A DNA stretch of 64,000 nt, from positions 124,001 to 188,000 of the forward strand of contig JAHBUW010000008.1 of assembly GCA_019637875.1 (NCBI GenBank), given 5' to 3'. Each line of letters begins with the position of its first letter. Position 1 is the stretch's first letter. The notes beneath the pieces are model-generated. The model did no database searches. It had not been told where the DNA came from and was given only the letters and a program-made list of their open reading frames with translations. Position numbers and translations under genes: made by a program. Source of the DNA: Pseudobdellovibrionaceae bacterium (lineage in GTDB: Bacteria > Bdellovibrionota > Bdellovibrionia > Bdellovibrionales > Bdellovibrionaceae). This document shows positions 1-64,000 of the stretch, piece after piece.

Positions 1-792
1 CTCTTGTCGCTGACTCGCGGTTATCTGGCGTCGGCGCCGGTGCATCCGGAGCTGAAACTCTACGCGCGTCGTCTGCAATGGGCGTCGGCTTCGTTCGCGA
101 TCTTGGCGGATTTGGCCATGGGGACTTTGGGCGGTTCGCTGAAGTTCCGCGGGAAGATCACCGGTCGTTTCGCGGATATCCTGGCTTATATGTACATGAT
201 GACCGCGACCATCCGTCGTTTCGAGGCGGAAGGCCGTCGCGAGGACGACCTCGCTTACGCGAAGTATTTCTTGAAGCATTGCCTGACCGAAATGCAGTCG
301 GCATTCGACGCGCTTTTCGACAATATGTACGGCATCAAGCAAAAAGGTTTCGGCGCGAAGCTGACCTTCGGCTTCCTGCACTTCATGTTCAAAACGGTGC
401 TGGGTTCGTGGTCGCGCATCAACTCGATCGGCTCGCAGGCTTCGGATCACTTGCAACACGTGATCTGTAATTCGCTTTTGAGCGACTCGGCGGCCCGCAA
501 TCGTCTGGTCGACGGCATCTATCTGCCGAAGGGTGAAAACGAGCAGGCGGCCCGCCTCGAAAACGCGATGCGCTTGGTTCTGCAAGCCGAAGCCATCGAA
601 TCGAAGGTCTACAAAGCTCGTAAGGGCGGTCAACTCCCGCGCATCAAGGGCGCAGCCCTGATGGAAGCCGCGAAAGAGAAAAACGTGATCACGTCCGACG
701 AATACGCGATCCTGAAAAAAGCCGTCGACGCGCGCTGGGACACCATCCAGGTCGACGACTTCACGCAAGAGGCCTACCACGCCAACCATTAG
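1..792 (+). CDS. fadE: Acyl-CoA dehydrogenase, C-terminal part (5' end outside window)
   Basis: The frame is open to the first base of the window, so the gene starts upstream; 263 residues are visible. They match the C-terminal part of the large FadE-type acyl-CoA dehydrogenases: the end of the helical dehydrogenase domain (SLTRGYLASAP), then the FadE-specific extension (DUF1974). FadE enzymes carry out the FAD-dependent first step of beta-oxidation, making trans-2-enoyl-CoA at the inner membrane. The FAD-binding and catalytic region lies outside the window, so activity cannot be judged. The gene ends with TAG at 790-792, and a strong hairpin follows at 841-881. The family call is secure; the symbol follows the E. 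coli homologue. Confidence 0.8.
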   Translation, partial: LLSLTRGYLASAPVHPELKLYARRLQWASASFAILADLAMGTLGGSLKFRGKITGRFADILAYMYMMTATIRRFEAEGRREDDLAYAKYFLKHCLTEMQSAFDALFDNMYGIKQKGFGAKLTFGFLHFMFKTVLGSWSRINSIGSQASDHLQHVICNSLLSDSAARNRLVDGIYLPKGENEQAARLENAMRLVLQAEAIESKVYKARKGGQLPRIKGAALMEAAKEKNVITSDEYAILKKAVDARWDTIQVDDFTQEAYHANH

Positions 793-840
793 GTACCTTC
801 TTCCCTTTGGTGGCGGACGGCGAGTCTCGCTAGTGCGTTA

Positions 841-881
841 AACGTGAAAAAGCCCGGGAGATCCCCGGGCTTTTTCACGTT
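841..881. terminator. Perfect 18-bp hairpin, bidirectional terminator
   Basis: Arms 841-858 and 864-881 are exact reverse complements with a 5-nt loop. The stem ends in A5 on one side and T5 on the other, so it can work as an intrinsic terminator on both strands. It separates fadE (plus strand) from the convergent HAD phosphatase gene. Confidence 0.85.
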
Positions 882-885
882 TGAA

Positions 886-940
886 GGTAGCTTCTACTTT
901 CTGAAAGGTAGGCGCTACTTTCCGGAAAGTACCTGCTACC
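886..940. repeat. 55-bp dyad-symmetric repeat, copy 1
   Basis: This element begins GGTAGC and ends GCTACC. Aligned without gaps to 52544-52598 it has the same length (55 bp) and matches at 45 positions. This copy is a less perfect palindrome than the other. It lies between two convergent genes, next to the terminator at 841-881. It looks like a REP-type intergenic repeat. Confidence 0.75.
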
Positions 941-956
941 TTTTGGAGGGTAAAAT

Positions 957-984
957 GCGCCGCGTTTCAAGAAGTGAGCGGCTA
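957..984. repeat. 28-bp direct repeat, copy 1
   Basis: These 28 bases are identical to 2095-2122. On the minus strand each copy lies just downstream of a stop codon: here after the HAD phosphatase, there after RNase Y. Nothing else in the two flanks is alike beyond short GGTAGC-type stretches. Confidence 0.85.
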
Positions 985-987
985 CCT

Positions 988-1623
988 TCACCCTCCGCGG
1001 GTCCAGATGCGGGGAGCGCGGGTCTTCAGGCGGTCGACGTGTTGGTGGCCACCGGTGACCAGGATGACGTCGAGGCCCAGGGCTTCGCCGACCTCGAGGT
1101 CGTGGAGGGTGTCGCCGAACATCACGCACTCGCGGGGATCGAGCTCTTGCGTGCGCAGCAGTTCGCGGCCGAGTTCGACTTTCGAGTGTGCCAGGCGATC
1201 GCCCAAACCGTAGACGGATTTGAAGTGGGGCTTCAGGCCGAATTTGTCGATCATGCGGTGCAGGTCGTGAATATTCGCTGCGCTCAGCACGTGGTGGTTC
1301 AGGTGTGCAAGTTCCTGCAGAACCTCGAAGGTGCCGGGGAAGATCTCGGCCTCATCGAGCCAAGAGTGATACAGATCGTGAAACTGCTCCGAGAGCGCCG
1401 CGAAGTCGGCCGTCTCCATATCGAAACCGAGATCCTTGTAGTAGTCGCGGACGGGGAAGGTGAACTTCTGGTGGTAGTCGGCGAGTGTGATGACGGGAAG
1501 CTGCGCCTCGGTCAGCAGCACGTTGACGGACTTCACGCAGAGGTGCGCGTCGTCCAATAGGGTGCCGTTGAAGTCCCACAACACATGGGACTTGCCTTGA
1601 ATCATCGACGAAATGTTTTTCAT
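988..1623 (-). CDS. HAD-superfamily phosphatase (phosphoglycolate phosphatase-like)
   Basis: This 211-residue protein has the HAD motifs in order: motif I DFNGT near residue 18 (nucleophile Asp, though Asn replaces the usual second acid-side residue), motif II Ser in LSAANIHD, a Lys in AHSKVELG, and motif IV GDTLHDLE. The helical cap between motifs I and II is of the Gph type. It probably hydrolyses a small phosphorylated metabolite in the cytoplasm; the substrate is not predictable. It lies 9 bp after a small membrane protein gene on the same strand and may be co-transcribed with it. The 28-bp repeat and the hairpin at 841-881 follow its 3' end. Confidence 0.85.
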   Translation of the reverse strand: MKNISSMIQGKSHVLWDFNGTLLDDAHLCVKSVNVLLTEAQLPVITLADYHQKFTFPVRDYYKDLGFDMETADFAALSEQFHDLYHSWLDEAEIFPGTFEVLQELAHLNHHVLSAANIHDLHRMIDKFGLKPHFKSVYGLGDRLAHSKVELGRELLRTQELDPRECVMFGDTLHDLEVGEALGLDVILVTGGHQHVDRLKTRAPRIWTRGG

Positions 1624-1632
1624 AGACCTAAC

Positions 1633-2001
1633 CTAAATGGTTTCGGAGTTCTGGGATTCCCACTCGAGATCGGTCTCGGGCGCGGGATCGGCGGGAATAC
1701 CCTTCTGGTCGAAATCGCGCAAGCAAGATTCCGGCATCAGCGATTTCCAGTCTTCGGCCTGAAAAACGTTCCACATATTGGCCAAAGTCGTCATCTTCTC
1801 GATGCCGGCCACGCACTCGCGGCTCAGGCGGCGTTCGATCTTGCGGCCGTTTTCTTCGAGGATGAAGACACCGTCGCGGGCCGAGTTCAGGATTTCGCCG
1901 CCCTTGGGCACCAAGGCGAAAAGCAGATAGCCCACGCCGAAAATCAAAAGCGCCAGCATCAGGGTTGCGGCGACACCAAACACGATCACGATTTTCTTCA
2001 T
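1633..2001 (-). CDS. Small single-pass membrane protein, unknown function
   Basis: The product has 122 residues. It starts MKKIVIVFG and has one strongly hydrophobic helix at about residues 4-31, followed by a charged domain of about 90 residues with two Cys (RECVAG and ESCLRD). The N-in helix should place the soluble part in the periplasm. The C-terminus is acidic. An AGG-type ribosome site lies upstream on the minus strand (GAAAGAGG before the ATG at 2001). It sits upstream of the HAD phosphatase, 9 bp apart. I do not recognise the family. Confidence 0.7.
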   Translation of the reverse strand: MKKIVIVFGVAATLMLALLIFGVGYLLFALVPKGGEILNSARDGVFILEENGRKIERRLSRECVAGIEKMTTLANMWNVFQAEDWKSLMPESCLRDFDQKGIPADPAPETDLEWESQNSETI

Positions 2002-2041
2002 GGACGACCTCTTTCGGTGAGATGTTTACGGCTTAGGGTTC

Positions 2042-2076
2042 AGGACCCTGCGACCTCACGGAGGATCGCAGGTCCT
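2042..2076. terminator. Intergenic hairpin after RNase Y gene
   Basis: Arms 2042-2053 and 2066-2076 pair with one bulged C, and an inner CCTC/GAGG pair extends the stem. It lies between rny and the small membrane protein gene, both on the minus strand. There is no T tract, so termination is only possible, not clear. Confidence 0.4.
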
Positions 2077-2094
2077 TTCCTGTGGGAACTTGAA

Positions 2095-2122
2095 GCGCCG
2101 CGTTTCAAGAAGTGAGCGGCTA
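2095..2122. repeat. 28-bp direct repeat, copy 2
   Basis: Identical to 957-984. It lies 16 bp beyond the end of rny. In this copy the flanking CTTGAA before the repeat and TTTCAAG inside it can also pair, giving a short hairpin. Confidence 0.85.
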
Positions 2123-2138
2123 GGCGCCCCCGGCTACC

Positions 2139-3728
2139 TTACGAGCGGGTGCTTTCGGCGACCACGGTTTCGCGGACGACGACCACTTTGATCTGGCCGG
2201 GGTAGTTGCACTCTTCTTGGATGCGGTCGGCGATCTTGCGGCTGAGTTTCAAAGCGGTGAAGTCATCCACTTGGCGCGAGTTCACCATCACGCGGCACTC
2301 GCGGCCGCCGTTCAGGACGATGCACTCGGTGACGCCGGGGAAGCTGCGCGCGATGGCGTCGAGTTCGTTCACCTTTTGCGAATAGGCTTCGAGCGTGGAG
2401 CGGCGGGCTCCGGGGCGCGCGCCCGACATGGCATCGGCCGCGATCACCAGGAAAGCCAAATCCGTGGAGGGAGTCTCGTCATAGTGGTGGGCGCGCACGG
2501 CATGGACGACGTCCGGCGCTTCGCCGCGGGCTTCGATGAAGTTCGCGCCGATGACGGCGTGACCGCCGTCCATGTCGTGGTCCATCGATTTACCCAAGTC
2601 ATGCAGCAGGCCCGCGCGACGGGCCTTCTTCACCTGCGCGCTCCGCATCTCTTGCGCGAGCAGTCCGCACAGCCAACCCACTTCGCCGCAGTGGAAGTAC
2701 TGGTTCTGGGTGAAGGAGTAACGGTAACGGAGGGAGCCCATCATCTGGCGGATCTCGGGATGAAGTCCCTCAAGTTTGAGTTCCTTCGCGATGAGGTCGC
2801 CGTCTTTTTTGATCAAAGACAAAAGCTCGCGTTTGATGTTCTCGACCGTGCGGGTGATGAACTCGGGCGTGACGAGCTTTTTCTCTTTCAGGATCCGCTC
2901 AAGCACGCGGCGGGTGAGTTCGCGGCGAACGGGGTCGAAGCCCGCGACGCCGACGAGCTCCATGTCGTCCTGGACGATCACGTCACAGCCCGTGAGCTCC
3001 GAAATCAGCTTCACGTTTTTGCCCTCGGGGTCGCACAGGACGCGGCGGTGTTCGGGCGTCGTGAAGTAAACCGGCGAGATCCCGCGCTCGGCGGAGTAGG
3101 GGCGATGGAAGCGGTTCAGGGCGCGCTCCAAAAATCCCTTTGCGTGGGCTTCGGCATGTTCGGTGGCGTCGGCTTCACGCAACTCCACGGTCTTTTGCCC
3201 GCGGCGTTCGGCCTCTTGGATGAGCTCTTCGCCGATCTTCGCGATCAAGGCTTCGCGTTCCGCGCCCAGACGGGTGGCGAGCGCTTGGGTGAGGTTTTCG
3301 AGATTTTGTTTATTGCGGTGGCGCTTGGAGTCCAGGGCGCGCTGTTTGTTCTGCGCCTTGTCCTCGAGCTGCTTCACGTCGCGTTCGACCTGACCCAGCG
3401 AGGACTTCAGGCGGTGGATATGCTGCTCGGATTTCTGCTTCTTCTCTTCGACCAGGCCTTCGAGTTCGTCCACGCTCTCTTCGAGCGCAGCCATCTCTTT
3501 TTCCACTTTGGCCCAGGCTTCCGTTTCGATTTCCGTGAAGCGCTCTTTGTGCTCGAGATCTTGAAGTTCGGCCTGATCGCGGACTTCGGCGACGATTTCG
3601 TCGGCTTCGGCCTCGGCCGCGCGACGAAGCGAGGCCCGGTACAGGCGGTAAGTCATCCAGCCCAGACCGAGTCCTAAAACCAAGGCGATGGCAAATACGA
3701 CCCCAAGGGGGAGTTCGTTCAGGTTCAT
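2139..3728 (-). CDS. rny: Ribonuclease Y
   Basis: The 529-residue protein has the full RNase Y layout and typical length. An N-terminal membrane helix (about 8-26) is followed by a long charged coiled coil (about 35-200), a KH RNA-binding domain (about 215-290) and an HD phosphohydrolase domain (from about 345). The metal-binding HD motif is in AGLLHDLGKSMDHD; AHH and AADAMSGARPGARR follow further on. RNase Y is a membrane-bound endonuclease that starts mRNA decay. The ATG at 3728 gives the membrane anchor directly. It is divergent from the OsmC gene. The family assignment is firm. Confidence 0.95.
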   Translation of the reverse strand: MNLNELPLGVVFAIALVLGLGLGWMTYRLYRASLRRAAEAEADEIVAEVRDQAELQDLEHKERFTEIETEAWAKVEKEMAALEESVDELEGLVEEKKQKSEQHIHRLKSSLGQVERDVKQLEDKAQNKQRALDSKRHRNKQNLENLTQALATRLGAEREALIAKIGEELIQEAERRGQKTVELREADATEHAEAHAKGFLERALNRFHRPYSAERGISPVYFTTPEHRRVLCDPEGKNVKLISELTGCDVIVQDDMELVGVAGFDPVRRELTRRVLERILKEKKLVTPEFITRTVENIKRELLSLIKKDGDLIAKELKLEGLHPEIRQMMGSLRYRYSFTQNQYFHCGEVGWLCGLLAQEMRSAQVKKARRAGLLHDLGKSMDHDMDGGHAVIGANFIEARGEAPDVVHAVRAHHYDETPSTDLAFLVIAADAMSGARPGARRSTLEAYSQKVNELDAIARSFPGVTECIVLNGGRECRVMVNSRQVDDFTALKLSRKIADRIQEECNYPGQIKVVVVRETVVAESTRS

Positions 3729-3824
3729 CGCTTTTTTATAGTCGCTTCCGTGGGAAAAGTCATCTTAACGGGGCGTGTTGAAGTGGGGTTTGCCAACGCT
3801 TTTTGCTGTTGTCATGCTGAAGGG

Positions 3825-4295
3825 ATGGACGCACGCATCGTTTGGCAAAACGGAATGAGTTTCGAGACCCAAATTCGCACCCATCGCTTCATCCAAGACG
3901 CGAAATTGGAGCATGGCGGGAAGGATCTGGGGCCGACGCCGAAAGAACTCCTGCTCGCCTCGGTGATCGGCTGCACGGGAATGGACGTCGTGAGCCTGAT
4001 GACGAAGATGCGCGCGGGCTTCACCGCCTGCGAGGTTGAGGCCCAAGCCGAAACCATCAAGACGCATCCGCAGATCTTCGATCACATCGACGTCCACTTC
4101 AAAGTCACGGGCGGAGCCGAGCTGAAAAACGACGTGATCGTGAAAGCGGTCAAGATGTCGCTCACGAAATACTGCGGCGTGAGCGCGATGGTGGACGCCA
4201 CCTCGCCCATCAAGTTCAAGATCTTCGCCAACGGTCAGCTGATCGAAAGCGGCGAGGCCGACTTTTCCGAAGCGATGGCGGCGGGAAGTCCATGA
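3825..4295 (+). CDS. OsmC-family peroxiredoxin-like protein
   Basis: This is a 156-residue OsmC/Ohr-fold protein. The two redox Cys of the family are visible in VIGCTGMD and KYCGVSAM. OsmC proteins use such a pair to reduce organic hydroperoxides with thiols in the cytoplasm. I start it at ATG 3825 because family members begin at MDARIVW; the open frame continues upstream to a GTG at 3750, but that part looks non-coding. AAGGG lies very close to the ATG. The gene overlaps the next one by 4 bases (ATGA), so the two are translationally coupled. Confidence 0.85.
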   Translation: MDARIVWQNGMSFETQIRTHRFIQDAKLEHGGKDLGPTPKELLLASVIGCTGMDVVSLMTKMRAGFTACEVEAQAETIKTHPQIFDHIDVHFKVTGGAELKNDVIVKAVKMSLTKYCGVSAMVDATSPIKFKIFANGQLIESGEADFSEAMAAGSP

Positions 4296-5002
4296 GCCAA
4301 GACTCCAAAGTCGTCATCTCGAAAGACAAGTCGCCATTTGAGAAGATCAAATCCGCGACCGAGGCCCGTCGTATTTTCGAAGTGCTCGCGCGCGGGGGGC
4401 AGGATTTTTACTGCAAAGGGGAAGGAAGCCTTTTCGCTTTCAAGCCCGAGCGGTACCTTCCCGAGGCGGGGCTTCACGGCCAAGTCGTGTTGTTTGAAGA
4501 AACCGACGTCAAAGCCGAAAATGTCGTGATCAACTTCAACGTGGAAAACGAACGTTACTATACGACCTGCGAGTTCACTCCGCAGGGAGAAACCGGTTAT
4601 TTACGACCCACGGGAATCCTCTACCGCTTGGAGCGTCGTCTGCACTATCGCGTGGAGCTTCCCGCATCGCTGGAGCGGGGCTGCAACATCATCAATCAGG
4701 ACGGGAAGTCCGTTTTCATTTCGGCGATCGTTTTGGATGTCTCGCAGGGCGGGGCGCGTCTGCAAACCCTGAAGGGGAAGGTCAAAGACCTGAAGAGCGG
4801 CGTCCGGATCCGCTGCGCGCTGCACATCCGCGGCAAGTGGACCTTCGAACTTCTGGGGCAGATCATGCACGTCATCCCCGGCGAGCAGTACGACGTCTTC
4901 GGCGTGCAGTGGTTGAACGTGCCGGAGGGCTTGGGACGTAAGCTTTTGAGTATGATGCTTGAACTTCAGCGCGAGGTCCTGCGCGATCAAGACCCGGAGT
5001 AA
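4292..5002 (+). CDS. PilZ-domain protein, likely c-di-GMP receptor
   Basis: The product has 236 residues. The C-terminal half (from about residue 105) is a PilZ domain: the Arg-rich entry motif RLERRLHYRVE is followed about 40 residues later by LDVSQGGARL, the D/NxSxxG motif that binds c-di-GMP. The N-terminal half resembles the YcgR-like beta domain often found before PilZ. Such proteins usually adjust motility, surface behaviour or development. It overlaps the OsmC gene by 4 bases. Binding residues look intact; the output partner is unknown. Confidence 0.85.
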   Translation: MSQDSKVVISKDKSPFEKIKSATEARRIFEVLARGGQDFYCKGEGSLFAFKPERYLPEAGLHGQVVLFEETDVKAENVVINFNVENERYYTTCEFTPQGETGYLRPTGILYRLERRLHYRVELPASLERGCNIINQDGKSVFISAIVLDVSQGGARLQTLKGKVKDLKSGVRIRCALHIRGKWTFELLGQIMHVIPGEQYDVFGVQWLNVPEGLGRKLLSMMLELQREVLRDQDPE

Positions 5003-5018
5003 TTCCGGGGTACGGGAT

Positions 5019-6173
5019 TCAAGGCCCGCGCAAAGCCCGCACCGCATCCGCAATGGGGACGGGCGGCTTTCCGGTTAAGATCCGTACGCGATCGTACCAA
5101 GTCAGATTCCCAGAGTAGAACCGGTCAATCATGGGTTCAGGGAAGGTGTAGAACCGTTCCAGGATTTTGTAGCGCGTTTCGTTTTTTGCCGCCAGAAACA
5201 TCATCCGGTTCAGCAGAATCAAATACTGAATCTTGGACTTTTCGCGCTCCCAGTTTTTACGAAAGACCTTCTTCAGCGACGGTAACGTCAGGTTCGACTT
5301 CTCCAGCAGGCTTTGGATCATTCGCAAGGTCATGGGCGTGGAGTAGCCCGTGACGGGATGAACGAACATGGACTCGGCACCGATCTCGGGCGAGCCGCTC
5401 GACTGGATCTCGGGCATCGTCAGAAAAAGCGGAAGCGCGCCGGATTCGCGGCGCTGGATCTCCGCGATCTCCCAGCCGTTTTTCTGCGCGTAGGCGAGGA
5501 CCTCTTTTTCGATGCGCTCGATTTTCAGTCCCGCGTGATTCGAGTAATAAGTGTCCTCGATCAAAAGCTCGGTCGGGCTGAAGGGCAGCACGTAGAAAAA
5601 GCGGTAGCCGTCGATCTGCGGGATGCGCACGTCCTTCAAGATGACGCGTGAAAGGCCGTGGGGCGCTTTGAGTTTCACCTCGAGCCCCACGAACTTCTGC
5701 CAGCCCGCGGTTTTCGGATCTTCGATGGGCTTCCAGCCGCGCGCCAGCAGATACGAGTGCGCCAGGATCGGCTCGGCGATCCCTTTGAAGTGCAGCTCGT
5801 GCAGTCCTTCGGGAGTTTCGGTGACCTTTTCGAGCTCCGCGTTCAGGTGCAGAGCTTCGCCCGCGAGCTCTTGGGTGGAGCGGTCTAGGTCTTCGGCGCG
5901 CAGGCAGTGGTAAGGGGCCGCGAGCGTGCGCGAGTACTCGGGGAAGTGGACTTCCTGTTCGGTCCAAGTTTTCGAAATCAAAGGGCGCAGCCAAGTGTCC
6001 GCACCGACGGGAATGTCGGAGTCATGGAAACACCAGGTGTGATTGCCGCAGAGGCGGGCATTTTTTTCGAAGAGGTGAATGTTCAAACGGGGATTTTGGC
6101 GCTTGAGTGCCTGAAACGTCAGGCAACCCGCCAAACCCCCGCCGATGATAACGAAATCAAGAACCTGCCGCAT
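5019..6173 (-). CDS. crtY: Lycopene beta-cyclase (CrtY type)
   Basis: The product is a 384-residue flavoprotein. It starts MRQVLDFVIIGGGLAGC, a dinucleotide-binding fold, and contains the CrtY signature NHTWCFHD near residue 45 and HPVTGYSTP near residue 275. CrtY closes the beta rings of lycopene to give beta-carotene at the membrane. An in-frame ATG at 6215 would overlap the upstream gene and add residues before the fold, so I use 6173. No other carotenoid gene is seen in the window, so the rest of the pathway must lie elsewhere. It follows the RND/LolA-like gene on the same strand after 13 bp. Confidence 0.88.
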   Translation of the reverse strand: MRQVLDFVIIGGGLAGCLTFQALKRQNPRLNIHLFEKNARLCGNHTWCFHDSDIPVGADTWLRPLISKTWTEQEVHFPEYSRTLAAPYHCLRAEDLDRSTQELAGEALHLNAELEKVTETPEGLHELHFKGIAEPILAHSYLLARGWKPIEDPKTAGWQKFVGLEVKLKAPHGLSRVILKDVRIPQIDGYRFFYVLPFSPTELLIEDTYYSNHAGLKIERIEKEVLAYAQKNGWEIAEIQRRESGALPLFLTMPEIQSSGSPEIGAESMFVHPVTGYSTPMTLRMIQSLLEKSNLTLPSLKKVFRKNWEREKSKIQYLILLNRMMFLAAKNETRYKILERFYTFPEPMIDRFYSGNLTWYDRVRILTGKPPVPIADAVRALRGP

Positions 6174-6186
6174 GCAGGTGAGGACG

Positions 6187-9100
6187 CTACCACGCCTTGG
6201 CGAGTGAATCCACACTCAGTTTTTGCGCGGGCAGACCCTTGTTCACTTTCAGGTCCGCAAGTTCGATGTCGGTGCCGCGCTTATTTCTGAGATTGCGGAT
6301 CGCCATCTTTGTGGGGCGAATGACGTGACCCACTTTTTTGTAGCCGCTGAACTGAATCGTTTTCGCTTTCACGCCCTTCACGAAGTAGTCGAGCTGCATC
6401 GGCAAGTCTTTGCCGGGAAGGATCCACACCTGGACCTTCTCGTAGGGGCTTTTGCCGGAGGGTAGAGTGGCTTCCAGCACGTCGTGCTTTTTGCCGTTCA
6501 GCTCCTGCTGGCCCAGAAGTTTCACTTCGGTTTCGCGGATGACCGACGGATTGAAATCCTCGTAACGGAGCTCCGACCCCAGGACGCCGCCTTCCGAAGA
6601 TTCGGCCGCGACGACTTTGCGCACCTGTTTGGACGAGGGCAGGTAGACCCACTGGTTTTCGTCCTCTTTGGTGACGATGGAAAGAAGGCTTGTGCCTTTC
6701 AAATCCGAGGGGGCGGTGATGCGGGCGAGCATGCGCTGTTCGCTCTTGCCGCCGGTGCGCTGGATCTCGATCTCGCGCACGAGTTTCGATCCGTCGGTTT
6801 CAAGGATCGTGAGTTTCACTTTCGCCGATTCATCTTTGGATTCGAACTGTTTGAGCGCTTTCTGGAAGCGAACTTTCAGGTCCGCCTGCGCGTGCGCGAG
6901 GGGGCTGGCCGCGAAGATCAGGGCGAAAAGAAGAAGGGATGCGGCGCGATTCAGATCGACAGACATATCGGGTCTCCGGACGGGTTGAGGGGACGGATTC
7001 AAAACGGGAAGGACGGGTGCCGTGGGGGCTTCGGCCACGGGCTTCTTTTCCAGGCCGAGTAGGCCCGGCTTCCACGCGAGCAGCGCCGGCAGGAAGACCA
7101 AGTCTCCCATCACGCCCGCGAGGATCGACACCAACATGAAGGCGCCGAAGCTTTGGTTCACCGAAAACTCCGCGAACAAGAAGACCGCGAATCCCGCAAC
7201 CACCACCAAGGTCGAGTGCAAGCAGTTCACGATCTCTTTCTGGAAGACGTGCTCAAGGAGTCGGACTTTGCGCCCCTTTTTGATCAAAAGCTGAAGGCGG
7301 TCGAAGACATAGACCGTATTGTTGAAGGCGAGTCCCAGTGAAATCGAGAAGATCAACGCGAGCGGGGGTTTGATCGGCGTTTGGAGTAAAGCCATCATGC
7401 CGAGCAAAATCGCGGGCGAGATCAGGTTTGGCAAACACGCCACGAGCGCCCAGCGCACCGAGCGGAAGACGGGGACCAAGATCAAAAAGATGGCGGGCAT
7501 CGCCTCCCAGAATCCGAAGATCAGTCGACCCGAAACGCGGTTGTTGGTGGCGTGCAGATGATTCGCCATGCCGGTCGCCGACACCGTCACTTCCGGAAAG
7601 TCCGCTTGCAGTTCGCGGTCGATGCGGTGAACGAGGGCCGTCATTTCGGGGCCGGGGATGTCGCGGACCTTCACTTGTAAACGCAGGCTTTTCCCGTCGG
7701 GGGAAAGGAAGGGTTTCAGCGGGCTGGGGCCGGACAGCGTGTACAGGAACATGAGCTCCGAAACGCCCGCCGAAGTTTTCGGGAAACGGTTTTCGCCGAA
7801 GGCCTTCAGGAAATCCACCAGGCTCAGCACCTGGCCCACGCCCGCGGTCTCGCGTAAACTTTGAACCCGGTCGTCCAAACGCTCGAGATTCTTGGGATCC
7901 TTCCAGAAACTTTCGGACTTCGCGGTCAACTCCACGTTCAGCGGAATCACGCCCCCGAAGTTTTGGTCGATCGTTTCCGTCGTCACGCGGCTTGCGTGAC
8001 CGGCGGGCAGATCGTCGAAGACGCGGGTGTGCCAGTTCAGGCCCAGCGCGCCGAGCGACGCGATCACGGTGAGCGCGCCGATGCCCAGGACTAGCGGTTT
8101 GTGGTGGCGCATGACGATCAAGGTCAGGCGCGCGCGGAACTGGGTCCAGGCGCGCGGTACGGGCTCGGGGGAAAGAAGGGTCAGCGGCGGCAGGATCAAG
8201 GACGCCATGATCCAGCTGATCATGATGGTCGAGCCGACGACGACTCCGTACTGCGAGATCATCGGGATGTCGGAAGGCACGAGCGTCGCGAAGCCCACCG
8301 CGGTGGTCAGGTTCGCCAGGAAGTTCGGGAAGAGCAGCTCGCGTTGAACGGCGAGGTGTTTCCGCCAGTCTTCGTGGCTTCGCTCGTGCAAACGGAAGAA
8401 GGTGTGCACCAGCTGCGCCATCACCGTCACGGTCACCATGATCGGGACGGTGACCGTCAGAACAGTCAAATCCACGCCGAGCAGCGTGAGCGACCCCAGC
8501 ACCACGACGTTGGAAACGACGACCGTGATGAGCGAAACCAGAACGGGCGCAATGCCGCGAAAGAGCGCGAAGATCAAAAGAAAGGTCGCGAGGAAACTGA
8601 AACCCACGAAACGGAAAAGCTCGTTTTCGAGCAGCGATTGGAAGCCCGCCTGGATCGCGGGGATGCCGCCGATCTGAACGACGGCGCCCGGGAAGGCCGC
8701 TTCGACCTCTTCATGGGCGCGCGCGAAGACCGCTTTCATCTTGGGGATGTCGGTGGTGGTGAGCTCGATGTAGACCAGCGCCGATTTCTGATCGGGCGAC
8801 AGCAGCAGCGGGGTCATCAGCGAGTCGTTCTGAAAACGTCGCTCCCAGTCTTTCGCGGGAACGATGTCGGTCAAAAGGCCCGCCTGAATGGACTCGTCGC
8901 CGATTTCGGCGCCGGGGCGATTGGCGAAGCTCATGACGGTCGCGACGCCCTCGACGTCTTTGAGCGCGGCGCCGACCTCGCGAAGTTTGCGCGCGGCTTC
9001 GAGGTCGATCCAAGTGCGGCCTGCGGGGCGGGTGACGATCACCGCCAGCGCGGGATCCTCGCTGAGTTGGTATTTTTCGCGCACCTTTTGTGCGGTTTCG

Positions 9101-9270
9101 AGTGTGGGATCGCCTTTTGGCAAAAACTGTTCAAGGTCGTAGACGGTTTTCGTCTTGAGCATCGGCGACGCCATCAGTGCGGTCAGCAGAAACAGCGAGA
9201 CGAGCGCGAAAGCGGACAACCGCTTGACGTTTTTCTCGGAGATTTTCGGATCGCGACCGGGCTGAGACAT
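6187..9270 (-). CDS. RND (MMPL-type) exporter fused in frame to LolA-like periplasmic protein
   Basis: One open frame of 1027 residues. Residues 1 to about 730 are an RND-superfamily transporter: a helix near residue 20, a large periplasmic loop, a helix cluster, a second loop and a last cluster. A Pro-rich linker follows, then from residue 769 a segment like a complete signal-peptide protein of the outer-membrane lipoprotein-sorting (LolA-like) group. These two families are usually adjacent separate genes. Start 9270 has AAAGGA 10 nt upstream; the frame runs on to 9834 but there overlaps the divergent gene. An internal ATG at 6966 has CGGAG 7 nt upstream, so the second protein may also be made separately. 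The likely role is moving lipids or lipoproteins toward the outer membrane. Confidence 0.85.
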   Translation of the reverse strand: MSQPGRDPKISEKNVKRLSAFALVSLFLLTALMASPMLKTKTVYDLEQFLPKGDPTLETAQKVREKYQLSEDPALAVIVTRPAGRTWIDLEAARKLREVGAALKDVEGVATVMSFANRPGAEIGDESIQAGLLTDIVPAKDWERRFQNDSLMTPLLLSPDQKSALVYIELTTTDIPKMKAVFARAHEEVEAAFPGAVVQIGGIPAIQAGFQSLLENELFRFVGFSFLATFLLIFALFRGIAPVLVSLITVVVSNVVVLGSLTLLGVDLTVLTVTVPIMVTVTVMAQLVHTFFRLHERSHEDWRKHLAVQRELLFPNFLANLTTAVGFATLVPSDIPMISQYGVVVGSTIMISWIMASLILPPLTLLSPEPVPRAWTQFRARLTLIVMRHHKPLVLGIGALTVIASLGALGLNWHTRVFDDLPAGHASRVTTETIDQNFGGVIPLNVELTAKSESFWKDPKNLERLDDRVQSLRETAGVGQVLSLVDFLKAFGENRFPKTSAGVSELMFLYTLSGPSPLKPFLSPDGKSLRLQVKVRDIPGPEMTALVHRIDRELQADFPEVTVSATGMANHLHATNNRVSGRLIFGFWEAMPAIFLILVPVFRSVRWALVACLPNLISPAILLGMMALLQTPIKPPLALIFSISLGLAFNNTVYVFDRLQLLIKKGRKVRLLEHVFQKEIVNCLHSTLVVVAGFAVFLFAEFSVNQSFGAFMLVSILAGVMGDLVFLPALLAWKPGLLGLEKKPVAEAPTAPVLPVLNPSPQPVRRPDMSVDLNRAASLLLFALIFAASPLAHAQADLKVRFQKALKQFESKDESAKVKLTILETDGSKLVREIEIQRTGGKSEQRMLARITAPSDLKGTSLLSIVTKEDENQWVYLPSSKQVRKVVAAESSEGGVLGSELRYEDFNPSVIRETEVKLLGQQELNGKKHDVLEATLPSGKSPYEKVQVWILPGKDLPMQLDYFVKGVKAKTIQFSGYKKVGHVIRPTKMAIRNLRNKRGTDIELADLKVNKGLPAQKLSVDSLAKAW
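6966..6982 (-). promoter_or_regulatory. Internal ribosome-binding site and start for LolA-like part
   Basis: On the minus strand CGGAG is followed by 7 nt and ATG at 6966. The ATG begins a classical signal peptide: hydrophobic LLLFALIFAA, then AHAQA as cleavage region. It is in frame with the upstream transporter, with no stop between. Confidence 0.5.
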
Positions 9271-9367
9271 GACGAAATTTTCCTTTGGGTTTCTGGACCA
9301 ACGTCCGATACCTTTTCTCGTGTGAGCCTTCATCGGCGCGGCTTCTCGGCTTCTTGAGGTAGGACGA

Positions 9368-10903
9368 ATGCTTTTCAAAGTCATTTCTCGAATGAAATTG
9401 GGCCTGATCAAAGTGATGACGAAGAAGTCATCTTTGCGCGTTTTCGCGCTCGCGGTGCTCACCATTTGTTCGACGCTTTCGGCGACTCCGGCGACCGCCG
9501 GAGTTTTGAAAACCGATCTGCAGTTGGTTTTGCCCAAATCCGAGATGGTCAATGAAGCCCTCAAACAAAAGGGCGCGCTGAAGTTTTCGCGCGAAAGTTT
9601 GACGTTTTCGAGCGAGTTCCCGGTCGAGCTGAAAAACATCGATCTGGATTTCGAATACCAGGTGAAGACCTTGAACCCCGGTTTGGGGGGCGCGTTCGCC
9701 ACCGAAGTGGAAGTGACGAAGGTGGTCGCGCGCGCGGCGTCCTTAAAGATCGACACCGTCTTGCAAGTCGAAGCGTCGGGAGTGAAGGCCAAGATTCCGA
9801 TCAAAGCCTTTTGCCAGGGCGTCACCATCCGCAATGAAAAGCCCGTTGTCTTTCAACTGAAGGGTCAAGTCCGCGAACTGCCGCGCTTGAGCTTGCAGCT
9901 GGAAGACGTGGACTGGGCGCACGTGGCGGGCGTTTGGAAACTTGAAACCGCCTCTTGCGAAGCCGCGCCCGGCTTCACCGCCTTTTTGAACGAGCAGCTC
10001 GCGAAGCTCTGGAGTGAATCGAAAGATTTGCCGGCTTACGTTTTCGAGGACGTGAACCGGGGGCTGGAAGAGTGGTTCGCGGGAACCTTGCGCGTCGAAA
10101 AAGAGGTGCCCGAGTTGTACAGCCACGTCACGCTGGAGGGAAAGACCTTCCAGGACGCGGGCGAGGCCTGGGTGTTCGGCATCGAAATGCGCGTGGACGC
10201 GAATCCGAACGAAAAGACTTTGTGCGCGACTTTGAAGGATGACGTCTATCTGCCCGCACACGGCCAAAAGCTGAGCGTCCGCACCGCTGAACTCTGGGCG
10301 AACGAAAAAGTCGTCGAGCTTTGGGGGCGTTGTCTGCACGAGCGGGGAAAGCTCAAACGCGAGGATCGCGGTCAAGAGATCGCGGGCTTCCGTAAACTCA
10401 TGTCGTCGCGGTTTCTACAGTTCTTCGTGTGGCAGGATCTGATGCGCTTTCCGAAGTCGACGGACTTTCACTTCATGACGTCCAGTTACGGCGCGCTGAG
10501 CTTGCGTCCGGTGGCGGCGAGTTCAGGCGTGAGTTATGCGCTTTCGACGCAGATCGCGAGCCGCATGCTTTACCCCGAGGCGGGGCGTTGGTCCTCTTAT
10601 ATGACCTTCTATACGCCGGTGTCTTTGGAGCTGGCGATGAGCGTAAAGAACTCGAAGCTGCGCATCGGGATGAAGGGCGCGCCCCGGACCGCGCTGAAGT
10701 ACCGGTTCGATGTGCCGGCAGGGCAGCTCTATAGTTCGAGCGTCGGTATCTCGACCATCGAATCGGAAGTGAAAGACTTCCTGGCTCAAGAGATTTTTGA
10801 AATCGAACTTCCGCAGCTGCAACTCGGCCCCGACATCGAAGTCGAGGCCGCAAATCTACGTCGTGAAAATCAAACTTTGAAGATGGGCCTGAAGCGTCGT
10901 TGA
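9368..10903 (+). CDS. Exported protein of unknown function
   Basis: The product has 511 residues. A long N-region with several Lys/Arg precedes a hydrophobic core (about 24-40) and a likely signal peptidase site after ATPATA (about residue 44). The mature part is rich in beta-forming stretches with alternating polar and hydrophobic residues, which suggests a periplasmic or outer-membrane-associated beta protein. I see no known motif. It is divergent from the RND/LolA-like gene, 97 bp apart, so they may share a control region. A start at a later Met (such as MKLGLIKVM or MTKKSSL) would give a shorter, more typical signal peptide. Confidence 0.7.
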   Translation: MLFKVISRMKLGLIKVMTKKSSLRVFALAVLTICSTLSATPATAGVLKTDLQLVLPKSEMVNEALKQKGALKFSRESLTFSSEFPVELKNIDLDFEYQVKTLNPGLGGAFATEVEVTKVVARAASLKIDTVLQVEASGVKAKIPIKAFCQGVTIRNEKPVVFQLKGQVRELPRLSLQLEDVDWAHVAGVWKLETASCEAAPGFTAFLNEQLAKLWSESKDLPAYVFEDVNRGLEEWFAGTLRVEKEVPELYSHVTLEGKTFQDAGEAWVFGIEMRVDANPNEKTLCATLKDDVYLPAHGQKLSVRTAELWANEKVVELWGRCLHERGKLKREDRGQEIAGFRKLMSSRFLQFFVWQDLMRFPKSTDFHFMTSSYGALSLRPVAASSGVSYALSTQIASRMLYPEAGRWSSYMTFYTPVSLELAMSVKNSKLRIGMKGAPRTALKYRFDVPAGQLYSSSVGISTIESEVKDFLAQEIFEIELPQLQLGPDIEVEAANLRRENQTLKMGLKRR

Positions 10904-10928
10904 TCGGCGCTTTCATGGCCTCATCCGT

Positions 10929-11600
10929 TTACCACGTCAGCTCTTCACCCGTATAGTTCAGGAAATGACCGCTGGTCGCGGGCTTGGCGTTGTGGATCAC
11001 TTTCCAAATCCCGCTCGCGGAATCCGGAATGCTCAAGGTGGCGCCGGTGCCGCCCATGTCCGTTTGCACCCAACCCGGATGCATCACGAAACTGGTCAGC
11101 CAGGGCTCATCGATGGAGAGACTTTTGTGAATCGCATTGAGCGCGGCCTTCGAGGCGCGGTAAGCGGCCGATCCGCCCGAGCTGTTGTTCCCGACGGAAC
11201 CCATGAGGCTCGACACCGAAATCACCTTCGGGCTCTGACCTTTTTTGAGAAGCGGCAGAAGCTCCAGGGTCAGCAAATAGGGCGAGATCGTATTGGTGCG
11301 AAAGCTTTCCGTGAAGTCCGCTTCGGTGACGCCTTTTTTGTAGACGCCCGCGTTGTTGATCAGCGTGTCCACCGCACCCCATGAGCCCGCCGTATCCACG
11401 ATGCGCGCACGTCCCGCCGGATCGTTCACGTCCGCCGCCAAGATCTTGAGGGCGTCGGGGAATTTCGGCGCGAGCTTCTGCAGCTCGGTCGCATTTTGCG
11501 GATCGCGAGCGACCGCGAGCACTTGATGGCCAGCCTCGAGCGCCTGACGGGTGAGTTCCAAACCGATACCGCGGGAAGTTCCAGTGATGACGACTTTCAT
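10929..11600 (-). CDS. Short-chain dehydrogenase/reductase
   Basis: A 223-residue protein with the classical SDR features: nucleotide-binding TGTSRGIG at the N-terminus, NNAG near residue 80, catalytic Ser in VSSLMGS, and the YRASK (YxxxK) pair. It resembles the CsgA/sniffer-like SDRs, which act on small carbonyl or alcohol substrates with NAD(P)H. The start at 11600 has AAGGAGA 6 nt upstream; the open frame extends to 12056 but that part is low-complexity shadow of the gene on the other strand. It is convergent with the preceding exported protein. The substrate is unknown. Confidence 0.85.
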   Translation of the reverse strand: MKVVITGTSRGIGLELTRQALEAGHQVLAVARDPQNATELQKLAPKFPDALKILAADVNDPAGRARIVDTAGSWGAVDTLINNAGVYKKGVTEADFTESFRTNTISPYLLTLELLPLLKKGQSPKVISVSSLMGSVGNNSSGGSAAYRASKAALNAIHKSLSIDEPWLTSFVMHPGWVQTDMGGTGATLSIPDSASGIWKVIHNAKPATSGHFLNYTGEELTW

Positions 11601-11871
11601 AAGGTCTCCTTCGGCGGGGAATTTAACATAAGGCCTGAAGGTCGGGAAGAAATTGAGAAGTCTTCCGCGTATTTCGGTTCGGCGTGGAGAGTCGGGTTGA
11701 GACGGAAGCGGTGCGGCCTTTTTGTATTCGAACGCCTTGGATCTGAGATCCGGGGCTGCGCGTGAATTTGACAGATTCGAGTGAAAGCTCCGGGGCGCGG
11801 CCCTTTGCGCCACAATTTCGACAGCGTTGGCCGAACTCAAGAGCGGGCGAATTCCCTCCGAATCCTTAACC

Positions 11872-12987
11872 ATGGCGCTTTTCCGGTTCTCTCGTTTGCT
11901 GGTCGCGATCTTTTTGCTGGTGCTTTCCGCCTGCGGCGACGGCGCGCGCATCGAGCTGGCCGCGGGTTCGGGCGACGAAGCCGCGCTCGGTGGCGGTGGC
12001 GGGGGAGAGGTCGTGACTCCCGATCCCGTCATTCCCGATCCGGGGGGCGGGGGCACGACTCCCGTGAAACCTTACTGTTCGAGTTTAAGTTTCGAAGGTG
12101 TGAAGTGGAATGCGGCCCTTACGCCCTACGAGCGTCGGAGCCTGGCGATTGCGCTCAGTCTGTCGGGAAGTTTTGAAGGCCCCAACGGTTGGCGCAATCT
12201 GACCAACAACTTCGACGGCATGGGGCTCAGCGCGGGACTTTTGAATCAAACTCTCGGCACCGCTTCGCTGCAACCGCTGCTTGCGAATTTGAAGTCGCGG
12301 GCGCCCGCGGCCTACAACGCGCTTTCGAGCACGCGCCGGGCTTCGTTTCTTTCGATGGTCGATAAATGGGTGGCGGCGAAATCCTACCGCGTCCCGACGC
12401 TGACCTCCGCGAGTTTACGTCAGATGGTGGAAGAGGCGCCGACCTCGTCGCATCTGGATATGCCCGAGGGGTTTCGGACCATGGGTGAGTTTCAAACCCT
12501 GGGAGTGGCGGAAGACGCTTCGGTCACATGGGCGAAGGCGAATCTTTATCAGTCGAACGGAAGCTTCAAACCCGAATGGAGTGCGGAACTTAAAAATCTT
12601 CTGGGTCATCCGGCTTACGTCAGTGAGCAGATCCTCGCGGCCGAAGTGCTGCACCGGCGCGCGCTCGGTTACGCCGCGCGCTTGGGTTTCACGAGCCTGC
12701 GCTCGTATCTTTTTATGTTCGATATCTGCGTGCAGAACGGAGGCCTCAATGAAGCCGAGTTCACCGAGCTTCAGGGTGCGATCGCGCGTGAGGGGCTCAA
12801 AGACGAAGCGACAATTCTGAAACGCCTTTTGGAAATCCGTCTGCGCCGCGTGCTTTCGCAGTGGCGAAACGACGTCCGCGCGCGCAAGACCGCCGTCATC
12901 GACGGAACGGGAACCGTGCACGGCTCCAAGCGCGATTTTCCCAAACAGTATTGTTATAGTTGGAACGACCGTACGACCGGCCAGTAA
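11872..12987 (+). CDS. Lipoprotein with lysozyme/chitosanase-like domain
   Basis: The product has 371 residues. The N-terminus ends in the lipobox LVLSAC, so it is lipidated; a Gly- and Pro-rich linker follows (about 30-65). The rest contains SGSFEG, then GWRNLTNNFDGMGLSAGLL and TASLQPLL. An Glu followed by an Asp in a Phe-Asp-Gly-Met-Gly context is the pattern of lysozyme-fold glycosidases related to GH46 chitosanases. I infer that it cleaves a glycan, possibly peptidoglycan or deacetylated glycan; the exact family is uncertain. Start ATG 11872 is chosen because it gives the shortest signal peptide before the lipobox. The acetyltransferase gene is convergent 4 bp after its stop. Confidence 0.65.
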   Translation: MALFRFSRLLVAIFLLVLSACGDGARIELAAGSGDEAALGGGGGGEVVTPDPVIPDPGGGGTTPVKPYCSSLSFEGVKWNAALTPYERRSLAIALSLSGSFEGPNGWRNLTNNFDGMGLSAGLLNQTLGTASLQPLLANLKSRAPAAYNALSSTRRASFLSMVDKWVAAKSYRVPTLTSASLRQMVEEAPTSSHLDMPEGFRTMGEFQTLGVAEDASVTWAKANLYQSNGSFKPEWSAELKNLLGHPAYVSEQILAAEVLHRRALGYAARLGFTSLRSYLFMFDICVQNGGLNEAEFTELQGAIAREGLKDEATILKRLLEIRLRRVLSQWRNDVRARKTAVIDGTGTVHGSKRDFPKQYCYSWNDRTTGQ

Positions 12988-12991
12988 CAAG

Positions 12992-13504
12992 TCAGACCGA
13001 TTCGGCCAGACGTTTCAGCGGCGCTTCCGTCAAACGGTAGCGAATCCAGTCCGCCAGGGGCTCTGCGCCCAGGCTCTCATAAAATTCGATGGACGGTAGA
13101 TTCCAGTCGAGCACCGACCACTCCAAACGGCCGTAGTTGCGGCGGACCACTTCTTTCGCCAAGTAAGCGAGAAGTTTTTTGCCGTAGCCGCGTCCCCGCG
13201 CCTCGGGCTTCACGTAGAGGTCTTCCAGATAAAGCCCGGGTTTTCCCAGAAAGGTCGAGTAGCTCGTGAAGTAGAGCGCGAAACCGACGGGGATTCCGTT
13301 GTCTTCGATGAAGACGACTTCCGCCGCGGGCTTGTCGCTAAAAAGCGTCGCGCGGAGCGACTCCTCCGTCGCGACGACTTCGTGTTCGAGTTTTTCGTAC
13401 ACCGCGAGCTCGCGGATGAAGCTCAGGATTTGCGAAACGTCCTGAGGACGGGCCGGGCGAATCAAATTCAGTTCGCCTTCGGCAGTGTGGAAGCGGGAAC
13501 CCAT
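12992..13504 (-). CDS. GNAT-family N-acetyltransferase
   Basis: A GNAT acetyltransferase of about 170 residues, close to diamine/ spermidine-type acetyltransferases in pattern. The acetyl-CoA loop is in VKPEARGRGYGKKLL (RxxGxG/A). LYLEDLYV precedes it, and the C-terminal NLPSIEFYESLGAEPLADW is typical. It transfers acetyl from acetyl-CoA to an amine. The start is unsure: ATG 13504 overlaps the upstream small gene by 37 bases, while a TTG at 13465 (protein starting with IRPARPQDV, as most relatives do) lies 5 bases past that gene's stop codon start and has GAAGG about 10 nt upstream. Confidence 0.85.
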   Translation of the reverse strand: MGSRFHTAEGELNLIRPARPQDVSQILSFIRELAVYEKLEHEVVATEESLRATLFSDKPAAEVVFIEDNGIPVGFALYFTSYSTFLGKPGLYLEDLYVKPEARGRGYGKKLLAYLAKEVVRRNYGRLEWSVLDWNLPSIEFYESLGAEPLADWIRYRLTEAPLKRLAESV

Positions 13505-13653
13505 GCGCCTTCGGTGCAGACGTAAACTTGCGCGGGACCTTGGCCGTCTTCCAGAAGAAGGGTCTGGCCTTCGTTGGCGCTGGTGCATTCGGGAAGTGCC
13601 GAAGCGAAGAGCGGGATCAAAGTGAGGGCGGCGGCGACGACGAGTGATTTCAT
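13468..13653 (-). CDS. Small secreted protein, 61 residues
   Basis: It starts MKSLVVAAALTLIP and has a clear signal peptide, probably cut after ASA near residue 18. The mature part is about 43 residues with two Cys (PECTSA and VYVCTEGA) that could form a disulfide, and a short GAWVPAS segment. Its ATG has TGGAG 5 nt upstream. Its end overlaps or abuts the acetyltransferase gene, so both are likely on one transcript. The function is unknown. Confidence 0.7.
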   Translation of the reverse strand: MKSLVVAAALTLIPLFASALPECTSANEGQTLLLEDGQGPAQVYVCTEGAWVPASTLPKAN

Positions 13654-13732
13654 GACGGCTCCAGAGTGTTGAAGATTCCCGCTTTGAATACGAGGTCGCT
13701 GCGGTCCTGGCAAGCCTGAAAACCGGGCATCT

Positions 13733-15064
13733 TTACCAGAAAACCAAAAGGCCGATCTGTGCGTCCGAGGCCTTTTCCAGGGCATGGGCGAGGGTTCCGG
13801 GATTGCCGCGGATCAGCTGCGTCGAGGCGCGCAGCTGATAGGTGTCATTCAAACGGTACTGCCCTTCGACCTGCAGGATCTGCGCACCCGACGGGGGCGC
13901 ATAAATCGCGGCAATCAGCGCGTTCCAGTCAAAGCCCTGACTCACGCGCAGACCGAGAAGATGACTCTGATCAAAGATCTCGCGGGTGGAGTACACGGAG
14001 TTCGCAAGCTTTGAAGAGTCGGTGATGCGCGCGGCTTGATACAGAAGCGTCATCTCAAGTCCCCAGGGGCTGAAGGATTTTTCCAGGCCCAGGACCGTCG
14101 TGCGCGGAAGCGAGATCTCGAAGTCTTGCGTCGCGCGCCAGGTTTCGGCGTGGGCGAATTTCACGAGCGCGCCGAAGAGCTGCGCCGAAAGTCCCAAGCC
14201 CGCGATGCGCACGCGCTGGTATTTGGGCTCGAGTTCGACGTCGGGTTGCAGCTCCAAGACGAGTGGCGAAAAACTCACGGGCGTGAGCGTGACGGACGGA
14301 TCCGAAAAATCCGGAAAGCTCGGGATGCCCTCGAAGCCGACGGCGTGCAGATCGACGCTTCCGAAGTTGTGATGGTATCTGGCCGCGAAGTTGTGATCGA
14401 GCGCGTGGGAAGGATCACTCGCCTCTTTGAAGCTGAAGCGCAGCGGCTGGTTCGGCATCTGAATGGGAACGGGATTCCCCTGAAACTCGGCGACGTAGTC
14501 GCCGAAGCTCGCGTCGCGCGGCAGGTAGCGGCTCGTGCGGGTGGGCAGCTCGTGACGGAACTGGCGCGGGACGTAGACCAGATCCAGACCGCCTTCCGCG
14601 TGCGTCCAGGTGGCGGTCAGCGCGGCGCTGCCGATCTTCACGGGGCTCAGCGGATTTCTCATCCAGCGCGGATTGATGACGTCCAGCGGATTCACGACGT
14701 CGGTCACGCCCCAGTTGAAGGTGTTCAGCCCCGCGGAAAAGTTGAAGTGGGTGCGGCGGTGCTCGACGAAGAGCTCCTGCGGGATCAGCTGCGTGCGATC
14801 CTTCGTTTCGATTTCGCCGCCGTCGATGCCCGCGATCATTTTGAATTTGAGCCGCGTATTTTCGCCCGCGTACTGAAGCGACGGCGTCGCCCAAACGAAG
14901 CCCGCGGATTTTTGCAGTTGCGGGGGCGCGGGGTCGGGATCGCTCAGGAACTGCTTTTGCCCCAGACGGATCTCGCCCTCGCTCGTGAGCTTGGCCGCAT
15001 GGGCCGGAGTGGGAGCGATCAACGTGAAAAGGGCAGCGAAGAGGGCGAGCAGCGGCGCGGTCAT
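13733..15064 (-). CDS. Outer-membrane beta-barrel protein (DUF1302-like)
   Basis: The product has 443 residues. A signal peptide ends at about residue 23 (APTPAHA). The mature protein consists of alternating amphipathic strands and ends QIGLLVFW, with an aromatic C-terminal residue as required by outer-membrane assembly. Strand patterns such as LFVEHRRTHFNFSAGLN and WGVTDVVNPLDVINPRW resemble DUF1302-type barrels. It starts directly after the stop codon of the secretin-N-domain gene, so the two are an operon and probably work together at the outer membrane. Confidence 0.75.
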   Translation of the reverse strand: MTAPLLALFAALFTLIAPTPAHAAKLTSEGEIRLGQKQFLSDPDPAPPQLQKSAGFVWATPSLQYAGENTRLKFKMIAGIDGGEIETKDRTQLIPQELFVEHRRTHFNFSAGLNTFNWGVTDVVNPLDVINPRWMRNPLSPVKIGSAALTATWTHAEGGLDLVYVPRQFRHELPTRTSRYLPRDASFGDYVAEFQGNPVPIQMPNQPLRFSFKEASDPSHALDHNFAARYHHNFGSVDLHAVGFEGIPSFPDFSDPSVTLTPVSFSPLVLELQPDVELEPKYQRVRIAGLGLSAQLFGALVKFAHAETWRATQDFEISLPRTTVLGLEKSFSPWGLEMTLLYQAARITDSSKLANSVYSTREIFDQSHLLGLRVSQGFDWNALIAAIYAPPSGAQILQVEGQYRLNDTYQLRASTQLIRGNPGTLAHALEKASDAQIGLLVFW

Positions 15065-15793
15065 TCAGTTCCCGGTTTTACTTTTCGGGGGCAGCGCGGG
15101 CCGGGGCTCGCTGGAGGATGTGGCCGCCGCATTTTTCGCTTTCATCTTGGCGTTCGCGGGCACGTCGAGTTCGAGCATCAGGTTGTGCACGCGGTGTAAA
15201 TTCGAAGTCCAATCCGAAATGATCAGGCTATTGGAGTTCGCGTCGGGCACAAGTTCGCCGTCTTTCGAGAGCAGAATGCGGATGTCGCGGTTTACGCCCA
15301 TGGCGGGGATGTTCTTCAGTTTCAAAACGTAAGTGACCATACGTTCAGGTTTCAGCGGTGGAAGCTGCGTGCGTACTTCGATGAGTCCGCGCTGGAGGTT
15401 GCGCGCGCTCCGCACGACGAGGGTGTCGCCCACGCGCGAGAAGCCGTAGCTCTCGAGCGACAGCGCCAGACTCAGATCGTCGAAGGCCTGTTGGAGCGTG
15501 ACGGGGTGGGGGTTCAAGATCGTGATGCGGCCGCGGAGGCTGGGGTCGATGACGATCTTCACGCCCGCCATGCGCGAGTAGGACTCGAGCACCTTCGCCA
15601 TGTCTTCGTTTTGGAAACTGAAGTTGGATTTGGGTTGGTCGTTGGTGGTGAGGTCTTCGCTTTCGACGGGCGCGGCCGTCGCCCCGCTCGGTGTATTGGT
15701 CGCGGTCGTAGGACCGCTCGGTGCGGGCAGAGTGCTTTGCGCGAAAGCCGAAGTTGAAAAAACGAGCGCGCTCGCAACAGAAAGCAGCAGCAT
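15065..15793 (-). CDS. Exported secretin N-domain protein without secretin barrel
   Basis: The product has 242 residues. The signal peptide ends near SAFAQS (about residue 18), followed by a Thr/Pro-rich stretch. Residues about 55-125 form an STN/N0-type domain (VLESYSRMAGVKIVIDPSL, then LQQAFDDLS). A NolW-like N1 domain follows (VTYVLKLKNIP, later LIISDWTSNLHRVHNLM). These are the periplasmic gate domains of GspD/PilQ secretins, but the protein ends in a Lys/Pro-rich tail where the barrel should begin. Start 15793 has GGAGGAGGG upstream; the open frame continues to 16006 without coding character. It is the first gene of the pair with the barrel protein. Confidence 0.75.
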   Translation of the reverse strand: MLLLSVASALVFSTSAFAQSTLPAPSGPTTATNTPSGATAAPVESEDLTTNDQPKSNFSFQNEDMAKVLESYSRMAGVKIVIDPSLRGRITILNPHPVTLQQAFDDLSLALSLESYGFSRVGDTLVVRSARNLQRGLIEVRTQLPPLKPERMVTYVLKLKNIPAMGVNRDIRILLSKDGELVPDANSNSLIISDWTSNLHRVHNLMLELDVPANAKMKAKNAAATSSSEPRPALPPKSKTGN

Positions 15794-15924
15794 GGTGGGG
15801 GCCCTCCTCCGTGAGTTCGCGCTCAGTTTAGGCGCCGAAGCCCGCCATGTCGAACCTGATCGTCTCGGCGCGCACGGGAGGCGCATCTTGGGACGGACCG
15901 GCATTCTTTTCGGAAGTTGAGGGG

Positions 15925-15953
15925 TTGACGTGAGGGGACGGCAGGCGTACTGT
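15925..15953 (+). promoter_or_regulatory. Sigma-70 promoter for tRNA-fMet
   Basis: TTGACG at 15925-15930 and TACTGT at 15948-15953 are separated by 17 nt. The tRNA starts 17 bases after the -10 box, which fits a short leader. Confidence 0.65.
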
Positions 15954-15969
15954 CGGACCTTCACTCGGA

Positions 15970-16048
<79 letters not shown>

Positions 16049-16296
16049 TTTCGGTATCGCGATTTGACCGGGATCGCAAAATCCAAAACAAGTTAAGTAC
16101 CTAAAATCACTCCAGAGGGTCTGACAGCCTTCATCCTGATATTTCCGATTCTTTCGCGAAATTTCGTGAGTTTGCTTCCTAGATGCTTCTCGGATGCTTC
16201 TTCGTTCTCTCGATTTCAGATCGTTTCAAGGCCCCGCAGAGCCGTGATAGGCGCGGCTCTGCGGGTGCCTTGATCGTTTTGACGAAGGAGAATCCC

Positions 16297-16503
16297 ATGA
16301 GACTCGAAAAATTGATCCAGATTGCGCTTACGGCCGCACTGATTGGAGCCGCGACCGGCCAGCTCCCGCGCATGGTGCTGGCCGTGAGGATCGCGCAGTT
16401 GAAGCTGTTGGAGGAATCGCGGGCGAGTAAGTGGCCGAAGGCGCCTCTTTTGCCGGTTCGAAAACAGGTCAACGATCGAAAAAGATATACTGCTGTACCT
16501 TGA
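16297..16503 (+). CDS. Small hydrophobic-helix protein, 68 residues
   Basis: ATG 16297 is preceded by an ideal AAGGAG 7 nt away, which supports real translation although the protein is only 68 residues. Residues about 6-24 (IQIALTAALIGAATGQLP) form a likely membrane helix; the C-terminal half is basic. It is the first gene of the island after the tRNA. Its 3' end overlaps the -35 box of the promoter I propose for thsB. The function is unknown. Confidence 0.5.
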   Translation: MRLEKLIQIALTAALIGAATGQLPRMVLAVRIAQLKLLEESRASKWPKAPLLPVRKQVNDRKRYTAVP

Positions 16504-16527
16504 CACTAACGAATCAGAAACCATGAT
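16500..16527 (+). promoter_or_regulatory. Likely promoter of the thsB genes
   Basis: TTGACA at 16500-16505 (perfect -35), 16-nt spacer, CATGAT at 16522-16527 (4 of 6 to the -10 consensus). It lies 30 bases upstream of the first TIR gene. Confidence 0.5.
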
Positions 16528-16557
16528 TACGAGATTCCATCTAACTTTGGAGGCTTC

Positions 16558-16932
16558 ATGGCTAAAAAGGGCGTTTTTGTCAGCTTTGATTTCGATAATG
16601 ATCGAATTCTAAAGGAGTTTCTGATTGGGCAATCGAAGCTCGAAGATTCTCCTTTTTCCGTGGTGGACCATTCGCTCAAAGAAGAAAAGCCCGAAGCAAC
16701 CTGGGAAGCCGAAGCGGAAAAGCGCATCAAACGCTGCGATCTGGTGATCGTAATGGTGGGCGACAAAACCCACGCTGCACCTGGGGTAAAAAAAGAAGTG
16801 GCGATGGCCGCCAAACATCAGAAAAAGATCGTACAGATTATTGGCTATAAGGACGGCAATCCGACTCCTGTTCCGAACGCCGGCACTCTCTACAAGTGGA
16901 ACTGGGAAAACCTAAAGAATCTTTTGCGGTAG
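16558..16932 (+). CDS. thsB: Thoeris TIR-domain protein ThsB, first copy
   Basis: A 124-residue single-domain protein of the TIR-like group (MTH538/DUF1863) found in Thoeris. It opens with GVFVSFDFDNDR, has ATWEAEAEKRIKRCDLVIVMVG in the middle, and VKKEVAMAAKH near the helix carrying the usual catalytic Glu. ThsB proteins sense phage infection and turn NAD+ into a cyclic ADP-ribose isomer that activates ThsA. GGAGG lies 4 nt before the ATG. The second TIR gene follows after 9 bp, so the two form an operon; they differ clearly in sequence and may sense different phages. Confidence 0.85.
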   Translation: MAKKGVFVSFDFDNDRILKEFLIGQSKLEDSPFSVVDHSLKEEKPEATWEAEAEKRIKRCDLVIVMVGDKTHAAPGVKKEVAMAAKHQKKIVQIIGYKDGNPTPVPNAGTLYKWNWENLKNLLR

Positions 16933-16941
16933 GAGGCGCTT

Positions 16942-17382
16942 ATGGCCAGAAAAGTCTTTTTTAGTTTCAAATATGAAGACGTCACTCGCGCGATGGTGGT
17001 CCGAAATAGCTGGGTCACCAAGGAAAAAGAAGCTGCGGGCTTCATTGATGCCGCCGACTTCGAGGAGGTGGAGCGAAAGGGTGACGCCTCCATCAAAGCA
17101 TGGATCGATCAGCAACTAGAAGGAACGTCCGTCACCGTTGTTTTGGTTGGGGCAAAAACATGCGGGAGCAAGTGGGTAAAATACGAAATCGAACAAAGCA
17201 AGAAGCGTGGCAACGGCTTGCTTGGAATCGACATCAGCAAAATTAAAAACTTTGACGGTGAAACGTCGGACCGTTGCGGGCAAATCCCCGACGGTTACCC
17301 CTTCTACCTTTGGTTCAAAGAAGAGGGATATAAAAATATGGGTGACTGGATCGAGAAGGCGGCAACAGATGCCGGACACTAA
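16942..17382 (+). CDS. thsB: Thoeris TIR-domain protein ThsB, second copy
   Basis: This 146-residue TIR protein is the more typical ThsB. It begins VFFSFKYEDVTRAMVVRNSW, has GDASIKAWIDQQLEGTSVTV, then KWVKYEIEQSKKRGNGLLGI, where the Glu in KYEIEQS is the expected catalytic residue. The C-terminal tail PFYLWFKEEGYKNMGDWIE is common in the family. Expected activity: NAD+ hydrolysis and cyclisation to a signal molecule on infection. GGAGG lies 5 nt before the ATG. It ends 6 bp before the end of thsA on the opposite strand. Confidence 0.9.
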   Translation: MARKVFFSFKYEDVTRAMVVRNSWVTKEKEAAGFIDAADFEEVERKGDASIKAWIDQQLEGTSVTVVLVGAKTCGSKWVKYEIEQSKKRGNGLLGIDISKIKNFDGETSDRCGQIPDGYPFYLWFKEEGYKNMGDWIEKAATDAGH

Positions 17383-17388
17383 CCTCGC

Positions 17389-18870
17389 TCAATAGCGCTC
17401 CTCTTGAAGCCGTCTAATCATTTTAAGAATTTTTGGCACACTCGCGGTCAGAGATCTGGGTTTTTTCTCCAGACGCTTCAGCTCAGCCAAGAACTGCTTG
17501 GTTTTCCATGAGCCCTTGACCTTGGATAACTTCGGCAGAAGTGCGCCTGCCATATGACCGGTGAAACCAACAGGAATTACCGGCATGCCTTTCTTCAAGG
17601 CAATTTCAAATTCCTCTTTAACGCCATTGGCGAGAACGATAGCCCCAGTTTTTTTATCTCTCTTGTTTCCAAACAAGAATATTGCAACCCCAGCCTCGTC
17701 CAAGATCGACTCCCGGTATTGCGTCCACAACGCCGGCAGGCTCTTTCCTCCGGTAGCAAACTGAGGGAACGGACGAAGAATCAAGAATGGATCGACACGG
17801 CGAAACTTCGTGGAAAAGATATGGTCTAGAGCTCCATTGATTACGGCGTCACCTACTCCGACACCGAATCCTGTCACGACCTCATATCCGCCTTTTACCA
17901 GGCTTTTGCCGAGTTCATGGACAAACTGTCTAGCTTCGGGCTCTCCAAAGGGCTCATACGTTTCTGCACTGCCGGAGATGAAAACTCTCTTCCGCTTTAC
18001 CCGCGTTTCAATCATGCGTAAAAGCGTCGTCACGTCGTGATAGTCGTCCAGCAAAATGACCTTGATTGCGAACCGCTTCAGGTCGCGAATCTGTAGCTTC
18101 TGTTTCGTCTTGGCGTAAATGTACGCATCACGATTATTTTTGAATGCAGGATCAGTCGGGTGAACCCGGCGCATCAGGCAGAAATGCTCACGCTGATCTT
18201 TGCCCAATAAAATTCTAATGCGGCTCAAAATGTATTCGATGTTCGGATCGCTAAAGCTGAACCCCAAGAAAAGAAAGGTCTTGTCCACCAGATCTCCGCG
18301 AAGGGCAGTGGAAAACAGCTCTCGCTTACTAGAATAGCCCTCGTAGTCATCCTTGGTGACCACGGCTTCATCGGCCAAGGAAACATCTCCATGCATTTTG
18401 TAGACGATTGCATCGCGCATTGGGACGTTCACGGCCAAACTCGGAACAGTCTTCTTTACGTCTGGAGTCTTCCCGGCCTCGTCAAGCACCTCTTCGATCA
18501 AATGATCATAGTTAGTCGTCCAATACGTCTGGATAGGAAGCCTGGCGAGGATTCGGTGGTTCTCCGTGAGGTTCGCCTTCCGACTAAATTCATTGACCAG
18601 CGCTTCATTGATACGATGTCGACCGCCTTTTTCGTTCACGTGATACTGGGCGACGGCGATGAGGTCATTCTCCTGATCTACGTTCAGTCTGATCTCTTTT
18701 GCAATTTTCCGCAAAAGCCCACGCCAATCGACAAATCCAGCCGGAATCGAAAGTCCCGCGCCAGCAAAAATGGCTGCGGTTCTCTCCTCAATTGCCTTCA
18801 CGTACCTATCAAGGAAATCTTCGATTTCGGGGGTAACCTTGAAGCGTTTTACCTTTGTGGTCTTTTTCAT
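17389..18870 (-). CDS. thsA: Thoeris effector ThsA (SIR2-SLOG NADase)
   Basis: A 493-residue protein with the two ThsA domains. The N-terminal SIR2 domain shows AIFAGAGLSIPAGF, WTTNYDHLIE, and the His of YKMHGDVS, then FLGFSFSDPNIE. The C-terminal SLOG domain (from about residue 300) shows KRVFISGSAETYEPFGEPEA and GYEVVTGFGVGVGDAV, the pocket that binds the signal made by ThsB. When activated, ThsA destroys NAD+ and kills or arrests the infected cell. Start ATG 18870 is used; an in-frame TTG at 18918 gives a longer form with no ribosome site. Unlike most Thoeris loci, thsA is convergent to thsB. Confidence 0.92.
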   Translation of the reverse strand: MKKTTKVKRFKVTPEIEDFLDRYVKAIEERTAAIFAGAGLSIPAGFVDWRGLLRKIAKEIRLNVDQENDLIAVAQYHVNEKGGRHRINEALVNEFSRKANLTENHRILARLPIQTYWTTNYDHLIEEVLDEAGKTPDVKKTVPSLAVNVPMRDAIVYKMHGDVSLADEAVVTKDDYEGYSSKRELFSTALRGDLVDKTFLFLGFSFSDPNIEYILSRIRILLGKDQREHFCLMRRVHPTDPAFKNNRDAYIYAKTKQKLQIRDLKRFAIKVILLDDYHDVTTLLRMIETRVKRKRVFISGSAETYEPFGEPEARQFVHELGKSLVKGGYEVVTGFGVGVGDAVINGALDHIFSTKFRRVDPFLILRPFPQFATGGKSLPALWTQYRESILDEAGVAIFLFGNKRDKKTGAIVLANGVKEEFEIALKKGMPVIPVGFTGHMAGALLPKLSKVKGSWKTKQFLAELKRLEKKPRSLTASVPKILKMIRRLQEERY

Positions 18871-18938
18871 GTCGCAACCCCACTCATGCGCAAGCTCCGC
18901 GCCCCGAAGCCAAACCAATTCGCCGCAGAGTCGTCGGG

Positions 18939-19790
18939 CTAGTAGTTCAGCACCAACAGCTCCGCCACATCTCGATCTTGCGAGTTAAGATTGATCTCGC
19001 GGCGGGCCCTAACCGGCTCTAGGCGGTATTGCTTGTAAATGGCACGAATAAACGGCGTATCGCTATTGCTAAGAGCCCACTTCACTCCGCGTTCCGTAAG
19101 CTCATTGCAAAGAGCAGCCAGGCGAACCTGATCTTTCTCGCGGAACTGGCCGGCCGTATAGCGATTGAAGTCGGCATAACCGCCCAGCTTGTAATAAGGC
19201 GGATCGAAATAAATGAAATCGCCCTCTTCACAGCCGATAACGGCACCCTCAAAATCCCCCCGCAGGATCGTCGTTCCCGCCAATGCCTTAGAAACCGCGC
19301 GGAAGTTATCAGGGTCGAAATACCTGCGATCATATGCGCCATAAGGAACATTGAACTGGCCCTTCTGATTCACACGAAAGAGGCCACGGAAGCAGGTCTT
19401 GTTCAGATAAACGAAGTGGGCTGCCCTCGTAACTAGATCCAACGTCTTCGGGGAGATCGCTCGAATCCGCAGGAAATCTTCCTTGGTATTGGGAAGCCGC
19501 TCTAGTTTCGTAGCGACAGCCTTCCAATCGTCGCGAATGGCCTCGTAGGTGTCGATCAGCCACTCGTTCTGATCTGAGATCACAGCCACGGGATGCCGCA
19601 AGGAAAAGAAAACTGCCCCGCCGCCGATGAAGGGCTCTAAATAACGCTTATACGTCTTCGGGAAATGCGGAAGAAGTTGCGAGACGAGAGCCTGCTTCCC
19701 TCCAGCCCATTTAATGAAAGGCTCGGCCCGGAACTCGGGTTCAACGGAAGATCGGAGGCCAAAATCTAGCTGCTTCGTTTCGATACTCAT
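18939..19790 (-). CDS. D12-class adenine-specific DNA methyltransferase
   Basis: A 283-residue N6-adenine methyltransferase of the D12 (Dam/DpnM) class. The SAM motif EPFIKWAGGKQ is near residue 20, FIGGGAVFFSL follows, and the catalytic DPPYYKLGGYADF lies near residue 175. It adds a methyl group to adenine in a short DNA site and thus protects host DNA. ATG 19790 gives a normal N-terminus; the open frame extends to 19847. It is divergent from the controller and second methyltransferase, 43 bp apart, and belongs to the same restriction-modification cluster. The recognition sequence cannot be read from the protein; GATC is common in this class. Confidence 0.88.
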   Translation of the reverse strand: MSIETKQLDFGLRSSVEPEFRAEPFIKWAGGKQALVSQLLPHFPKTYKRYLEPFIGGGAVFFSLRHPVAVISDQNEWLIDTYEAIRDDWKAVATKLERLPNTKEDFLRIRAISPKTLDLVTRAAHFVYLNKTCFRGLFRVNQKGQFNVPYGAYDRRYFDPDNFRAVSKALAGTTILRGDFEGAVIGCEEGDFIYFDPPYYKLGGYADFNRYTAGQFREKDQVRLAALCNELTERGVKWALSNSDTPFIRAIYKQYRLEPVRARREINLNSQDRDVAELLVLNY

Positions 19791-19833
19791 AGGCTGTGGA
19801 CTTAAAAGTAGCAACCCTGCATATTCGCTGTCA
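19791..19833. promoter_or_regulatory. Compact divergent control region with possible C-box
   Basis: Only 43 bp separate the divergent starts of the D12 methyltransferase and the XRE controller. It contains ACTTAAAAGT at 19800-19809 (ACTT and AAGT half sites around AA), like the operators of restriction-modification C proteins. Both transcripts must start within or beyond this small region. Confidence 0.45.
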
Positions 19834-20076
19834 ATGGCTGAAACCAAACATCCGGAATGCGTTCAATTCGGACAGCGTCTCCGGATTCTCCGCAAACAGA
19901 AGGGGTATTCCCAAGAAGGCTTCGCTCTTCACGCTGAAGTGCACAGAACATACCTGGGCGGACTGGAGCGTGGCGAGCGGAATCCAACCCTGACAGTTTT
20001 AGTCAAAATTGCGCGGGCTCTCGGAGTTCCAACATCGAGATTACTACAAGGCGTGGGAGGCGGAGATGACGCATAG
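19834..20076 (+). CDS. XRE-family controller protein (C protein-like)
   Basis: An 80-residue helix-turn-helix protein that is all DNA-binding domain: FGQRLRILRKQKGYSQEGFA is the first two helices, and RTYLGGLERGERNPTLTVL is the recognition region. This size and sequence are typical of the C proteins that time expression of restriction-modification genes. Its 3' end overlaps the second methyltransferase by 11 bases. The start has no clear ribosome site and may be leaderless or nearly so; the frame is open upstream. It probably binds the short divergent region before it. Confidence 0.85.
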   Translation: MAETKHPECVQFGQRLRILRKQKGYSQEGFALHAEVHRTYLGGLERGERNPTLTVLVKIARALGVPTSRLLQGVGGGDDA

Positions 20077-20872
20077 GGTCTTCGTCATGGACAACCGCGA
20101 GCTCGAACGCCTCGAAGATCAGAGCGTGCACCTGACCGTCACCAGCCCGCCCTACGTGACGACAAAGTTCGAGCGCGATCAGGAGTTCGATTACGACGGC
20201 TTCATTAAACACTTCTCGAAAGTTTGCGAGCAGATTTTTCGTGTAACAGTGCCTGGCGGACGCTTTGCCTTGAATGTCGCCGACATCATCACGAAGTATC
20301 GCTACACCGACGACGACACAATCACCAGGCTACCCTTTGGCAGCGACACACTCCAGGTGGCGCAGCAAGCGGGCTTCAGGCTTTTGGAACGATTTATCTG
20401 GGACAAGGGCTTCACCCGAAATTTCGGCGGCCCGCTTCTCGGCAGCTATCCGTACCCGCTCACGATCTTCAATCAAAACTACTTCGAGTACATTTGGGTT
20501 CTGCAGAAGCCCGGCAAGCGCCGCGTGAAGCAGGAGGTCCGGGAAAAGAGCAAATTTGCGCTGGAGGAGTGGAGATCCTGGACTCAGCAATGGTGGCGTG
20601 TCGAAAGCATCTCTGAGAAGTTCAAACACCATCCGGCCATTTTCCCGGTCGAAATTCCTTACCGAATCATCAGAATGTATTCCTACGAGGGTGACACCAT
20701 TCTTGATCCGTATATGGGCACGGGGGCCTCGATGATCGCGGCCAATCGCTGCAATCGAAGGTTCGTTGGCTTCGAGATCGACCCGCAATGCCCGATCCTG
20801 ATCGAAAAACGGCTGGATTTTGATCTTCAACCCCTCCTTGAAACCCGGCCGCAGTATGAGGTCATCCAATGA
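20066..20872 (+). CDS. DNA methyltransferase, beta-type order (SPPY)
   Basis: A 268-residue DNA methyltransferase with catalytic motif IV near the N-terminus (VTSPPYVTTKF, about residue 28) and the SAM motif at the C-terminus (ILDPYMGTGASMIAANR). SPPY favours N4-cytosine but some N6-adenine enzymes have it. Start ATG 20066 is preceded by GGAGG. It overlaps the controller gene before it and the next gene after it (ATGA). Two methyltransferases of different class in one cluster often mean either an asymmetric recognition site or a DpnII-like arrangement. Confidence 0.88.
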   Translation: MTHRVFVMDNRELERLEDQSVHLTVTSPPYVTTKFERDQEFDYDGFIKHFSKVCEQIFRVTVPGGRFALNVADIITKYRYTDDDTITRLPFGSDTLQVAQQAGFRLLERFIWDKGFTRNFGGPLLGSYPYPLTIFNQNYFEYIWVLQKPGKRRVKQEVREKSKFALEEWRSWTQQWWRVESISEKFKHHPAIFPVEIPYRIIRMYSYEGDTILDPYMGTGASMIAANRCNRRFVGFEIDPQCPILIEKRLDFDLQPLLETRPQYEVIQ

Positions 20873-21684
20873 AAGACGCTTTCTCGCTCGATCCCTGGCG
20901 AAAACTTGGCTGGAGAGATCCCTTCTGGGAGCTCCTACGCTTTTATTGCTCGCTGCGTGGAAATGAGCAGAAGGCATTCTTAAAGGAGCTTTCTGGATCC
21001 AAGTCGCCGGATTCAAGATGGTGGGATCTGCTCGGACTAACCGATGATGCGGCAAAGCTCATCGTGAGCTATTGCGAGCAGCGGGAAAAACTTATTGAAA
21101 AGGCGCTCGAATCGCTTCGGACGGAAGAAGAGGCCATCTCGTTCTGCAAGAAAAACAAGATTGAATGGGCTGTTACCAAGACAAAGAGCAAAGACCACCA
21201 TCAATCTACAAAGACGCTGATCGCGACCGTTTCCGCGATTGCGGAACGCGTTTGCAAGAGCCTAGGCGAAACGCTCGAACCGAATCCTCAAAAGCGATGC
21301 GTTTGGTGCATTGACAATCATCTTCACGTTACGGCCAGGAACCTCGACGGCGCGGTGCCCTCGCTGCAAGATCCGTACATTGTGTGGGAGATCAAAGAGT
21401 ATTGGGGCAAAACCAGCGGCGGCAGCAAGATGAGCGACGCCGTTTACGAGTGTCACCTCGTTGGCCGCGAGATCCGCGAGTACCAGGAAAAATCGAAGCA
21501 CAAAATCGCGCACGTCGTCTTTCTCGATGGAAAGGACCAGTGGCACAGTAGGAAGTCGGATCTGGCCCGATTCATCGACCTGCATAACCAGGGACTGATC
21601 GACCATCTATTCATCGGGCGAACGATCGAAACGGAGTGGGAACCCATCCTTACCAAGCTGGTTCGGGCAAGACGGGATGTCTAA
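20869..21684 (+). CDS. Probable type II restriction endonuclease
   Basis: A 271-residue protein with no strong family match that I can name. Its place is telling: it overlaps the methyltransferase by 4 bases and lies in a cluster with two methyltransferases and a controller. Near residues 165-180 it reads LQDPYIVWEIKEYWGKT, that is an Asp followed by E-I-K, as in PD-(D/E)xK nucleases. An HVVFLDGKDQWHSRKSD segment follows. I infer it cuts the site protected by the two methyltransferases. It could instead be another accessory protein. Confidence 0.6.
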   Translation: MKDAFSLDPWRKLGWRDPFWELLRFYCSLRGNEQKAFLKELSGSKSPDSRWWDLLGLTDDAAKLIVSYCEQREKLIEKALESLRTEEEAISFCKKNKIEWAVTKTKSKDHHQSTKTLIATVSAIAERVCKSLGETLEPNPQKRCVWCIDNHLHVTARNLDGAVPSLQDPYIVWEIKEYWGKTSGGSKMSDAVYECHLVGREIREYQEKSKHKIAHVVFLDGKDQWHSRKSDLARFIDLHNQGLIDHLFIGRTIETEWEPILTKLVRARRDV

Positions 21685-22451
21685 TGAGGATTCCAGGCGG
21701 ACTTTTCGCGACCCGAGCTAAGCATCTACGGCAAGAAGTCCTCACCGATCTATTAGACGCCTTCTATCGCGACGGCGCTTTTCCAGGGAAAGTACATTTT
21801 CTCATTGCACACGAAGCGCAGACGGACCTCATTGAAAAATTGGTGGAACAGCAGTTGATTTATGACGTCAATGATCAACTGGAGCTGTCTATCTTCGGGT
21901 TATTTATTCTTGAAACGGAAAAGAGTCGCGCCATCGTCCAAAGGTGCGAATCAGCTCTGGATGCGCTGAAGGAGAGGTTCAGAAGAAATCCATCTCAAGA
22001 GATAACCGTCGTTGCCTTATCCGAAGAACTCGGCATCGAAGCCAAGTCTCTGTCTTGTGACTTGTACTACCTGACCCAGCTCTCCATTTGGCAGACGATG
22101 GGCGGAAAGCCGATTTCATCCCTCAATTTGAAATTCGACATTCTGAGGCAGAAGTCATTCTCTGAGGGGTTTAAAGAAATCCATAAGTTGAGGTTCGGCG
22201 GGAAATTCAAATTTCTCAAAAGAAAGTTTTCTCCAAGCCTTAATCACTCTCCCTGGGACTCGAATAGAAAGTCAGTGTGGGTGCGCGGAAAGGAATTTTT
22301 CGGATTCTGGCATACGCTTTTTGTACTGCTTCTGGCCGTCGGTAGCTTCTTTGGAATCAAAAGCTGCAACTCCAAGGATGAAGTCCATCTGCCATCGCCA
22401 ACGGTCGGCGGTTTGTCCGCACCCAACGGGAATCCTAATTCGCCAAAATAG
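21684..22451 (+). CDS. Unknown protein with C-terminal membrane helix
   Basis: A 255-residue protein coupled to the putative endonuclease by a TAATG overlap. The first 150 residues look alpha-helical, with a possible winged-helix segment (EITVVALSEELGIEAKSLS). One membrane helix lies near residues 211-231 (FWHTLFVLLLAVGSFFGI), followed by a short Pro/Gly-rich tail. Base use is a little more AT-rich than the neighbours. Its stop codon lies inside the left arm of the hairpin at 22437-22487. It may be a cargo gene unrelated to the restriction system. No function can be assigned. Confidence 0.65.
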   Translation: MRIPGGLFATRAKHLRQEVLTDLLDAFYRDGAFPGKVHFLIAHEAQTDLIEKLVEQQLIYDVNDQLELSIFGLFILETEKSRAIVQRCESALDALKERFRRNPSQEITVVALSEELGIEAKSLSCDLYYLTQLSIWQTMGGKPISSLNLKFDILRQKSFSEGFKEIHKLRFGGKFKFLKRKFSPSLNHSPWDSNRKSVWVRGKEFFGFWHTLFVLLLAVGSFFGIKSCNSKDEVHLPSPTVGGLSAPNGNPNSPK

Positions 22452-22487
22452 CTAATGGCGTGTGGGCATTAGCTATTTTGGCGAATT
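22437..22487. terminator. Perfect 21-bp hairpin ending the restriction operon
   Basis: Arms 22437-22457 and 22467-22487 are exact reverse complements around a 9-nt loop. The stop codon of the upstream gene lies within the left arm. The stem is not very GC-rich and has no long T tract, but it contains AAAAT/ATTTT and is by far the strongest hairpin here. Probable terminator, possibly also an mRNA-protecting element. Confidence 0.65.
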
Positions 22488-22530
22488 AACTCCGCTTGAG
22501 ATAAACAACTTCACTTGCTAAAAAGCTCGC

Positions 22531-22983
22531 ATGACCGAGGGGATTCGCCGTCAAGGCTTCAAAAACAACCAACACCAGATTGACTGCTGGAATAGCTATT
22601 TAAGCCTGTTCGATACGCTCAGGCGCGAATCGCTCATTTCCTGGGAATCCTACTGGCGTCGCGCGGAAGCCATGCAGGAATCCGTCTGGGGCGAAACCAG
22701 CAGCGGTCTAAGCCATGCCGAAAAACGCCTCGTCCACGAGGCTATCGCCAAGCTGACGACGCGGGAACAGCAAGTAATCCACCTGATTTTCTGGCAAGAC
22801 CTTTCACTTTCGCAGGTAGCGGAGCGGCTGCAAGTCACGAAGTCCACCACGCAGACGCTGAAACGCCGGGCGATCCAGAAGCTACGGAAGCTCTTGTCAT
22901 ACGATCCCCGTATAGTGAGAGACTTGAAATCTTCCGAAATCCCAATCGAAGTACCGAAACACCTCGACACCATAGCGAGCTGA
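22531..22983 (+). CDS. Sigma-70 region 4-like regulator
   Basis: A 150-residue protein. Residues about 70-120 are a sigma-70 region 4 helix-turn-helix: LTTREQQVIHLIFWQDLSLS, then QVAERLQVTKSTTQTLKRRA. There is no region 2, so it is not a full sigma factor. Similar short proteins are found in integrated elements and phages, where they act as late or replication regulators. It precedes the replication-relaxation-like gene by 45 bp. No clear ribosome site is seen. Confidence 0.7.
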   Translation: MTEGIRRQGFKNNQHQIDCWNSYLSLFDTLRRESLISWESYWRRAEAMQESVWGETSSGLSHAEKRLVHEAIAKLTTREQQVIHLIFWQDLSLSQVAERLQVTKSTTQTLKRRAIQKLRKLLSYDPRIVRDLKSSEIPIEVPKHLDTIAS

Positions 22984-23028
22984 TTTTTTCGACTTGAGCG
23001 ATCTCCCCGAAAAATAGGAGGCGCTATC

Positions 23029-23754
23029 ATGCCCAAACACGAACGGCCCACGGAACTGCTCAACTTCGTCGCGAAGACTGGCTTTATCACCCGCGATCTC
23101 TGGCTTGAGTTTTTCTTTAAAGGTGGCAGCGAACGCTGGGCTTACCAGTCCTGGCGAAATCTGCACGACGCCGGCTACCTAACCCCGCATCCCACCGGAT
23201 GCCTGAAGGATGTATCCATCTTGGACCTGAAACGATGTCCACGAGGGGAATGGTTTTACGGCAAGCCCGTAAAGCCGACCTTCATCGACTTTATCGAACA
23301 CGATCTCCATCTCTACAGGGGCATTCTCCATCTCGAACGCTGCGGCCTGGTCCGTTTTTGGGAAACCGAAGGCAAGATCAAGTCGCGGCTCGGGCAGGAG
23401 TTCGGTTACAACCCGCACGAGTATAAGAACGCGAAGTATCCAGATGTACTTGTCGACTTACCGAACGCAGATCGCCCTTGGGCCGTCGAAATGGAGCTCT
23501 CGCGGAAGTCTACGGAACGATACTGTCGCGCGATGAACGCCTACGCGAGCATGAAGGACGTCGGCGGCGTGGTTTTTGTCCACAAGAAGGATGTCATCAA
23601 GAACGCAATCCTGCGCGCGATCAAGACGACTTATTTTCCGTTAGACGAAACTCCAGTGGCCTTTATCTCGCTCGAAAATTGGCAGACAACGCCGAGCCAA
23701 AGTTTCCGGAACGTGGTCGGGCCACTGTGCAGACATCCTGCAAACGCTGCATGA
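23029..23754 (+). CDS. Replication-relaxation-like mobile element protein
   Basis: A 241-residue protein. The N-terminal 70 residues look like a winged helix (FVAKTGFITRDLWLEFFF, then WRNLHDAGYL). The C-terminal half has YPDVLVDLPN and WAVEMELSRKSTERY, a nuclease-like fold with Asp, Glu and Lys in the right order. This two-part layout matches the replication-relaxation family known from plasmids and integrative elements. GGAGG lies 7 nt before the ATG. It is followed by 240 bp without a gene that hold a large nested inverted repeat. Confidence 0.6.
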   Translation: MPKHERPTELLNFVAKTGFITRDLWLEFFFKGGSERWAYQSWRNLHDAGYLTPHPTGCLKDVSILDLKRCPRGEWFYGKPVKPTFIDFIEHDLHLYRGILHLERCGLVRFWETEGKIKSRLGQEFGYNPHEYKNAKYPDVLVDLPNADRPWAVEMELSRKSTERYCRAMNAYASMKDVGGVVFVHKKDVIKNAILRAIKTTYFPLDETPVAFISLENWQTTPSQSFRNVVGPLCRHPANAA

Positions 23755-23818
23755 TGTGCGCTTCGGCGCGCCGGTTCGTCATCTGATTCTTACAAACCGA
23801 AATCACTGCTGAATTCGA

Positions 23819-23926
23819 TTCCACCCGCCCATTCAACGGTTCCTCTTTTGCTCCTGACCTCCCTCCCCCGACGAAGCGGTGAAGGGAGGTCAGGAGCGAG
23901 TAACCTATCCATCTGGGCGGGTGGAA
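23819..23926. repeat. Nested inverted repeats, possible origin or structured RNA
   Basis: An outer 13-bp stem (23819-23831 with 23914-23926) encloses an inner 15-bp stem (23850-23864 with 23883-23897, 18-nt loop). Both stems are perfect. The region lies between a replication-type gene and the excisionase and carries no gene. It could form a cruciform in DNA or a folded RNA. Confidence 0.7.
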
Positions 23927-23994
23927 GTTTTGCGGTTTTAACTGAGCATGATCCATACGGACGAACCTTGAGCAATCAGGGGTAAGGAAGTAAC

Positions 23995-24216
23995 ATGGTC
24001 AGCAACATTTACGAGCTGAAAAGCTCGGCGATCTTTGACAATCGAAGAGAACGCGAGTGGCTAACGACGAAGGAAGCAGCTCACTTTCTCGCGGTCAGCC
24101 CGAACGCGCTCCGAATCATGGTGCATCGAAACCAGATCGAAGCGTACAAGATCGGACGCCGACTGCGATTCAAGCTGAAGGACTGCCAGGCCCTCTTTCA
24201 AAAGAAAGGGGCCTAA
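23995..24216 (+). CDS. Excisionase-like MerR/HTH_17 DNA-binding protein
   Basis: A 73-residue protein of the excisionase (HTH_17) family: WLTTKEAAHFLAVSPNALRI is the helix-turn-helix, followed by the wing YKIGRRLRFKLKDC. Xis proteins bend DNA and steer the integrase toward excision. AAGGAAG lies 4 nt before the ATG. It ends one base before the start of the integrase gene, the usual pairing. Confidence 0.85.
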   Translation: MVSNIYELKSSAIFDNRREREWLTTKEAAHFLAVSPNALRIMVHRNQIEAYKIGRRLRFKLKDCQALFQKKGA

Positions 24217-24217
24217 A

Positions 24218-25318
24218 ATGGCGATCAGAACCTATATCGAGAACGAGAAAAAGCTGTACGAAGTCTATGTGAACGGGCGCAATTCCCGCGGAGCAAGAGT
24301 CCAACGGAAACGCAATGGGATCGAAACCCTCCGCAAAGCCGAGCAGGTCGAATTTGAGCTCAAGCGCGAGCTGGCGGTGCTGCGAGAGGAAAAGGTGCCG
24401 CTCCGATTCGGTGAGTGGTTCGACGAGTGTATGCGGCAGATGAAGATCGACAAGCGACCTTCCACCGTGGACAACTACCAGAGCCAGATCCGCAAATGGG
24501 TGCTCCCGCATTGGCGGGATACCGAGATGCGGGCGATCACCAGGGCCGACGTGCATGAGATGATTTTTGAGAAGTGCGCGGCGATCCGAACGCCCAACAA
24601 CCGCAAAACCGTCTTGAAGCTCGTAAAGAGGCTTTTCGAGATGGCCGTGGACGAAGGCGTGATCGACCGGACTCCCTGCGCGGGAATCCAGGTGAAGGCT
24701 TCGGAGGTGGAGCAGAAGGTGCTCACCACCTCCGAAGCCGAGAAGTTCCTGCGGGAAGCAGCTCTTGCCGATCATCGTTTCTATCCCATGTGGGCCTTGG
24801 CCCTCATGACGGGGATGCGATCGGGCGAGATGTTCGCGCTCCGCTGGAGCGACGTGGACCTGGATAGCCGGATCATTCATGTGACGCGGCAATGGACTTC
24901 CAAGAATGGGTATGGACCGACGAAAACGCAGAAATCGAGGATCGTCCCGATCTCCGACGACCTTTTGAGCTTCCTGAAAGGATTAAAGCTCAAAAGGGGC
25001 GCGGAGGAATCTGTTCTACCGAGGTTCCCGGAATGGGAGAACGGCGAGCAGGCGCGGATTACCCGAGAGTTCTGCCAGGTCGTCGGCGTCACACCTATCA
25101 AGTTTCACGATCTGAGAGCGACGTTTATCACCAACTTACTGGCCCGAGGCGAATCCTTGGCGCGTGTGATGTCCATCGTTGGGCATCACCAGCTCAAGAC
25201 CACGAACGGCTATCTACGAAAAGCCGGGGTGGAGGTTCAAGGCGGTACAGATAAGCTGGGTTATAAACTTCCGCAGGTCGGTGAAGCCCAAATCCTGAGT
25301 TTGCGGCAGCGGGGCTGA
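24218..25318 (+). CDS. int: Tyrosine recombinase / phage-type integrase
   Basis: A 366-residue integrase. The N-terminus carries an arm-binding type domain, residues about 65-150 are the SAM-like core-binding domain, and the rest is the catalytic domain. All catalytic residues are visible: Arg in MTGMRSGEM, Lys in TKTQKSR, HDLRAT (HxxR), His in VGHHQ and the nucleophile Tyr in NGYLRKAG. It cuts and joins at the tRNA-fMet site. It ends 71 bases before the right direct repeat, as is usual for tRNA-integrating elements. Length and order look intact, so the island may still move. Confidence 0.95.
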   Translation: MAIRTYIENEKKLYEVYVNGRNSRGARVQRKRNGIETLRKAEQVEFELKRELAVLREEKVPLRFGEWFDECMRQMKIDKRPSTVDNYQSQIRKWVLPHWRDTEMRAITRADVHEMIFEKCAAIRTPNNRKTVLKLVKRLFEMAVDEGVIDRTPCAGIQVKASEVEQKVLTTSEAEKFLREAALADHRFYPMWALALMTGMRSGEMFALRWSDVDLDSRIIHVTRQWTSKNGYGPTKTQKSRIVPISDDLLSFLKGLKLKRGAEESVLPRFPEWENGEQARITREFCQVVGVTPIKFHDLRATFITNLLARGESLARVMSIVGHHQLKTTNGYLRKAGVEVQGGTDKLGYKLPQVGEAQILSLRQRG

Positions 25319-25388
25319 AACGCCTTGCTTCCCGATGCTTCTCGCGATACCGATTGTTAAAGTTTTCGCGGGGTTGGGCGCAACCCAT

Positions 25389-25401
25389 CCCCGCAACCAA
25401 T
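25389..25401 (+). repeat. attR: 13-bp direct repeat
   Basis: Same 13 bases as the 3' end of tRNA-fMet (16036-16048). Upstream at 25367-25374 the eight bases CGCGGGGT equal the 5' end of the tRNA, so 25367-25399 could fold as a shortened acceptor stem. Confidence 0.8.
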
Positions 25402-25501
25402 CCCTACGATAAAATACTTTTCAAACTTCTCGTTGTGAACCTGATCGGGGGGCATGGCGGCGAAGCCTGCTTTTGTTGGTCTTTGGATTTTCTAAAGCAT
25501 G

Positions 25502-25534
25502 CCAAGTCCACAGGCTCTGTACCTGTGGACTTGG
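25502..25534. repeat. 12-bp perfect hairpin
   Basis: Arms 25502-25513 and 25523-25534 around a 9-nt loop. There is no T tract on the plus strand. It lies 100 bp outside the island's right end and may be a terminator relic. Confidence 0.5.
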
Positions 25535-25688
25535 ACTGTTGATTGGATTGGAGGGCCAGCACTTCTGCTTGGACCGGATGACAATGAATGTCGATCCCGT
25601 CAGGGCGAAACACCAGACGGTCAATTAACTGTGCGAAGTAGCTTTTTCTGAAGTGATGTGGTCGCCAATCTTTACGGGAGGAGGTCCC

Positions 25689-25805
25689 ATGTACAAAGCA
25701 ATGCGAGCTGCTTACCTTGTGCAAGCGGACCCACAAACGACAGCTCCAGTACAAAAGAGAATCATGGCCGCCGAAGTCATTGGCCAATCTGAGAGGACGA
25801 TTTAA
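25689..25805 (+). CDS. 38-residue small protein with consensus ribosome site
   Basis: ATG 25689 is preceded by GGGAGGAGGT with 3 nt spacing to the end of GGT, among the strongest ribosome sites in the window. The product (MYKAMRAAYLVQADPQ... ending SERTI) has 38 residues and is basic. It ends 54 bases before the first ATG of the retropepsin-like gene. It may be an independent small protein or a leader whose translation reaches the next gene. The coding status is uncertain. Confidence 0.4.
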   Translation: MYKAMRAAYLVQADPQTTAPVQKRIMAAEVIGQSERTI

Positions 25806-25858
25806 TATCCGATCCGAACATCAAAGACGTATGTCTTGACGGCAAATCTACGCAACTT

Positions 25859-26170
25859 ATGGAACGGCAAGGAAATTCAGCAGTTGATTTTATCATTGAT
25901 ACCAGCTGCCAATTTGCCATTGTCATTCCTTCCTTCGTGGCGGATCAAATTGGTCTCGACGAATCGACATTGGTTCAGACGTTCGGGGTCAGCAATGCCG
26001 ATGGCTCGACGGTCGAAGCGCCCACTCTCAAAGTGCTTCTCGTCATCAACGGTATTCCGATTATAACGACTGCAGCCATTTCTGGAGCGACTGGAGAGAA
26101 GGCGTTGGTCGGCGCCGAGCTATTGTCTTTGTTTGATTTGCAAATCCGCGAAGATTCTTGCCGGCTGTAG
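25859..26170 (+). CDS. Retropepsin-like aspartic protease domain protein
   Basis: A protein of about 103 residues of the small clan AA (retropepsin-like) type. The active-site region reads VDFIIDTSCQFAIVIPSFVA, where DTS replaces the common DTG and is accepted in this fold. ALVGAELLSLFDLQI near the C-terminus is the family's closing motif. Such small single-domain proteins probably act as dimers. The first beta strand (KDVCLDGK) seems to be coded upstream of ATG 25859, yet no usual start codon is available there before the in-frame stop at 25790. The true start is therefore unsure. Confidence 0.6.
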   Translation: MERQGNSAVDFIIDTSCQFAIVIPSFVADQIGLDESTLVQTFGVSNADGSTVEAPTLKVLLVINGIPIITTAAISGATGEKALVGAELLSLFDLQIREDSCRL

Positions 26171-26223
26171 CGAGAAACAAAATTTTCTGAGCATTTTCTA
26201 ATAAGCGAGGTGATGATTCGCTT

Positions 26224-26529
26224 ATGGGCGAGAGAAAAGAGATCCGTGTCACCACTTTTATCGACGAATACACCCAATGCGAGTTGCACGCGACGTTCGA
26301 AAATCGTGAGCCAATCATTCAAACGGTCAACATCGTCGGTGACTGCGTCGTCACCATGGATGACCTCGATGACGAGGGCAAAGAATTTTTTGAACGAGAC
26401 TCGGCGATTGATGGAAAAAAAGCAAAAAATCATGACCGGTGCTCAGGCAATCAAGCTGTCAGTTTGGCGAAATTCCTTAAGCTGCGAAAAGATCGGGAGC
26501 TGCCCGGGTACCCTAAAGATTGGGGCTAA
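26224..26529 (+). CDS. Small acidic protein, possible partner of retropepsin-like protein
   Basis: A 101-residue protein, 53 bp after the retropepsin-like gene. The N-terminal half forms likely beta strands (IRVTTFIDEYTQCELHATF, VNIVGDCVVTMDDL); the C-terminal half is charged and ends GYPKDWG. GAGGTGA lies about 14 nt upstream, a little far. Pairs of a small aspartic protease domain and a small second protein are common in bacterial accessory DNA, but this one is not recognised. Its stop lies 8 bases before the tRNA-like element on the other strand. Confidence 0.5.
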   Translation: MGERKEIRVTTFIDEYTQCELHATFENREPIIQTVNIVGDCVVTMDDLDDEGKEFFERDSAIDGKKAKNHDRCSGNQAVSLAKFLKLRKDRELPGYPKDWG

Positions 26530-26536
26530 GAAAAGG

Positions 26537-26639
26537 GACCTGTCTCGGAATCGAACCGAGGTATCCCCTTCACAAACCATCAAAGCTAATCCTCGATCGC
26601 TTATGGAGGGGGCGTTTTTCCACTAAAACTAACAGGTCA
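26537..26639 (-). ncRNA. tRNA-like cloverleaf with extra hairpin in anticodon arm
   Basis: Read on the minus strand from 26639: acceptor GACCTGT pairs fully with ACAGGTC at 26543-26537. A D arm GTTT/AAAC has the loop TAGTGGAA with the conserved GG. The T arm CTCGG/CCGAG has the loop TTCGATT. Between them lies CCCCT ... AGGGG as an anticodon stem, but the loop is 37 nt. About 30 nt of this (ends CCAT and ATGG, inner AAGC/GCTT) form their own hairpin. Removing them leaves the loop TTTGTGA. No CCA is encoded (CCC follows), unlike tRNA-fMet. It is either a decayed tRNA or a dedicated tRNA mimic. Confidence 0.55.
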
Positions 26640-27438
26640 TAACTTTTTTAAGAGCCAACTTTAAAATGCGGGATTCCTTGATATCAATATTGAATCTGGA
26701 TTGAGCTTCTAGAATAAGCGCACTCTCAAGCCTTTTAGCATTATTTTTAAATTTACTGAATTTTGGTTTCGCAATGAGATCAGAGATCTTTTCTTCCGAA
26801 GGTGCTCCTAGGCGCGAGAGCTGTAATCCAATTTCCTTTGCTGATTTGGTAAAAAGAAAAAAATCGTCAACGTTCAGTTGATTGTAGGAGCTTGGAGATG
26901 ACCTAGTTTTGTAAAAGCTCTGAATTTTTTCCTGATAGATACCTATTTTAGAGAACCCCTGATCGACCAGTTTCTTGCTCTTATCGTCATTGTGCATGAA
27001 ATGGTTTCGCACGACCCTATAATACTCAACTACTGCAAGATGCTCAGGACCAATGGCTTTACTAGAGCCATTGGGCAGTCCTTTTATATTTTTTAGGGTA
27101 TTCGAAATCAGTGTTTCGCCATCTTCCTTGGGAGTCCATGTATCCCAGTAGCCTTTGAATTCTTCTTTATAGTCACCTAGAAAAACTTCGAAAGCTTGAT
27201 ACACGGACAATATGTACAGCCCTGACATACGATGCAGAGTTTCTAAAAAAGAGTCGGAGCGAACATTGATTCCAACTTCACGAGCCATTTTTTCAACATA
27301 AACAGCAGGATCTTCTTTACGCTCAGCTTCTTTCAGAAAGTGTCGAAGTGCTACTTCATTTACTTCGATATAGGCATCATATTTCCCAAGACTTGTCTTC
27401 ATGTCCTTGAAACTTTGAAATACAAATTCTAAACCCAT
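26629..27438 (-). CDS. HEPN-motif protein, putative RNase
   Basis: A protein of about 269 residues, mostly alpha-helical and AT-rich in base use compared with its neighbours. The key feature is YYRVVRNHFMHNDD near residue 150, which fits the HEPN RNase motif R-x4-H; HEPN domains cut RNA in toxins and defence proteins. Its last codons (Met-Thr-Cys-stop) are the 5' end of the tRNA-like element, so both lie on one transcript. ATG 27438 has CAGGAG 9 nt upstream; a TTG at 27534 would add 32 residues without a ribosome site. The C-terminal third has no recognisable motif. Probably acquired by transfer. Confidence 0.6.
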   Translation of the reverse strand: MGLEFVFQSFKDMKTSLGKYDAYIEVNEVALRHFLKEAERKEDPAVYVEKMAREVGINVRSDSFLETLHRMSGLYILSVYQAFEVFLGDYKEEFKGYWDTWTPKEDGETLISNTLKNIKGLPNGSSKAIGPEHLAVVEYYRVVRNHFMHNDDKSKKLVDQGFSKIGIYQEKIQSFYKTRSSPSSYNQLNVDDFFLFTKSAKEIGLQLSRLGAPSEEKISDLIAKPKFSKFKNNAKRLESALILEAQSRFNIDIKESRILKLALKKVMTC

Positions 27439-27646
27439 GTCTGCGAGCTCCTGCAGTTTGAAACTACTTGCGTTTTGGTTAATAGCTTTTGCACGAGGAT
27501 GGATCCCTTGCTTCGAGAAGAGTTCGGATAACAAACGGCCGCCAACAGTAGGACTGACGTAAAGATCACTATTCTCACGCCATCAGTTTCGTGGTGGCTC
27601 GCGTCCCTGTCCAGAGCCAAATGGGATTGGCCTCAGTCCCAATCTC

Positions 27647-28105
27647 CTAAATCTGAAAAACGAATTCATTTTCCTTCGGCCACTCGGGTGTGCCGTCGAC
27701 GCGGTAGCCTCTCAGCCACAAGATTTGGTCGCGGTTTCTCACGTAGAAACCGGCGGGGTCGGCCTCGCTTTCGGGGGGCGGGGAGGCGACCGTCAGGTAG
27801 GGGCCTTCGCGCTGGTTTCGGTATTGAAGTCGGAGGTGGGCCGCCGTATGGAGCGGGCAGGGGCGAAGTCCGCGCGCGGCCGCGTGGTCGAGGATTGTCT
27901 GCAAGGACTGTGGACCTTCGAGACCGAACTCACCCATGCTTGTTTTGATGAGCTTCAGCTTTTGTGGGGCATGATCCGGGTTGAACCCGGGATGCGCGAA
28001 AAGTTTTTGGGCAGAGTCATTGAACTGAACGCCCGCGGCCCTCAGCTCTTGGAGCAATGTGTCCTTGGGCGTCCCGCCGATGAGAAGTTCGCAGAAAATT
28101 TCCAT
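27647..28105 (-). CDS. Conserved hypothetical protein
   Basis: A 152-residue protein that starts MEIFCELLIGGTPKDTLLQE and ends with EWPKENEFVFQI. It follows a pattern I know from scattered bacteria: a helical N-terminal half, then a domain with CPLHTAAHLRLQYRNQ and RNRDQILWLRGYRVDG. No enzymatic motif is seen and the role is unknown. ATG 28105 is chosen because relatives begin at MEIF; a TTG at 28141 also lies in frame. It marks the return to typical GC-rich core sequence after the accessory patch. Confidence 0.7.
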   Translation of the reverse strand: MEIFCELLIGGTPKDTLLQELRAAGVQFNDSAQKLFAHPGFNPDHAPQKLKLIKTSMGEFGLEGPQSLQTILDHAAARGLRPCPLHTAAHLRLQYRNQREGPYLTVASPPPESEADPAGFYVRNRDQILWLRGYRVDGTPEWPKENEFVFQI

Positions 28106-28220
28106 TGGGTTCACGTTCTCATGTCGCCCTGAAATCTCCAACGCGAACTTCGTGCGCAGCGCGCGTCTTGCCCCGATTCTTCGCTTTCGTTAACGTGAAA
28201 TAAAATCGAGGAGGCCACTG

Positions 28221-28580
28221 ATGCCGAAGTTTGTCGACGGATTCGTGATTCCGATTCCGAAAAAGAACGTGAAAGCTTACCAGAAAATCGCGCGGGCCTC
28301 GAAGGCGCTTTGGCTCAAGCACGGAGCACTCGATTATCAAGAGTGCGTCGGCACGGACATCCATGTGAACTTCGGTCTGCCATTTCCGAAGCTGACCAAA
28401 CTCAAGGCCGGCGAGACCTTGCTCTTCGCCTGGATCACCTATAAATCAAAAGCGCACCGCGACCGCGTGAACGCGAAGGTGGAAAAAGATCCGCATTTGT
28501 CAAAAATTGCGCCCGATCCGAAGAGTCCACCCTTCAACTCCAAACGGATGTCGGCAGGCGGATTCACGGTTATCGCTTAG
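28221..28580 (+). CDS. DUF1428 family protein (YbaA-like)
   Basis: A 119-residue protein of the DUF1428/YbaA family, a dimeric alpha-beta barrel fold. FVDGFVIPIPKKNVKAYQKI at the N-terminus and FAWITYKSKAHRDRVNAKV in the middle are typical. E. coli YbaA has no firm function. GAGG lies 9 nt before the ATG. A methyltransferase gene follows after 31 bp on the same strand. Confidence 0.88.
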   Translation: MPKFVDGFVIPIPKKNVKAYQKIARASKALWLKHGALDYQECVGTDIHVNFGLPFPKLTKLKAGETLLFAWITYKSKAHRDRVNAKVEKDPHLSKIAPDPKSPPFNSKRMSAGGFTVIA

Positions 28581-28611
28581 TTCGCGAACCCGCACTGCCC
28601 CCGGAGGCCCC

Positions 28612-29436
28612 ATGTCGACCGAAGACTTCTTGCGCGACTTTCACCGAAAATATCCCGGCTGCACCTCGGTGGTGCTCGCCACCGGACGGACCGAAGAGGG
28701 CGAGACCTCCTACGACATCGTCGCCTCGCCCCTCAAGGCGCACACGCCCACGTCGATTCTCGATCTGGCCTGTGGCGACGGTTACCTACTTGAACAGGTC
28801 CGCGCGACCTATGCGCCTACGGCAACCCTCACGGGCGTGGACCTCAGTCCCGATGAACTCAGCGCCGCAGCCCACCGTCTTGCCAACACAGAAGTTTCGC
28901 TTCACGAGGGCCGGGCGCAGCGACTGCCCTTCGCGGACGCGACGTTCGATGCCGTACTTTGCCACTTGGCGTTTATGCTCATGGACCGGATCGAAGAAGT
29001 CGTCGCGGAAATTCACCGCGTGCTGAGGCCCGGCGGAGTTTTCTCGGCCGTCGTGATGGGGCCGCCCCATGACGATCCCGCGACCGCAATCTTTCGCACG
29101 GTCTTCGAGGAGATCCTCCACGAGGAGGGGATCGCCAAACCCACACCCCTCGGCGACGCCCGCACGAGAGAGACCGACGGCCTGCGCGGTCTTTTCGCCT
29201 CAAAACCTTTCCAAGCCCCGGTCGAGTTCCGTGACTTCGTCGTGCGCTGGCGCGTTCCGGCTCCGGCCGTGGTTGAGTACTTCGAGCTGACTTACGGAGT
29301 GGGGCGACTGCCGACGGAAACGCGAGCGCGCTTCGCGACCCGCTACCTGGAGCGACTCCGCCCCCTCGAAGATCAGGAGCACCTCGTGCTTCACGCGCAG
29401 TCCCTACGCCACCTCATGGTTCGCAAGCCGGGTTGA
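28612..29436 (+). CDS. Class I SAM-dependent methyltransferase
   Basis: A 274-residue methyltransferase of the Methyltransf_11 type. SAM motif I is ILDLACGDGYLLEQV near residue 46, the acidic residue ending strand 2 is in LTGVDLSPDE, and FDAVLCHLAFML is the post-II region. VLRPGGVFSAVV is motif IV/V. The substrate is not predictable. CGGAGG lies 4 nt before ATG 28612; the longer open frame from 28507 overlaps the DUF1428 gene. Probably co-transcribed with it. Confidence 0.88.
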   Translation: MSTEDFLRDFHRKYPGCTSVVLATGRTEEGETSYDIVASPLKAHTPTSILDLACGDGYLLEQVRATYAPTATLTGVDLSPDELSAAAHRLANTEVSLHEGRAQRLPFADATFDAVLCHLAFMLMDRIEEVVAEIHRVLRPGGVFSAVVMGPPHDDPATAIFRTVFEEILHEEGIAKPTPLGDARTRETDGLRGLFASKPFQAPVEFRDFVVRWRVPAPAVVEYFELTYGVGRLPTETRARFATRYLERLRPLEDQEHLVLHAQSLRHLMVRKPG

Positions 29437-29516
29437 CGCTCGGCGCGAGGCCGGACTGCAATTTGCTCCCGTGACCGATTCGGGCGAATCTACTCCAAGT
29501 CCAAAGGAGCCCCCGC

Positions 29517-30896
29517 ATGCGCCCAGAGTCGCCGAAGCCCCCGCGCCGTTACCGCTACGGTGTCGACACCGTCATGGAACTTTTCGACATCGGCCCCTGG
29601 GTCGCGCTGCTGGTTCTGGCGATGGTGGGCGCCGTCTTCATGGCGGGCGCTTACTACATCGTCAAAAGCGCGCCGCCCTCGCAGGTCACGATGTCCAGCG
29701 GTCCCGAGGATTCAAGTTTTCATCGCACGGCTCTTCGCTACCAGAAGGCGCTCGCCGAAAGCGGAGTGAAGCTGAACATTCTGCCGTCGGAAGGTTCCCT
29801 CGAAAACCTGCTGCGCGTGATCGACGCCGATCAGAAGGTGGACCTCGCGCTGGTGGCGACGGGCGTGGCCGAGGACGTCGCGGGACTTGAGCACGTGAAT
29901 TCACTGGGCGCGATTTCAAAACAACCCATTTATCTTTTCTACCGTGGCGCGCCCATCGAGCGTCTTGTCGAGATGAAAGGCAAAAAGATCGTCGTCGGCA
30001 AAGGCGGATCGGGCGCGCGTAAACTCGCGCTGAAACTTCTGGAACTCAACGGCATCAAAGAAGACACCACCCCTATCTACAATCGCGACGCGCAGGAAAT
30101 CGCGGGTTCGCTGCTGTCGGGGGAAATCGACGCGGCCTTCATCATGAGTGAAAACATGGCGATCGCCGAACTCCGCAAGCTTATGCTCGCACCCGGCATT
30201 CGCCTGTTCAGCTTTCGTAATGCGAACGCCTACGCGCGCAAGATCGATTACCTGAACGTCATGGATCTGCCCCAAGGCCTCATCGACTTCGGCGCGAATG
30301 TCCCCGCGCAGGACGTGGAACTCGTCGGCCCCATGATCGAACTGATCGCGAGTGAAAATCTACATCCCGCCATCAGCGATCTGGTGCTGGACGCCGCGAC
30401 CTCGATCCACGCGCGCCCCGGAATGTTTCAAAAACGGGGCGAGTTTCCGCTCGCCATCGAGCAGAACATCAAACTCAGCGACGATGCGACCCGCTTCTAC
30501 AAATCGGGGAAAACCTTCTTCTACCGTCACCTGCCGTTCTGGCTCGCGAGCTCCATCAACCGGATCCTGATCGTGTTCGTCCCGATGCTGGTCCTTCTGA
30601 TCCCGGCCGTGCGCAGCGTGCCGGCCCTCTTCCGCTGGCGAAATCAAATTCGCATCCGTCGGCTTTATCGCGAACTCTTGCAGGTCGAGCAGAAAAGTCG
30701 CCGCGAAAATGATCAGCGCCGATTGGAGGTCCTGCGCGCGGAATTCGAGCGCATTGATCAGGCTTTGGGACGGATGCGCGTGCGGCCGGCCTATGCGGAT
30801 CAGTTCTATCATTTGCGTGTCCACGTCGATTACGTGCGCCGACTTCTTTCGGGAACGAGCACCGAGATGCGCCCGCTACCGAACGAAAATCTTTAG
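29517..30896 (+). CDS. TAXI-type solute-binding protein anchored in the membrane
   Basis: A 459-residue protein. A membrane helix (about 25-50) is followed by a TAXI/NMT1-like periplasmic binding domain (about 57-340: [41 protein letters not shown]). A second helix (about 345-370, [16 protein letters not shown]) and a charged, probably coiled-coil cytoplasmic tail of about 90 residues come after it. Classical TAXI proteins feed TRAP transporters and are soluble; this one is tethered at both ends and no TRAP permease gene is nearby. It may sense a ligand and signal through the tail. AAGGAG lies 8 nt before the ATG. Confidence 0.8.
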
Positions 30897-31009
30897 AGTG
30901 TAAACTCGCTGCGCGAAATAATGCTCTTCCAAACCTCCGGCCCGGCGCGAAAGTCTTTACGACGAAGCGGGCCGGGCGTAATCTTGCGCGGATTCAACGG
31001 AGGTCCGCC

Positions 31010-32053
31010 ATGATTCCCACTCGATCCTTTGCCGCCTTCTCTTCCAAAGAACCCCTCGGCCCGTACCGCTTTGAGCGCCGTGAACCGAAACCGCACGATG
31101 TCGTGATCGACATCAAGTTCAGCGGGATCTGTCACTCGGACATCCACACGGTGAAATCCGAATGGGGACCGACCCAATACCCCATCGTGCCCGGTCACGA
31201 AATCGCCGGCGTCGTGCGCGCCATCGGCTCGCAGGTAACGAAACACAAAGTCGGCGACCATGTGGGCGTGGGCTGTTTCGTCGATTCGTGCCGCACTTGC
31301 GTGAACTGCAAAAGTGATCTGGACAACTATTGCCTTGAGGGGATGACCCAAACTTACGGTGGCATGGAGCGCGACGGCAGTGCGCGCACGCAAGGCGGCT
31401 ACGCGGATGTGATCGTGGTTGATGAAAACTACGTTTTGCAGATTCCGAAGTCTCTTCCGCTCGACAAGGCCGCACCCCTTCTGTGCGCGGGGATCACGCT
31501 CTACTCGCCGCTGAAGCACTGGCACGCGGGGCCGGGCAAAAAAGTGGCGATCATGGGTTTGGGCGGCCTCGGTCATATGGGAGTGAAGATCGCCGCGGCC
31601 TTAGGGGCCGAGGTGACGGTGCTGAGCCACTCGGATAAAAAGCGTGAAGATGCGAAACGTATGGGCGCGCAACATTTCGTAGCCACGAAGGAGCCGGGCG
31701 CGCTCAAGAATCTGGCGCGGACTTTCGATCTGATCATCAATACGGTTTCGGCCGAGCTCAACATGTCGGACTACTTCGAACTTCTGAAGCTTGACGGCAC
31801 CCTCGTGGTGGTCGGACTTCCGGAAAACCCGCTGTCCATTCATCCTTTCCCGCTCGTGATGATGCGGCGGAGTTATGCGGGTTCGGTGATCGGCTCCATC
31901 AAAGAGACGCAAGAAATGCTGAACTTCTGCGGCAAGCACGAGATCATGCCGGACATCGAACTCATCAAGCCCGCGCAGGTCAATGAAGCCTACGAACGGG
32001 TTTTGAAGAGTGATGTCCGTTACCGATTCGTGATGGATATGGGCGCGCTCTAG
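31010..32053 (+). CDS. Zinc-dependent alcohol dehydrogenase (CAD/YahK type)
   Basis: A 347-residue zinc alcohol dehydrogenase. Catalytic zinc ligands are Cys in [11 protein letters not shown] and His in PGHEIAGVV. The structural zinc site is [15 protein letters not shown]. The cofactor fold is [13 protein letters not shown], with features of NADPH preference common in the cinnamyl-alcohol dehydrogenase group. These enzymes reduce aldehydes or oxidise alcohols in the cytoplasm; the natural substrate is open. GGAGG lies 8 nt before the ATG. It stands alone, 240 bp before the chemotaxis operon. Confidence 0.93.
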
Positions 32054-32235
32054 GTCTTTTCCACCCGCCCTTCGTCGCGTTGGCGAGGGGCTTCGAGTCG
32101 TTGCGAAGAACTCTTCCAACCTGGACGAAATGAGGGGCGCGGAGTTCAGGCGGTCGTTCATTTCGATCTGACTTTCAACTCCACGATCGTTGCGCGAGTC
32201 GCCCAATGAGGGGATCTTAATTTCTGAAGCAAGCC

Positions 32236-32262
32236 TATAGTTTCCAACACCTTGGACGATAA
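32236..32262 (+). promoter_or_regulatory. Sigma-28 (FliA) promoter of the chemotaxis operon
   Basis: TATAGTTT (32236-32243), exactly 11 nt, then GACGATAA (32255-32262). The E. coli FliA consensus is TAAAGTTT-N11-GCCGATAA, so 14 of 16 bases agree with perfect spacing. It lies 36 bases upstream of cheA. Confidence 0.8.
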
Positions 32263-32297
32263 GAAAGGGTCCTTCTTAACGGGATTCTGAGGTGTCG

Positions 32298-34025
32298 GTG
32301 GACTCGTTCGAACTCGAAATCAAAACGGATTTTCTGAATGAAGCGAAAGAGCTTCTAACAAACACAGAGCAGTGTTTTCTGATTCTTGAGAAGTCGCCGG
32401 ACGACTTCGAAAACTTGAATCAGATTTTTCGGCTCGCGCACAACTTGAAGGGCTCATCGGGTGCGGTGGGCTTTGCGGGGCTGAGCGATTTCACGCACAA
32501 GCTCGAGAACCTGCTGATCGCGGTCAAAGAGCACAAAGTGAAATTGACACCCGCCGTGGTGGACCTGCTGCTGCGTACGAACGACTATCTCGTCGCGACG
32601 ATCGACACTCTGCTGAGTGATCTGGATGCGGGCTACGAGAACGCCGCCTTGGCCGGTGAGCTGCAATTGGCCGCGAGCGGCGAATATGCGGGCGCGACCG
32701 AGGACGTCGCGGTCACCGCGGAGGTTTCGACGGAAGAGTCACCTGCTCACGACGAAGAGGCTCCCCAAAAAATTTCACGGGCGGCGCCCGCGAAGAACCG
32801 CGATGAAAATATCCGCGTCAGCCTTTCGCGGATCGAACAACTATTGAATAACGTCGGCGAGCTTTCGATTTTGCAGGCGGTGATGACCGAGCAGAGCGTG
32901 ACTCTCGGAGGAAACTTGCCGCAGCTGATGCGCGAGACGCTCAGCTCGATGACGAAGATCATCAAAGAAACGCAGAGTCTCTCGATGGGTTTGCGGATGC
33001 TTCCCGTGAAACAAACTTTCCAGAAAATGGAACGCTTGGTGCGGGATACGTCCAAGGCTCTCGGAAAAAAAGTCGAATTTCACATGAGCGGCGAGGACAC
33101 CGAAGTCGACAAAACCGTTCTTGAGCAGTTGGCCGATCCGCTCGTCCACATTATCCGCAATGCCGTGGATCACGGTCTTGAATCCGGCGAAGCGCGCACG
33201 GCGTCCGGCAAACTCGAGACCGGTCATATTCACCTGAAGGCCTATCACCGCGCGGGGCAAGTGATCATCGAGATTCGTGACGATGGCAAAGGGCTGAACG
33301 GCGACGTCATCGTGGCCAAGGCGAAGTCGAAAGGCTTGATCCCGCAGGATGCCTCGCCCACGCCGGCGCAAGCGCATCAACTGATTTTTCTGCCCGGGTT
33401 TTCGACCAAAGAAAACGTCACGGACGTTTCCGGTCGGGGGGTGGGGATGGACGTCGTCAAGACGAGCGTCACCGCCCTGAAAGGACAAGTCGAGATCGAA
33501 ACCGAGCTTGGCAAGGGCACCTGTTTCCGAATCTGCTTGCCGCTGACGCTCGCGATTATCGACAGCGTTATTGTCATGTCGGACGAACACCGATTCGTCA
33601 TCCCGTTATCGCAGATCTCGGAGTTCTACCGTCCGGCGGCGACCGACGTGAACTTCGTCATGGACCGCGAAGAGATCGTCAGCGTGCGCGCCGAAACGAT
33701 GGGCGCGCACCGATTGGTTGAGCTTGTGAACGGCAAACGCCCAGCGAACGTGAAGCCCGTTTCCGAATACACGGCGCTGATCGTGAGCGATGGGAGCGCG
33801 AACAAGTCCGCGATCCTGGTCGACAAGATCGTCGCGCAACAGCAGGTCGTCATCAAGCAACTCAGCTCGGAAAGCCGCGACAAGGTCGGCTTCATGGGCT
33901 CGGCGATTCTGGGTGACGGAAAGCCCGCTTTGATTCTGGACCTATTTGAACTGCTTAAACATTTGGGCGCGCCCAAGGCGTCCGCCCGCAAAAAGATCGA
34001 GCCGAAACTGGAGGCCGCATCATGA
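32298..34025 (+). CDS. cheA: Chemotaxis histidine kinase CheA
   Basis: A 575-residue CheA. The Hpt domain (1 to about 105) has the phospho-His in RLAHNLKGSSGAVG. A linker, the dimerisation domain (from about 170), the ATPase domain (HIIRNAVDHGLESG as N box, DDGKGL as G1, SGRGVGMDVVK as G2) and the CheW-like regulatory domain follow in order. The P2 CheY-binding domain seems short or missing. CheA links receptors to the flagellar response regulator. GTG 32298 has GAGG 5 nt upstream and is preferred over GTG 32292, which overlaps that site. It overlaps cheW by 4 bases. Confidence 0.96.
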   Translation: MDSFELEIKTDFLNEAKELLTNTEQCFLILEKSPDDFENLNQIFRLAHNLKGSSGAVGFAGLSDFTHKLENLLIAVKEHKVKLTPAVVDLLLRTNDYLVATIDTLLSDLDAGYENAALAGELQLAASGEYAGATEDVAVTAEVSTEESPAHDEEAPQKISRAAPAKNRDENIRVSLSRIEQLLNNVGELSILQAVMTEQSVTLGGNLPQLMRETLSSMTKIIKETQSLSMGLRMLPVKQTFQKMERLVRDTSKALGKKVEFHMSGEDTEVDKTVLEQLADPLVHIIRNAVDHGLESGEARTASGKLETGHIHLKAYHRAGQVIIEIRDDGKGLNGDVIVAKAKSKGLIPQDASPTPAQAHQLIFLPGFSTKENVTDVSGRGVGMDVVKTSVTALKGQVEIETELGKGTCFRICLPLTLAIIDSVIVMSDEHRFVIPLSQISEFYRPAATDVNFVMDREEIVSVRAETMGAHRLVELVNGKRPANVKPVSEYTALIVSDGSANKSAILVDKIVAQQQVVIKQLSSESRDKVGFMGSAILGDGKPALILDLFELLKHLGAPKASARKKIEPKLEAAS

Positions 34026-34531
34026 GTTACGAGGAAAGCAAATCGTCGGCGAAAGCCCGTCAAGTGGCGACGAGTGAACGATATCTGGCGTTTCAGCTCG
34101 GCAAAGAGCAGTACGCCATTCCGCTCTTGCAGGTGAAGGAGGTCATCGAAATGACCGAGCCGACGCCCATGCCGAAGTCGCCGCCTTTCTTCAAAGGCAT
34201 CATCAACCTACGTGGTCAGGTGATTTCGGTACTGGACCTGCGCGCGAAACTCCAGCTGCAAAAGATCGAGAATGGTCCCAAAACGGCGATCATCATTTTG
34301 GACCTGGATCCGGAGCTCAGCATCGGGGTCATCGTGGATCGTATCAATAGCGTCCAAGCTTTTCATGGCGAGGATATGAGTGCGGCCCCCAACACAATGG
34401 GCGGGCAAGATCGTTTCGTGACGGCCATCGCGAAACGGGACAACAAGATGACCCTGATCTTGGACATCCGGGCGACCCTGGATATCGCCGATCAGCAATT
34501 TCTGGCCCAATCCCGCGTGAATGCGGCTTGA
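34022..34531 (+). CDS. cheW: Chemotaxis coupling protein CheW
   Basis: A 169-residue CheW-fold protein: [19 protein letters not shown] opens the domain, then [19 protein letters not shown], the typical core, and [14 protein letters not shown]. It bridges the receptor and CheA. Starts in the ATGA overlap with cheA, so the two are translated together. It has about 20 extra N-terminal residues before the fold. Confidence 0.95.
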
Positions 34532-34553
34532 TCAAATTCTTAAGGAGTCTATT

Positions 34554-36296
34554 TTGAAAAAGTTGAGTTTGAATCAGAAAATTTGGGGTGTAATCGGACA
34601 GCTGAGTCTGGGGTTCGTCGTCTGCACGTGCCTCGCGGTGTACAGCGCCCACGACGCCCAGAAGGCCTTGCACGAGATCACCGAAGTGAACGTGAAGCGT
34701 GACCAGATGACTTCCGAAATCAATTCGACCCACCGGACGCTGTTGATTTCGTTGTTTGAGATCATGGTTCGCCAGGATCCACCGACCATCGAGGCGAACA
34801 ATAAACGTTTCGAAAAATCGTGGGCGACCCTGCAGAAATATTTCGCGGAGTATAAGAAGATCGGTTCGCCCGAAGGCGTCGCGATCATTCAGAAGTACGA
34901 AGCCGAGTACGACAAGTTCATCGTGCTCGCGAACAAGGTTCGCGAACTTGCTTCCGAGAACAAAAACGATGAGGCCCTCGCGGTCCTGGCGACCGCCGAC
35001 GAGGGGCGGGACATGATGCGTGAGCTGATGATTGAGGTCAACGAATTGACCGCCAAAGATCTGAAGGCCGTGGCGGATGAAGCCATCGCCGATGCGCAGT
35101 ACTCGCTGGCGTTGAATGCGATCGTATCCGCGGTTTCGATCCTGATGTCCTTGATCATCTCGTTCTTCGTGCTGCGCGCGGTTAGCCGCTCCATCTCGTC
35201 GGTCGTGCGTGGTCTTTCGGACAGCGCGCATCAAGTTTCTTCGGCGTCGGCGCAGATCGCATCGGCTTCGGAAGAGCTTTCCCAGTCGGCGACCGAACAG
35301 GCCGCATCCCTTGAAGAAACCGCGGCTTCGGTCGAGCAGCTGAATTCGATGGTCGCGAAGAATTCCGAGAATGCCAACTCCGCGGCTTCGACCGCGGACC
35401 ATTCGCAAAAACGTGCGACGACCGGAAAAGACACCGTCGACAAGATGGCCAGTTCCATGGACGCGATCAGCGTTTCAAACGAAACCATCATGAAGCAGAT
35501 CAACGAGAGTAACGAATCGATGGCCGGCATCGTGAAGGTCATCGAACAAATCGACAAAAAAACTAAGGTCATCAACGAAATCGTGAACAAGACGGAACTT
35601 CTGTCTTTCAACGCCTCGGTCGAGGCGGCCCGCGCCGGAGAACACGGCAAAGGTTTCGCGGTCGTGGCCGAGGAAGTCGGCAACCTGGCGCGGATGAGCG
35701 GCGCCGCCGCCGAAGAGATCGGCGCGCTTTTGGAGCAGTCGATCACGAAAGTGAATCAGGTCGTCAATGACACGAAGACCAACGTCGAAAAGCTGGTGAC
35801 CCGCTCCAAGGGAACCATCAACGAAGGCATCCAAGTCGCGCGCGATTGCGGAGACGTCTTCGAAGAAGTTCTGCATGACGTGAACACCGTGTCGGGCATG
35901 GCGACCGAAATTTCTTCCGCTTCGCACGAGCAGTCGCGCGGAATCTCGGAAATCACCAAGGCCATGAGTCAATTGGATCAGATGACTCAGCAGAATGCGG
36001 CGACCTCGGAAGAGTGCGCCTCGGCGGCGGAAGAATTGTCCGCGCAAGCCGATGCCCTGAAGGGAGCCGTAAGCCAACTGGTGCTGACGATTCAAGGGGG
36101 CAACGGAAAGTTTGCGGAAACGCAAATTCCCGTCGCCGCAACGAAGGTAAGCGCCGCGCCCGCCAAGAAGATGCCGAATAACGTGATCCATTTGAAAGCG
36201 AAGGCGCGTCCCAGCCCGAGCGCGCCGGACTTCGCCTTGAAGAAAGCTTCGGGCGATACTCCGGATTACGATAGTGGCGGATTTAGTGACGTTTAG
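34554..36296 (+). CDS. Methyl-accepting chemotaxis protein
   Basis: A 580-residue receptor. TM1 (about 8-30), a helical periplasmic domain of the four-helix-bundle type, TM2 (about 192-214, [15 protein letters not shown]), and a long cytoplasmic coiled coil. The signalling tip reads [20 protein letters not shown], the hallmark of MCPs. The C-terminal tail is Pro/Ala-rich and there is no clear NWETF-like pentapeptide. Start TTG 34554 has AAGGAG 6 nt upstream; the open frame from 34521 would overlap cheW. The ligand is unknown. It lies inside the che operon and is the likely main partner of this CheA/CheW. Confidence 0.93.
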
Positions 36297-36308
36297 ATTG
36301 AGGTTGAA

Positions 36309-37166
36309 ATGAACGCGACGGCAAAAATTCTGGCGGGGACGACCACGCCGGAGCTTTCGGATCAAGATCTGAATTACTTCAGCGAAGTGATTGAGCGGCG
36401 GGCGGGCATCGCGCTGAAGCCCGCGAAGCGCGATCTGATTCGCACGCGTTTACGCTCGCGGATCGCCGCGCTGTCGTTCGCAAGCTACGAAGAGTACCGT
36501 CATCACTTGGCGTCGCTGCCGAAGGACGATCCGGAGTGGCAGGAGTTCACGAACCTCTTGACCACGAACAAGACCGACTTCTTTCGTGAAGCGAAACACT
36601 TTGAGTTCATGGTGCAGACGATCCTTCCGCAGTGGCTGAAGACGAACGCGCAGACTTTCAACGTCTGGTCGGCGGCCTCCAGCACGGGGGAAGAGGCCTA
36701 CACGCTGGCGATGCTGCTGGATCGGCATTTGCCCGCGGGGCGCAGCTTCAAAATTTTGGCGACGGACATCGATACCGAAGTGGTCGCGACGGCGAAAAAT
36801 TCCGTCTACGCCATCGCGAAAAAACCGGAGATTCCGGTCGAGTTTCATTCGACCTGTTTGGATTTTGGCAAAGGTGATGCGCGCGGTTGGTTTCGCATGA
36901 AGCCGCACCTGCGCGAAAAAATCCAGTTCCGTCAGCACAACCTGATTGAAAGCACGGCTCCGGGAGAGGCGGTCTTTGATCTGGTCCTGTGCCGCAACGT
37001 TTTGATTTACTTCAATCCGGAAAACATCGACTTCGTCCAGAAGAAAATTTTCCGCACGGTCAAACCGGGCGGTTACTTCTTCATCGGCCACTCCGAGTCG
37101 TTGCAAGGATTCAAACACCAGTGGAATCCGCTGGGGCCCTCGATTTTTGGAAAGCCGGGCGCGTGA
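36309..37166 (+). CDS. cheR: Chemotaxis methyltransferase CheR
   Basis: A 285-residue CheR. The N-terminal helical domain (to about 90) includes LIRTRLRSRIAALSF; the SAM-binding domain has VWSAASSTGEEAYTLAMLL, ILATDIDTEVVATAK and LVLCRNVLIYF, all family signatures. It methylates receptor glutamates using SAM and works against CheB for adaptation. Its last codons overlap the GTG start of the cheD-cheB gene (GTGA). Confidence 0.96.
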   Translation: MNATAKILAGTTTPELSDQDLNYFSEVIERRAGIALKPAKRDLIRTRLRSRIAALSFASYEEYRHHLASLPKDDPEWQEFTNLLTTNKTDFFREAKHFEFMVQTILPQWLKTNAQTFNVWSAASSTGEEAYTLAMLLDRHLPAGRSFKILATDIDTEVVATAKNSVYAIAKKPEIPVEFHSTCLDFGKGDARGWFRMKPHLREKIQFRQHNLIESTAPGEAVFDLVLCRNVLIYFNPENIDFVQKKIFRTVKPGGYFFIGHSESLQGFKHQWNPLGPSIFGKPGA

Positions 37167-38773
37167 AACCGGCCGTTTCGCCGACCCATTATTTGAATAT
37201 TGGCGAGATCATCATCTCGCCGGAACCGATCGTGATCTCGACGGTTCTGGGGTCGTGCGTTTCGGTATGTTTGCACGCTCCGATTTCCAAGATGGGTGGC
37301 ATGAATCATTATGCCCACCCCAAGCTGCAGTCGAATTACGGTCAGGACGAGGACTATCGCTACGGCGACGTGGCGATTCGCGCCCTGGTCGACGCGATGG
37401 AAGAGGCGACGGGTGAACCGCGCGCGACATTCACCGCGAAAGTCGTCGGCGGGGCCACGGAAATCGCGGCGGAAAACTCTGGCCTCGGTATGGGGAAAGA
37501 GAACGTGCAGCAGGCGTTCACGACGCTGCGTGCACTGGGGATCAAGGTGATCGGCGAAGACGTCGGTGGGACTCAGGGGCGTAAGGCGCTCTTCCATACG
37601 GCGACCCAGCGACTTCAGGTCGCGAAGATCGCTCCCAGCACGGAAGAGATCAAACCGCCGATCCTGGGAGTTCGACCAACGCTCGTGAAAACCGACGCGC
37701 CGGTCCCGCGTCCCGCATCGACACCGACGTCAGCGCCCATGCCGACTCGTCGTCGGCGCGTGATGATCGTCGACGACTCAAAAACGATTCGTGATCTGTT
37801 AAAACGAATTCTGTCGGAAGACCCCGAGCTGGAAGTTTGCGCCATGGCCGCCAGCGCCGAAGAGGCCACCGAGATGCTGCTGCAATCGCGTCCGGATGTG
37901 GTGACTCTGGATGTCAATATGCCCGGTCAATCGGGGGTCGAATGGCTCGAAGCCACGCTGCCGCGTCACGCGATTCCGGCCGTGATGATTTCGTCACTCC
38001 AGTTGCGTGAGGGGAACGAGGTCTTCCGTGCCTTGGAGCTTGGCGCGGTCGACTACATTCAAAAACCGACGCTGGCCGAGCTTCCGATCGTGAGCCCCGT
38101 CATTCGTGAGAAGGTGAAGGCGGCGTCCTCGGCGAAAGTCTTCCAGCGCCGTAAGTCGGCCATCGTGCGCGAGAAGGCGGGCGACGTCGACTTCCGGACG
38201 ATCTTGGCGATCGGGGCCTCGACCGGGGGCACGGAAGCCTTGAAGGATTTGATGTGCGGAATGCCGGACGAGATCCCGCCGACCGTGATCGTTCAGCATA
38301 TTCCTCCGGTTTTTTCCAAAGCCTTTGCCGACCGGCTCAATCAGCTTTGCCCTTTCGAGGTCAAGGAAGCCGAAGATGGAGACGAACTTCGCCCCTCGCG
38401 GGTTCTGATCGCGCCCGGCGGACGGCAAATGAAATTGCAGGCGACGCGCACGGGTTACTGCGTTCGCATTACCGATGATCCGCCGATGAATCGTCACAAA
38501 CCCTCGGTGGACTACCTTTTCCATTCGGTCGCGGAACTGATCGGCAAAAATTGCGTCGGCGTGATTCTGACCGGCATGGGGGCGGACGGGGCGAAAGGAC
38601 TTTTGAAGCTTCGTCAGCTGGGGGCGCGCACGCTCGCGCAAGATGAGGCCAGTTCGGTCGTCTACGGCATGCCCAAAGCGGCCTTCGAGATGGGCGCGGT
38701 CGAAAAAGTCGCCCCCCTCGACGAAATGGCCCACGAGGTTTTGCTCGCGCTCCGCCGCCGTAAGGCGGCCTAG
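37163..38773 (+). CDS. Fused CheD deamidase-CheB methylesterase
   Basis: One 536-residue protein with two adaptation enzymes. Residues 1 to about 165 are CheD: the catalytic Cys is in TVLGSCVSVCLHAP and the His in GGMNHYAHP. A Pro/Thr-rich linker (about 175-195) follows. Residues about 195-315 are a receiver domain (RVMIVDDSKTIRDLL, phospho-Asp in VTLDVNMPG). Residues about 345-536 are the CheB methylesterase, with Ser in GASTGGTEA, His in QHIPPVF and Asp in GMGADGAKG. CheD deamidates receptor glutamines; CheB demethylates. GTG 37163 overlaps the cheR stop; no stop codon separates the halves. Confidence 0.95.
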   Translation: MKPAVSPTHYLNIGEIIISPEPIVISTVLGSCVSVCLHAPISKMGGMNHYAHPKLQSNYGQDEDYRYGDVAIRALVDAMEEATGEPRATFTAKVVGGATEIAAENSGLGMGKENVQQAFTTLRALGIKVIGEDVGGTQGRKALFHTATQRLQVAKIAPSTEEIKPPILGVRPTLVKTDAPVPRPASTPTSAPMPTRRRRVMIVDDSKTIRDLLKRILSEDPELEVCAMAASAEEATEMLLQSRPDVVTLDVNMPGQSGVEWLEATLPRHAIPAVMISSLQLREGNEVFRALELGAVDYIQKPTLAELPIVSPVIREKVKAASSAKVFQRRKSAIVREKAGDVDFRTILAIGASTGGTEALKDLMCGMPDEIPPTVIVQHIPPVFSKAFADRLNQLCPFEVKEAEDGDELRPSRVLIAPGGRQMKLQATRTGYCVRITDDPPMNRHKPSVDYLFHSVAELIGKNCVGVILTGMGADGAKGLLKLRQLGARTLAQDEASSVVYGMPKAAFEMGAVEKVAPLDEMAHEVLLALRRRKAA

Positions 38774-38798
38774 TATCCTACCGCCGTAAGGCGGCCTA
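38755..38798. repeat. Tandem 18-bp hairpin repeat after cheD-cheB
   Basis: CCGCCGTAAGGCGGCCTA occurs at 38755-38772 and again at 38781-38798 (period 26). Each copy folds into CCGCC/GGCGG with a 4-nt loop. The first copy codes for the last residues of the fusion protein and its stop; the second lies between convergent genes. Confidence 0.8.
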
Positions 38799-39797
38799 AG
38801 CCAGCGCGCGTTCCAAGCGCTGACGAAGCTCCCCCACCGAAAGCTCTTGCCACTGCAGAAGTTCCAGATAGGGATCGCCTTGAAGACCTAAGGCCTCGCC
38901 GAAGGCGGGTTCGGTTTTCAAACCCCGAGCACGGGCCTGAACGACGCGGTCACGCAGCTTTTCTCCTCCGTACTTCAAGAGCTTTTCTTCGATCAGGAAA
39001 TGTCGGTAGGCGCGTTGCAGGACGGGTTCGCGATTTTGCGCGAAGATTTCGAAAGGAACGTCATCCATCACGAAATTCGTGATCGAGGTCGTGAGTTCAT
39101 CCACCGTCAAACGTTGTTGGCGAAAGCTCACGCACGTTGCGAAGCGACGCCGAAGTTCAAGATCGAGCGCATCGAGGTCACTCGCTACGAAAAGCAGATC
39201 CAAATCGGAAGTGAGAGTGTCCAGACCCAGCGGAAAGGTTCCTGCGACCAGAGGGCGGAACGAAGCGAAGTCCTCTAGAATCCGCGAATTTTTCAGGGCC
39301 GCGGCCGCGCGCGTGTGGGATTCCATTCGCACGACCGAGTGAAGCGAAAGATGGTGAAACTTCAAGTTGCGTTCACCCAGCTCGAGTTTCAATTCGGCGT
39401 TGAAGTTTTTCGGTGAGAGCTCGAAGGGAAGGTCCGCGCGCTGGATCTCTTGAAAGCTTTGATCCGCGACGATCTCGATATGCTCGAAACCTTCCGGTGT
39501 CGGTCGACCGGCCTTTGGCGCGGGAAGCTCGATGACGTCGATGCGGACTTCGCGCCAGAAGAGGGGATTCCGCAGTTGAAAACAGGCGATGGGGCGTCCG
39601 TTGACGGGCGTCTCGGTGAGAAGAATGTCACTGACACGAAGCTCTTCGCGCAGCTCTATGTAGCGTGAAAGACTTCCCACGCGGTAACACAGATGATCCA
39701 CGTCCCAATGAGCGGGAAGTGCGAAGGCCCGCCGCTCCAGGTCGCGACCGAGCGCCTCGAGAAAGGGCAGGGCTTGCTGCATCAGGGGATGACTCAT
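38796..39797 (-). CDS. Fused YecM-like / DUF4269 protein
   Basis: A 333-residue protein with two known parts. Residues 1 to about 185 match E. coli YecM, a VOC-fold putative metal-binding protein: DHLCYRVGSLSRYIELRE, NGRPIACFQL and EGFEHIEIV. Residues about 195-333 match DUF4269, a nucleotidyltransferase-like family: VAGTFPLGLDTLTSDLDLLF holds the G...D-D pattern, and FEIFAQ and LKTEPAFGEALGL follow. Neither family has a settled function. ATG 39797 has AAAGGA upstream. It is convergent with cheD-cheB, and the stop codons are about 23 bp apart. Confidence 0.85.
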   Translation of the reverse strand: MSHPLMQQALPFLEALGRDLERRAFALPAHWDVDHLCYRVGSLSRYIELREELRVSDILLTETPVNGRPIACFQLRNPLFWREVRIDVIELPAPKAGRPTPEGFEHIEIVADQSFQEIQRADLPFELSPKNFNAELKLELGERNLKFHHLSLHSVVRMESHTRAAAALKNSRILEDFASFRPLVAGTFPLGLDTLTSDLDLLFVASDLDALDLELRRRFATCVSFRQQRLTVDELTTSITNFVMDDVPFEIFAQNREPVLQRAYRHFLIEEKLLKYGGEKLRDRVVQARARGLKTEPAFGEALGLQGDPYLELLQWQELSVGELRQRLERALA

Positions 39798-39885
39798 GTG
39801 TTCCTTTGCTGTGGCGCCTGGCGTTGACTCGTCTTTTTCTCGCCCTACGTTCACGATTTCAATAAATTTGTCGTTCGGAGGCTCC

Positions 39886-40881
39886 ATGAAAAGCATCATC
39901 ACCGCATTGATTCTGCTGAGCACCTCGTTCGCGTCCGCCGCGACCCCCGAAATGTTGCAAAATATTTGCGAGACCGGGGTGCGTGCCCATCCGACGAAAC
40001 CCGGGTTCTGGCATATCTACCGTCCGAGCTTGGTTGAGTCGAGCGGAGTTCTTTACGCCACGCAAAGTCTGCCTCCGGCCTCGGCCGGAAGCTATGCGGT
40101 CGTGAAGGTCGATGCCCAGGCGCCGGGACTGGTGACCGAGGTCTTGCGTTTCGAAAATTCGATTCGCGATCTCGAGGTCGCGGAAGGACAGTTGTGGGTG
40201 CTTTTTGCGGACCGGCTGCTCGGATATGATCTGATCACCTTCGAGAAAACGGCGGACGTGGCGACGGGGCCCGCACCGACGGTAGCGAATGACGAGGCCC
40301 AGGCCCTCGTCGTTTTGGGCGGGATGCTCGTCATCGCCCATGGCGAAAAGGGCGCGGTTTTTTATTTCCCCTCCACCAAACAAATGCTGGCGGGAAGCGA
40401 TTTGGGTTTGCAGCAGACGAATGGTCACCGTTCCAAAGTCATTGACGTCGCCCGCGTCGATGACAAACAAGTGGCCTTCGCCGTCGAAGGTGTGACCGTG
40501 GCGAATAATCCGCCCTTCCCCTTCAATGGTGTTTTGCTGTGGGACCTGCAGAACAACGAGCGTGCGGTGGCGAATTACGACCGCAAAGGCAGCGGCGTTC
40601 TTTCCAACGCGGTCCTGCAGGTGCGCGGCGACCAGGTGCTGATCAACAACTGGGGGATCTTGCATCAAACCTCTTTGAGCGGAGTCCGTGCGGCGCAGCC
40701 GGTCCTGGTCAACTGGACGCCCGTGTACTTCGAGGTGAATGGTCAGCGGCGGCCCGGTGAACTTTTGGGCGATCTGCTGGCCGAGGATAACCAGATCCTC
40801 GCCTGCGCGCAGACGAACTATCCAGACCCGGTTTCGGGTCAAGTGATTCGTAAAGCGGTCGTTTATCAAGGCCGCTACTAG
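39886..40881 (+). CDS. Exported protein, probable beta-propeller
   Basis: A 331-residue protein with a signal peptide (MKSIITALILLSTSFASA, cut near residue 18). The mature part has repeated strand-rich segments of the form LEVAEGQLWVLFADRLLGYD and ALVVLGGMLVIAHGEKGAVF, as in WD/YVTN-like beta-propellers. A single pair of Cys (ICETG, ILACAQ) could link the ends. CGGAGG lies 4 nt before the ATG. No function is assigned. A metallo-hydrolase gene follows after 2 bases. Confidence 0.7.
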   Translation: MKSIITALILLSTSFASAATPEMLQNICETGVRAHPTKPGFWHIYRPSLVESSGVLYATQSLPPASAGSYAVVKVDAQAPGLVTEVLRFENSIRDLEVAEGQLWVLFADRLLGYDLITFEKTADVATGPAPTVANDEAQALVVLGGMLVIAHGEKGAVFYFPSTKQMLAGSDLGLQQTNGHRSKVIDVARVDDKQVAFAVEGVTVANNPPFPFNGVLLWDLQNNERAVANYDRKGSGVLSNAVLQVRGDQVLINNWGILHQTSLSGVRAAQPVLVNWTPVYFEVNGQRRPGELLGDLLAEDNQILACAQTNYPDPVSGQVIRKAVVYQGRY

Positions 40882-40883
40882 CT

Positions 40884-42128
40884 TTGTCGCTCAGGATCGC
40901 GCGCGTTCTTCATGCAGGTTATGTGTTCGAACTGGCGGGCACGCGCGTGCTTTTCGATCCGCTCTTCGAGACTCCGTTTAGCCGAAATTGCCACGCCTTT
41001 CCCGACGTGCGTTTTGACGTCGCCCGTATCCGCGAAGAGCGTTTCGATGCGCTCTTGATCTCGCACTACCATGACGATCATCTGTCCCTCGAAAGTCTGG
41101 ATTTGATCGCGCGCACGACGCCGATCTATCTGTACTCGGTGCACGAAGAGTTCTTTGCTCTTTTGCGTGAGATGGGTTTTCGCGAAGTTCACGCGCTGGA
41201 TCTGAACATTCCGGTGAAAGTGGGGGAGATCGAAGTCATCCCGCGCCCGGCTCTCGACGCCGACACGGATTCGATTTTCGAAGTTCATGCGGACGGACGG
41301 CGTATTTTAAATGTGGTGGACTCTTGGATCACGGATTCCACCTTGGCCCGTTTACCGGGCCCCTGGGATCTGGTGTTATGGCCTTTCCAAACCCTGCGCG
41401 AGATCGAGGCGCTGTGCCCCGCCTTGCGTGAGCCCGCGACGGGTGAGGTGCCCAGTGAATGGCCTGCGCAGTGGCGGGTTTTGAATCCACGCGCGCTCGT
41501 ACCGAGCTCGTGTCAGTTTCGTTTTCCGCCGGGCTCATGGTTGAATCATGAGTATTTTCCGATCACCTATGCGGGCTTCGCCCGGCAGGTCCGTGCGGTT
41601 TTACCCGAAGTACAGATCGTGCGGATGGAACCCGGTGAGGTTTGGGAATGGGACGCCGGGCAGATGCGGCGTTGCGGTCGACTTCCGTGGGTTGAGCTTT
41701 TGTCGAGTGAACTGGTCGAGTACGTTTACGATCCGGAGGGGATCCCCACTTCCATCGGTGAGATCGCGCGAAGCTTGGGGGCGCTCGATCCGTCGACGCG
41801 GACCTTGATTCGCCAGTGGGTGCGCGCGCAGAATTTCGCGCCCAACTTCAGCTGGCGTTTGATGATCTACGATGAGACCGGGACGGCCGAAGTTTTCAAT
41901 TTTCCCGAAGGGGTTGAACCCGAGGTGCTGACCGAAATTCCCGCGCTCAAGCTTTGGGCGGCGCTAAAGACGGGCGAGTCTTTGACGTCCATCCATGCGC
42001 GCGTGACGCCAAGGGAGCTGCGTGAAGATTTCGACCCCTTGGAGGATCCTTTACTGCAAGCCCTCTATCGGGGGGACGTGGGATGTTATCAACGTGGACA
42101 GCTACGGCGTCTGCGGGGTGAGGACTAA
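40884..42128 (+). CDS. Metallo-beta-lactamase-fold hydrolase
   Basis: A 414-residue protein. The N-terminal 200 residues are a metallo-beta-lactamase fold related to the UlaG/lipid-hydrolase group: LHAGYVFELAGTRVLFDPLF and the metal motif ISHYHDDHLS. The C-terminal half (about 230-414) is an extra domain of unknown type. It probably hydrolyses an ester or phosphodiester in the cytoplasm. The start is TTG 40884, directly after the previous stop; AAGG lies about 12 nt upstream. Its stop codon overlaps that of the convergent response regulator gene by 4 bases. Confidence 0.85.
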   Translation: MSLRIARVLHAGYVFELAGTRVLFDPLFETPFSRNCHAFPDVRFDVARIREERFDALLISHYHDDHLSLESLDLIARTTPIYLYSVHEEFFALLREMGFREVHALDLNIPVKVGEIEVIPRPALDADTDSIFEVHADGRRILNVVDSWITDSTLARLPGPWDLVLWPFQTLREIEALCPALREPATGEVPSEWPAQWRVLNPRALVPSSCQFRFPPGSWLNHEYFPITYAGFARQVRAVLPEVQIVRMEPGEVWEWDAGQMRRCGRLPWVELLSSELVEYVYDPEGIPTSIGEIARSLGALDPSTRTLIRQWVRAQNFAPNFSWRLMIYDETGTAEVFNFPEGVEPEVLTEIPALKLWAALKTGESLTSIHARVTPRELREDFDPLEDPLLQALYRGDVGCYQRGQLRRLRGED

Positions 42129-42820
42129 AGCGAAAGATCGCGTCCGCGAGTCAGATTCGGGGCGGACAGACGGTAACCCGCGCCGACGACCGCCTCGATC
42201 GTGACGCCCGTGTCCTCGAGTTTTTTGCGTAAATTGGAAACGTGAACATCGACCGCGCGTTCGGTCACGGCAACGTGAGAGCCCCAGACGCGGTCCAAGA
42301 TCTCGCCCCGCGCGAAGATCTTTTGCGGCGTGCGCGCCAGCAGGGTGAAAATCCGAAACTCCAAAGTCGTCAAATCCACGGGTTCGCGTTGGGGACCTTT
42401 GAACAGACGTTGTTCGTCCAAAGAGCAGGTCAGATTGCCCAGATGAAGGGTGCGTCGGCGCTGCTCGCGACGCAGTTTCGCTTCGACGCGCAGGCGCAGC
42501 TCTTGCGGATCGAAAGGTTTTTCGATGAAGTCCTCGGCGCCCAGGGCGAAGGCCGCCGCCTTCCATGAAAGATCCGTTTTCCCGGTCAGTAAAATCACCG
42601 AAACGTCTTCGAACTCCGAAGCGTGTCGGCTCATCAGATCGATGCCGGACCCATCCGGAAGCTCGATATCGAGCAGGATCAGGTGAAAGAATTCACCCGA
42701 AGTGAGGGCTTCTTCGGCTTCGCGCAGGCTGCGGGCGAAACGCAAATCGTGGCCACGAAGTGTGGCTTCGAGAATGGCGATGGTATCTAATCCGTCTTCG
42801 ACGCAAAGAACGCGGCCCAC
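42125..42820 (-). CDS. OmpR-family response regulator
   Basis: A 231-residue regulator. The receiver domain (1 to about 118) has VLCVEDGLDTIAILE with the acidic pocket, phospho-Asp in LILLDIELPDGSG, and Lys in DFIEKPFDPQEL. The C-terminal winged helix (about 130-225) has FRIFTLLARTPQKIFAR and VDVHVSNLRKKLEDTG. It should bind DNA as a dimer after phosphorylation. No partner kinase gene is adjacent. GTG 42820 is the start; the ribosome site is weak. Confidence 0.93.
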   Translation of the reverse strand: MGRVLCVEDGLDTIAILEATLRGHDLRFARSLREAEEALTSGEFFHLILLDIELPDGSGIDLMSRHASEFEDVSVILLTGKTDLSWKAAAFALGAEDFIEKPFDPQELRLRVEAKLRREQRRRTLHLGNLTCSLDEQRLFKGPQREPVDLTTLEFRIFTLLARTPQKIFARGEILDRVWGSHVAVTERAVDVHVSNLRKKLEDTGVTIEAVVGAGYRLSAPNLTRGRDLSL

Positions 42821-43045
42821 GGACTCAAGCCTAACGGAGACCCCCGGTCTTGAAAAGAGCCGTCGCGAGGTTAGACCTTCGCCGAGGGAAGACGTCCTTT
42901 TTTTGGACGAAAAGGACGGACTCTCACGTGAATTTCACCCTTGCCGCAGGGGATTAAGAAATCCTGACGCCGCCATGATTTCGGGCAAATCAAGAAGGTC
43001 GATGAATGAGTATGGGCACATGTTGTCCATGTGAAAGGGGTCTTT

Positions 43046-43555
43046 ATGATGATCGATATCCATCCCGAAGAGCATTTCCAAAAAGAGATGGAAGAGATGT
43101 CCGTGAAAGGATCGCGTCTGATGAAAGAGACGTACGCTCCACGCTTCCTGGTGGTCGAGGATGATGCCTCGATCCAGCCGGTCTGGGAGCGCATCATTCG
43201 GACGATCGATCCGCAGGCCATCATTCGCTGGTCACGCACCGGCGAGGGCGCGGAGTTTTTGATCGAACAACAAAGAAAACGTCACGGCGTCTTTGATTTC
43301 ATCGTGGCGGACGTGATGCTGGCGGGAAAGATGACGGGCGTCGATTTGTGGCGCAAACATCCCGAGTCCGAGTCGCTGTTTCTGTTCGTGAGCGCGCTCA
43401 GTCCGAAAAAGTTCAACGAGATGGTCGGCAAAGATCGGGATCGTTTTCCGTTCCTCGTGAACAAACCCATCGATCCAATCGAATGTATCGAAAGCATTCG
43501 CGCCATGTTCGCCTATCGCCATGCGTTCCTCGGCAAAAACGGACGTCCTTCCTAA
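43046..43555 (+). CDS. Single-domain response regulator
   Basis: A 169-residue protein with a 30-residue N-terminal extension and a receiver domain: FLVVEDDASIQPVW (acidic pocket), phospho-Asp in IVADVMLAGKMTG, Ser in LFVSAL, Lys in LVNKPIDP. There is no output domain, so it acts through protein contact, in a phosphorelay or CheY-like. ATG 43046 has AAAGGGG 5 nt upstream and is better than GTG 43031. A terminator follows its end. Confidence 0.85.
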   Translation: MMIDIHPEEHFQKEMEEMSVKGSRLMKETYAPRFLVVEDDASIQPVWERIIRTIDPQAIIRWSRTGEGAEFLIEQQRKRHGVFDFIVADVMLAGKMTGVDLWRKHPESESLFLFVSALSPKKFNEMVGKDRDRFPFLVNKPIDPIECIESIRAMFAYRHAFLGKNGRPS

Positions 43556-43567
43556 ATCCCTAGACCT

Positions 43568-43615
43568 AGGTCCCGCCGAAGCCGTTTTGCTTTGGCGGGA
43601 CCTGGACCCTTTTTT
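43568..43615 (+). terminator. Rho-independent terminator
   Basis: Stem 43568-43582 pairs with 43589-43603 (one G-T mismatch, 6-nt loop), followed by a short spacer and a run of T at 43609-43615. It closes the response regulator gene and lies before parA. Confidence 0.85.
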
Positions 43616-43667
43616 AGAATGGGGCCGGGTTAGATCGGACCATGTCCGGTCTCTCGAAGGGGGAATC

Positions 43668-44411
43668 TTGGCCATTGTTTCCGTGATCAATCAAAAGGGC
43701 GGCGTCGCCAAAACCACAACGTCTTTGAATGTCGCGGCGGGGTGGGCGAAGGAAGGCAAGAAAGTTCTTCTGGTCGATCTGGATCCGCAGTCTTCGGCGA
43801 CCAAGGCGATCTTCGGCGATCGCGAATTCGAGAAAACGATCTACGACGTCATCGTCGCGGGAACTTCCATTCAAGACATCATCGTTCATTCGGAAAATTT
43901 CGGGATCGACGTGGCTCCGGCCGAAATTCTGCTTTCGGGGATCGACATTCAGTTGGCCGCGCACTTCGGCCGCGAAACCATCTTGCGCAAAAAGCTCGAG
44001 CCCATCGCGCGCAAGTACGATGCGGTCTTGATCGACTGCTCGCCCTCGTTGGGTTTGATGACGATCAATGCGCTGATGGCCTCGAAGGACATCATCATCC
44101 CGATCTGTCCCGAGTATTTTTCGCTGAAAGGGATCGAATTGATCCTCGATACTTTGGCCAATATCCGCACGGGTCTGGGTTATAAGGTCGGCGTGCGGGG
44201 CGTGGTGATCACGCGTTTCCGGGATCGTCGTGTCGCCCGCAACGTCATTCAAGAGGTTGAAGAGAAGTACGGTTTGAAAGTGTTCGAACACTACATCCCG
44301 GATTCGATCGCGGTGGAAGAAGCACATCACCGTCATCTGCCGGTCTTGGCGTACGCACCCCGTAATCCCGCCGCGAAGGCCTATACCGATCTGGCCCGGG
44401 AGATGTGGTAA
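43668..44411 (+). CDS. parA: ParA-family ATPase
   Basis: A 247-residue ParA/Soj-type ATPase. The deviant Walker A box is INQKGGVAKTTTS, A' is LVDLDPQSSAT and Walker B is VLIDCSPSLGLMT. Such proteins position DNA or protein clusters by cycling on DNA. No parB gene or parS-like site is visible nearby. Instead a gene of unknown type overlaps its stop codon (TAATG). Start TTG 43668 has AAGGGGG about 4 nt upstream. It may position a cellular structure such as chemoreceptors or flagella rather than the chromosome; this is inference. Confidence 0.88.
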   Translation: MAIVSVINQKGGVAKTTTSLNVAAGWAKEGKKVLLVDLDPQSSATKAIFGDREFEKTIYDVIVAGTSIQDIIVHSENFGIDVAPAEILLSGIDIQLAAHFGRETILRKKLEPIARKYDAVLIDCSPSLGLMTINALMASKDIIIPICPEYFSLKGIELILDTLANIRTGLGYKVGVRGVVITRFRDRRVARNVIQEVEEKYGLKVFEHYIPDSIAVEEAHHRHLPVLAYAPRNPAAKAYTDLAREMW

Positions 44412-44944
44412 TGGCGAAAAGCAATCCGCTGTTCATCGATTCAACGCTTTTGCGTGGGGATATGATCGGAACCCAGATCGAGATCGGCGACGTATTGCTT
44501 TTCGACGGCGAGGCGCTTTACCTCGTGCTCTTGAATGAAAACAGCGAAGAGATCTGTCTACCCATGAGCCCGACGGGGGACACCTCGTACGAGGCTTTCG
44601 TTCGTTTGGTGCATCAGCGCCCGGTGCGGTTTTATTTCGGCATCGCGAAGGAAGGCGAACTGCTGTACCGCACGCACGACTACGAACGAATTGCGATGTA
44701 CGCGTTGATCGAAGTCTGGGATCCGATTCCCGTTTACCAGCCGCTTCTAAGAAGCGCCGCTCCCGCCGCCGAAGAGCCCGTGCCCGAGGTGGCTCCCGCG
44801 GCGGCCGTGCAGCCCGCGGGCACCTTGAAAGAGGAAATCCCCCTCGCGAATCTGGACAACTCCCACGCGCGCTCCGCCCCGGTCCTCATGGCCGAAGAGC
44901 TCGGGAACATCACGCAGCTTCTGAATAAATGGGGTTTTTCTTAA
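44411..44944 (+). CDS. ParA-linked protein of unknown function
   Basis: A 177-residue protein that starts within the parA stop codon (TAATG), so it is translationally coupled. The first 110 residues form a compact likely beta domain (IGTQIEIGDVLLFDGEALYL, VRFYFGIAKEGELLYRT). A Pro/Ala-rich linker follows and a short conserved-looking tail, NITQLLNKWGFS. It could be the partner or cargo adaptor of this ParA. It is convergent with the next gene, overlapping at the stops. Confidence 0.65.
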   Translation: MAKSNPLFIDSTLLRGDMIGTQIEIGDVLLFDGEALYLVLLNENSEEICLPMSPTGDTSYEAFVRLVHQRPVRFYFGIAKEGELLYRTHDYERIAMYALIEVWDPIPVYQPLLRSAAPAAEEPVPEVAPAAAVQPAGTLKEEIPLANLDNSHARSAPVLMAEELGNITQLLNKWGFS

Positions 44945-45474
44945 GCGCTTCGCCGCAGGGGCGTCAGCTCCGTCGGCCACTGCGCGCCCGAGGGGCTTTC
45001 CCCGGCCAGCGCCATGAAACGCGGATCCCGGCGGACCAGTTGGCCGAGGTAAGTTCCGAACGCGGTTTGAAATTCTCCCGCGCCTTTTTCGTTGAAGACA
45101 TGAAGCGAAGGCACGTCGGTGGCGTAGCGCAAGCGGTACAGGATCGCTCCGCAAAGGCGCTTCATTTCGGGCGTGACCGCACGACAGAGCGGCGCCCCGG
45201 CTTTCAAGTTCAGTTCGCCCTCGCGGTGCAGGAACGCCAGAAGCTCCAAAAGAAGCCGATCGGTCGGCAGCTCTTGAAGACCCGGAGTCTCCGCGAGGAA
45301 GCGATCGCTGAGGGCCAGAAGCTTCTCATCGTGTTCGAGGTACTGCTGGTGATTGAGCGGGGCGGGGGCGGTTGCGGAGGAAGCCCCGGCTCCGCGACGG
45401 AGGTAGCGCGCCAGGAAGAACCCGGCGGTCAATCCGCCTATCAGCAGTGAGAGGTTCAGTGCGAAACTTCCCAT
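44941..45474 (-). CDS. Membrane-anchored protein, unknown
   Basis: A 177-residue protein with one N-terminal membrane helix (MGSFALNLSLLIGGLTAGFF) followed by positive charges, so the rest is cytoplasmic. The soluble part is helical, with HDEKLLALSDRFLAETPG and GAGEFQTAFGTYLGQLVR. No known motif. Start ATG 45474 is used; the open frame extends to 45519. The FliG C-domain gene lies 75 bp upstream on the same strand. Confidence 0.6.
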   Translation of the reverse strand: MGSFALNLSLLIGGLTAGFFLARYLRRGAGASSATAPAPLNHQQYLEHDEKLLALSDRFLAETPGLQELPTDRLLLELLAFLHREGELNLKAGAPLCRAVTPEMKRLCGAILYRLRYATDVPSLHVFNEKGAGEFQTAFGTYLGQLVRRDPRFMALAGESPSGAQWPTELTPLRRSA

Positions 45475-45549
45475 AAGTGACCCCGTTAGATTTCTCTTCG
45501 GTCGGGGATCCGCCTTCACTTAAGTGAAATTATGAATTGAGGTCGCGAA

Positions 45550-45867
45550 TCAAGAGGCCCGTCGGACTTGATGGGGCAGCATTTGCGGGCGGATGAGGCC
45601 ACGCTCGGTCATGTCCTCGATCAGCTCCAGGATGGTGATCCGCGCTTCGGGACGATCGGGAAGCCGCTCTTTGCCGTCGCGTTCAAGGTCCGCCATCAGT
45701 AGCCTTGCGCCGTTGAAGCTCAGAACTTCGCAGATTCTGAGTCGGATTGAGACACAATCCGTGCCCGAAAGGGCGCTCAGCAGCTGCGTATTTGAAACCC
45801 CGCGCAGGATGGTCAGCAGATCTTGATCGTCGAAGTAGAGAAGGCGTTCAAAATCACGGTCCGTCAT
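45550..45867 (-). CDS. Stand-alone FliG C-terminal domain-like protein
   Basis: A 105-residue protein that corresponds to the C-terminal domain of the flagellar rotor protein FliG and little else. DFERLLYFDDQDLLTILRGV parallels the FliG FEDIVLLDDRDLQ region; LRICEVLSFNGARLLMADLE and ILELIEDMTERGLI match the following helices. FliG-C contains the torque helix that meets MotA and FliM. As a free domain it could compete with or adjust the rotor, or act elsewhere. The charged torque residues are only partly kept. Confidence 0.75.
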   Translation of the reverse strand: MTDRDFERLLYFDDQDLLTILRGVSNTQLLSALSGTDCVSIRLRICEVLSFNGARLLMADLERDGKERLPDRPEARITILELIEDMTERGLIRPQMLPHQVRRAS

Positions 45868-46008
45868 GGCCCCAGCATAGACCGCTGCGGGCGGGAATAC
45901 CCGCGCGATATGCGGAGCCGCTCAACTTGAGATCACGGCTGACTGAAAGTCGGACGAAGCATCGGAGAATTTGCGTTTTTCTCGCTCCACGCGTAGGGCG
46001 CTCCCCAC

Positions 46009-47328
46009 TTATTGCGGGAGCCCCCGCGCGATCCAGTCGGTCAACGCCGAGACCTCACTCGGCGTCAGCGGATCCAGCCCGCTCTGCCGGGGCGGCATAC
46101 GTTTGTCGGGTCGTTCCGTGACCGCTTCGACGATCTCGCTGCGCGAAGGGCGGCGGCGATCGAAAAGCCATCCTTGTCGGGTCATGGCCGTATAGTCGTC
46201 AAAGCGAATGTTGCTCGCCATGCCGCCGGGGGCGTGACACATCAGACACTTCGGCGCGAAGACGTTCGCCTTTAACGACGCGTAAGTCGGCGCGAGCGGA
46301 ATCGGGGCGGGCGTAGGGGCCGGCGTCGGCGTGGGCGCGGGAGTCGTCGTGAACTCCGGACCACCGGCGCGCACCCAGGTCAGCACATAGGTTTTCAGAT
46401 CGGGCGGAAGCGTCGCTCCCATGGGCATCATGTCGGAGTCGATGGCGAAGTCGATCAGCGCGAGGGATTGTTTGGTACTGTTGTAAGTCTCGAGACTGAC
46501 GCCGCCCGCACTGCGTCCGCCGCCATGGCAGTTCATGCAGTAAGGCGCGAAGACCGCCGCGCGCACGCTCGCGTAATCGGGAATATTCCCGGTGGGCGGC
46601 GGCGGGACCGGCGTCGGCACCGGAGTGGGGGCGGGCGTGGGGGCGGGCGTGGGGGCGGGGCCGGGACCGGGACCGGGCGTGGCGGGAGTGCCTTCTGGCC
46701 CTCCGGCGGCGATCCACTTCAGCACGAGATCTTTTTCGGGGGCGGGAAGCGGTCCCGCGAGCGGCATCTGGTCGGTTTCAATCACGAAGGCGATCAGATC
46801 CAGTTTCGCGAACGCGGTGGCGTAAGTTTCCAGATTCACGCCGGCCGTGGAGCGTGTGGCGTTGTGACAGCGCAGGCAGTGCGGTTCGAAAACTCGGACG
46901 CGCACATTCGCGTAGCTGAGTTCAGTCACCGGCGATGTCGGTGTCGGCGCGGGCGTGGGATCAACAGGTGGCGGAAGGTGGGGATCAAGCGGGGTTTCGG
47001 CCTCGGGTGCGCCCGCCGCGATCCACGCGAGCAGATAATCGCGAAGCTCCGGCGGGAAATCCCCGCGCGGGGGCATGGCGCCCGAACGCACGACCGCGGC
47101 GATGCGGTCCCGGTGCGTGAAGGAATTCGCGTAGGACTCCAGATTCACGCCGCCGCTTTGTCCGTGGCACTGCACGCAGTAAGGGGTCAACACCTGGGTT
47201 TGTACGCGCGAATAAGAGACGAGGCCCAGCGCGTCTTGCGTGTCCGCTCCGGCGGGGCCTTTACGTAGATTTTCGTTACAGCCAAACAGAAAGAGCGCGC
47301 TCAATGAGATTAAAATAAGTTTCATCAT
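46009..47328 (-). CDS. Four-haem cytochrome c lipoprotein
   Basis: A 439-residue protein. The N-terminus ends in the lipobox LFLFGC, so it is a lipoprotein. Four similar domains follow, each with a CxxCH haem site: CVQCH, CLRCH, CMNCH and CLMCH, and each with a MPP or MPL-type Met as sixth ligand. The domains are joined by long Pro-Thr-Ala linkers. Such proteins pass electrons at the periplasmic face or outer membrane. The repeated domains suggest internal duplication. It is followed upstream by a small secreted protein gene and the broken cytochrome b562 gene. Confidence 0.88.
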   Translation of the reverse strand: MMKLILISLSALFLFGCNENLRKGPAGADTQDALGLVSYSRVQTQVLTPYCVQCHGQSGGVNLESYANSFTHRDRIAAVVRSGAMPPRGDFPPELRDYLLAWIAAGAPEAETPLDPHLPPPVDPTPAPTPTSPVTELSYANVRVRVFEPHCLRCHNATRSTAGVNLETYATAFAKLDLIAFVIETDQMPLAGPLPAPEKDLVLKWIAAGGPEGTPATPGPGPGPAPTPAPTPAPTPVPTPVPPPPTGNIPDYASVRAAVFAPYCMNCHGGGRSAGGVSLETYNSTKQSLALIDFAIDSDMMPMGATLPPDLKTYVLTWVRAGGPEFTTTPAPTPTPAPTPAPIPLAPTYASLKANVFAPKCLMCHAPGGMASNIRFDDYTAMTRQGWLFDRRRPSRSEIVEAVTERPDKRMPPRQSGLDPLTPSEVSALTDWIARGLPQ

Positions 47329-47349
47329 AGAGGCGCCCTTCCTTTCGGT

Positions 47350-47685
47350 TTACTGACAGATGACTTCTTTTTTGATGCGGGTTCCGCCCTTCGAGGCGTG
47401 ATCCACCATCCGGCAGGTGGAGGTGAACACTTGATCCGCGGTGCGGAGTTCGACCGCGGTCGTCGTCCGCGCCGTATCGATCGTGACTTTCACTTCGGTC
47501 AGTCGCTCGGCATCGTTCATGTTGAGCTTGCCGATCGCGTGCTCGGAGCTTTCGGCCATGAACCAGGCTTGGCTTCCGCGCAGAAGATCGACGTCGTCAT
47601 CGTCTCCACCTTTCGCGAAGACGGTGGTCGATGCTAGAAACGCGAAGGCCAACGCCAGGGTCGCCATTTTCAATGAGATATCCAT
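47350..47685 (-). CDS. Small secreted protein, unknown
   Basis: A 111-residue protein with a signal peptide (MDISLKMATLALAFAFLAST, cut after VFA near residue 24). The mature N-terminus is acidic (GGDDDDVDLL), and two Cys near the C-terminus (TSTCRMVDHAS and EVICQ) may form a disulfide. AAGGAGA lies 6 nt before ATG 47685. It lies 21 bp before the four-haem cytochrome gene and is probably co-transcribed with it. Confidence 0.7.
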   Translation of the reverse strand: MDISLKMATLALAFAFLASTTVFAKGGDDDDVDLLRGSQAWFMAESSEHAIGKLNMNDAERLTEVKVTIDTARTTTAVELRTADQVFTSTCRMVDHASKGGTRIKKEVICQ

Positions 47686-47710
47686 ACTGCTTCTCCTTGT
47701 TATTGGGGGG

Positions 47711-48117
47711 TTATTGGAATTCGCCGTGTCCGGTCCGGCGGAGTTCGTTGAGTCGGTTCAAAATCGTGGTGATGTCGTTTGCGCGGGCGCCTTCGACCGC
47801 GCTGGTCAGCTCGTCCGAGAGGACGACTCCCGTCTGGATGAGCTCTTCGTATCTCGCGCGGGCGGGACCCTGCTGATCCGGGGGAGCGTCTCGACCAGTG
47901 CGGGAAACTGCGCCTTCGCCGCGATGAAAGCGGCCTTCAAGTTTTGGATGTGCGCGAGCGTTTCGGCTTTCAGCGCGGGATCTTTCGACTTGGTGAAGAT
48001 CTGGCGGAACTCGCCGCCGATGCTTTGCATGGACTCTTTGAGTCCCGCATGGGCTTGGCTGGTGACGAAAGTGGTGGTGAAAAGAAGCGCGGTCAGGATG
48101 AGCGTGCGTTTGAACAT
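47711..48117 (-). pseudogene. Cytochrome b562-like gene with one-base frameshift
   Basis: ATG 48117 starts a signal-peptide protein (MFKRTLILTALLFTT) with the haem-ligand Met in LKESMQSIGG. After LVETLP the frame runs into an unrelated tail and stops near 47806. If one C is added to the C run at 47880-47884, the protein continues PDQQGPARARYEELIQTG to NRLNELRRTGHGEF and stops at 47711. The His in that ending is the expected second haem ligand. So the gene is either inactive, read by frameshifting, or affected by a sequencing error. Cytochrome b562 is a periplasmic electron carrier. Confidence 0.8.
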
Positions 48118-48203
48118 AAGGAACCTCCGAGGCCCAAGATGCGCCGTCGTCGGGTCACTGACCACTTGGAACCGCCCCCGAATTTGAGGCGATTTGATGC
48201 GAT

Positions 48204-49511
48204 TTACTCGCGGCCGGGGCTCCCTGGGAGGGGCTTTCGGGGGGTGAGGTCCGCCCCGCAGCTCGCGTAGACCGCCTGAATGCGGGGCGCGAGGATACGC
48301 AGGAGCTCGAACTCGGATTTGAGCTTTTCGGTGGGGCGCCGCTCGGGAATGCCCGCGGCTCGTTTCACCGTCTTCATGCTTCCGGCCTCAAGATCGAAAA
48401 CGTGCGAGTAGTATCCGTCCTGGTGGCGGGTGAGTCGGCCATCTTTGCCGACGATGTAGCTTTCGCCCGCGATGTCCAGCGAGCGTCCCTGACAGCGCAC
48501 TTGGCGGCGGGCGGACTCGAAACTTCCCACCAGGTTTTCGATCAGCATGCAGGAAAGGCGCGACTCGATGGCGCGGTTTTCATCCGCCAGCGCGGCGGTG
48601 AATTCGGTGGGCGAGTCGATGGCCTGCGCGAGCTGTTTGCGGAAGACGGGGGTCAGCTGCACGTCCGTTTTCCCCAAACAGTCGGCGTAGTCGGTTTCCG
48701 CGTCCCCCGCGCGTCCCCGGCACGAATCGCGACCGAAGACGTAGGCGGTCGCGGGGACGAACAGAAAAGAGGTCGCGGCCGCCGCGCCCCCGCCGATCAA
48801 AACGCCGGCGCGCGTGAAGGTCAAGGCGAGCGTCGCGCGGTTGGCGACGATGGAACGAACGACGGTGAAATCCCAGGTCCACGAGGCCGCGCTCGCGGCC
48901 CCCAGCGCGATGAGTTTCACCGGCATTTCGCCGCTTCCCGTTTCCGCCATCTGGCGGAAAGAGTAGTCGCGCGCGAAACGTCTTTCCGCGCCCTCGAAAT
49001 ATTTGGCGTCGACGTCGCGACAGTTCGCTTTTTCGAAGCAGGATTTCAGATCGCGCAGCTCGGCCGCAAGACCCGCGCAGGTTTTCTGCTCATGGGCGGT
49101 GAGCGGGTATGCCATCGGGATGCGTTTGTCCCGTTCGGGCAGCGCGCGACATACGGTCCGCAGTCCACCCAACCCTTGGGCGCCGGCCTCTTTCGTCAAA
49201 AGGGTCACGACTTCTTTTTCACGTGTGTTGAGGGGGCGGTCCATGCGCGAGTAAGGTGACGTGCGGCTTTCGACGAAGGCTTCGCCCTCCGTGGGGATGA
49301 CAAGGCTTGCGTGTCCGTCGAGGTGATAAAGAAAACGTTCGCGTGTTCCGGAAATGATGAAGGACTCCTCACCACGTGCGGAGGGAATCGAAACGAGGTT
49401 GCGACTTACGCAAGGCGACCGGGTCGAGGACATCTCGAATGGAGCGGGCGCCTTCGCGGTCATCGCGAGGACGGGGAGCGGCAAAAGAAAAAGCGTCAAT
49501 CCCAGGCGCAT
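48204..49511 (-). CDS. Secreted protein with hydrophobic central region
   Basis: A 435-residue protein with a signal peptide (MRLGLTLFLLPLPVLAM). About nine Cys in the mature part, for example RSPCVSRN, KTCAGL, KSCFEKANCRD and DSCRGRAGD, suggest disulfides. A hydrophobic Ala/Gly-rich stretch near residues 200-260 could be one or two membrane helices. It resembles no family I know; such Cys-rich exported proteins are common in predatory delta-like bacteria. It is divergent from the ECF sigma gene. Confidence 0.65.
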   Translation of the reverse strand: MRLGLTLFLLPLPVLAMTAKAPAPFEMSSTRSPCVSRNLVSIPSARGEESFIISGTRERFLYHLDGHASLVIPTEGEAFVESRTSPYSRMDRPLNTREKEVVTLLTKEAGAQGLGGLRTVCRALPERDKRIPMAYPLTAHEQKTCAGLAAELRDLKSCFEKANCRDVDAKYFEGAERRFARDYSFRQMAETGSGEMPVKLIALGAASAASWTWDFTVVRSIVANRATLALTFTRAGVLIGGGAAAATSFLFVPATAYVFGRDSCRGRAGDAETDYADCLGKTDVQLTPVFRKQLAQAIDSPTEFTAALADENRAIESRLSCMLIENLVGSFESARRQVRCQGRSLDIAGESYIVGKDGRLTRHQDGYYSHVFDLEAGSMKTVKRAAGIPERRPTEKLKSEFELLRILAPRIQAVYASCGADLTPRKPLPGSPGRE

Positions 49512-49699
49512 AGGTCATTAGAGCATGTCTCAAAGCGGGAACTCAACCGGGCCGGGGTCCGGTTGAAACCTCGCGGCGAAGTGCTTGATTTATCAAGGGA
49601 AGGCGACAAGGCTCAAAAAAATTTAGAGAAAATCGGGGGTCCCCCCTAAGAAACGACGGGCTCGTTCGTATTCCCTACGAGATCGCAAGTCGTCAGACA

Positions 49700-49717
49700 C
49701 GTACCGCCATCGGTACG
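49700..49717 (+). promoter_or_regulatory. Hairpin directly before the sigma gene ribosome site
   Basis: CGTACCG at 49700-49706 pairs with CGGTACG at 49711-49717 around CCAT. The ribosome site GGGAGG overlaps its last base. The stem could affect translation of the sigma factor; it also resembles the GTACCGC palindromes found near 53.4 kb. Confidence 0.5.
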
Positions 49718-49726
49718 GGAGGTCCG

Positions 49727-50221
49727 GTGAACGCAAAAGAAGAATGGCTCAGGACTTTGGTGGTCCAGCACGAAGGGGCGCTGCTACGTTACGCGCGTCG
49801 ATTCGTGCCGGAGGCTGAGGCCCGTGAGGTCGTGCAAGAGACTTATCTGCGTCTTTGGAGTGAAGACGTCGAGAAGGTCCAGGGGCATGAGGCCGAGTGG
49901 CTCTTCTGCGTTTGCCGCAACCAATGTCTCGACCGGCGAAAAGCGGAGGCGAAGGTGAAACAGTCCGCAGTGGACCCCTTGAAGATCGCAAGTTTGGAGC
50001 CGACGGCGGAGGAACGTCTGGAGGAACGCGAGCGCGAAACGCGCGTCGAGTCCCTTCTGGGCGATCTTCCCCCGAATCAGCAGGAAGTGATCCGACTGAA
50101 GTTTCAAGAGGGTTTCAGCTACAAAGAGATTTCGCGCATCACGGGACACTCGGTGTCCAACGTGGGGGTTCTGATCCACGAAGCGATGAAGCGCCTTCGC
50201 CATGAGGGAGGTTTGCAATGA
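49727..50221 (+). CDS. ECF-family RNA polymerase sigma factor
   Basis: A 164-residue ECF sigma factor. Region 2 (about 15-75) contains YARRFVPEAEAREVVQETYL and WLFCVCRNQCLDRRK. Region 4 (about 110-160) contains LLGDLPPNQQEVIRLKFQEG and FSYKEISRITGHSVSNVGVL. It directs transcription of a small regulon in response to an envelope or other signal. GTG 49727 has GGGAGG about 4 nt upstream. Its stop overlaps the start of the next gene, which begins with an anti-sigma-like region. Confidence 0.92.
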   Translation: MNAKEEWLRTLVVQHEGALLRYARRFVPEAEAREVVQETYLRLWSEDVEKVQGHEAEWLFCVCRNQCLDRRKAEAKVKQSAVDPLKIASLEPTAEERLEERERETRVESLLGDLPPNQQEVIRLKFQEGFSYKEISRITGHSVSNVGVLIHEAMKRLRHEGGLQ

Positions 50222-52404
50222 TCGACGATTTCAACGATCCCCTAATCACGGCCTACGCTCTGGGAGAGCTCGATGGCCAGGAGGCTGAAGCCATGAAAGA
50301 TCGCATCGAAAAAGATCCCGTTCTGAAAAAGCATGTGGAAGACATCCAAGCAACCGCGCGTGTTCTGGAAACCGAGCTCGGTGCTGAGGAAAAGCCCCGC
50401 CTCGCGGTGAGCGAACGTGAAAGTATCTTCGCGGGCGTGGCGAATCGGCCCGCGCGTCGTGGATTTCTGTGGATGATCAGCGGCGGCGTGCTCGCGGCGG
50501 CGGCGGCCTCGGTGATCGCGTTCACCGTTTTGGTTCCGCGTGCGACGATGGAAGATCAACTCGCGGATCTGGCGAAGCTTCCGCCCGCGGCGACCGAGAT
50601 CGCCCGTGTGGAAACGCCTCCGCCCCCGCCGCGCGAGATTCCCGGAACGCGTGAGGCGAAGCCATCGCTCAGTAAAGACAAGAGTTCCGCGGGGCCCGTC
50701 TCGGAAGAGGCCGACGCGATGGCCGCATACGCCTTCGACGAGTCGGTGAGTGAAAGCGCGGCCGTCGAGGAAAGTCTCGCGGAGGGACTCAATAGTGCCG
50801 CTCCGGCGGAGGCTCGCGGACGCCGTATGGAAGTGGCTCAGGGAAATCAGGCGCAGCCGAAGAAAATGATGGCGCCGACCTCGGGCTCGGCCATCGGCGG
50901 TGGTACGGCCGGACTCGGTAAGGGCGGCTTCGGCGGCGCCGGGATGTATATGGCGCAGATGGATGTCGACGCGAGCATGAACACGGAGGCCTACAAGTTC
51001 TTCGAGGACAACAAATTCAAGGCGGTTGCTCAAGACTCGCTGTCGACCTTCTCGACGGACGTGGATACGGCGTCTTACGCGAATATGCGCCGCTATCTGA
51101 TCGGCGGGAACCTCCCGCCCAAGGATGCGGTCCGCACGGAAGAGCTCATCAACTATTTCAACTACAGCTATCCGCAACCGACGGACGGAAAACCCTTCTC
51201 GGTGACGACCGAAGTTGCGGCGGCGCCGTGGAATTCGAAACACCAACTGGTGCGGATCGGGTTGAAAGGTTTGGTTCTGCCCCAGGCCGAACGTAAAGGC
51301 TCGAATCTGGTGTTCCTGCTCGACGTTTCGGGTTCGATGAACGACGCGAACAAACTTCCGCTGGTGCAGAAGTCGATGAAACTTCTGGTCGAGAATTTGA
51401 ACGCGAAAGACCGCGTCTCGATCGTGGTGTACGCGGGGGCGACGGGTGTCGTCTTGTCTTCGACGGCGGTCTCTGAGAAATCGAAAATCATGGCGGCCAT
51501 CGATGAGCTGCAAGCGGGCGGTGGCACCGATGGAGCCTCGGGCATCGAACTCGCCTACAAAGAGGCGGCGAAGCACTTCATCAAGGGTGGGAACAACCGC
51601 GTGATCCTGGCGACCGATGGTGATTTCAATATCGGCCATACGAGCGAAGGCGAACTCACGCGCCTCATTCAAGAAAAAGCGAAGTCGGGCGTGTTCTTGA
51701 GCGTTCTCGGTTTCGGTATGGGGAACTACAAAGACAGCACCATGCAGGCGCTCGCGAACAAAGGGAACGGCAACCACGCGTACATCGACTCTTTGCGCGA
51801 GGCGAAGAAGGTTTTGGTTGAGCAGGCGGGGGGCACTCTGCACACGATCGCAAAGGATGTGAAGATCCAGGTCGAGTTCAACCCCAAGTTCGTGCAGCAG
51901 TACCGTTTGATCGGCTACGAAAAACGTATGCTGGCTCACCAGGACTTCAACGACGACAAGAAGGACGCGGGCGAAATCGGCGAAGGCCACACCGTGACCG
52001 CGCTCTACGAAGTGATCCCGGTGGGCGTCGCGGCGGCGGCGACGGGCTCGGTCGATGCTCTGAAATACCAAGCGCCGAAACTGGAAGCGACGACGGCCAG
52101 TGCTGCGGCGGCTGAGATGATGACGGTCAAGCTCCGCTACAAAAAGCCCGACGGCGACAAGAGTCAGCTCATCGAAAAAACGGTCCCGCACGAGACCCGT
52201 TCTTTCGAGTCGGCCTCTTCGGACATGAAGTTCGCGGCTTCGGTGGCGGGCTTCGCGATGATCCTGCGCGACTCGGAGTTCAAGGGCGACCTGAAGCTCT
52301 CACGCGTGCAAGAGATCGCGGGCGCAAACACCGGCGGCGACGACTACCGCAAAGAGTTCGTCGAACTCATCAAAAAGGCGCGCACTCTCGACTCGAAAAA
52401 GTAA
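50218..52404 (+). CDS. Membrane VWA-domain protein with anti-sigma-like N-terminus
   Basis: A 728-residue protein. Residues 1-75 look like the cytoplasmic part of an anti-sigma factor (ITAYALGELDGQEAEAMKDR). A membrane helix follows (about 80-103, then a Pro-rich part). The periplasmic region holds the YfbK-type domains: FSTDVDTASYANMRRYLIGG, the VWA domain with intact MIDAS (FLLDVSGSMNDANK, TDGDF), and the C-terminal DUF3520-like part. It overlaps the sigma gene by 4 bases. I infer that the outer part senses a signal and the inner part holds the sigma factor. Confidence 0.85.
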   Translation: MIDDFNDPLITAYALGELDGQEAEAMKDRIEKDPVLKKHVEDIQATARVLETELGAEEKPRLAVSERESIFAGVANRPARRGFLWMISGGVLAAAAASVIAFTVLVPRATMEDQLADLAKLPPAATEIARVETPPPPPREIPGTREAKPSLSKDKSSAGPVSEEADAMAAYAFDESVSESAAVEESLAEGLNSAAPAEARGRRMEVAQGNQAQPKKMMAPTSGSAIGGGTAGLGKGGFGGAGMYMAQMDVDASMNTEAYKFFEDNKFKAVAQDSLSTFSTDVDTASYANMRRYLIGGNLPPKDAVRTEELINYFNYSYPQPTDGKPFSVTTEVAAAPWNSKHQLVRIGLKGLVLPQAERKGSNLVFLLDVSGSMNDANKLPLVQKSMKLLVENLNAKDRVSIVVYAGATGVVLSSTAVSEKSKIMAAIDELQAGGGTDGASGIELAYKEAAKHFIKGGNNRVILATDGDFNIGHTSEGELTRLIQEKAKSGVFLSVLGFGMGNYKDSTMQALANKGNGNHAYIDSLREAKKVLVEQAGGTLHTIAKDVKIQVEFNPKFVQQYRLIGYEKRMLAHQDFNDDKKDAGEIGEGHTVTALYEVIPVGVAAAATGSVDALKYQAPKLEATTASAAAAEMMTVKLRYKKPDGDKSQLIEKTVPHETRSFESASSDMKFAASVAGFAMILRDSEFKGDLKLSRVQEIAGANTGGDDYRKEFVELIKKARTLDSKK

Positions 52405-52426
52405 TCCAAATCCGAACCCCTCCCGA

Positions 52427-52458
52427 AGCCACTCTCGCCCCCTCGAGAGTGGCTTTTT
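52427..52458 (+). terminator. Rho-independent terminator
   Basis: An 11-bp perfect stem (52427-52437 with 52444-52454), 6-nt loop, then T5. It ends the sigma/VWA operon. Confidence 0.9.
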
Positions 52459-52543
52459 CATTTGTTCCACGGCACCGACTCCGAGAACTGTCTCATTATG
52501 TAACACCAAGCCCTTCGTCCGGCGCTCCCGGTGCGGTTCCGGG

Positions 52544-52598
52544 GGTAGCATCTACTTTCCAGAAGGTAGCAGCTACCTTCTGGAAAGTAGATGCTACC
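52544..52598. repeat. 55-bp perfect palindromic repeat, copy 2
   Basis: A perfect inverted repeat with 27-bp arms and one central base, beginning GGTAGC and ending GCTACC. Homologous in length and sequence to 886-940 (45 of 55). It lies about 1 kb from a REP-associated transposase gene. Confidence 0.85.
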
Positions 52599-52673
52599 TT
52601 TTCCCCTCGGAAACTCAGGCGCAGCGAGGGATTTGCCGATAAAATAGAATAAATACTCTGGATGGGGTGAGGT

Positions 52674-53441
52674 ATGGGCGCACCGAAAATCAAAGAGACT
52701 CGTGAGGACGTGCTCACGACGAAGTCCGAAAAGGCGGGGGCGCATGGATTCTTCGAGAGTTTGCTCCGTCGCTTTCGCGGTCTGAGTTTCGCGCTTTTGC
52801 TGACTCCGCTAACGGTTGTGTGCGTCTCGTGCATCGGCGTTTCGATGGCGCCCGGCTTGTGGCTGTTTAGTCGCGTGAACGCGGCGACCGCGGAGTGGGC
52901 CGAGCCGCTTCACTTCTTGGCGCTCGGACTTGCGCTCGCGACGGGTTACTTGATGTACGGCTTCACGCTGATGGTCGTGGTGCCGCTCGTGAATTTCCTG
53001 ATGCCATTTCGGGTGAAGCCCTTTCGCGGCCCGTACTATTCGCTCCCGGCGATCCCGTGGTACATTCACAACGCGCTCACCTACATGGTGCGCTTCACGT
53101 TCTTGGAGTTCGTGACGCCGACTCCGCTGAATGTTCTTTTCTACCGCATGATGGGCATGAAGATCGGCAAGGGCGTGGTGATCAACACGACGGCGATCTC
53201 CGATCCGTGCATGATCGAACTCGGCGATTACGTCACCATCGGCGGCAGCGCCACGATCTTCGGCCACTACGGCCAAAAAGGCTACCTCGTTATCGCCCCG
53301 GTCAAAATCGAAAAGGGCGCCAATATCGGCCTCAAAGCGAGCGTCATGGGCGGCTGCGAAGTCGGCGAAAACACCAACATCAAACCCCACGCGGCTCTCC
53401 TCCCCAAAACCAAAGTCCCCGCCAACGAAAACTTCGGGTGA
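52674..53441 (+). CDS. Membrane-anchored hexapeptide-repeat acyltransferase
   Basis: A 255-residue protein. Two membrane helices (about 40-66 and 80-108) precede a left-handed beta-helix domain with hexapeptide repeats: MKIGKGVVINTTAISDP, IELGDYVTIGGSATIFGHYG, KIEKGANIGLKASVMGGCEV. This layout resembles the C-terminal part of Pls-like and NeuD/WbbJ-type transferases, which acylate sugars or lipids in the cell envelope. GGTGAGG lies before the ATG. Substrate unknown. Confidence 0.82.
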   Translation: MGAPKIKETREDVLTTKSEKAGAHGFFESLLRRFRGLSFALLLTPLTVVCVSCIGVSMAPGLWLFSRVNAATAEWAEPLHFLALGLALATGYLMYGFTLMVVVPLVNFLMPFRVKPFRGPYYSLPAIPWYIHNALTYMVRFTFLEFVTPTPLNVLFYRMMGMKIGKGVVINTTAISDPCMIELGDYVTIGGSATIFGHYGQKGYLVIAPVKIEKGANIGLKASVMGGCEVGENTNIKPHAALLPKTKVPANENFG

Positions 53442-53447
53442 CCTGGG

Positions 53448-53479
53448 GGTACCACGTACCGCGAGCGGTACGTGGTACC
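53448..53479. repeat. REP-like GGTACC palindrome, downstream of RAYT
   Basis: A perfect inverted repeat with 15-bp arms (GGTACCACGTACCGC and its complement) and a 2-nt centre. It flanks the transposase gene on its 3' side. Confidence 0.8.
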
Positions 53480-53502
53480 GCACGCGGAGCATGCTATTGA
53501 TC

Positions 53503-54144
53503 TCAGCAGAGATTGAAGTTCAATTCGTGGGGTTGATTCGTGTTTTTGGATTTACGGAGACGAAAGTCAGAATGTCGGAGCGCATTCTTGATGTCGATGG
53601 CGTGCCGGTTCTCAATAGGGCGATTCAACCAACGGAGCGTTTCGCTGATATCTCCATCAAAAAGTAAGGTGTCGTCGGCGACGGGAAAAGGTAAGTGGTG
53701 TTTTCCCAGTTTTCGGCCGAGTGTTGAATACTCGTAGTCTTCAACGAGTTCGCTCAGTCCCACAGCGAGGGGATTTCGATACACGTATTTATAGACGTTC
53801 ATGTAATGCGAATAAGTGGATATTCGTGATCGAAAGACTCTTCCCCCGTAAATGTGGTTGATACGTTTCCCCTCCTTTCCGATCGCCTTGCTTGCTTCTC
53901 TCATAAAGTAGTTCATTGCTGCGCTCAGATTGGCTTCCGGAAAGCTCGCGAGCATATGGAAATGATTGTTCATCAGTACGAAAGAATGAATTTTGACATT
54001 CATTGCTGTGGCGATGAGGTGAAGGTAGCTGCTCTTGATGTCCCACGCGACGGAGATCGGAACTTCGAAAACCTCGCGGTTATTTGATCTGGAGCAGATG
54101 TGATAAGGGCTGGTCGGATCGCATTCAAAATGAGCTCTCGGCAT
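53503..54144 (-). CDS. REP-associated tyrosine transposase (RAYT)
   Basis: A 213-residue Y1 transposase of the RAYT group. It starts MPRAHFECDPTSPYHICSR, typical of the family. The HUH motif is NNHFHMLASF (His-x-His), and the catalytic Tyr lies in NVYKYVYRNPLAVGL. RAYTs bind and cut REP palindromes as single strands and are thought to spread them. It is flanked on both sides by GGTACC palindromes that share 15-bp arms, as expected of a RAYT locus. Base use is more AT-rich than the surroundings, a sign of transfer. An in-frame GTG at 54156 is a possible alternative start. Confidence 0.9.
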   Translation of the reverse strand: MPRAHFECDPTSPYHICSRSNNREVFEVPISVAWDIKSSYLHLIATAMNVKIHSFVLMNNHFHMLASFPEANLSAAMNYFMREASKAIGKEGKRINHIYGGRVFRSRISTYSHYMNVYKYVYRNPLAVGLSELVEDYEYSTLGRKLGKHHLPFPVADDTLLFDGDISETLRWLNRPIENRHAIDIKNALRHSDFRLRKSKNTNQPHELNFNLC

Positions 54145-54230
54145 ACGAGAGTACACTGTGCAGCTAAGAGGCCCGAACGAACTCTGCTTTAATCAAATAA
54201 GAAGTGTGAGAGAGTCCGATCCCCGGAAAT

Positions 54231-54281
54231 GGTACCATCTACCGCGTGCGGTAGATGGTACCGCATGCGGTACGTGGTACC
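54231..54281. repeat. REP-like GGTACC palindrome cluster, upstream of RAYT
   Basis: Arms 54231-54245 and 54248-54262 form one perfect palindrome (centre GT). A further arm GCGGTACGTGGTACC at 54267-54281 equals an arm of the copy at 53448-53479. GTACCGCATGCGGTAC across the junction is itself palindromic. This is a BIME-like double element. Confidence 0.8.
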
Positions 54282-54287
54282 CGAGCC

Positions 54288-55433
54288 CTAATTATGGACG
54301 GCGTGGCAGCGGGCGCCGGCGCCGCCGGAAGCGCGGATCGTGGTGGCTTGCTGGAGCTTGGTGAGCTCGGAATCGAAATCGATGCGCTTGCGGAAGAGCC
54401 AGGTCGCGAGCGAGCGGCGGATCGGCGTGCGGTTCGCCAGGTTCTTCGGATCTTTCAGGATCTCCTGGAGGTTCAGCACCATGGTGCGGACGTGACCGCG
54501 GATCGAGGCCGCTTTCAGCGTCGCCACCGAGAAGAGCAGCGAGAAGTTGATGATGCCCGTCACGAGTTGTGAGACCTCGGTGCGGCCCACGCCGCCGAGC
54601 ATGCCGTCGACGATGCCGACGTAATCCACGATCACGAAGAACGACGCCACCGCGAGAAAGCCGTAAGTCCCGGCGGTCACCCACTGGGCCGCGCGGCGGT
54701 CGTTGACCGTCTTCACGGAGTTGTCGATCGCGATCTCTTTCATCATGTCGCGCGAGTTCTGCGCGATCAACCCGCCGTCACCGTCGGCCGTGGTGTGCGC
54801 ATCGGCCGCAAGCTGCTGCAGCTTCGCGATCACCTGCTGAGTCGCTTGATCGCGGTAAAGTTTCTCGAAAGGAGCGTACACGCGCTGTCCGAAAGCGTCG
54901 CGCGGGCGGCTCGCGAAGGAGCGCACGTCGATCCCCATCTCTTGGATGATCTTTTTGAAGATCGAGCGGTTCGGGATCTGCCGCGAATTCGGATCGACCG
55001 GGTCCGCGCCGTAGTGACGCAGCAAAGTGATGAAACTCTGGTAGATCTTGCCTTCCAGGTTGGAGGTATGGCCGATCTTCTCTTCCGGTTTGATCCGCTG
55101 GTCCTGCAAAATCAAAGTGTAGAGGTCGATCGCCGAAGCCAACCGGTTCACGGCCTCGATCGCCGACTGCTCTGAGATCGACATCTTCACGATACGGTCC
55201 AGAGTCTCGAGATCGCCCAGCATGGCATCGATGTTATCCAAAGAGTAGCTGACCGTGCGCGTCCGATCGGCGAGATCGGTGAACTCGCGGGAAAACGCGC
55301 GGGCATCGGAGCCAAGGTCATGCGCCGTGACGGCTTGCGCGGGCGTGCGCTCCATCGCCGCCATCGAATAGCTTGGCGCGAGACTTGAGATCAGGAGGCT
55401 GGCCGCTAAGAAAATCTGTGAGAAGTGTTTCAT
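54288..55433 (-). CDS. Exported protein with two membrane helices, operon gene 3
   Basis: A 381-residue protein with a signal peptide (MKHFSQIFLAASLLISS, cut near SMAA). The long middle part is helical and charged. Two membrane helices lie near residues 255-277 (GTYGFLAVASFFVIVDYVGI) and 295-315 (LVTGIINFSLLFSVATLKAA). No known motif. It lies 10 bp after the preceding gene of the same strand and forms an operon with the two large exported proteins 55444-57390 and 57462-59234. Confidence 0.65.
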   Translation of the reverse strand: MKHFSQIFLAASLLISSLAPSYSMAAMERTPAQAVTAHDLGSDARAFSREFTDLADRTRTVSYSLDNIDAMLGDLETLDRIVKMSISEQSAIEAVNRLASAIDLYTLILQDQRIKPEEKIGHTSNLEGKIYQSFITLLRHYGADPVDPNSRQIPNRSIFKKIIQEMGIDVRSFASRPRDAFGQRVYAPFEKLYRDQATQQVIAKLQQLAADAHTTADGDGGLIAQNSRDMMKEIAIDNSVKTVNDRRAAQWVTAGTYGFLAVASFFVIVDYVGIVDGMLGGVGRTEVSQLVTGIINFSLLFSVATLKAASIRGHVRTMVLNLQEILKDPKNLANRTPIRRSLATWLFRKRIDFDSELTKLQQATTIRASGGAGARCHAVHN

Positions 55434-55443
55434 GGCGTCCTCG

Positions 55444-57390
55444 TTAGAAAATCACGAATTGTTTGTCTTTGAGCCACTTGAGCCAACTGCGCTTCGTATC
55501 TTCGGTCTTGAATTTGACCACGATCGCTTCGCTGAAAAGCTCTTCTTTGGAGTTCTCGTCACCGCAAGCGACTTCACCGCTCGAACAGGTGGATTCGTAG
55601 AAGGGGAACTCACGTTGAGCGGCCTTCACTTCGAGTTCGTAGTCGGTGTTCGGTGACAGCTCGACTCCCAGGTAGTGATAGAGTCCACCGAAGATAAACT
55701 GCATCGGACCCGAAGGACGATACAGACGGTCCATACCGCCGCGACCACCCAGCGAGATCAGCATCTCGTTGTCGAAAACGTCGGTCCGGTCCGTCGAGAA
55801 TTTATTCGGCAAAGTCACCGGGAACCGGCGGCCCATGCCGTCGATCTTGAAAAGCGTCATGCGGAATTGGGTCGACACCCAGAAAGCTTCCGAACCACCG
55901 GCTTCGGTCTGACCGATTTTTTCACCGGCCTCGTTCGTTTCACCGTCGGTGATGGCGGGGGCGTCGAAGCGGCGCGAGTTCATCGACTGGTCCAGGCGCA
56001 GGCCACGAGCCTGATCCAGAAGCTTCAGCGATTTCGGGCGGCCCTTGTCGTCCAGACCGATGATCGCTTTTTGGTCGTCAGGAAGGGCGAAGGGATTCGG
56101 CGCTTTCCGTTTGATGCGACCTTTGGTGTCGACGTGGATCACGAAATTCTTCTCGCCCAAGTCGCAAGCCAATGAGGTCGGCGCGACGCGGATACCGTAT
56201 TCGTTCCAGCCGTTCTCGATGCGGGCACCGGCCGTGACCGACGACGAGGGGCTCGAGTTCAAGCCCACGATGACCGATTCCTTTTCACCGGGGAGCAGAT
56301 CGAATTTATTCGGCAGAAGCTCCAGGTATTTCGGATTCGCGGGTGTCCAGTCGGGATCGTGACTGAAATTCACCTTCACGTTGACCTTCTGGTCCGCGCA
56401 GCGACGGTTCGCCGACACGGTGGCCGGGTAGGTCCGCCAAGTTCCACGTTGCGCCATGCAGGGGCCTACCACGGAGGGCAGATCGCGCCAACGCGTTTCG
56501 TAATCGGTACGGACGTAAACCTTCTTGGTGCGCACGCAGCGGCGATCTTGGGCCAGACCACGCGAAACCAAAATCATTTCTTCAATCAAAGAGGAGTTGT
56601 TGCCGCGCTGTTGGCGCAGGCGCTCGTAGTTTTCCCGCGAACGATCGCGGATCTCATCCGAGGAGGTGCCCTTCAGCTTGTCGCGCGGGGGCTCGCGGCG
56701 CGGTTCTTCGCGACGGGGCTCCTCACGACGGGGTGTGTAGGTGGAGCCGCCGTTGTCGCGCTCACGGTAAGTGGGCGTCGAGGGAACGGGGTCGTTGCGA
56801 CGCTCGGGGATGGTCTCCCATTCGGCGCATTCGTTTTTGTAGACTTCAACGGGAACTTGATATTTTTGCCGGCGGGTCATGGCGCAGGTCGTTTGGTAAT
56901 TTTCTGCGGGACCGCCAAAGTCGCCTTGGATTTGCACATAGGTCCAAGACTCACTCATGGGCATTTGGAAAACATCGGTCCAAGAGATATCTTGTTTCAG
57001 CACCTCTTGGGCTTTGGTGCGTTTTTTCAGATCATCCATGGAAGAATTCAGAAGCTGATCGGCTTTGTCTTTTTTATTTTGATCCAGAGGCATCGGCAGA
57101 CGGGGGCGTTGCACCGCGCGGACACCGCCGCAGCTCGTGCCGGTCAAATTCGCCCGGTAGTCCTGGCCGGAGGGCAGATAGCTGCCGCAGGCACCCATGG
57201 TGCGCTCGCTGGCTTGGGGCTGTTCGATGGCGGGGCGAACCCGGCGATCTTGTTCGGTCACGACGACGTGACTGCACTCGATGTCTCCGCCGCTGCACTG
57301 ACGTCGTAGACTGGTGTCGACGAAGATCTGCGCGAATGCGGAAACGGAAGTCAGACTCGCAAGGAGGAAGGTGCAGAACAGGCGCGACAT
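55444..57390 (-). CDS. Large exported protein of unknown function, operon gene 2
   Basis: A 648-residue protein with a signal peptide (MSRLFCTFLLASLTSVSAFA). The mature protein has many Cys in the first part (RRQCSGGDIECSHV, MGACGSYLP, GTSCGGV). A Pro/Arg/Glu-rich repeat region (about 215-245, REEPRREEPRREPPRD) follows, and a C-terminal beta-rich half. Start 57390 has GGGAG 9 nt upstream; the frame is open to 57417. A short hairpin separates it from the gene before. I see no known domain. Confidence 0.65.
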   Translation of the reverse strand: MSRLFCTFLLASLTSVSAFAQIFVDTSLRRQCSGGDIECSHVVVTEQDRRVRPAIEQPQASERTMGACGSYLPSGQDYRANLTGTSCGGVRAVQRPRLPMPLDQNKKDKADQLLNSSMDDLKKRTKAQEVLKQDISWTDVFQMPMSESWTYVQIQGDFGGPAENYQTTCAMTRRQKYQVPVEVYKNECAEWETIPERRNDPVPSTPTYRERDNGGSTYTPRREEPRREEPRREPPRDKLKGTSSDEIRDRSRENYERLRQQRGNNSSLIEEMILVSRGLAQDRRCVRTKKVYVRTDYETRWRDLPSVVGPCMAQRGTWRTYPATVSANRRCADQKVNVKVNFSHDPDWTPANPKYLELLPNKFDLLPGEKESVIVGLNSSPSSSVTAGARIENGWNEYGIRVAPTSLACDLGEKNFVIHVDTKGRIKRKAPNPFALPDDQKAIIGLDDKGRPKSLKLLDQARGLRLDQSMNSRRFDAPAITDGETNEAGEKIGQTEAGGSEAFWVSTQFRMTLFKIDGMGRRFPVTLPNKFSTDRTDVFDNEMLISLGGRGGMDRLYRPSGPMQFIFGGLYHYLGVELSPNTDYELEVKAAQREFPFYESTCSSGEVACGDENSKEELFSEAIVVKFKTEDTKRSWLKWLKDKQFVIF

Positions 57391-57423
57391 ACGAAAGAAC
57401 TCCCAAAGATGAGTCAAAAGTCG

Positions 57424-57444
57424 CGGCCCCGGAAACCGGGGCCG
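57424..57444. terminator. Intergenic 9-bp GC hairpin
   Basis: CGGCCCCGG and its complement around AAA, between the first and second gene of the exported-protein operon. No T tract; it may lower readthrough or stabilise mRNA. Confidence 0.5.
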
Positions 57445-57461
57445 AGAGGAAGAATCAGGAC

Positions 57462-59234
57462 TTATTTGAACAGATCGTCTTCTTGCGACTGTTGTTCTTC
57501 GGCGTCGACTCCCGCGGCGCGAGCGGCGGCGACGAGCTGACGGATGTTTTCGGCTTGTTGCGATTTCGCGGCTTCAACCATTTGGTACTGGTTCAAGAGG
57601 CCGAGGAAGATCCCGCTGATATCCGAACCGGGTTGACCGCGGGGGGCGCTGGCTTTGTAAGTCACGCCGAGCGGAATGCAGTTCGCTTTGTGGGTCGCAT
57701 CCGACAGGGTGAAGTCCATCTGGCAGATCCGTTTCAGCGAGTCCGACTTGAGTTCCGAAGTCGCTTGGAAACGTTGGTTGTGGTAAGCCTGCAGGGCCGC
57801 GCGGTCGTTCTGGAGCAGCATGAGTTCTTCGCGCGCATCGGCGAGAACCATACGCATGACGGCCAGCATGACTTCCGCGGTGGGCTGACGACCGGTCAAG
57901 AACGTGATCGCCGAGTTCGCACGCACCAGGAATCCGGTGTCCGCCGAAGAGTACTCGAGCTTCTTGTCAGCCTGGCTCATGATTTCCTCACGACCCGCGA
58001 ATTGGGAAGAGACCCAGTCATTCGAGCTCTGACCGGCGCGCACGATTTTATCGAAGTACGAAGCGTTTTCTTCCAAAGCGGGGCGTTGGTTCGCCGCGCG
58101 TTTCGCCGCCGCATCTTTCGAGAAGATGGGCGTTACTTTTTCATCGTACATCTGCACGAAGTTCCGCGCGCTTTCGAACGCCTTCATCACTTCCGCGCGT
58201 TGGATCGCCGGTTGCGGCTCGATCATGGTCAGGTATTCCGAAAGGGGGCGGAAGGATTCGGTGAACTTCTCGATGTTCGCGATCGACTTCTTGTACTGAG
58301 TCGTACGCAGGGCACCCATCGGGATCCCGTACTTACGGCGCAGGTACGAGCGGCGATAGAACGAGTCTTGGATCAACTGGAAGCCTTGGATTTTCGCTTG
58401 GCGGTCGTTCTCGTCACGGAAACGGAAGGCTTCTTCAGTTCCGTAGTCCTCCACGAAGCCGCGGATGTCGTTGCGCAGACGCTCGATGTAGCGCACTTGC
58501 AGGCGCGTAGTCGATCCGTCAAGCGAAAGCAGCTCTTGCATTTCGTCGGTCTTCGCGCGGATTTCATCCGCGGTCATGATCTGCAGACCTTGCAGATTGG
58601 GGGTCAGCGAGTTTTCGCTGATTGTGATGCGTTGGTTGAGCTTCGTCACGATGAACGGAAACTTCAGTCCGTTCATGTCGCGCATCAGGTTATCGCGCAA
58701 AACCGCGAAACGTTGCGAGACGGGCGCCATATTGATGTTACCGGCGGAGCCGATCTCGGTGCGCATTTCGCCGATCGAAACCGACGTTTGCGAGGGCAGA
58801 GTCTCGCGGGTCACGAGCGTCAAAGAGTCGAGTTCGGCGGTGAAGTTTTGTTCCGCTTGGCGGATTTGGTTGATCAATTTCAAGTAGTCTTCAAGCGCCA
58901 CGGTGCCCATCGACGCCGCTTGGCTCATTTCGTTGAAACGGCGGGCGAGGTCGATCAAACCTTTCGTTCCCGACAGCAGACGCGCGTTGATCTCGTTCAA
59001 GTATTCGCGATCGATCTTCTGCATATCCTTCAGGTGACCGATGGCTTGTTCAAAAACCTTGGTGTTGTCCTGTTGGATGTTTTTGATGTCGTATTGACCC
59101 GCGCTCAAAAAGCCGGTGGTACCACCGTTCACGCCGCCGATGACGGAGACGCCGACGGGGGGAGTTTGCGAGTAAGCGGTCACTGATGTCATGCCGACGA
59201 TGAAAGACATCCCGGTCAAAAATGCGCGTTTCAT
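57462..59234 (-). CDS. Large exported helical protein, operon gene 1
   Basis: A 590-residue protein with a signal peptide (MKRAFLTGMSFIVGMTSV, cut near AYSQ). The mature part is almost all alpha-helical with long charged stretches, for example IGHLKDMQKIDREYLNEINA, and only two Cys (RICQMDFT, KANCIPLG). The C-terminus is very acidic (EEQQSQEDDLFK). AGGAGG lies about 7 nt before ATG 59234. It is the first gene of a three-gene unit of exported proteins, all unknown, which suggests a complex in the periplasm or at the outer membrane. Confidence 0.65.
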   Translation of the reverse strand: MKRAFLTGMSFIVGMTSVTAYSQTPPVGVSVIGGVNGGTTGFLSAGQYDIKNIQQDNTKVFEQAIGHLKDMQKIDREYLNEINARLLSGTKGLIDLARRFNEMSQAASMGTVALEDYLKLINQIRQAEQNFTAELDSLTLVTRETLPSQTSVSIGEMRTEIGSAGNINMAPVSQRFAVLRDNLMRDMNGLKFPFIVTKLNQRITISENSLTPNLQGLQIMTADEIRAKTDEMQELLSLDGSTTRLQVRYIERLRNDIRGFVEDYGTEEAFRFRDENDRQAKIQGFQLIQDSFYRRSYLRRKYGIPMGALRTTQYKKSIANIEKFTESFRPLSEYLTMIEPQPAIQRAEVMKAFESARNFVQMYDEKVTPIFSKDAAAKRAANQRPALEENASYFDKIVRAGQSSNDWVSSQFAGREEIMSQADKKLEYSSADTGFLVRANSAITFLTGRQPTAEVMLAVMRMVLADAREELMLLQNDRAALQAYHNQRFQATSELKSDSLKRICQMDFTLSDATHKANCIPLGVTYKASAPRGQPGSDISGIFLGLLNQYQMVEAAKSQQAENIRQLVAAARAAGVDAEEQQSQEDDLFK

Positions 59235-59322
59235 GAAGGAGCCTCCTGAAAGGTCTCGGGCTATGGTTTTTAAAACAAATAAATCGTTCGACGTGGCTTA
59301 GTGCGAGGCCAAGGCCACCATT

Positions 59323-59362
59323 TTGAGACGCCGGGAAGCGTATATTCGATCCGGCGTCTCAA
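59323..59362. promoter_or_regulatory. 12-bp inverted repeat between divergent operons
   Basis: TTGAGACGCCGG at 59323-59334 and its exact complement at 59351-59362, with 16 AT-rich bases between. It lies between the divergent exported-protein operon and the response regulator gene. It could be a regulator-binding site or an RNA hairpin. Confidence 0.5.
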
Positions 59363-59486
59363 GAAGGGGGGTGATTCTTCAGATCGGGCCCAAGACAGCG
59401 TTCGCGCGTCGACGGCTGTCGGAAATCTGGACAGGCTTGGACCTTGGTCCATCAGATTGGACCCGATTTTTCCGATATCTATAGAT

Positions 59487-60185
59487 ATGATCCGCATCAT
59501 CATGGTCGACGATAACCAATTGAGTCTGAAGCGCGGCGAGGCCCTGCTCGCGCCGCTGGGTTATGAGGTCCTGAGTTTCACGGGCGCGGAAGAAGCGCTC
59601 CAAACGATGGTGAATCATCCGGTCACGCTCGCGTTGATTGATCTGGCGATGCCGATCCACTCGGGTTTCGATTTGATGAAGGCGATGCGCGATCGCAACA
59701 TCAATACGCGCATCATCGTCGTCTCGGGTAAAAACCGTGACGAAGATGTGAAAAAGGCGCTGAGCCTGGGCGCGCAAGACTACATCATGAAACCTTTCGA
59801 CGACGACTTCTTCGTCGCGAAGGTCAATCTCGCCTTGGAACTTGAAAAAGCCGAACGTGGCGGCGCCGCATTCGCGGAAGCGGTCACGGATCAGCCAAGT
59901 CAACTCAGCTTCGGGGTTCCGCAGCTTGCGGTTTCGGAGGTTGGTTTTTCGTTCGAAACGCCGTTCCCGCTCCCGCGCGGGATGAAACTCGACTTCAAAT
60001 CCGCGGCGCTCAATGAGATGAAGCTCAGCGATCGCCCGTTTCGGGTCGCGGCCTCGCAAAAAGTCGAACGCGGTGGCGAAACTCATTTTCGTAACTTCGT
60101 GAGCTTCGTGGGGCTGACGCCCCATCAGCTGACGGAGGTTCGGTTGTGGGTGCGCGCCCAGCAAATCAAAATGAAAAAGGCTTAA
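59487..60185 (+). CDS. Response regulator with possible PilZ-like C-terminus
   Basis: A 232-residue protein. The receiver domain (1 to about 120) has RIIMVDDNQLSLKRG, phospho-Asp in LALIDLAMPIHSG and Lys in DYIMKPFDDD. The C-terminal 90 residues (PLPRGMKLDFKSAALNEM, then FVSFVGLTPHQLTEV) look like a PilZ-type barrel without the c-di-GMP motifs. ATG 59487 begins at the canonical receiver start; the open frame goes back to 59301. The histidine kinase gene follows after 4 bp, so the two form a signalling pair. Confidence 0.82.
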   Translation: MIRIIMVDDNQLSLKRGEALLAPLGYEVLSFTGAEEALQTMVNHPVTLALIDLAMPIHSGFDLMKAMRDRNINTRIIVVSGKNRDEDVKKALSLGAQDYIMKPFDDDFFVAKVNLALELEKAERGGAAFAEAVTDQPSQLSFGVPQLAVSEVGFSFETPFPLPRGMKLDFKSAALNEMKLSDRPFRVAASQKVERGGETHFRNFVSFVGLTPHQLTEVRLWVRAQQIKMKKA

Positions 60186-60189
60186 GACG

Positions 60190-62583
60190 ATGACCACGGC
60201 ACCGAGCACTCATGGCGAGCGGGGCTTTGGGGTCGGACTGGGGATCCTGGTCCTGATCTGCCTCGTCTCATTCGTGCAGATCTCGCGTTATTCCGCGCGC
60301 ACCGAAGCTCGTCAGAAATCCGAAGCGCTGAGCGCCGGCTTCCAACAACTGGAAGTCCGTCTGCGCGAAGCCGAAGCCCAACACGCGGGTTTTCTGGCGT
60401 CGGGCGAGGAAAGCTTCGTGCACGGCTACAATCAGTCCCTGCAAAGTTTCGAGCACGCGGCGAAAGAGCTGCGCGCTCGTATTCAAGGGCCCACGGTTTC
60501 GGCCGTCACCTCGCTTTTTCAAGCGACCCAGGCCCGCATCAAGACCATGAACGAGGCGATGCAGATGCGCGCCGAAGGGCGAATCTCGGAAAGCCGTAAA
60601 TTGAGCGGCGGTCCCGAAGCCGTGCAAACGCTGATCATCCTCGAGACCCGTTTCCGGGACGTGGAGCGCGCCATTTCGGCCGAGGCGCGCGCCGACGATT
60701 CAAGTTTCGTCGGTTCGGCCCACGCACTGCAAGTGCTCATCATCTGCGGCACCTTGTTGGGACTGGCTTTGGTTCTTTGGAACCGCCGTCAGAACGTCAG
60801 GCAGCGCGAAAACCTGCGCGAAATTTCGCGGATCCTCGAAGAGGGACGTCTGGAGCTTCTGCGCGCCAATGAAGAGGCCCGCGCGTCCGCGCAGGCTAAA
60901 TCCGATTTCCTCGCGAACATCAGTCATGAAGTCCGCACCCCCATGAACGCGATTTCGGGTTTGAGTCAGATTCTGCAGCGCTCGGGGTTGACCGACGAGC
61001 AGGATAAGCTCGTGGATGGGATCTTGAAATCCACCCAGGGTCTTCTCGACGTGATCAATCCCGTTCTCGACATCTCGAAGATCGAACACGAAGGCGTGAC
61101 CTTGGACCCGCAAGAGGGCGTCGATCTGCGCCGCGTGATCGAAGAGGCCGCGGCCACCATGCTCGGCCAGGCCGAGCTGAAGGGTTTGAAACTTCATCTC
61201 CAACTTCCGGCCGAGACCGGGCATTTCCGTATGGACGGATCGCGTCTGCGGCAGGTGCTTTTGAACCTGATCGGGAACGCCATCAAATTCACGGACGTGG
61301 GTTCGGTGCAGGTCGCGCTGCAAATCCTCGCGGATCGCGAAACTGAAAAGGCCCTGCGTTTCAGCATTACCGACACGGGCATCGGCATTCCCGAAAGCGC
61401 CCGCGAGCGTCTATTTCAAAGTTTCATGCAGACGGACAACTCCATTTCACGTCGCTACGGCGGCACGGGTCTGGGACTTGCCATCTCGAAATCCATCGTG
61501 AAAGCGATGAAGGGGACGATCGGTTTTGACAGCGTGGAAGGGCAGGGGACGACGTTCTGGTTCGAACTCGCGCTGCCGGTCAGTCACGCGGCCATTCCCG
61601 CGCGTGCGCGTAAATCCGACGTCACGACGACGAAATTCCACGGCCGCGCGTTGATCATCGAGGACAATCCGATGAATCAGTTCGTGCTTGGGAATTTTTT
61701 GAAAGAGCTCGGTGTGGACAGCTTCGCCTGCGCGAGCGGTCCCGATGCGATCGCCCACCTGGAGCGGGACTTCGCCTTCGACCTTTTCATCATCGACGTG
61801 CAGATGCCCGTCATGGACGGCTTTCAGGTGACCGCGAAACTTCGCGCGGATCCTCGTTTCATGGATCAACCCATCGTCGCTTGCACCGCCCACGCCATCG
61901 CGGGTTACCGCGACAAGTGCCTGGCCGCGGGCATGAACGATTACCTCGTGAAACCCATCGAAATGGAAAAACTCGCCGAGATCTTGGCGCGCCACCTTTC
62001 ACCCGACGAAGAGTACTTCATGAAGGCGCCGGCGGTTCCGGATGTCGTGGCCCAAGCGCTCGCGCCGATCCCTCCGCCCGTTGCGGCCAAACCGACCGCG
62101 CCGCCTCCCTCGTCAGCCCCCAAGCCGACGGCGGCCCCCCGCCCTGCGGAGCTGCCCGTCGTCACGCCTGCGGACGCGCCGGTCGTCACGCCTGCGGTCG
62201 TACCGGTCGCGACACTTCCACCGACTCCCGCGGCGGAGCTCCCGAAACTCAATGAAAAACGTTGGGCGAAACTTCAGAGCGGCCCCGAGGGCCGCGAGAT
62301 GGTGCAGATCTTCGTCTCGACGACGCCCGACATCTGCCAGAAACTCGTGGATGCTTTGAATAGCGGCGACTGGACCGCGGCCGAAGAGCATGCGCATTTC
62401 CTAAAGTCGAGCGCGTCGGCCATGGCCTTTGACCGCTGGACCGATCAGCTGTCGCGGATCGAAGATGCCTGCAACGAAAAACGGGGCGAGGACGCGAAAC
62501 AACTCTGGCGCAAAGCCGAGAACGAATACCGCGATCTTTTCGCATGGCTCGTGCGCGAGTTCGGTTTCCAAAAACCCGCGTAA
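60190..62583 (+). CDS. Hybrid histidine kinase with receiver and Hpt domains
   Basis: A 797-residue membrane kinase. TM1 (about 13-33), a CHASE3-like periplasmic helical domain, and TM2 (about 180-198) come first. HisKA follows with the phospho-His in [18 protein letters not shown], the ATPase domain ([28 protein letters not shown]), a receiver domain with Asp in [12 protein letters not shown], a Pro/Ala/Val-rich linker (about 615-685), and a C-terminal Hpt domain with His in [14 protein letters not shown]. This is a complete phosphorelay in one protein, likely ending on the response regulator coded just before it. Confidence 0.93.
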
Positions 62584-62687
62584 ACCCGACGCCTGTCGAA
62601 CAAATTGCCAGCGTCTAAGTCCGCCCACACCGCCCAAAAGCCCTCTGTTTATTATGGGCGGAATGCCGCTTGCTCAATTCCTGAGGT

Positions 62688-63989
62688 ATGAGCCGCAACC
62701 TTGTCCGACTGATTTTCGCAATGATCCTGACTCTGCCGATGCTGGCCCGGGCGGAGCGCCCCTTCGCGCAGCTCGTGAACACGGTCCGTCAGTGGCTGAT
62801 CTGGGAGAACCGCTACAACCCCATGCAGACCCGCAGCCTTGTCCCCGTGACGCTGGACTCGGCGCTGGTGCCGCGGGACTTCGTCGAGACGCGCTTTTTG
62901 GAAAGCTTTCCGGAGCAGATCCGTAAATCCATGCTCGTCGAAGTCGCGGGTAAATCCTATTACCGCTGGATCTTTCATCCCGATGATCGCCAGTACCGCG
63001 ATCAAGTCTTGAACCAGATCCGTCAGGCCACGGGCCAAGAGGCCGTCGTCGAGCGGCACTTCATTGGCTACCGAACCGCTTCGCGGTCGGTGGTCGTGCA
63101 CGACCCCGTCACCGGCGCGGCCTTTTCGCTGAAGACGAGCACCAACCGCGCGAACGGGGAATGGGCCGACAAGGCGCAGCCCGTCCGTTACGCCGAATCC
63201 GCGATCATCGCCAATGAGCACGTCATGGCCACCGAAGCCGAGCTCGGCCGCTTCGATCACCTGATCGTCATGCGCGAGCGGGGCGCCGTCATGATGGGCT
63301 CGATCGACCAGGCGCAGATCTTCCGCGATCTGGGAAGCATGGGGGAAGGAAAGTCCCTGCATCTGCCGATGTTCTCGATCCTCAGCCAAAAAGTGATGGG
63401 CGAAATCATGCAGGCCAATAACCTGAACGTCGAACAGGTCATCGAACGCGTCGGTGAGATGTGGGGCCGGGCCCAAGCCGAGTTCGTCTTGAAAACCGGC
63501 ATCAGCGTGTCCTCGGCGCATTCGCAGAACTTTTTGATCGAACTCGACCTCAACAAGAAATTCACGGGGCGGATCGTGTTCCGTGACTTTGCGGACTCGC
63601 ACCTCATGCGCGAGTTCGTGCGCGGGCCCATCGCGGACCGCATGCTTCGCCACTGGGAATCCTTGCGCGACAAAGCGAACGGCATTTTTAAACGGAGCCT
63701 GACCGCGTCCTTCATGCCCTATCACGGCCTGGACATCGAAGCGAATCCGCTCACGGATCGGATCTTCGCCGGCACCGAAAAGGGTTTCAAGGCCGAGATG
63801 ATCCGCGCGCTGGGGCCTTGGGGTTACCAGCAATGGCAGCTGCGCGTGGACCAAAGACCGCAGACGGGCTCCGCGATGTATCTGCTGAATCCCGTGGAGG
63901 GAATCGGGCTCAACGTCGACGACGTCGCCCGGCGCATGCGTCACGGCTATTCGGCCTTCAGCTGCCGCCGCGTTCATTCGGGCCGCTAA
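62688..63989 (+). CDS. Secreted protein with IucA/IucC-like motif
   Basis: A 433-residue protein with a signal peptide (MSRNLVRLIFAMILTLPM, cut after ARA near residue 22). Around residue 275 it reads SSAHSQNFLIELDLNKKF, then GRIVFRDFADSHLMRE, close to the HGQN...L and RIVLRDF motifs of NIS siderophore synthetases (IucA/IucC). Those enzymes are cytoplasmic and use ATP; a signal peptide on such a fold is unusual, so the likeness may be of fold only. GAGG is very close to the ATG. The gene ends at 63989, 11 bases before the window ends. Confidence 0.55.
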   Translation: MSRNLVRLIFAMILTLPMLARAERPFAQLVNTVRQWLIWENRYNPMQTRSLVPVTLDSALVPRDFVETRFLESFPEQIRKSMLVEVAGKSYYRWIFHPDDRQYRDQVLNQIRQATGQEAVVERHFIGYRTASRSVVVHDPVTGAAFSLKTSTNRANGEWADKAQPVRYAESAIIANEHVMATEAELGRFDHLIVMRERGAVMMGSIDQAQIFRDLGSMGEGKSLHLPMFSILSQKVMGEIMQANNLNVEQVIERVGEMWGRAQAEFVLKTGISVSSAHSQNFLIELDLNKKFTGRIVFRDFADSHLMREFVRGPIADRMLRHWESLRDKANGIFKRSLTASFMPYHGLDIEANPLTDRIFAGTEKGFKAEMIRALGPWGYQQWQLRVDQRPQTGSAMYLLNPVEGIGLNVDDVARRMRHGYSAFSCRRVHSGR

Positions 63990-64000
63990 AGAATTTCCAG

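Follow-up and report, generated by a model that had tools for sequence, protein, structure and literature searches.

Does a gene that joins an RND transporter to a LolA-like carrier in one reading frame produce a tethered carrier, a free carrier or both, and what might the joined parts do together? The question is raised by a gene on the minus strand (6187..9270) of the window, a stretch of 64,000 nucleotides from contig JAHBUW010000008.1 of a Pseudobdellovibrionaceae bacterium. Pairs of RND and LolA-fold proteins are widespread and poorly explained, and the titles and abstract beginnings of CC-licensed PMC literature yielded no report of an RND-LolA fusion or of a module of RND, LolA-like and BPI-like proteins.

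Domain architecture of the fused gene

The initial annotation had described an RND exporter and a LolA-like protein in one frame, and this description is borne out: the frame is open from an ATG at 9270 to a stop at 6187 (1027 aa), and the translation matches two Pfam families well above their cut-offs, MMPL (PF03176; E 3.3e-36, 125.3 bits, cut-off 20.5) and, at the C-terminus, LolA_like (PF17131; E 2.5e-36, 125.5 bits, cut-off 30, rising to 129.5 bits for the LolA-like part alone). No other protein of the source genome matches PF17131 at E <= 0.001. An AlphaFold2 model built on a 45-row alignment (pLDDT 85.2) has twelve long helices and two large periplasmic loops in the RND part (residues 1-738, 7057..9270), and a folded C-terminal domain. 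The LolA-like domain (residues 844-1023, 6202..6741) has solved relatives in 3bk5 and 9tp6, and may be a carrier of lipoproteins or lipids. PDB 9tp6, a recent entry under the title outer membrane lipoprotein-sorting protein, matches the carrier at E 9e-16. One relative (L056:6259-7623) encodes a second LolA-like protein, extended at its N-terminus by 220 residues; the extension begins like a lipoprotein signal and, by eye, resembles a coiled coil.

The RND part scores 130.5 bits against TIGR00921, the NCBIfam HAE3 subfamily, versus a cut-off of 351.9, and is therefore assigned to the MMPL type rather than to HAE3 proper. Positions 285/286 in TM4 and 650 in TM10 are those that we take to hold the acidic residues of the RND proton relay. 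Aspartate or glutamate is missing from 285/286 in all 68 orthologues; at position 650, asparagine is found in 44/68 and an acidic residue in 13/68, while all 16 paralogues have aspartate. The fusion of the window resembles most of the orthologues, with asparagine at 650 (TM10, 7279-7368) and no acid at 285/286 (TM4, 8383-8457). If the relay positions are as presumed, the missing acids would speak against a plain proton pump.

Between the two parts, in order, are a linker, an in-frame ATG (6964..6966) from which a free form of 259 aa might be made, a short hydrophobic stretch (core 6910..6945), the motif SPLAHA, and Q. The second part had been credited with its own signal peptide and a CGGAG site, and the sequence agrees: the segment past the inner ATG reads like a signal peptide (LLLFALIFAASPLAHA, then Q), and CGGAG, a possible ribosome-binding site, is located at 6974..6978, with GGAG ending 7 nt before ATG 6966. 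The motif suggests, by eye, a possible signal peptidase cut after SPLAHA at residue 794 (6888..6889).

Conservation and origin of the fusion

The fusion protein is matched at E <= 1e-20 in 68 of 140 genomes of the order. Once flanking sequences had been fetched, 53 ORFs of the order, that of the window included, were found to have both parts in one frame, among them at least two (L089 and L112) that are cut by contig ends; L118 is also cut and fell below the length limit. Eight further fused orthologues are present elsewhere in the phylum. With 53 fused ORFs in the order, a sequencing error or a chance open frame is ruled out, and the comparison of gene structure in relatives that had been recommended as a check reveals a true, conserved fusion. 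A natural fusion also implies that its RND and LolA-like parts act together. The statement that such partners are usually separate genes applies outside the phylum. Within this order it does not: there the orthologue group is fused as a rule, although some relatives have separate genes (L046/L047, L048, L050, L053, L110 and L117).

On a tree of 65 RND sequences, the fused or split state changes four times versus 11.1 times when labels are shuffled, L114 being counted as split although its contig ends inside the gene. With outgroups added, the orthologues form one clade of 44 rows (39 fused and five split), and other fusions are scattered among split rows elsewhere on the tree. Over the 88 rows of this tree, from which 26 loci were omitted as near-duplicates or cut, in which one row has too few columns, and whose root is for drawing only, the label changes ten times, seven of these changes being forced by starred branches. 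Of 20 places fetched from among the fusions listed outside the order, 19 proved to be fused and one split.

Outside the phylum, RND and PF17131 genes are mostly separate but side by side in the same order (L220-L249), and in 11 of 22 such pairs only one stop codon interrupts a frame that the two share, so that loss of a stop would be an easy road to fusion. The start of the carrier itself would then remain within the fused gene. These same-frame pairs (L220, L223, L229, L232-L234, L241-L243, L245 and L248) are a layout that invites repeated fusion or readthrough. A plasmid search returned no record covering 80% of the query.

The junction segment

A hydrophobic segment is kept in 53/53 junctions of the order. 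The initial annotation had offered two options, the first being a true fusion in which a 13th helix holds the LolA-like domain at the pump. If only the joined protein is made, this segment would be that helix; in keeping with such a view, the frame stays open through linkers that range from a few to about 70 residues, as if joining itself were selected, and positive charges lie on the cytoplasmic side of the segment in most fusions. The hydrophobic length, however, has a median of 15, compared with 20-21 for TM1, TM3 and TM11 (TM9 likewise has 15), the segment has a signal-like, alanine-rich ending, and the model gives it low confidence: nearly all of residues 744-797 fall under pLDDT 50, and the one helix there (776-784) is short. 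A strictly joined protein is also at odds with the relatives that have the parts on separate genes and with the inner Shine-Dalgarno (SD) site that is fixed in the genus holding B. bacteriovorus (see below). The 13th helix therefore found no positive support, and a protein that exists in joined form only is unlikely.

The segment in every fusion would equally suit a polyprotein of which the long form alone is translated, with signal peptidase cutting at the junction and the inner ATG surviving as a relic of a separate gene. A-x-A occurs in 29 of the 53 c-regions versus 20.1 +- 2.9 in shuffled ones, a weak control because high scores are likewise obtained for the flanks of TM7 and TM9. With a narrower span, the motif is found in 11/21 fusions of the B. 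bacteriovorus genus versus 5.7 shuffled (11 of 2000 shuffles as high), and outside that genus it does not rise above shuffled c-regions. Among fusions without any inner start, 19/21 have [AVSGT]-x-A, as a polyprotein would require, but this is not above the shuffles (16.6; 225 of 2000 as high). Cleavage between the RND and LolA-like parts is plausible, and could act together with inner initiation; as the sole source of free carrier it is rather unlikely, for a relic would not hold two SD codons fixed in a genus.

A candidate internal start site

Of the 53 junctions in the order, 37 contain an ATG, preceded in 31 cases by an SD match of at least 4 nt. The 20 junctions without any kind of start codon bearing such a match mean that a free form made through an inner start cannot be general. 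The genus of B. bacteriovorus, which contributes 22 fusions, is different in this respect: all of its fusions except L090 have an SD site before the junction ATG, consisting of AAGGAG 6 nt upstream in 19, AAGGA in one and GGAG in one. The codons of the site are nearly invariant (AAG for 20/20 lysines, GAG in 20/21, ATG in 21/21), against a gene-wide background for invariant columns of 149/525 AAG and 126/336 GAG. Only 10 of 158 two-fold columns are at least 95% fixed in this genus, and of 38 adjacent pairs of such columns, the pair at the SD site is the only one fixed in both members. Matches of at least 6 nt occur at 19/24 junction ATGs in the genus and 3/20 in other fusions, compared with 3/424 and 2/691, respectively, at in-frame ATGs elsewhere in the genes. 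Depletion of internal SD sites from coding regions has been reported (PMC5100845), and N-terminal proteoforms form an established class (PMC11005335).

This pattern of codon use indicates that a putative internal ribosome-binding site is under synonymous constraint in the B. bacteriovorus genus. Instead of marking a start, the fixed AAGGAG might delay ribosomes on their way from the last RND helix to the secreted domain, and its location just past that helix would suit such a role; a pause, though, would not need the invariant ATG 6-7 nt downstream, which makes this explanation very improbable. Among the 19 fusions outside the order, AAGGAG precedes the junction ATG by 5-6 nt in L150, L156, L158, L159 and L160 and precedes a junction GTG in L153, while L151, L152, L154 and L155 have no junction site of this type; in L167, the automatic choice of junction took TM12 for the hydrophobic core. 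Some lineages keep the candidate inner start under constraint, and others do not have it.

The inner site of the window, GGAG 7 nt before ATG 6966, is weaker than those of the B. bacteriovorus genus, and the match by itself means little because 73 of 691 other in-frame ATGs in the 32 fusions outside that genus also have an SD match of at least 4 nt. Open mRNA was considered as additional evidence: in the genus, the surroundings of the inner start show no unusual openness (mean z 0.28), and there is some indication of it in the window (z 1.59). Inner initiation in the window fusion is suggestive only. In the five rows inspected out of 21 from the B. bacteriovorus genus, the n-region of the free form has no lysine or arginine before the hydrophobic core, which counts against efficient secretion of that form. 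The second option of the initial annotation, that both fused and free forms are made, appears to be the better of the two: the constrained SD site and its enrichment at the junction lend it real support in one genus, although the site of the window is weak and the 20 junctions without a site speak against it elsewhere. A constrained inner start in B. bacteriovorus, which is culturable and genetically tractable, makes it directly testable whether the carrier is attached, free or both.

A linked gene for a predicted BPI/CETP-like protein

A feature missed by the initial annotation is the linkage of the fusion to a gene on the plus strand (9368..10903, 511 aa) with no Pfam match above cut-off. 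The model of its product (39 rows, pLDDT 84.4) matches BPI (Foldseek E 1e-15), LBP and CETP, and comparison by VIA gives Z 17.4 against BPI (420 residues aligned, rmsd 6.7) and Z 17.0 against CETP (422 residues aligned, rmsd 5.1); fold-search rows below these top families carry no conclusion. The neighbour is predicted to be a periplasmic protein with the full-length, two-domain BPI/CETP-like (TULIP) lipid-transfer fold. Its Cys149 and Cys197 are invariant in the 39 rows and could form a disulfide. Several start codons are candidates for this gene, the third ATG (9416) giving the most compact signal peptide.

A gene of this kind is found next to 55 of the 61 fused orthologues, divergently in 49, upstream on the same strand in five and downstream on the same strand in one; three of the six remaining loci have less than 70 bp of 5' flank. 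It is present in 59/62 genomes with the RND part and in 4/78 without, counts that are uncorrected for kinship. Adjacency that is kept while the arrangement changes is strong evidence of a shared task. One of the four genomes without the RND part is that of L055 (72% complete); there, no RND ORF separates the BPI-like gene from a LolA-like ORF with 59% identity in the LolA-like domain, for which a GTG preceded by a 5-nt SD match is a possible start.

A lycopene cyclase gene (PF05834, 5019-6176, minus strand) starts 11 nt past the stop of the fusion. Among the loci scanned, a relative of this cyclase is found beside the fusion or LolA-like gene only in the window and in L055, and carotenoids are therefore not taken as the general cargo.

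A possible route for envelope lipids

From the fusion and its conservation, the constrained site in one genus, and the linkage and predicted fold of the neighbour, we infer a scheme for inner start use, cleavage, cargo and direction of transfer. A single frame would encode both an inner-membrane RND transporter and its periplasmic LolA-like lipid carrier. Translation from 9270 would yield the joined protein, with its linker in the cytoplasm; the signal-peptide-like segment would direct export of the LolA-like domain, which in the periplasm may stay attached or be cut after SPLAHA. Some ribosomes may restart inside the gene, at ATG 6966 or at the much stronger site of Bdellovibrio, and thereby supply extra free carrier. 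On the periplasmic side of the inner membrane, the RND part would move or present hydrophobic cargo, a lipid or another compound, which the LolA-like carrier would accept; the next recipient would probably be the BPI/CETP-like protein, on the way to the outer membrane. Folds and linkage suggest this hand-over.

Such a three-part envelope lipid route, its LolA-like carrier made both attached and free, has in our judgement an even chance of being correct. The larger proposition, of a distinct lipid-transfer route in the envelope of predatory bacteria and their kin, with an RND part mostly devoid of the proton relay, a carrier both tethered and free by virtue of a held inner start, and a dedicated BPI/CETP-like next carrier, is tentative and on balance doubtful. 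The linked BPI/CETP-like protein nonetheless offers a concrete next carrier and ties the RND/LolA pair to periplasmic lipid traffic, a step that is open for most bacteria.

Comparison with known systems

Mycobacterial MmpL transporters pair with LolA-fold lipoproteins that are encoded separately. They resemble the RND part as lipid exporters of the RND type, and the structures of MmpL4 and MmpL5 match its profile, but their partners are separate lipoproteins. FbcH of Bradyrhizobium, a precursor of cytochromes b and c1, is a polyprotein cut by signal peptidase. Like the fusion, it joins a polytopic membrane protein to a secreted partner in one frame by an internal signal sequence; in the fusion, however, cleavage is only putative, and part of the family has a conserved inner start.

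In AmeABCD of Castellaniella defragrans, an HAE3-type RND protein works with a DUF1329 protein, a periplasmic member of the LolA superfamily, much as the two parts of the fusion may do. The genes are separate there, the system also includes one outer-membrane protein and another periplasmic one, and the available sections of the report describe no fusion, inner start or BPI-like partner (PMC6394551). A LolA-like protein also occurs in a cluster of Borrelia, there paired with an ABC exporter (PMC13078400). DUF4403, described as a full-length bacterial homologue of BPI, and other bacterial TULIPs are, like the neighbour, bacterial proteins for which a two-domain BPI-like fold is predicted (PMC6791001); DUF4403 is not among the Pfam matches listed for the neighbour at E up to 1, and Bdellovibrio does not appear in the available sections of that paper. 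The RND and PF17131 pairs of other phyla (L220-L249) differ from the fusion in being separate genes whose flanks gave no match to the BPI-like profile; what they have in common with it is the pair of families and its gene order, and often also a shared frame that one stop codon interrupts.
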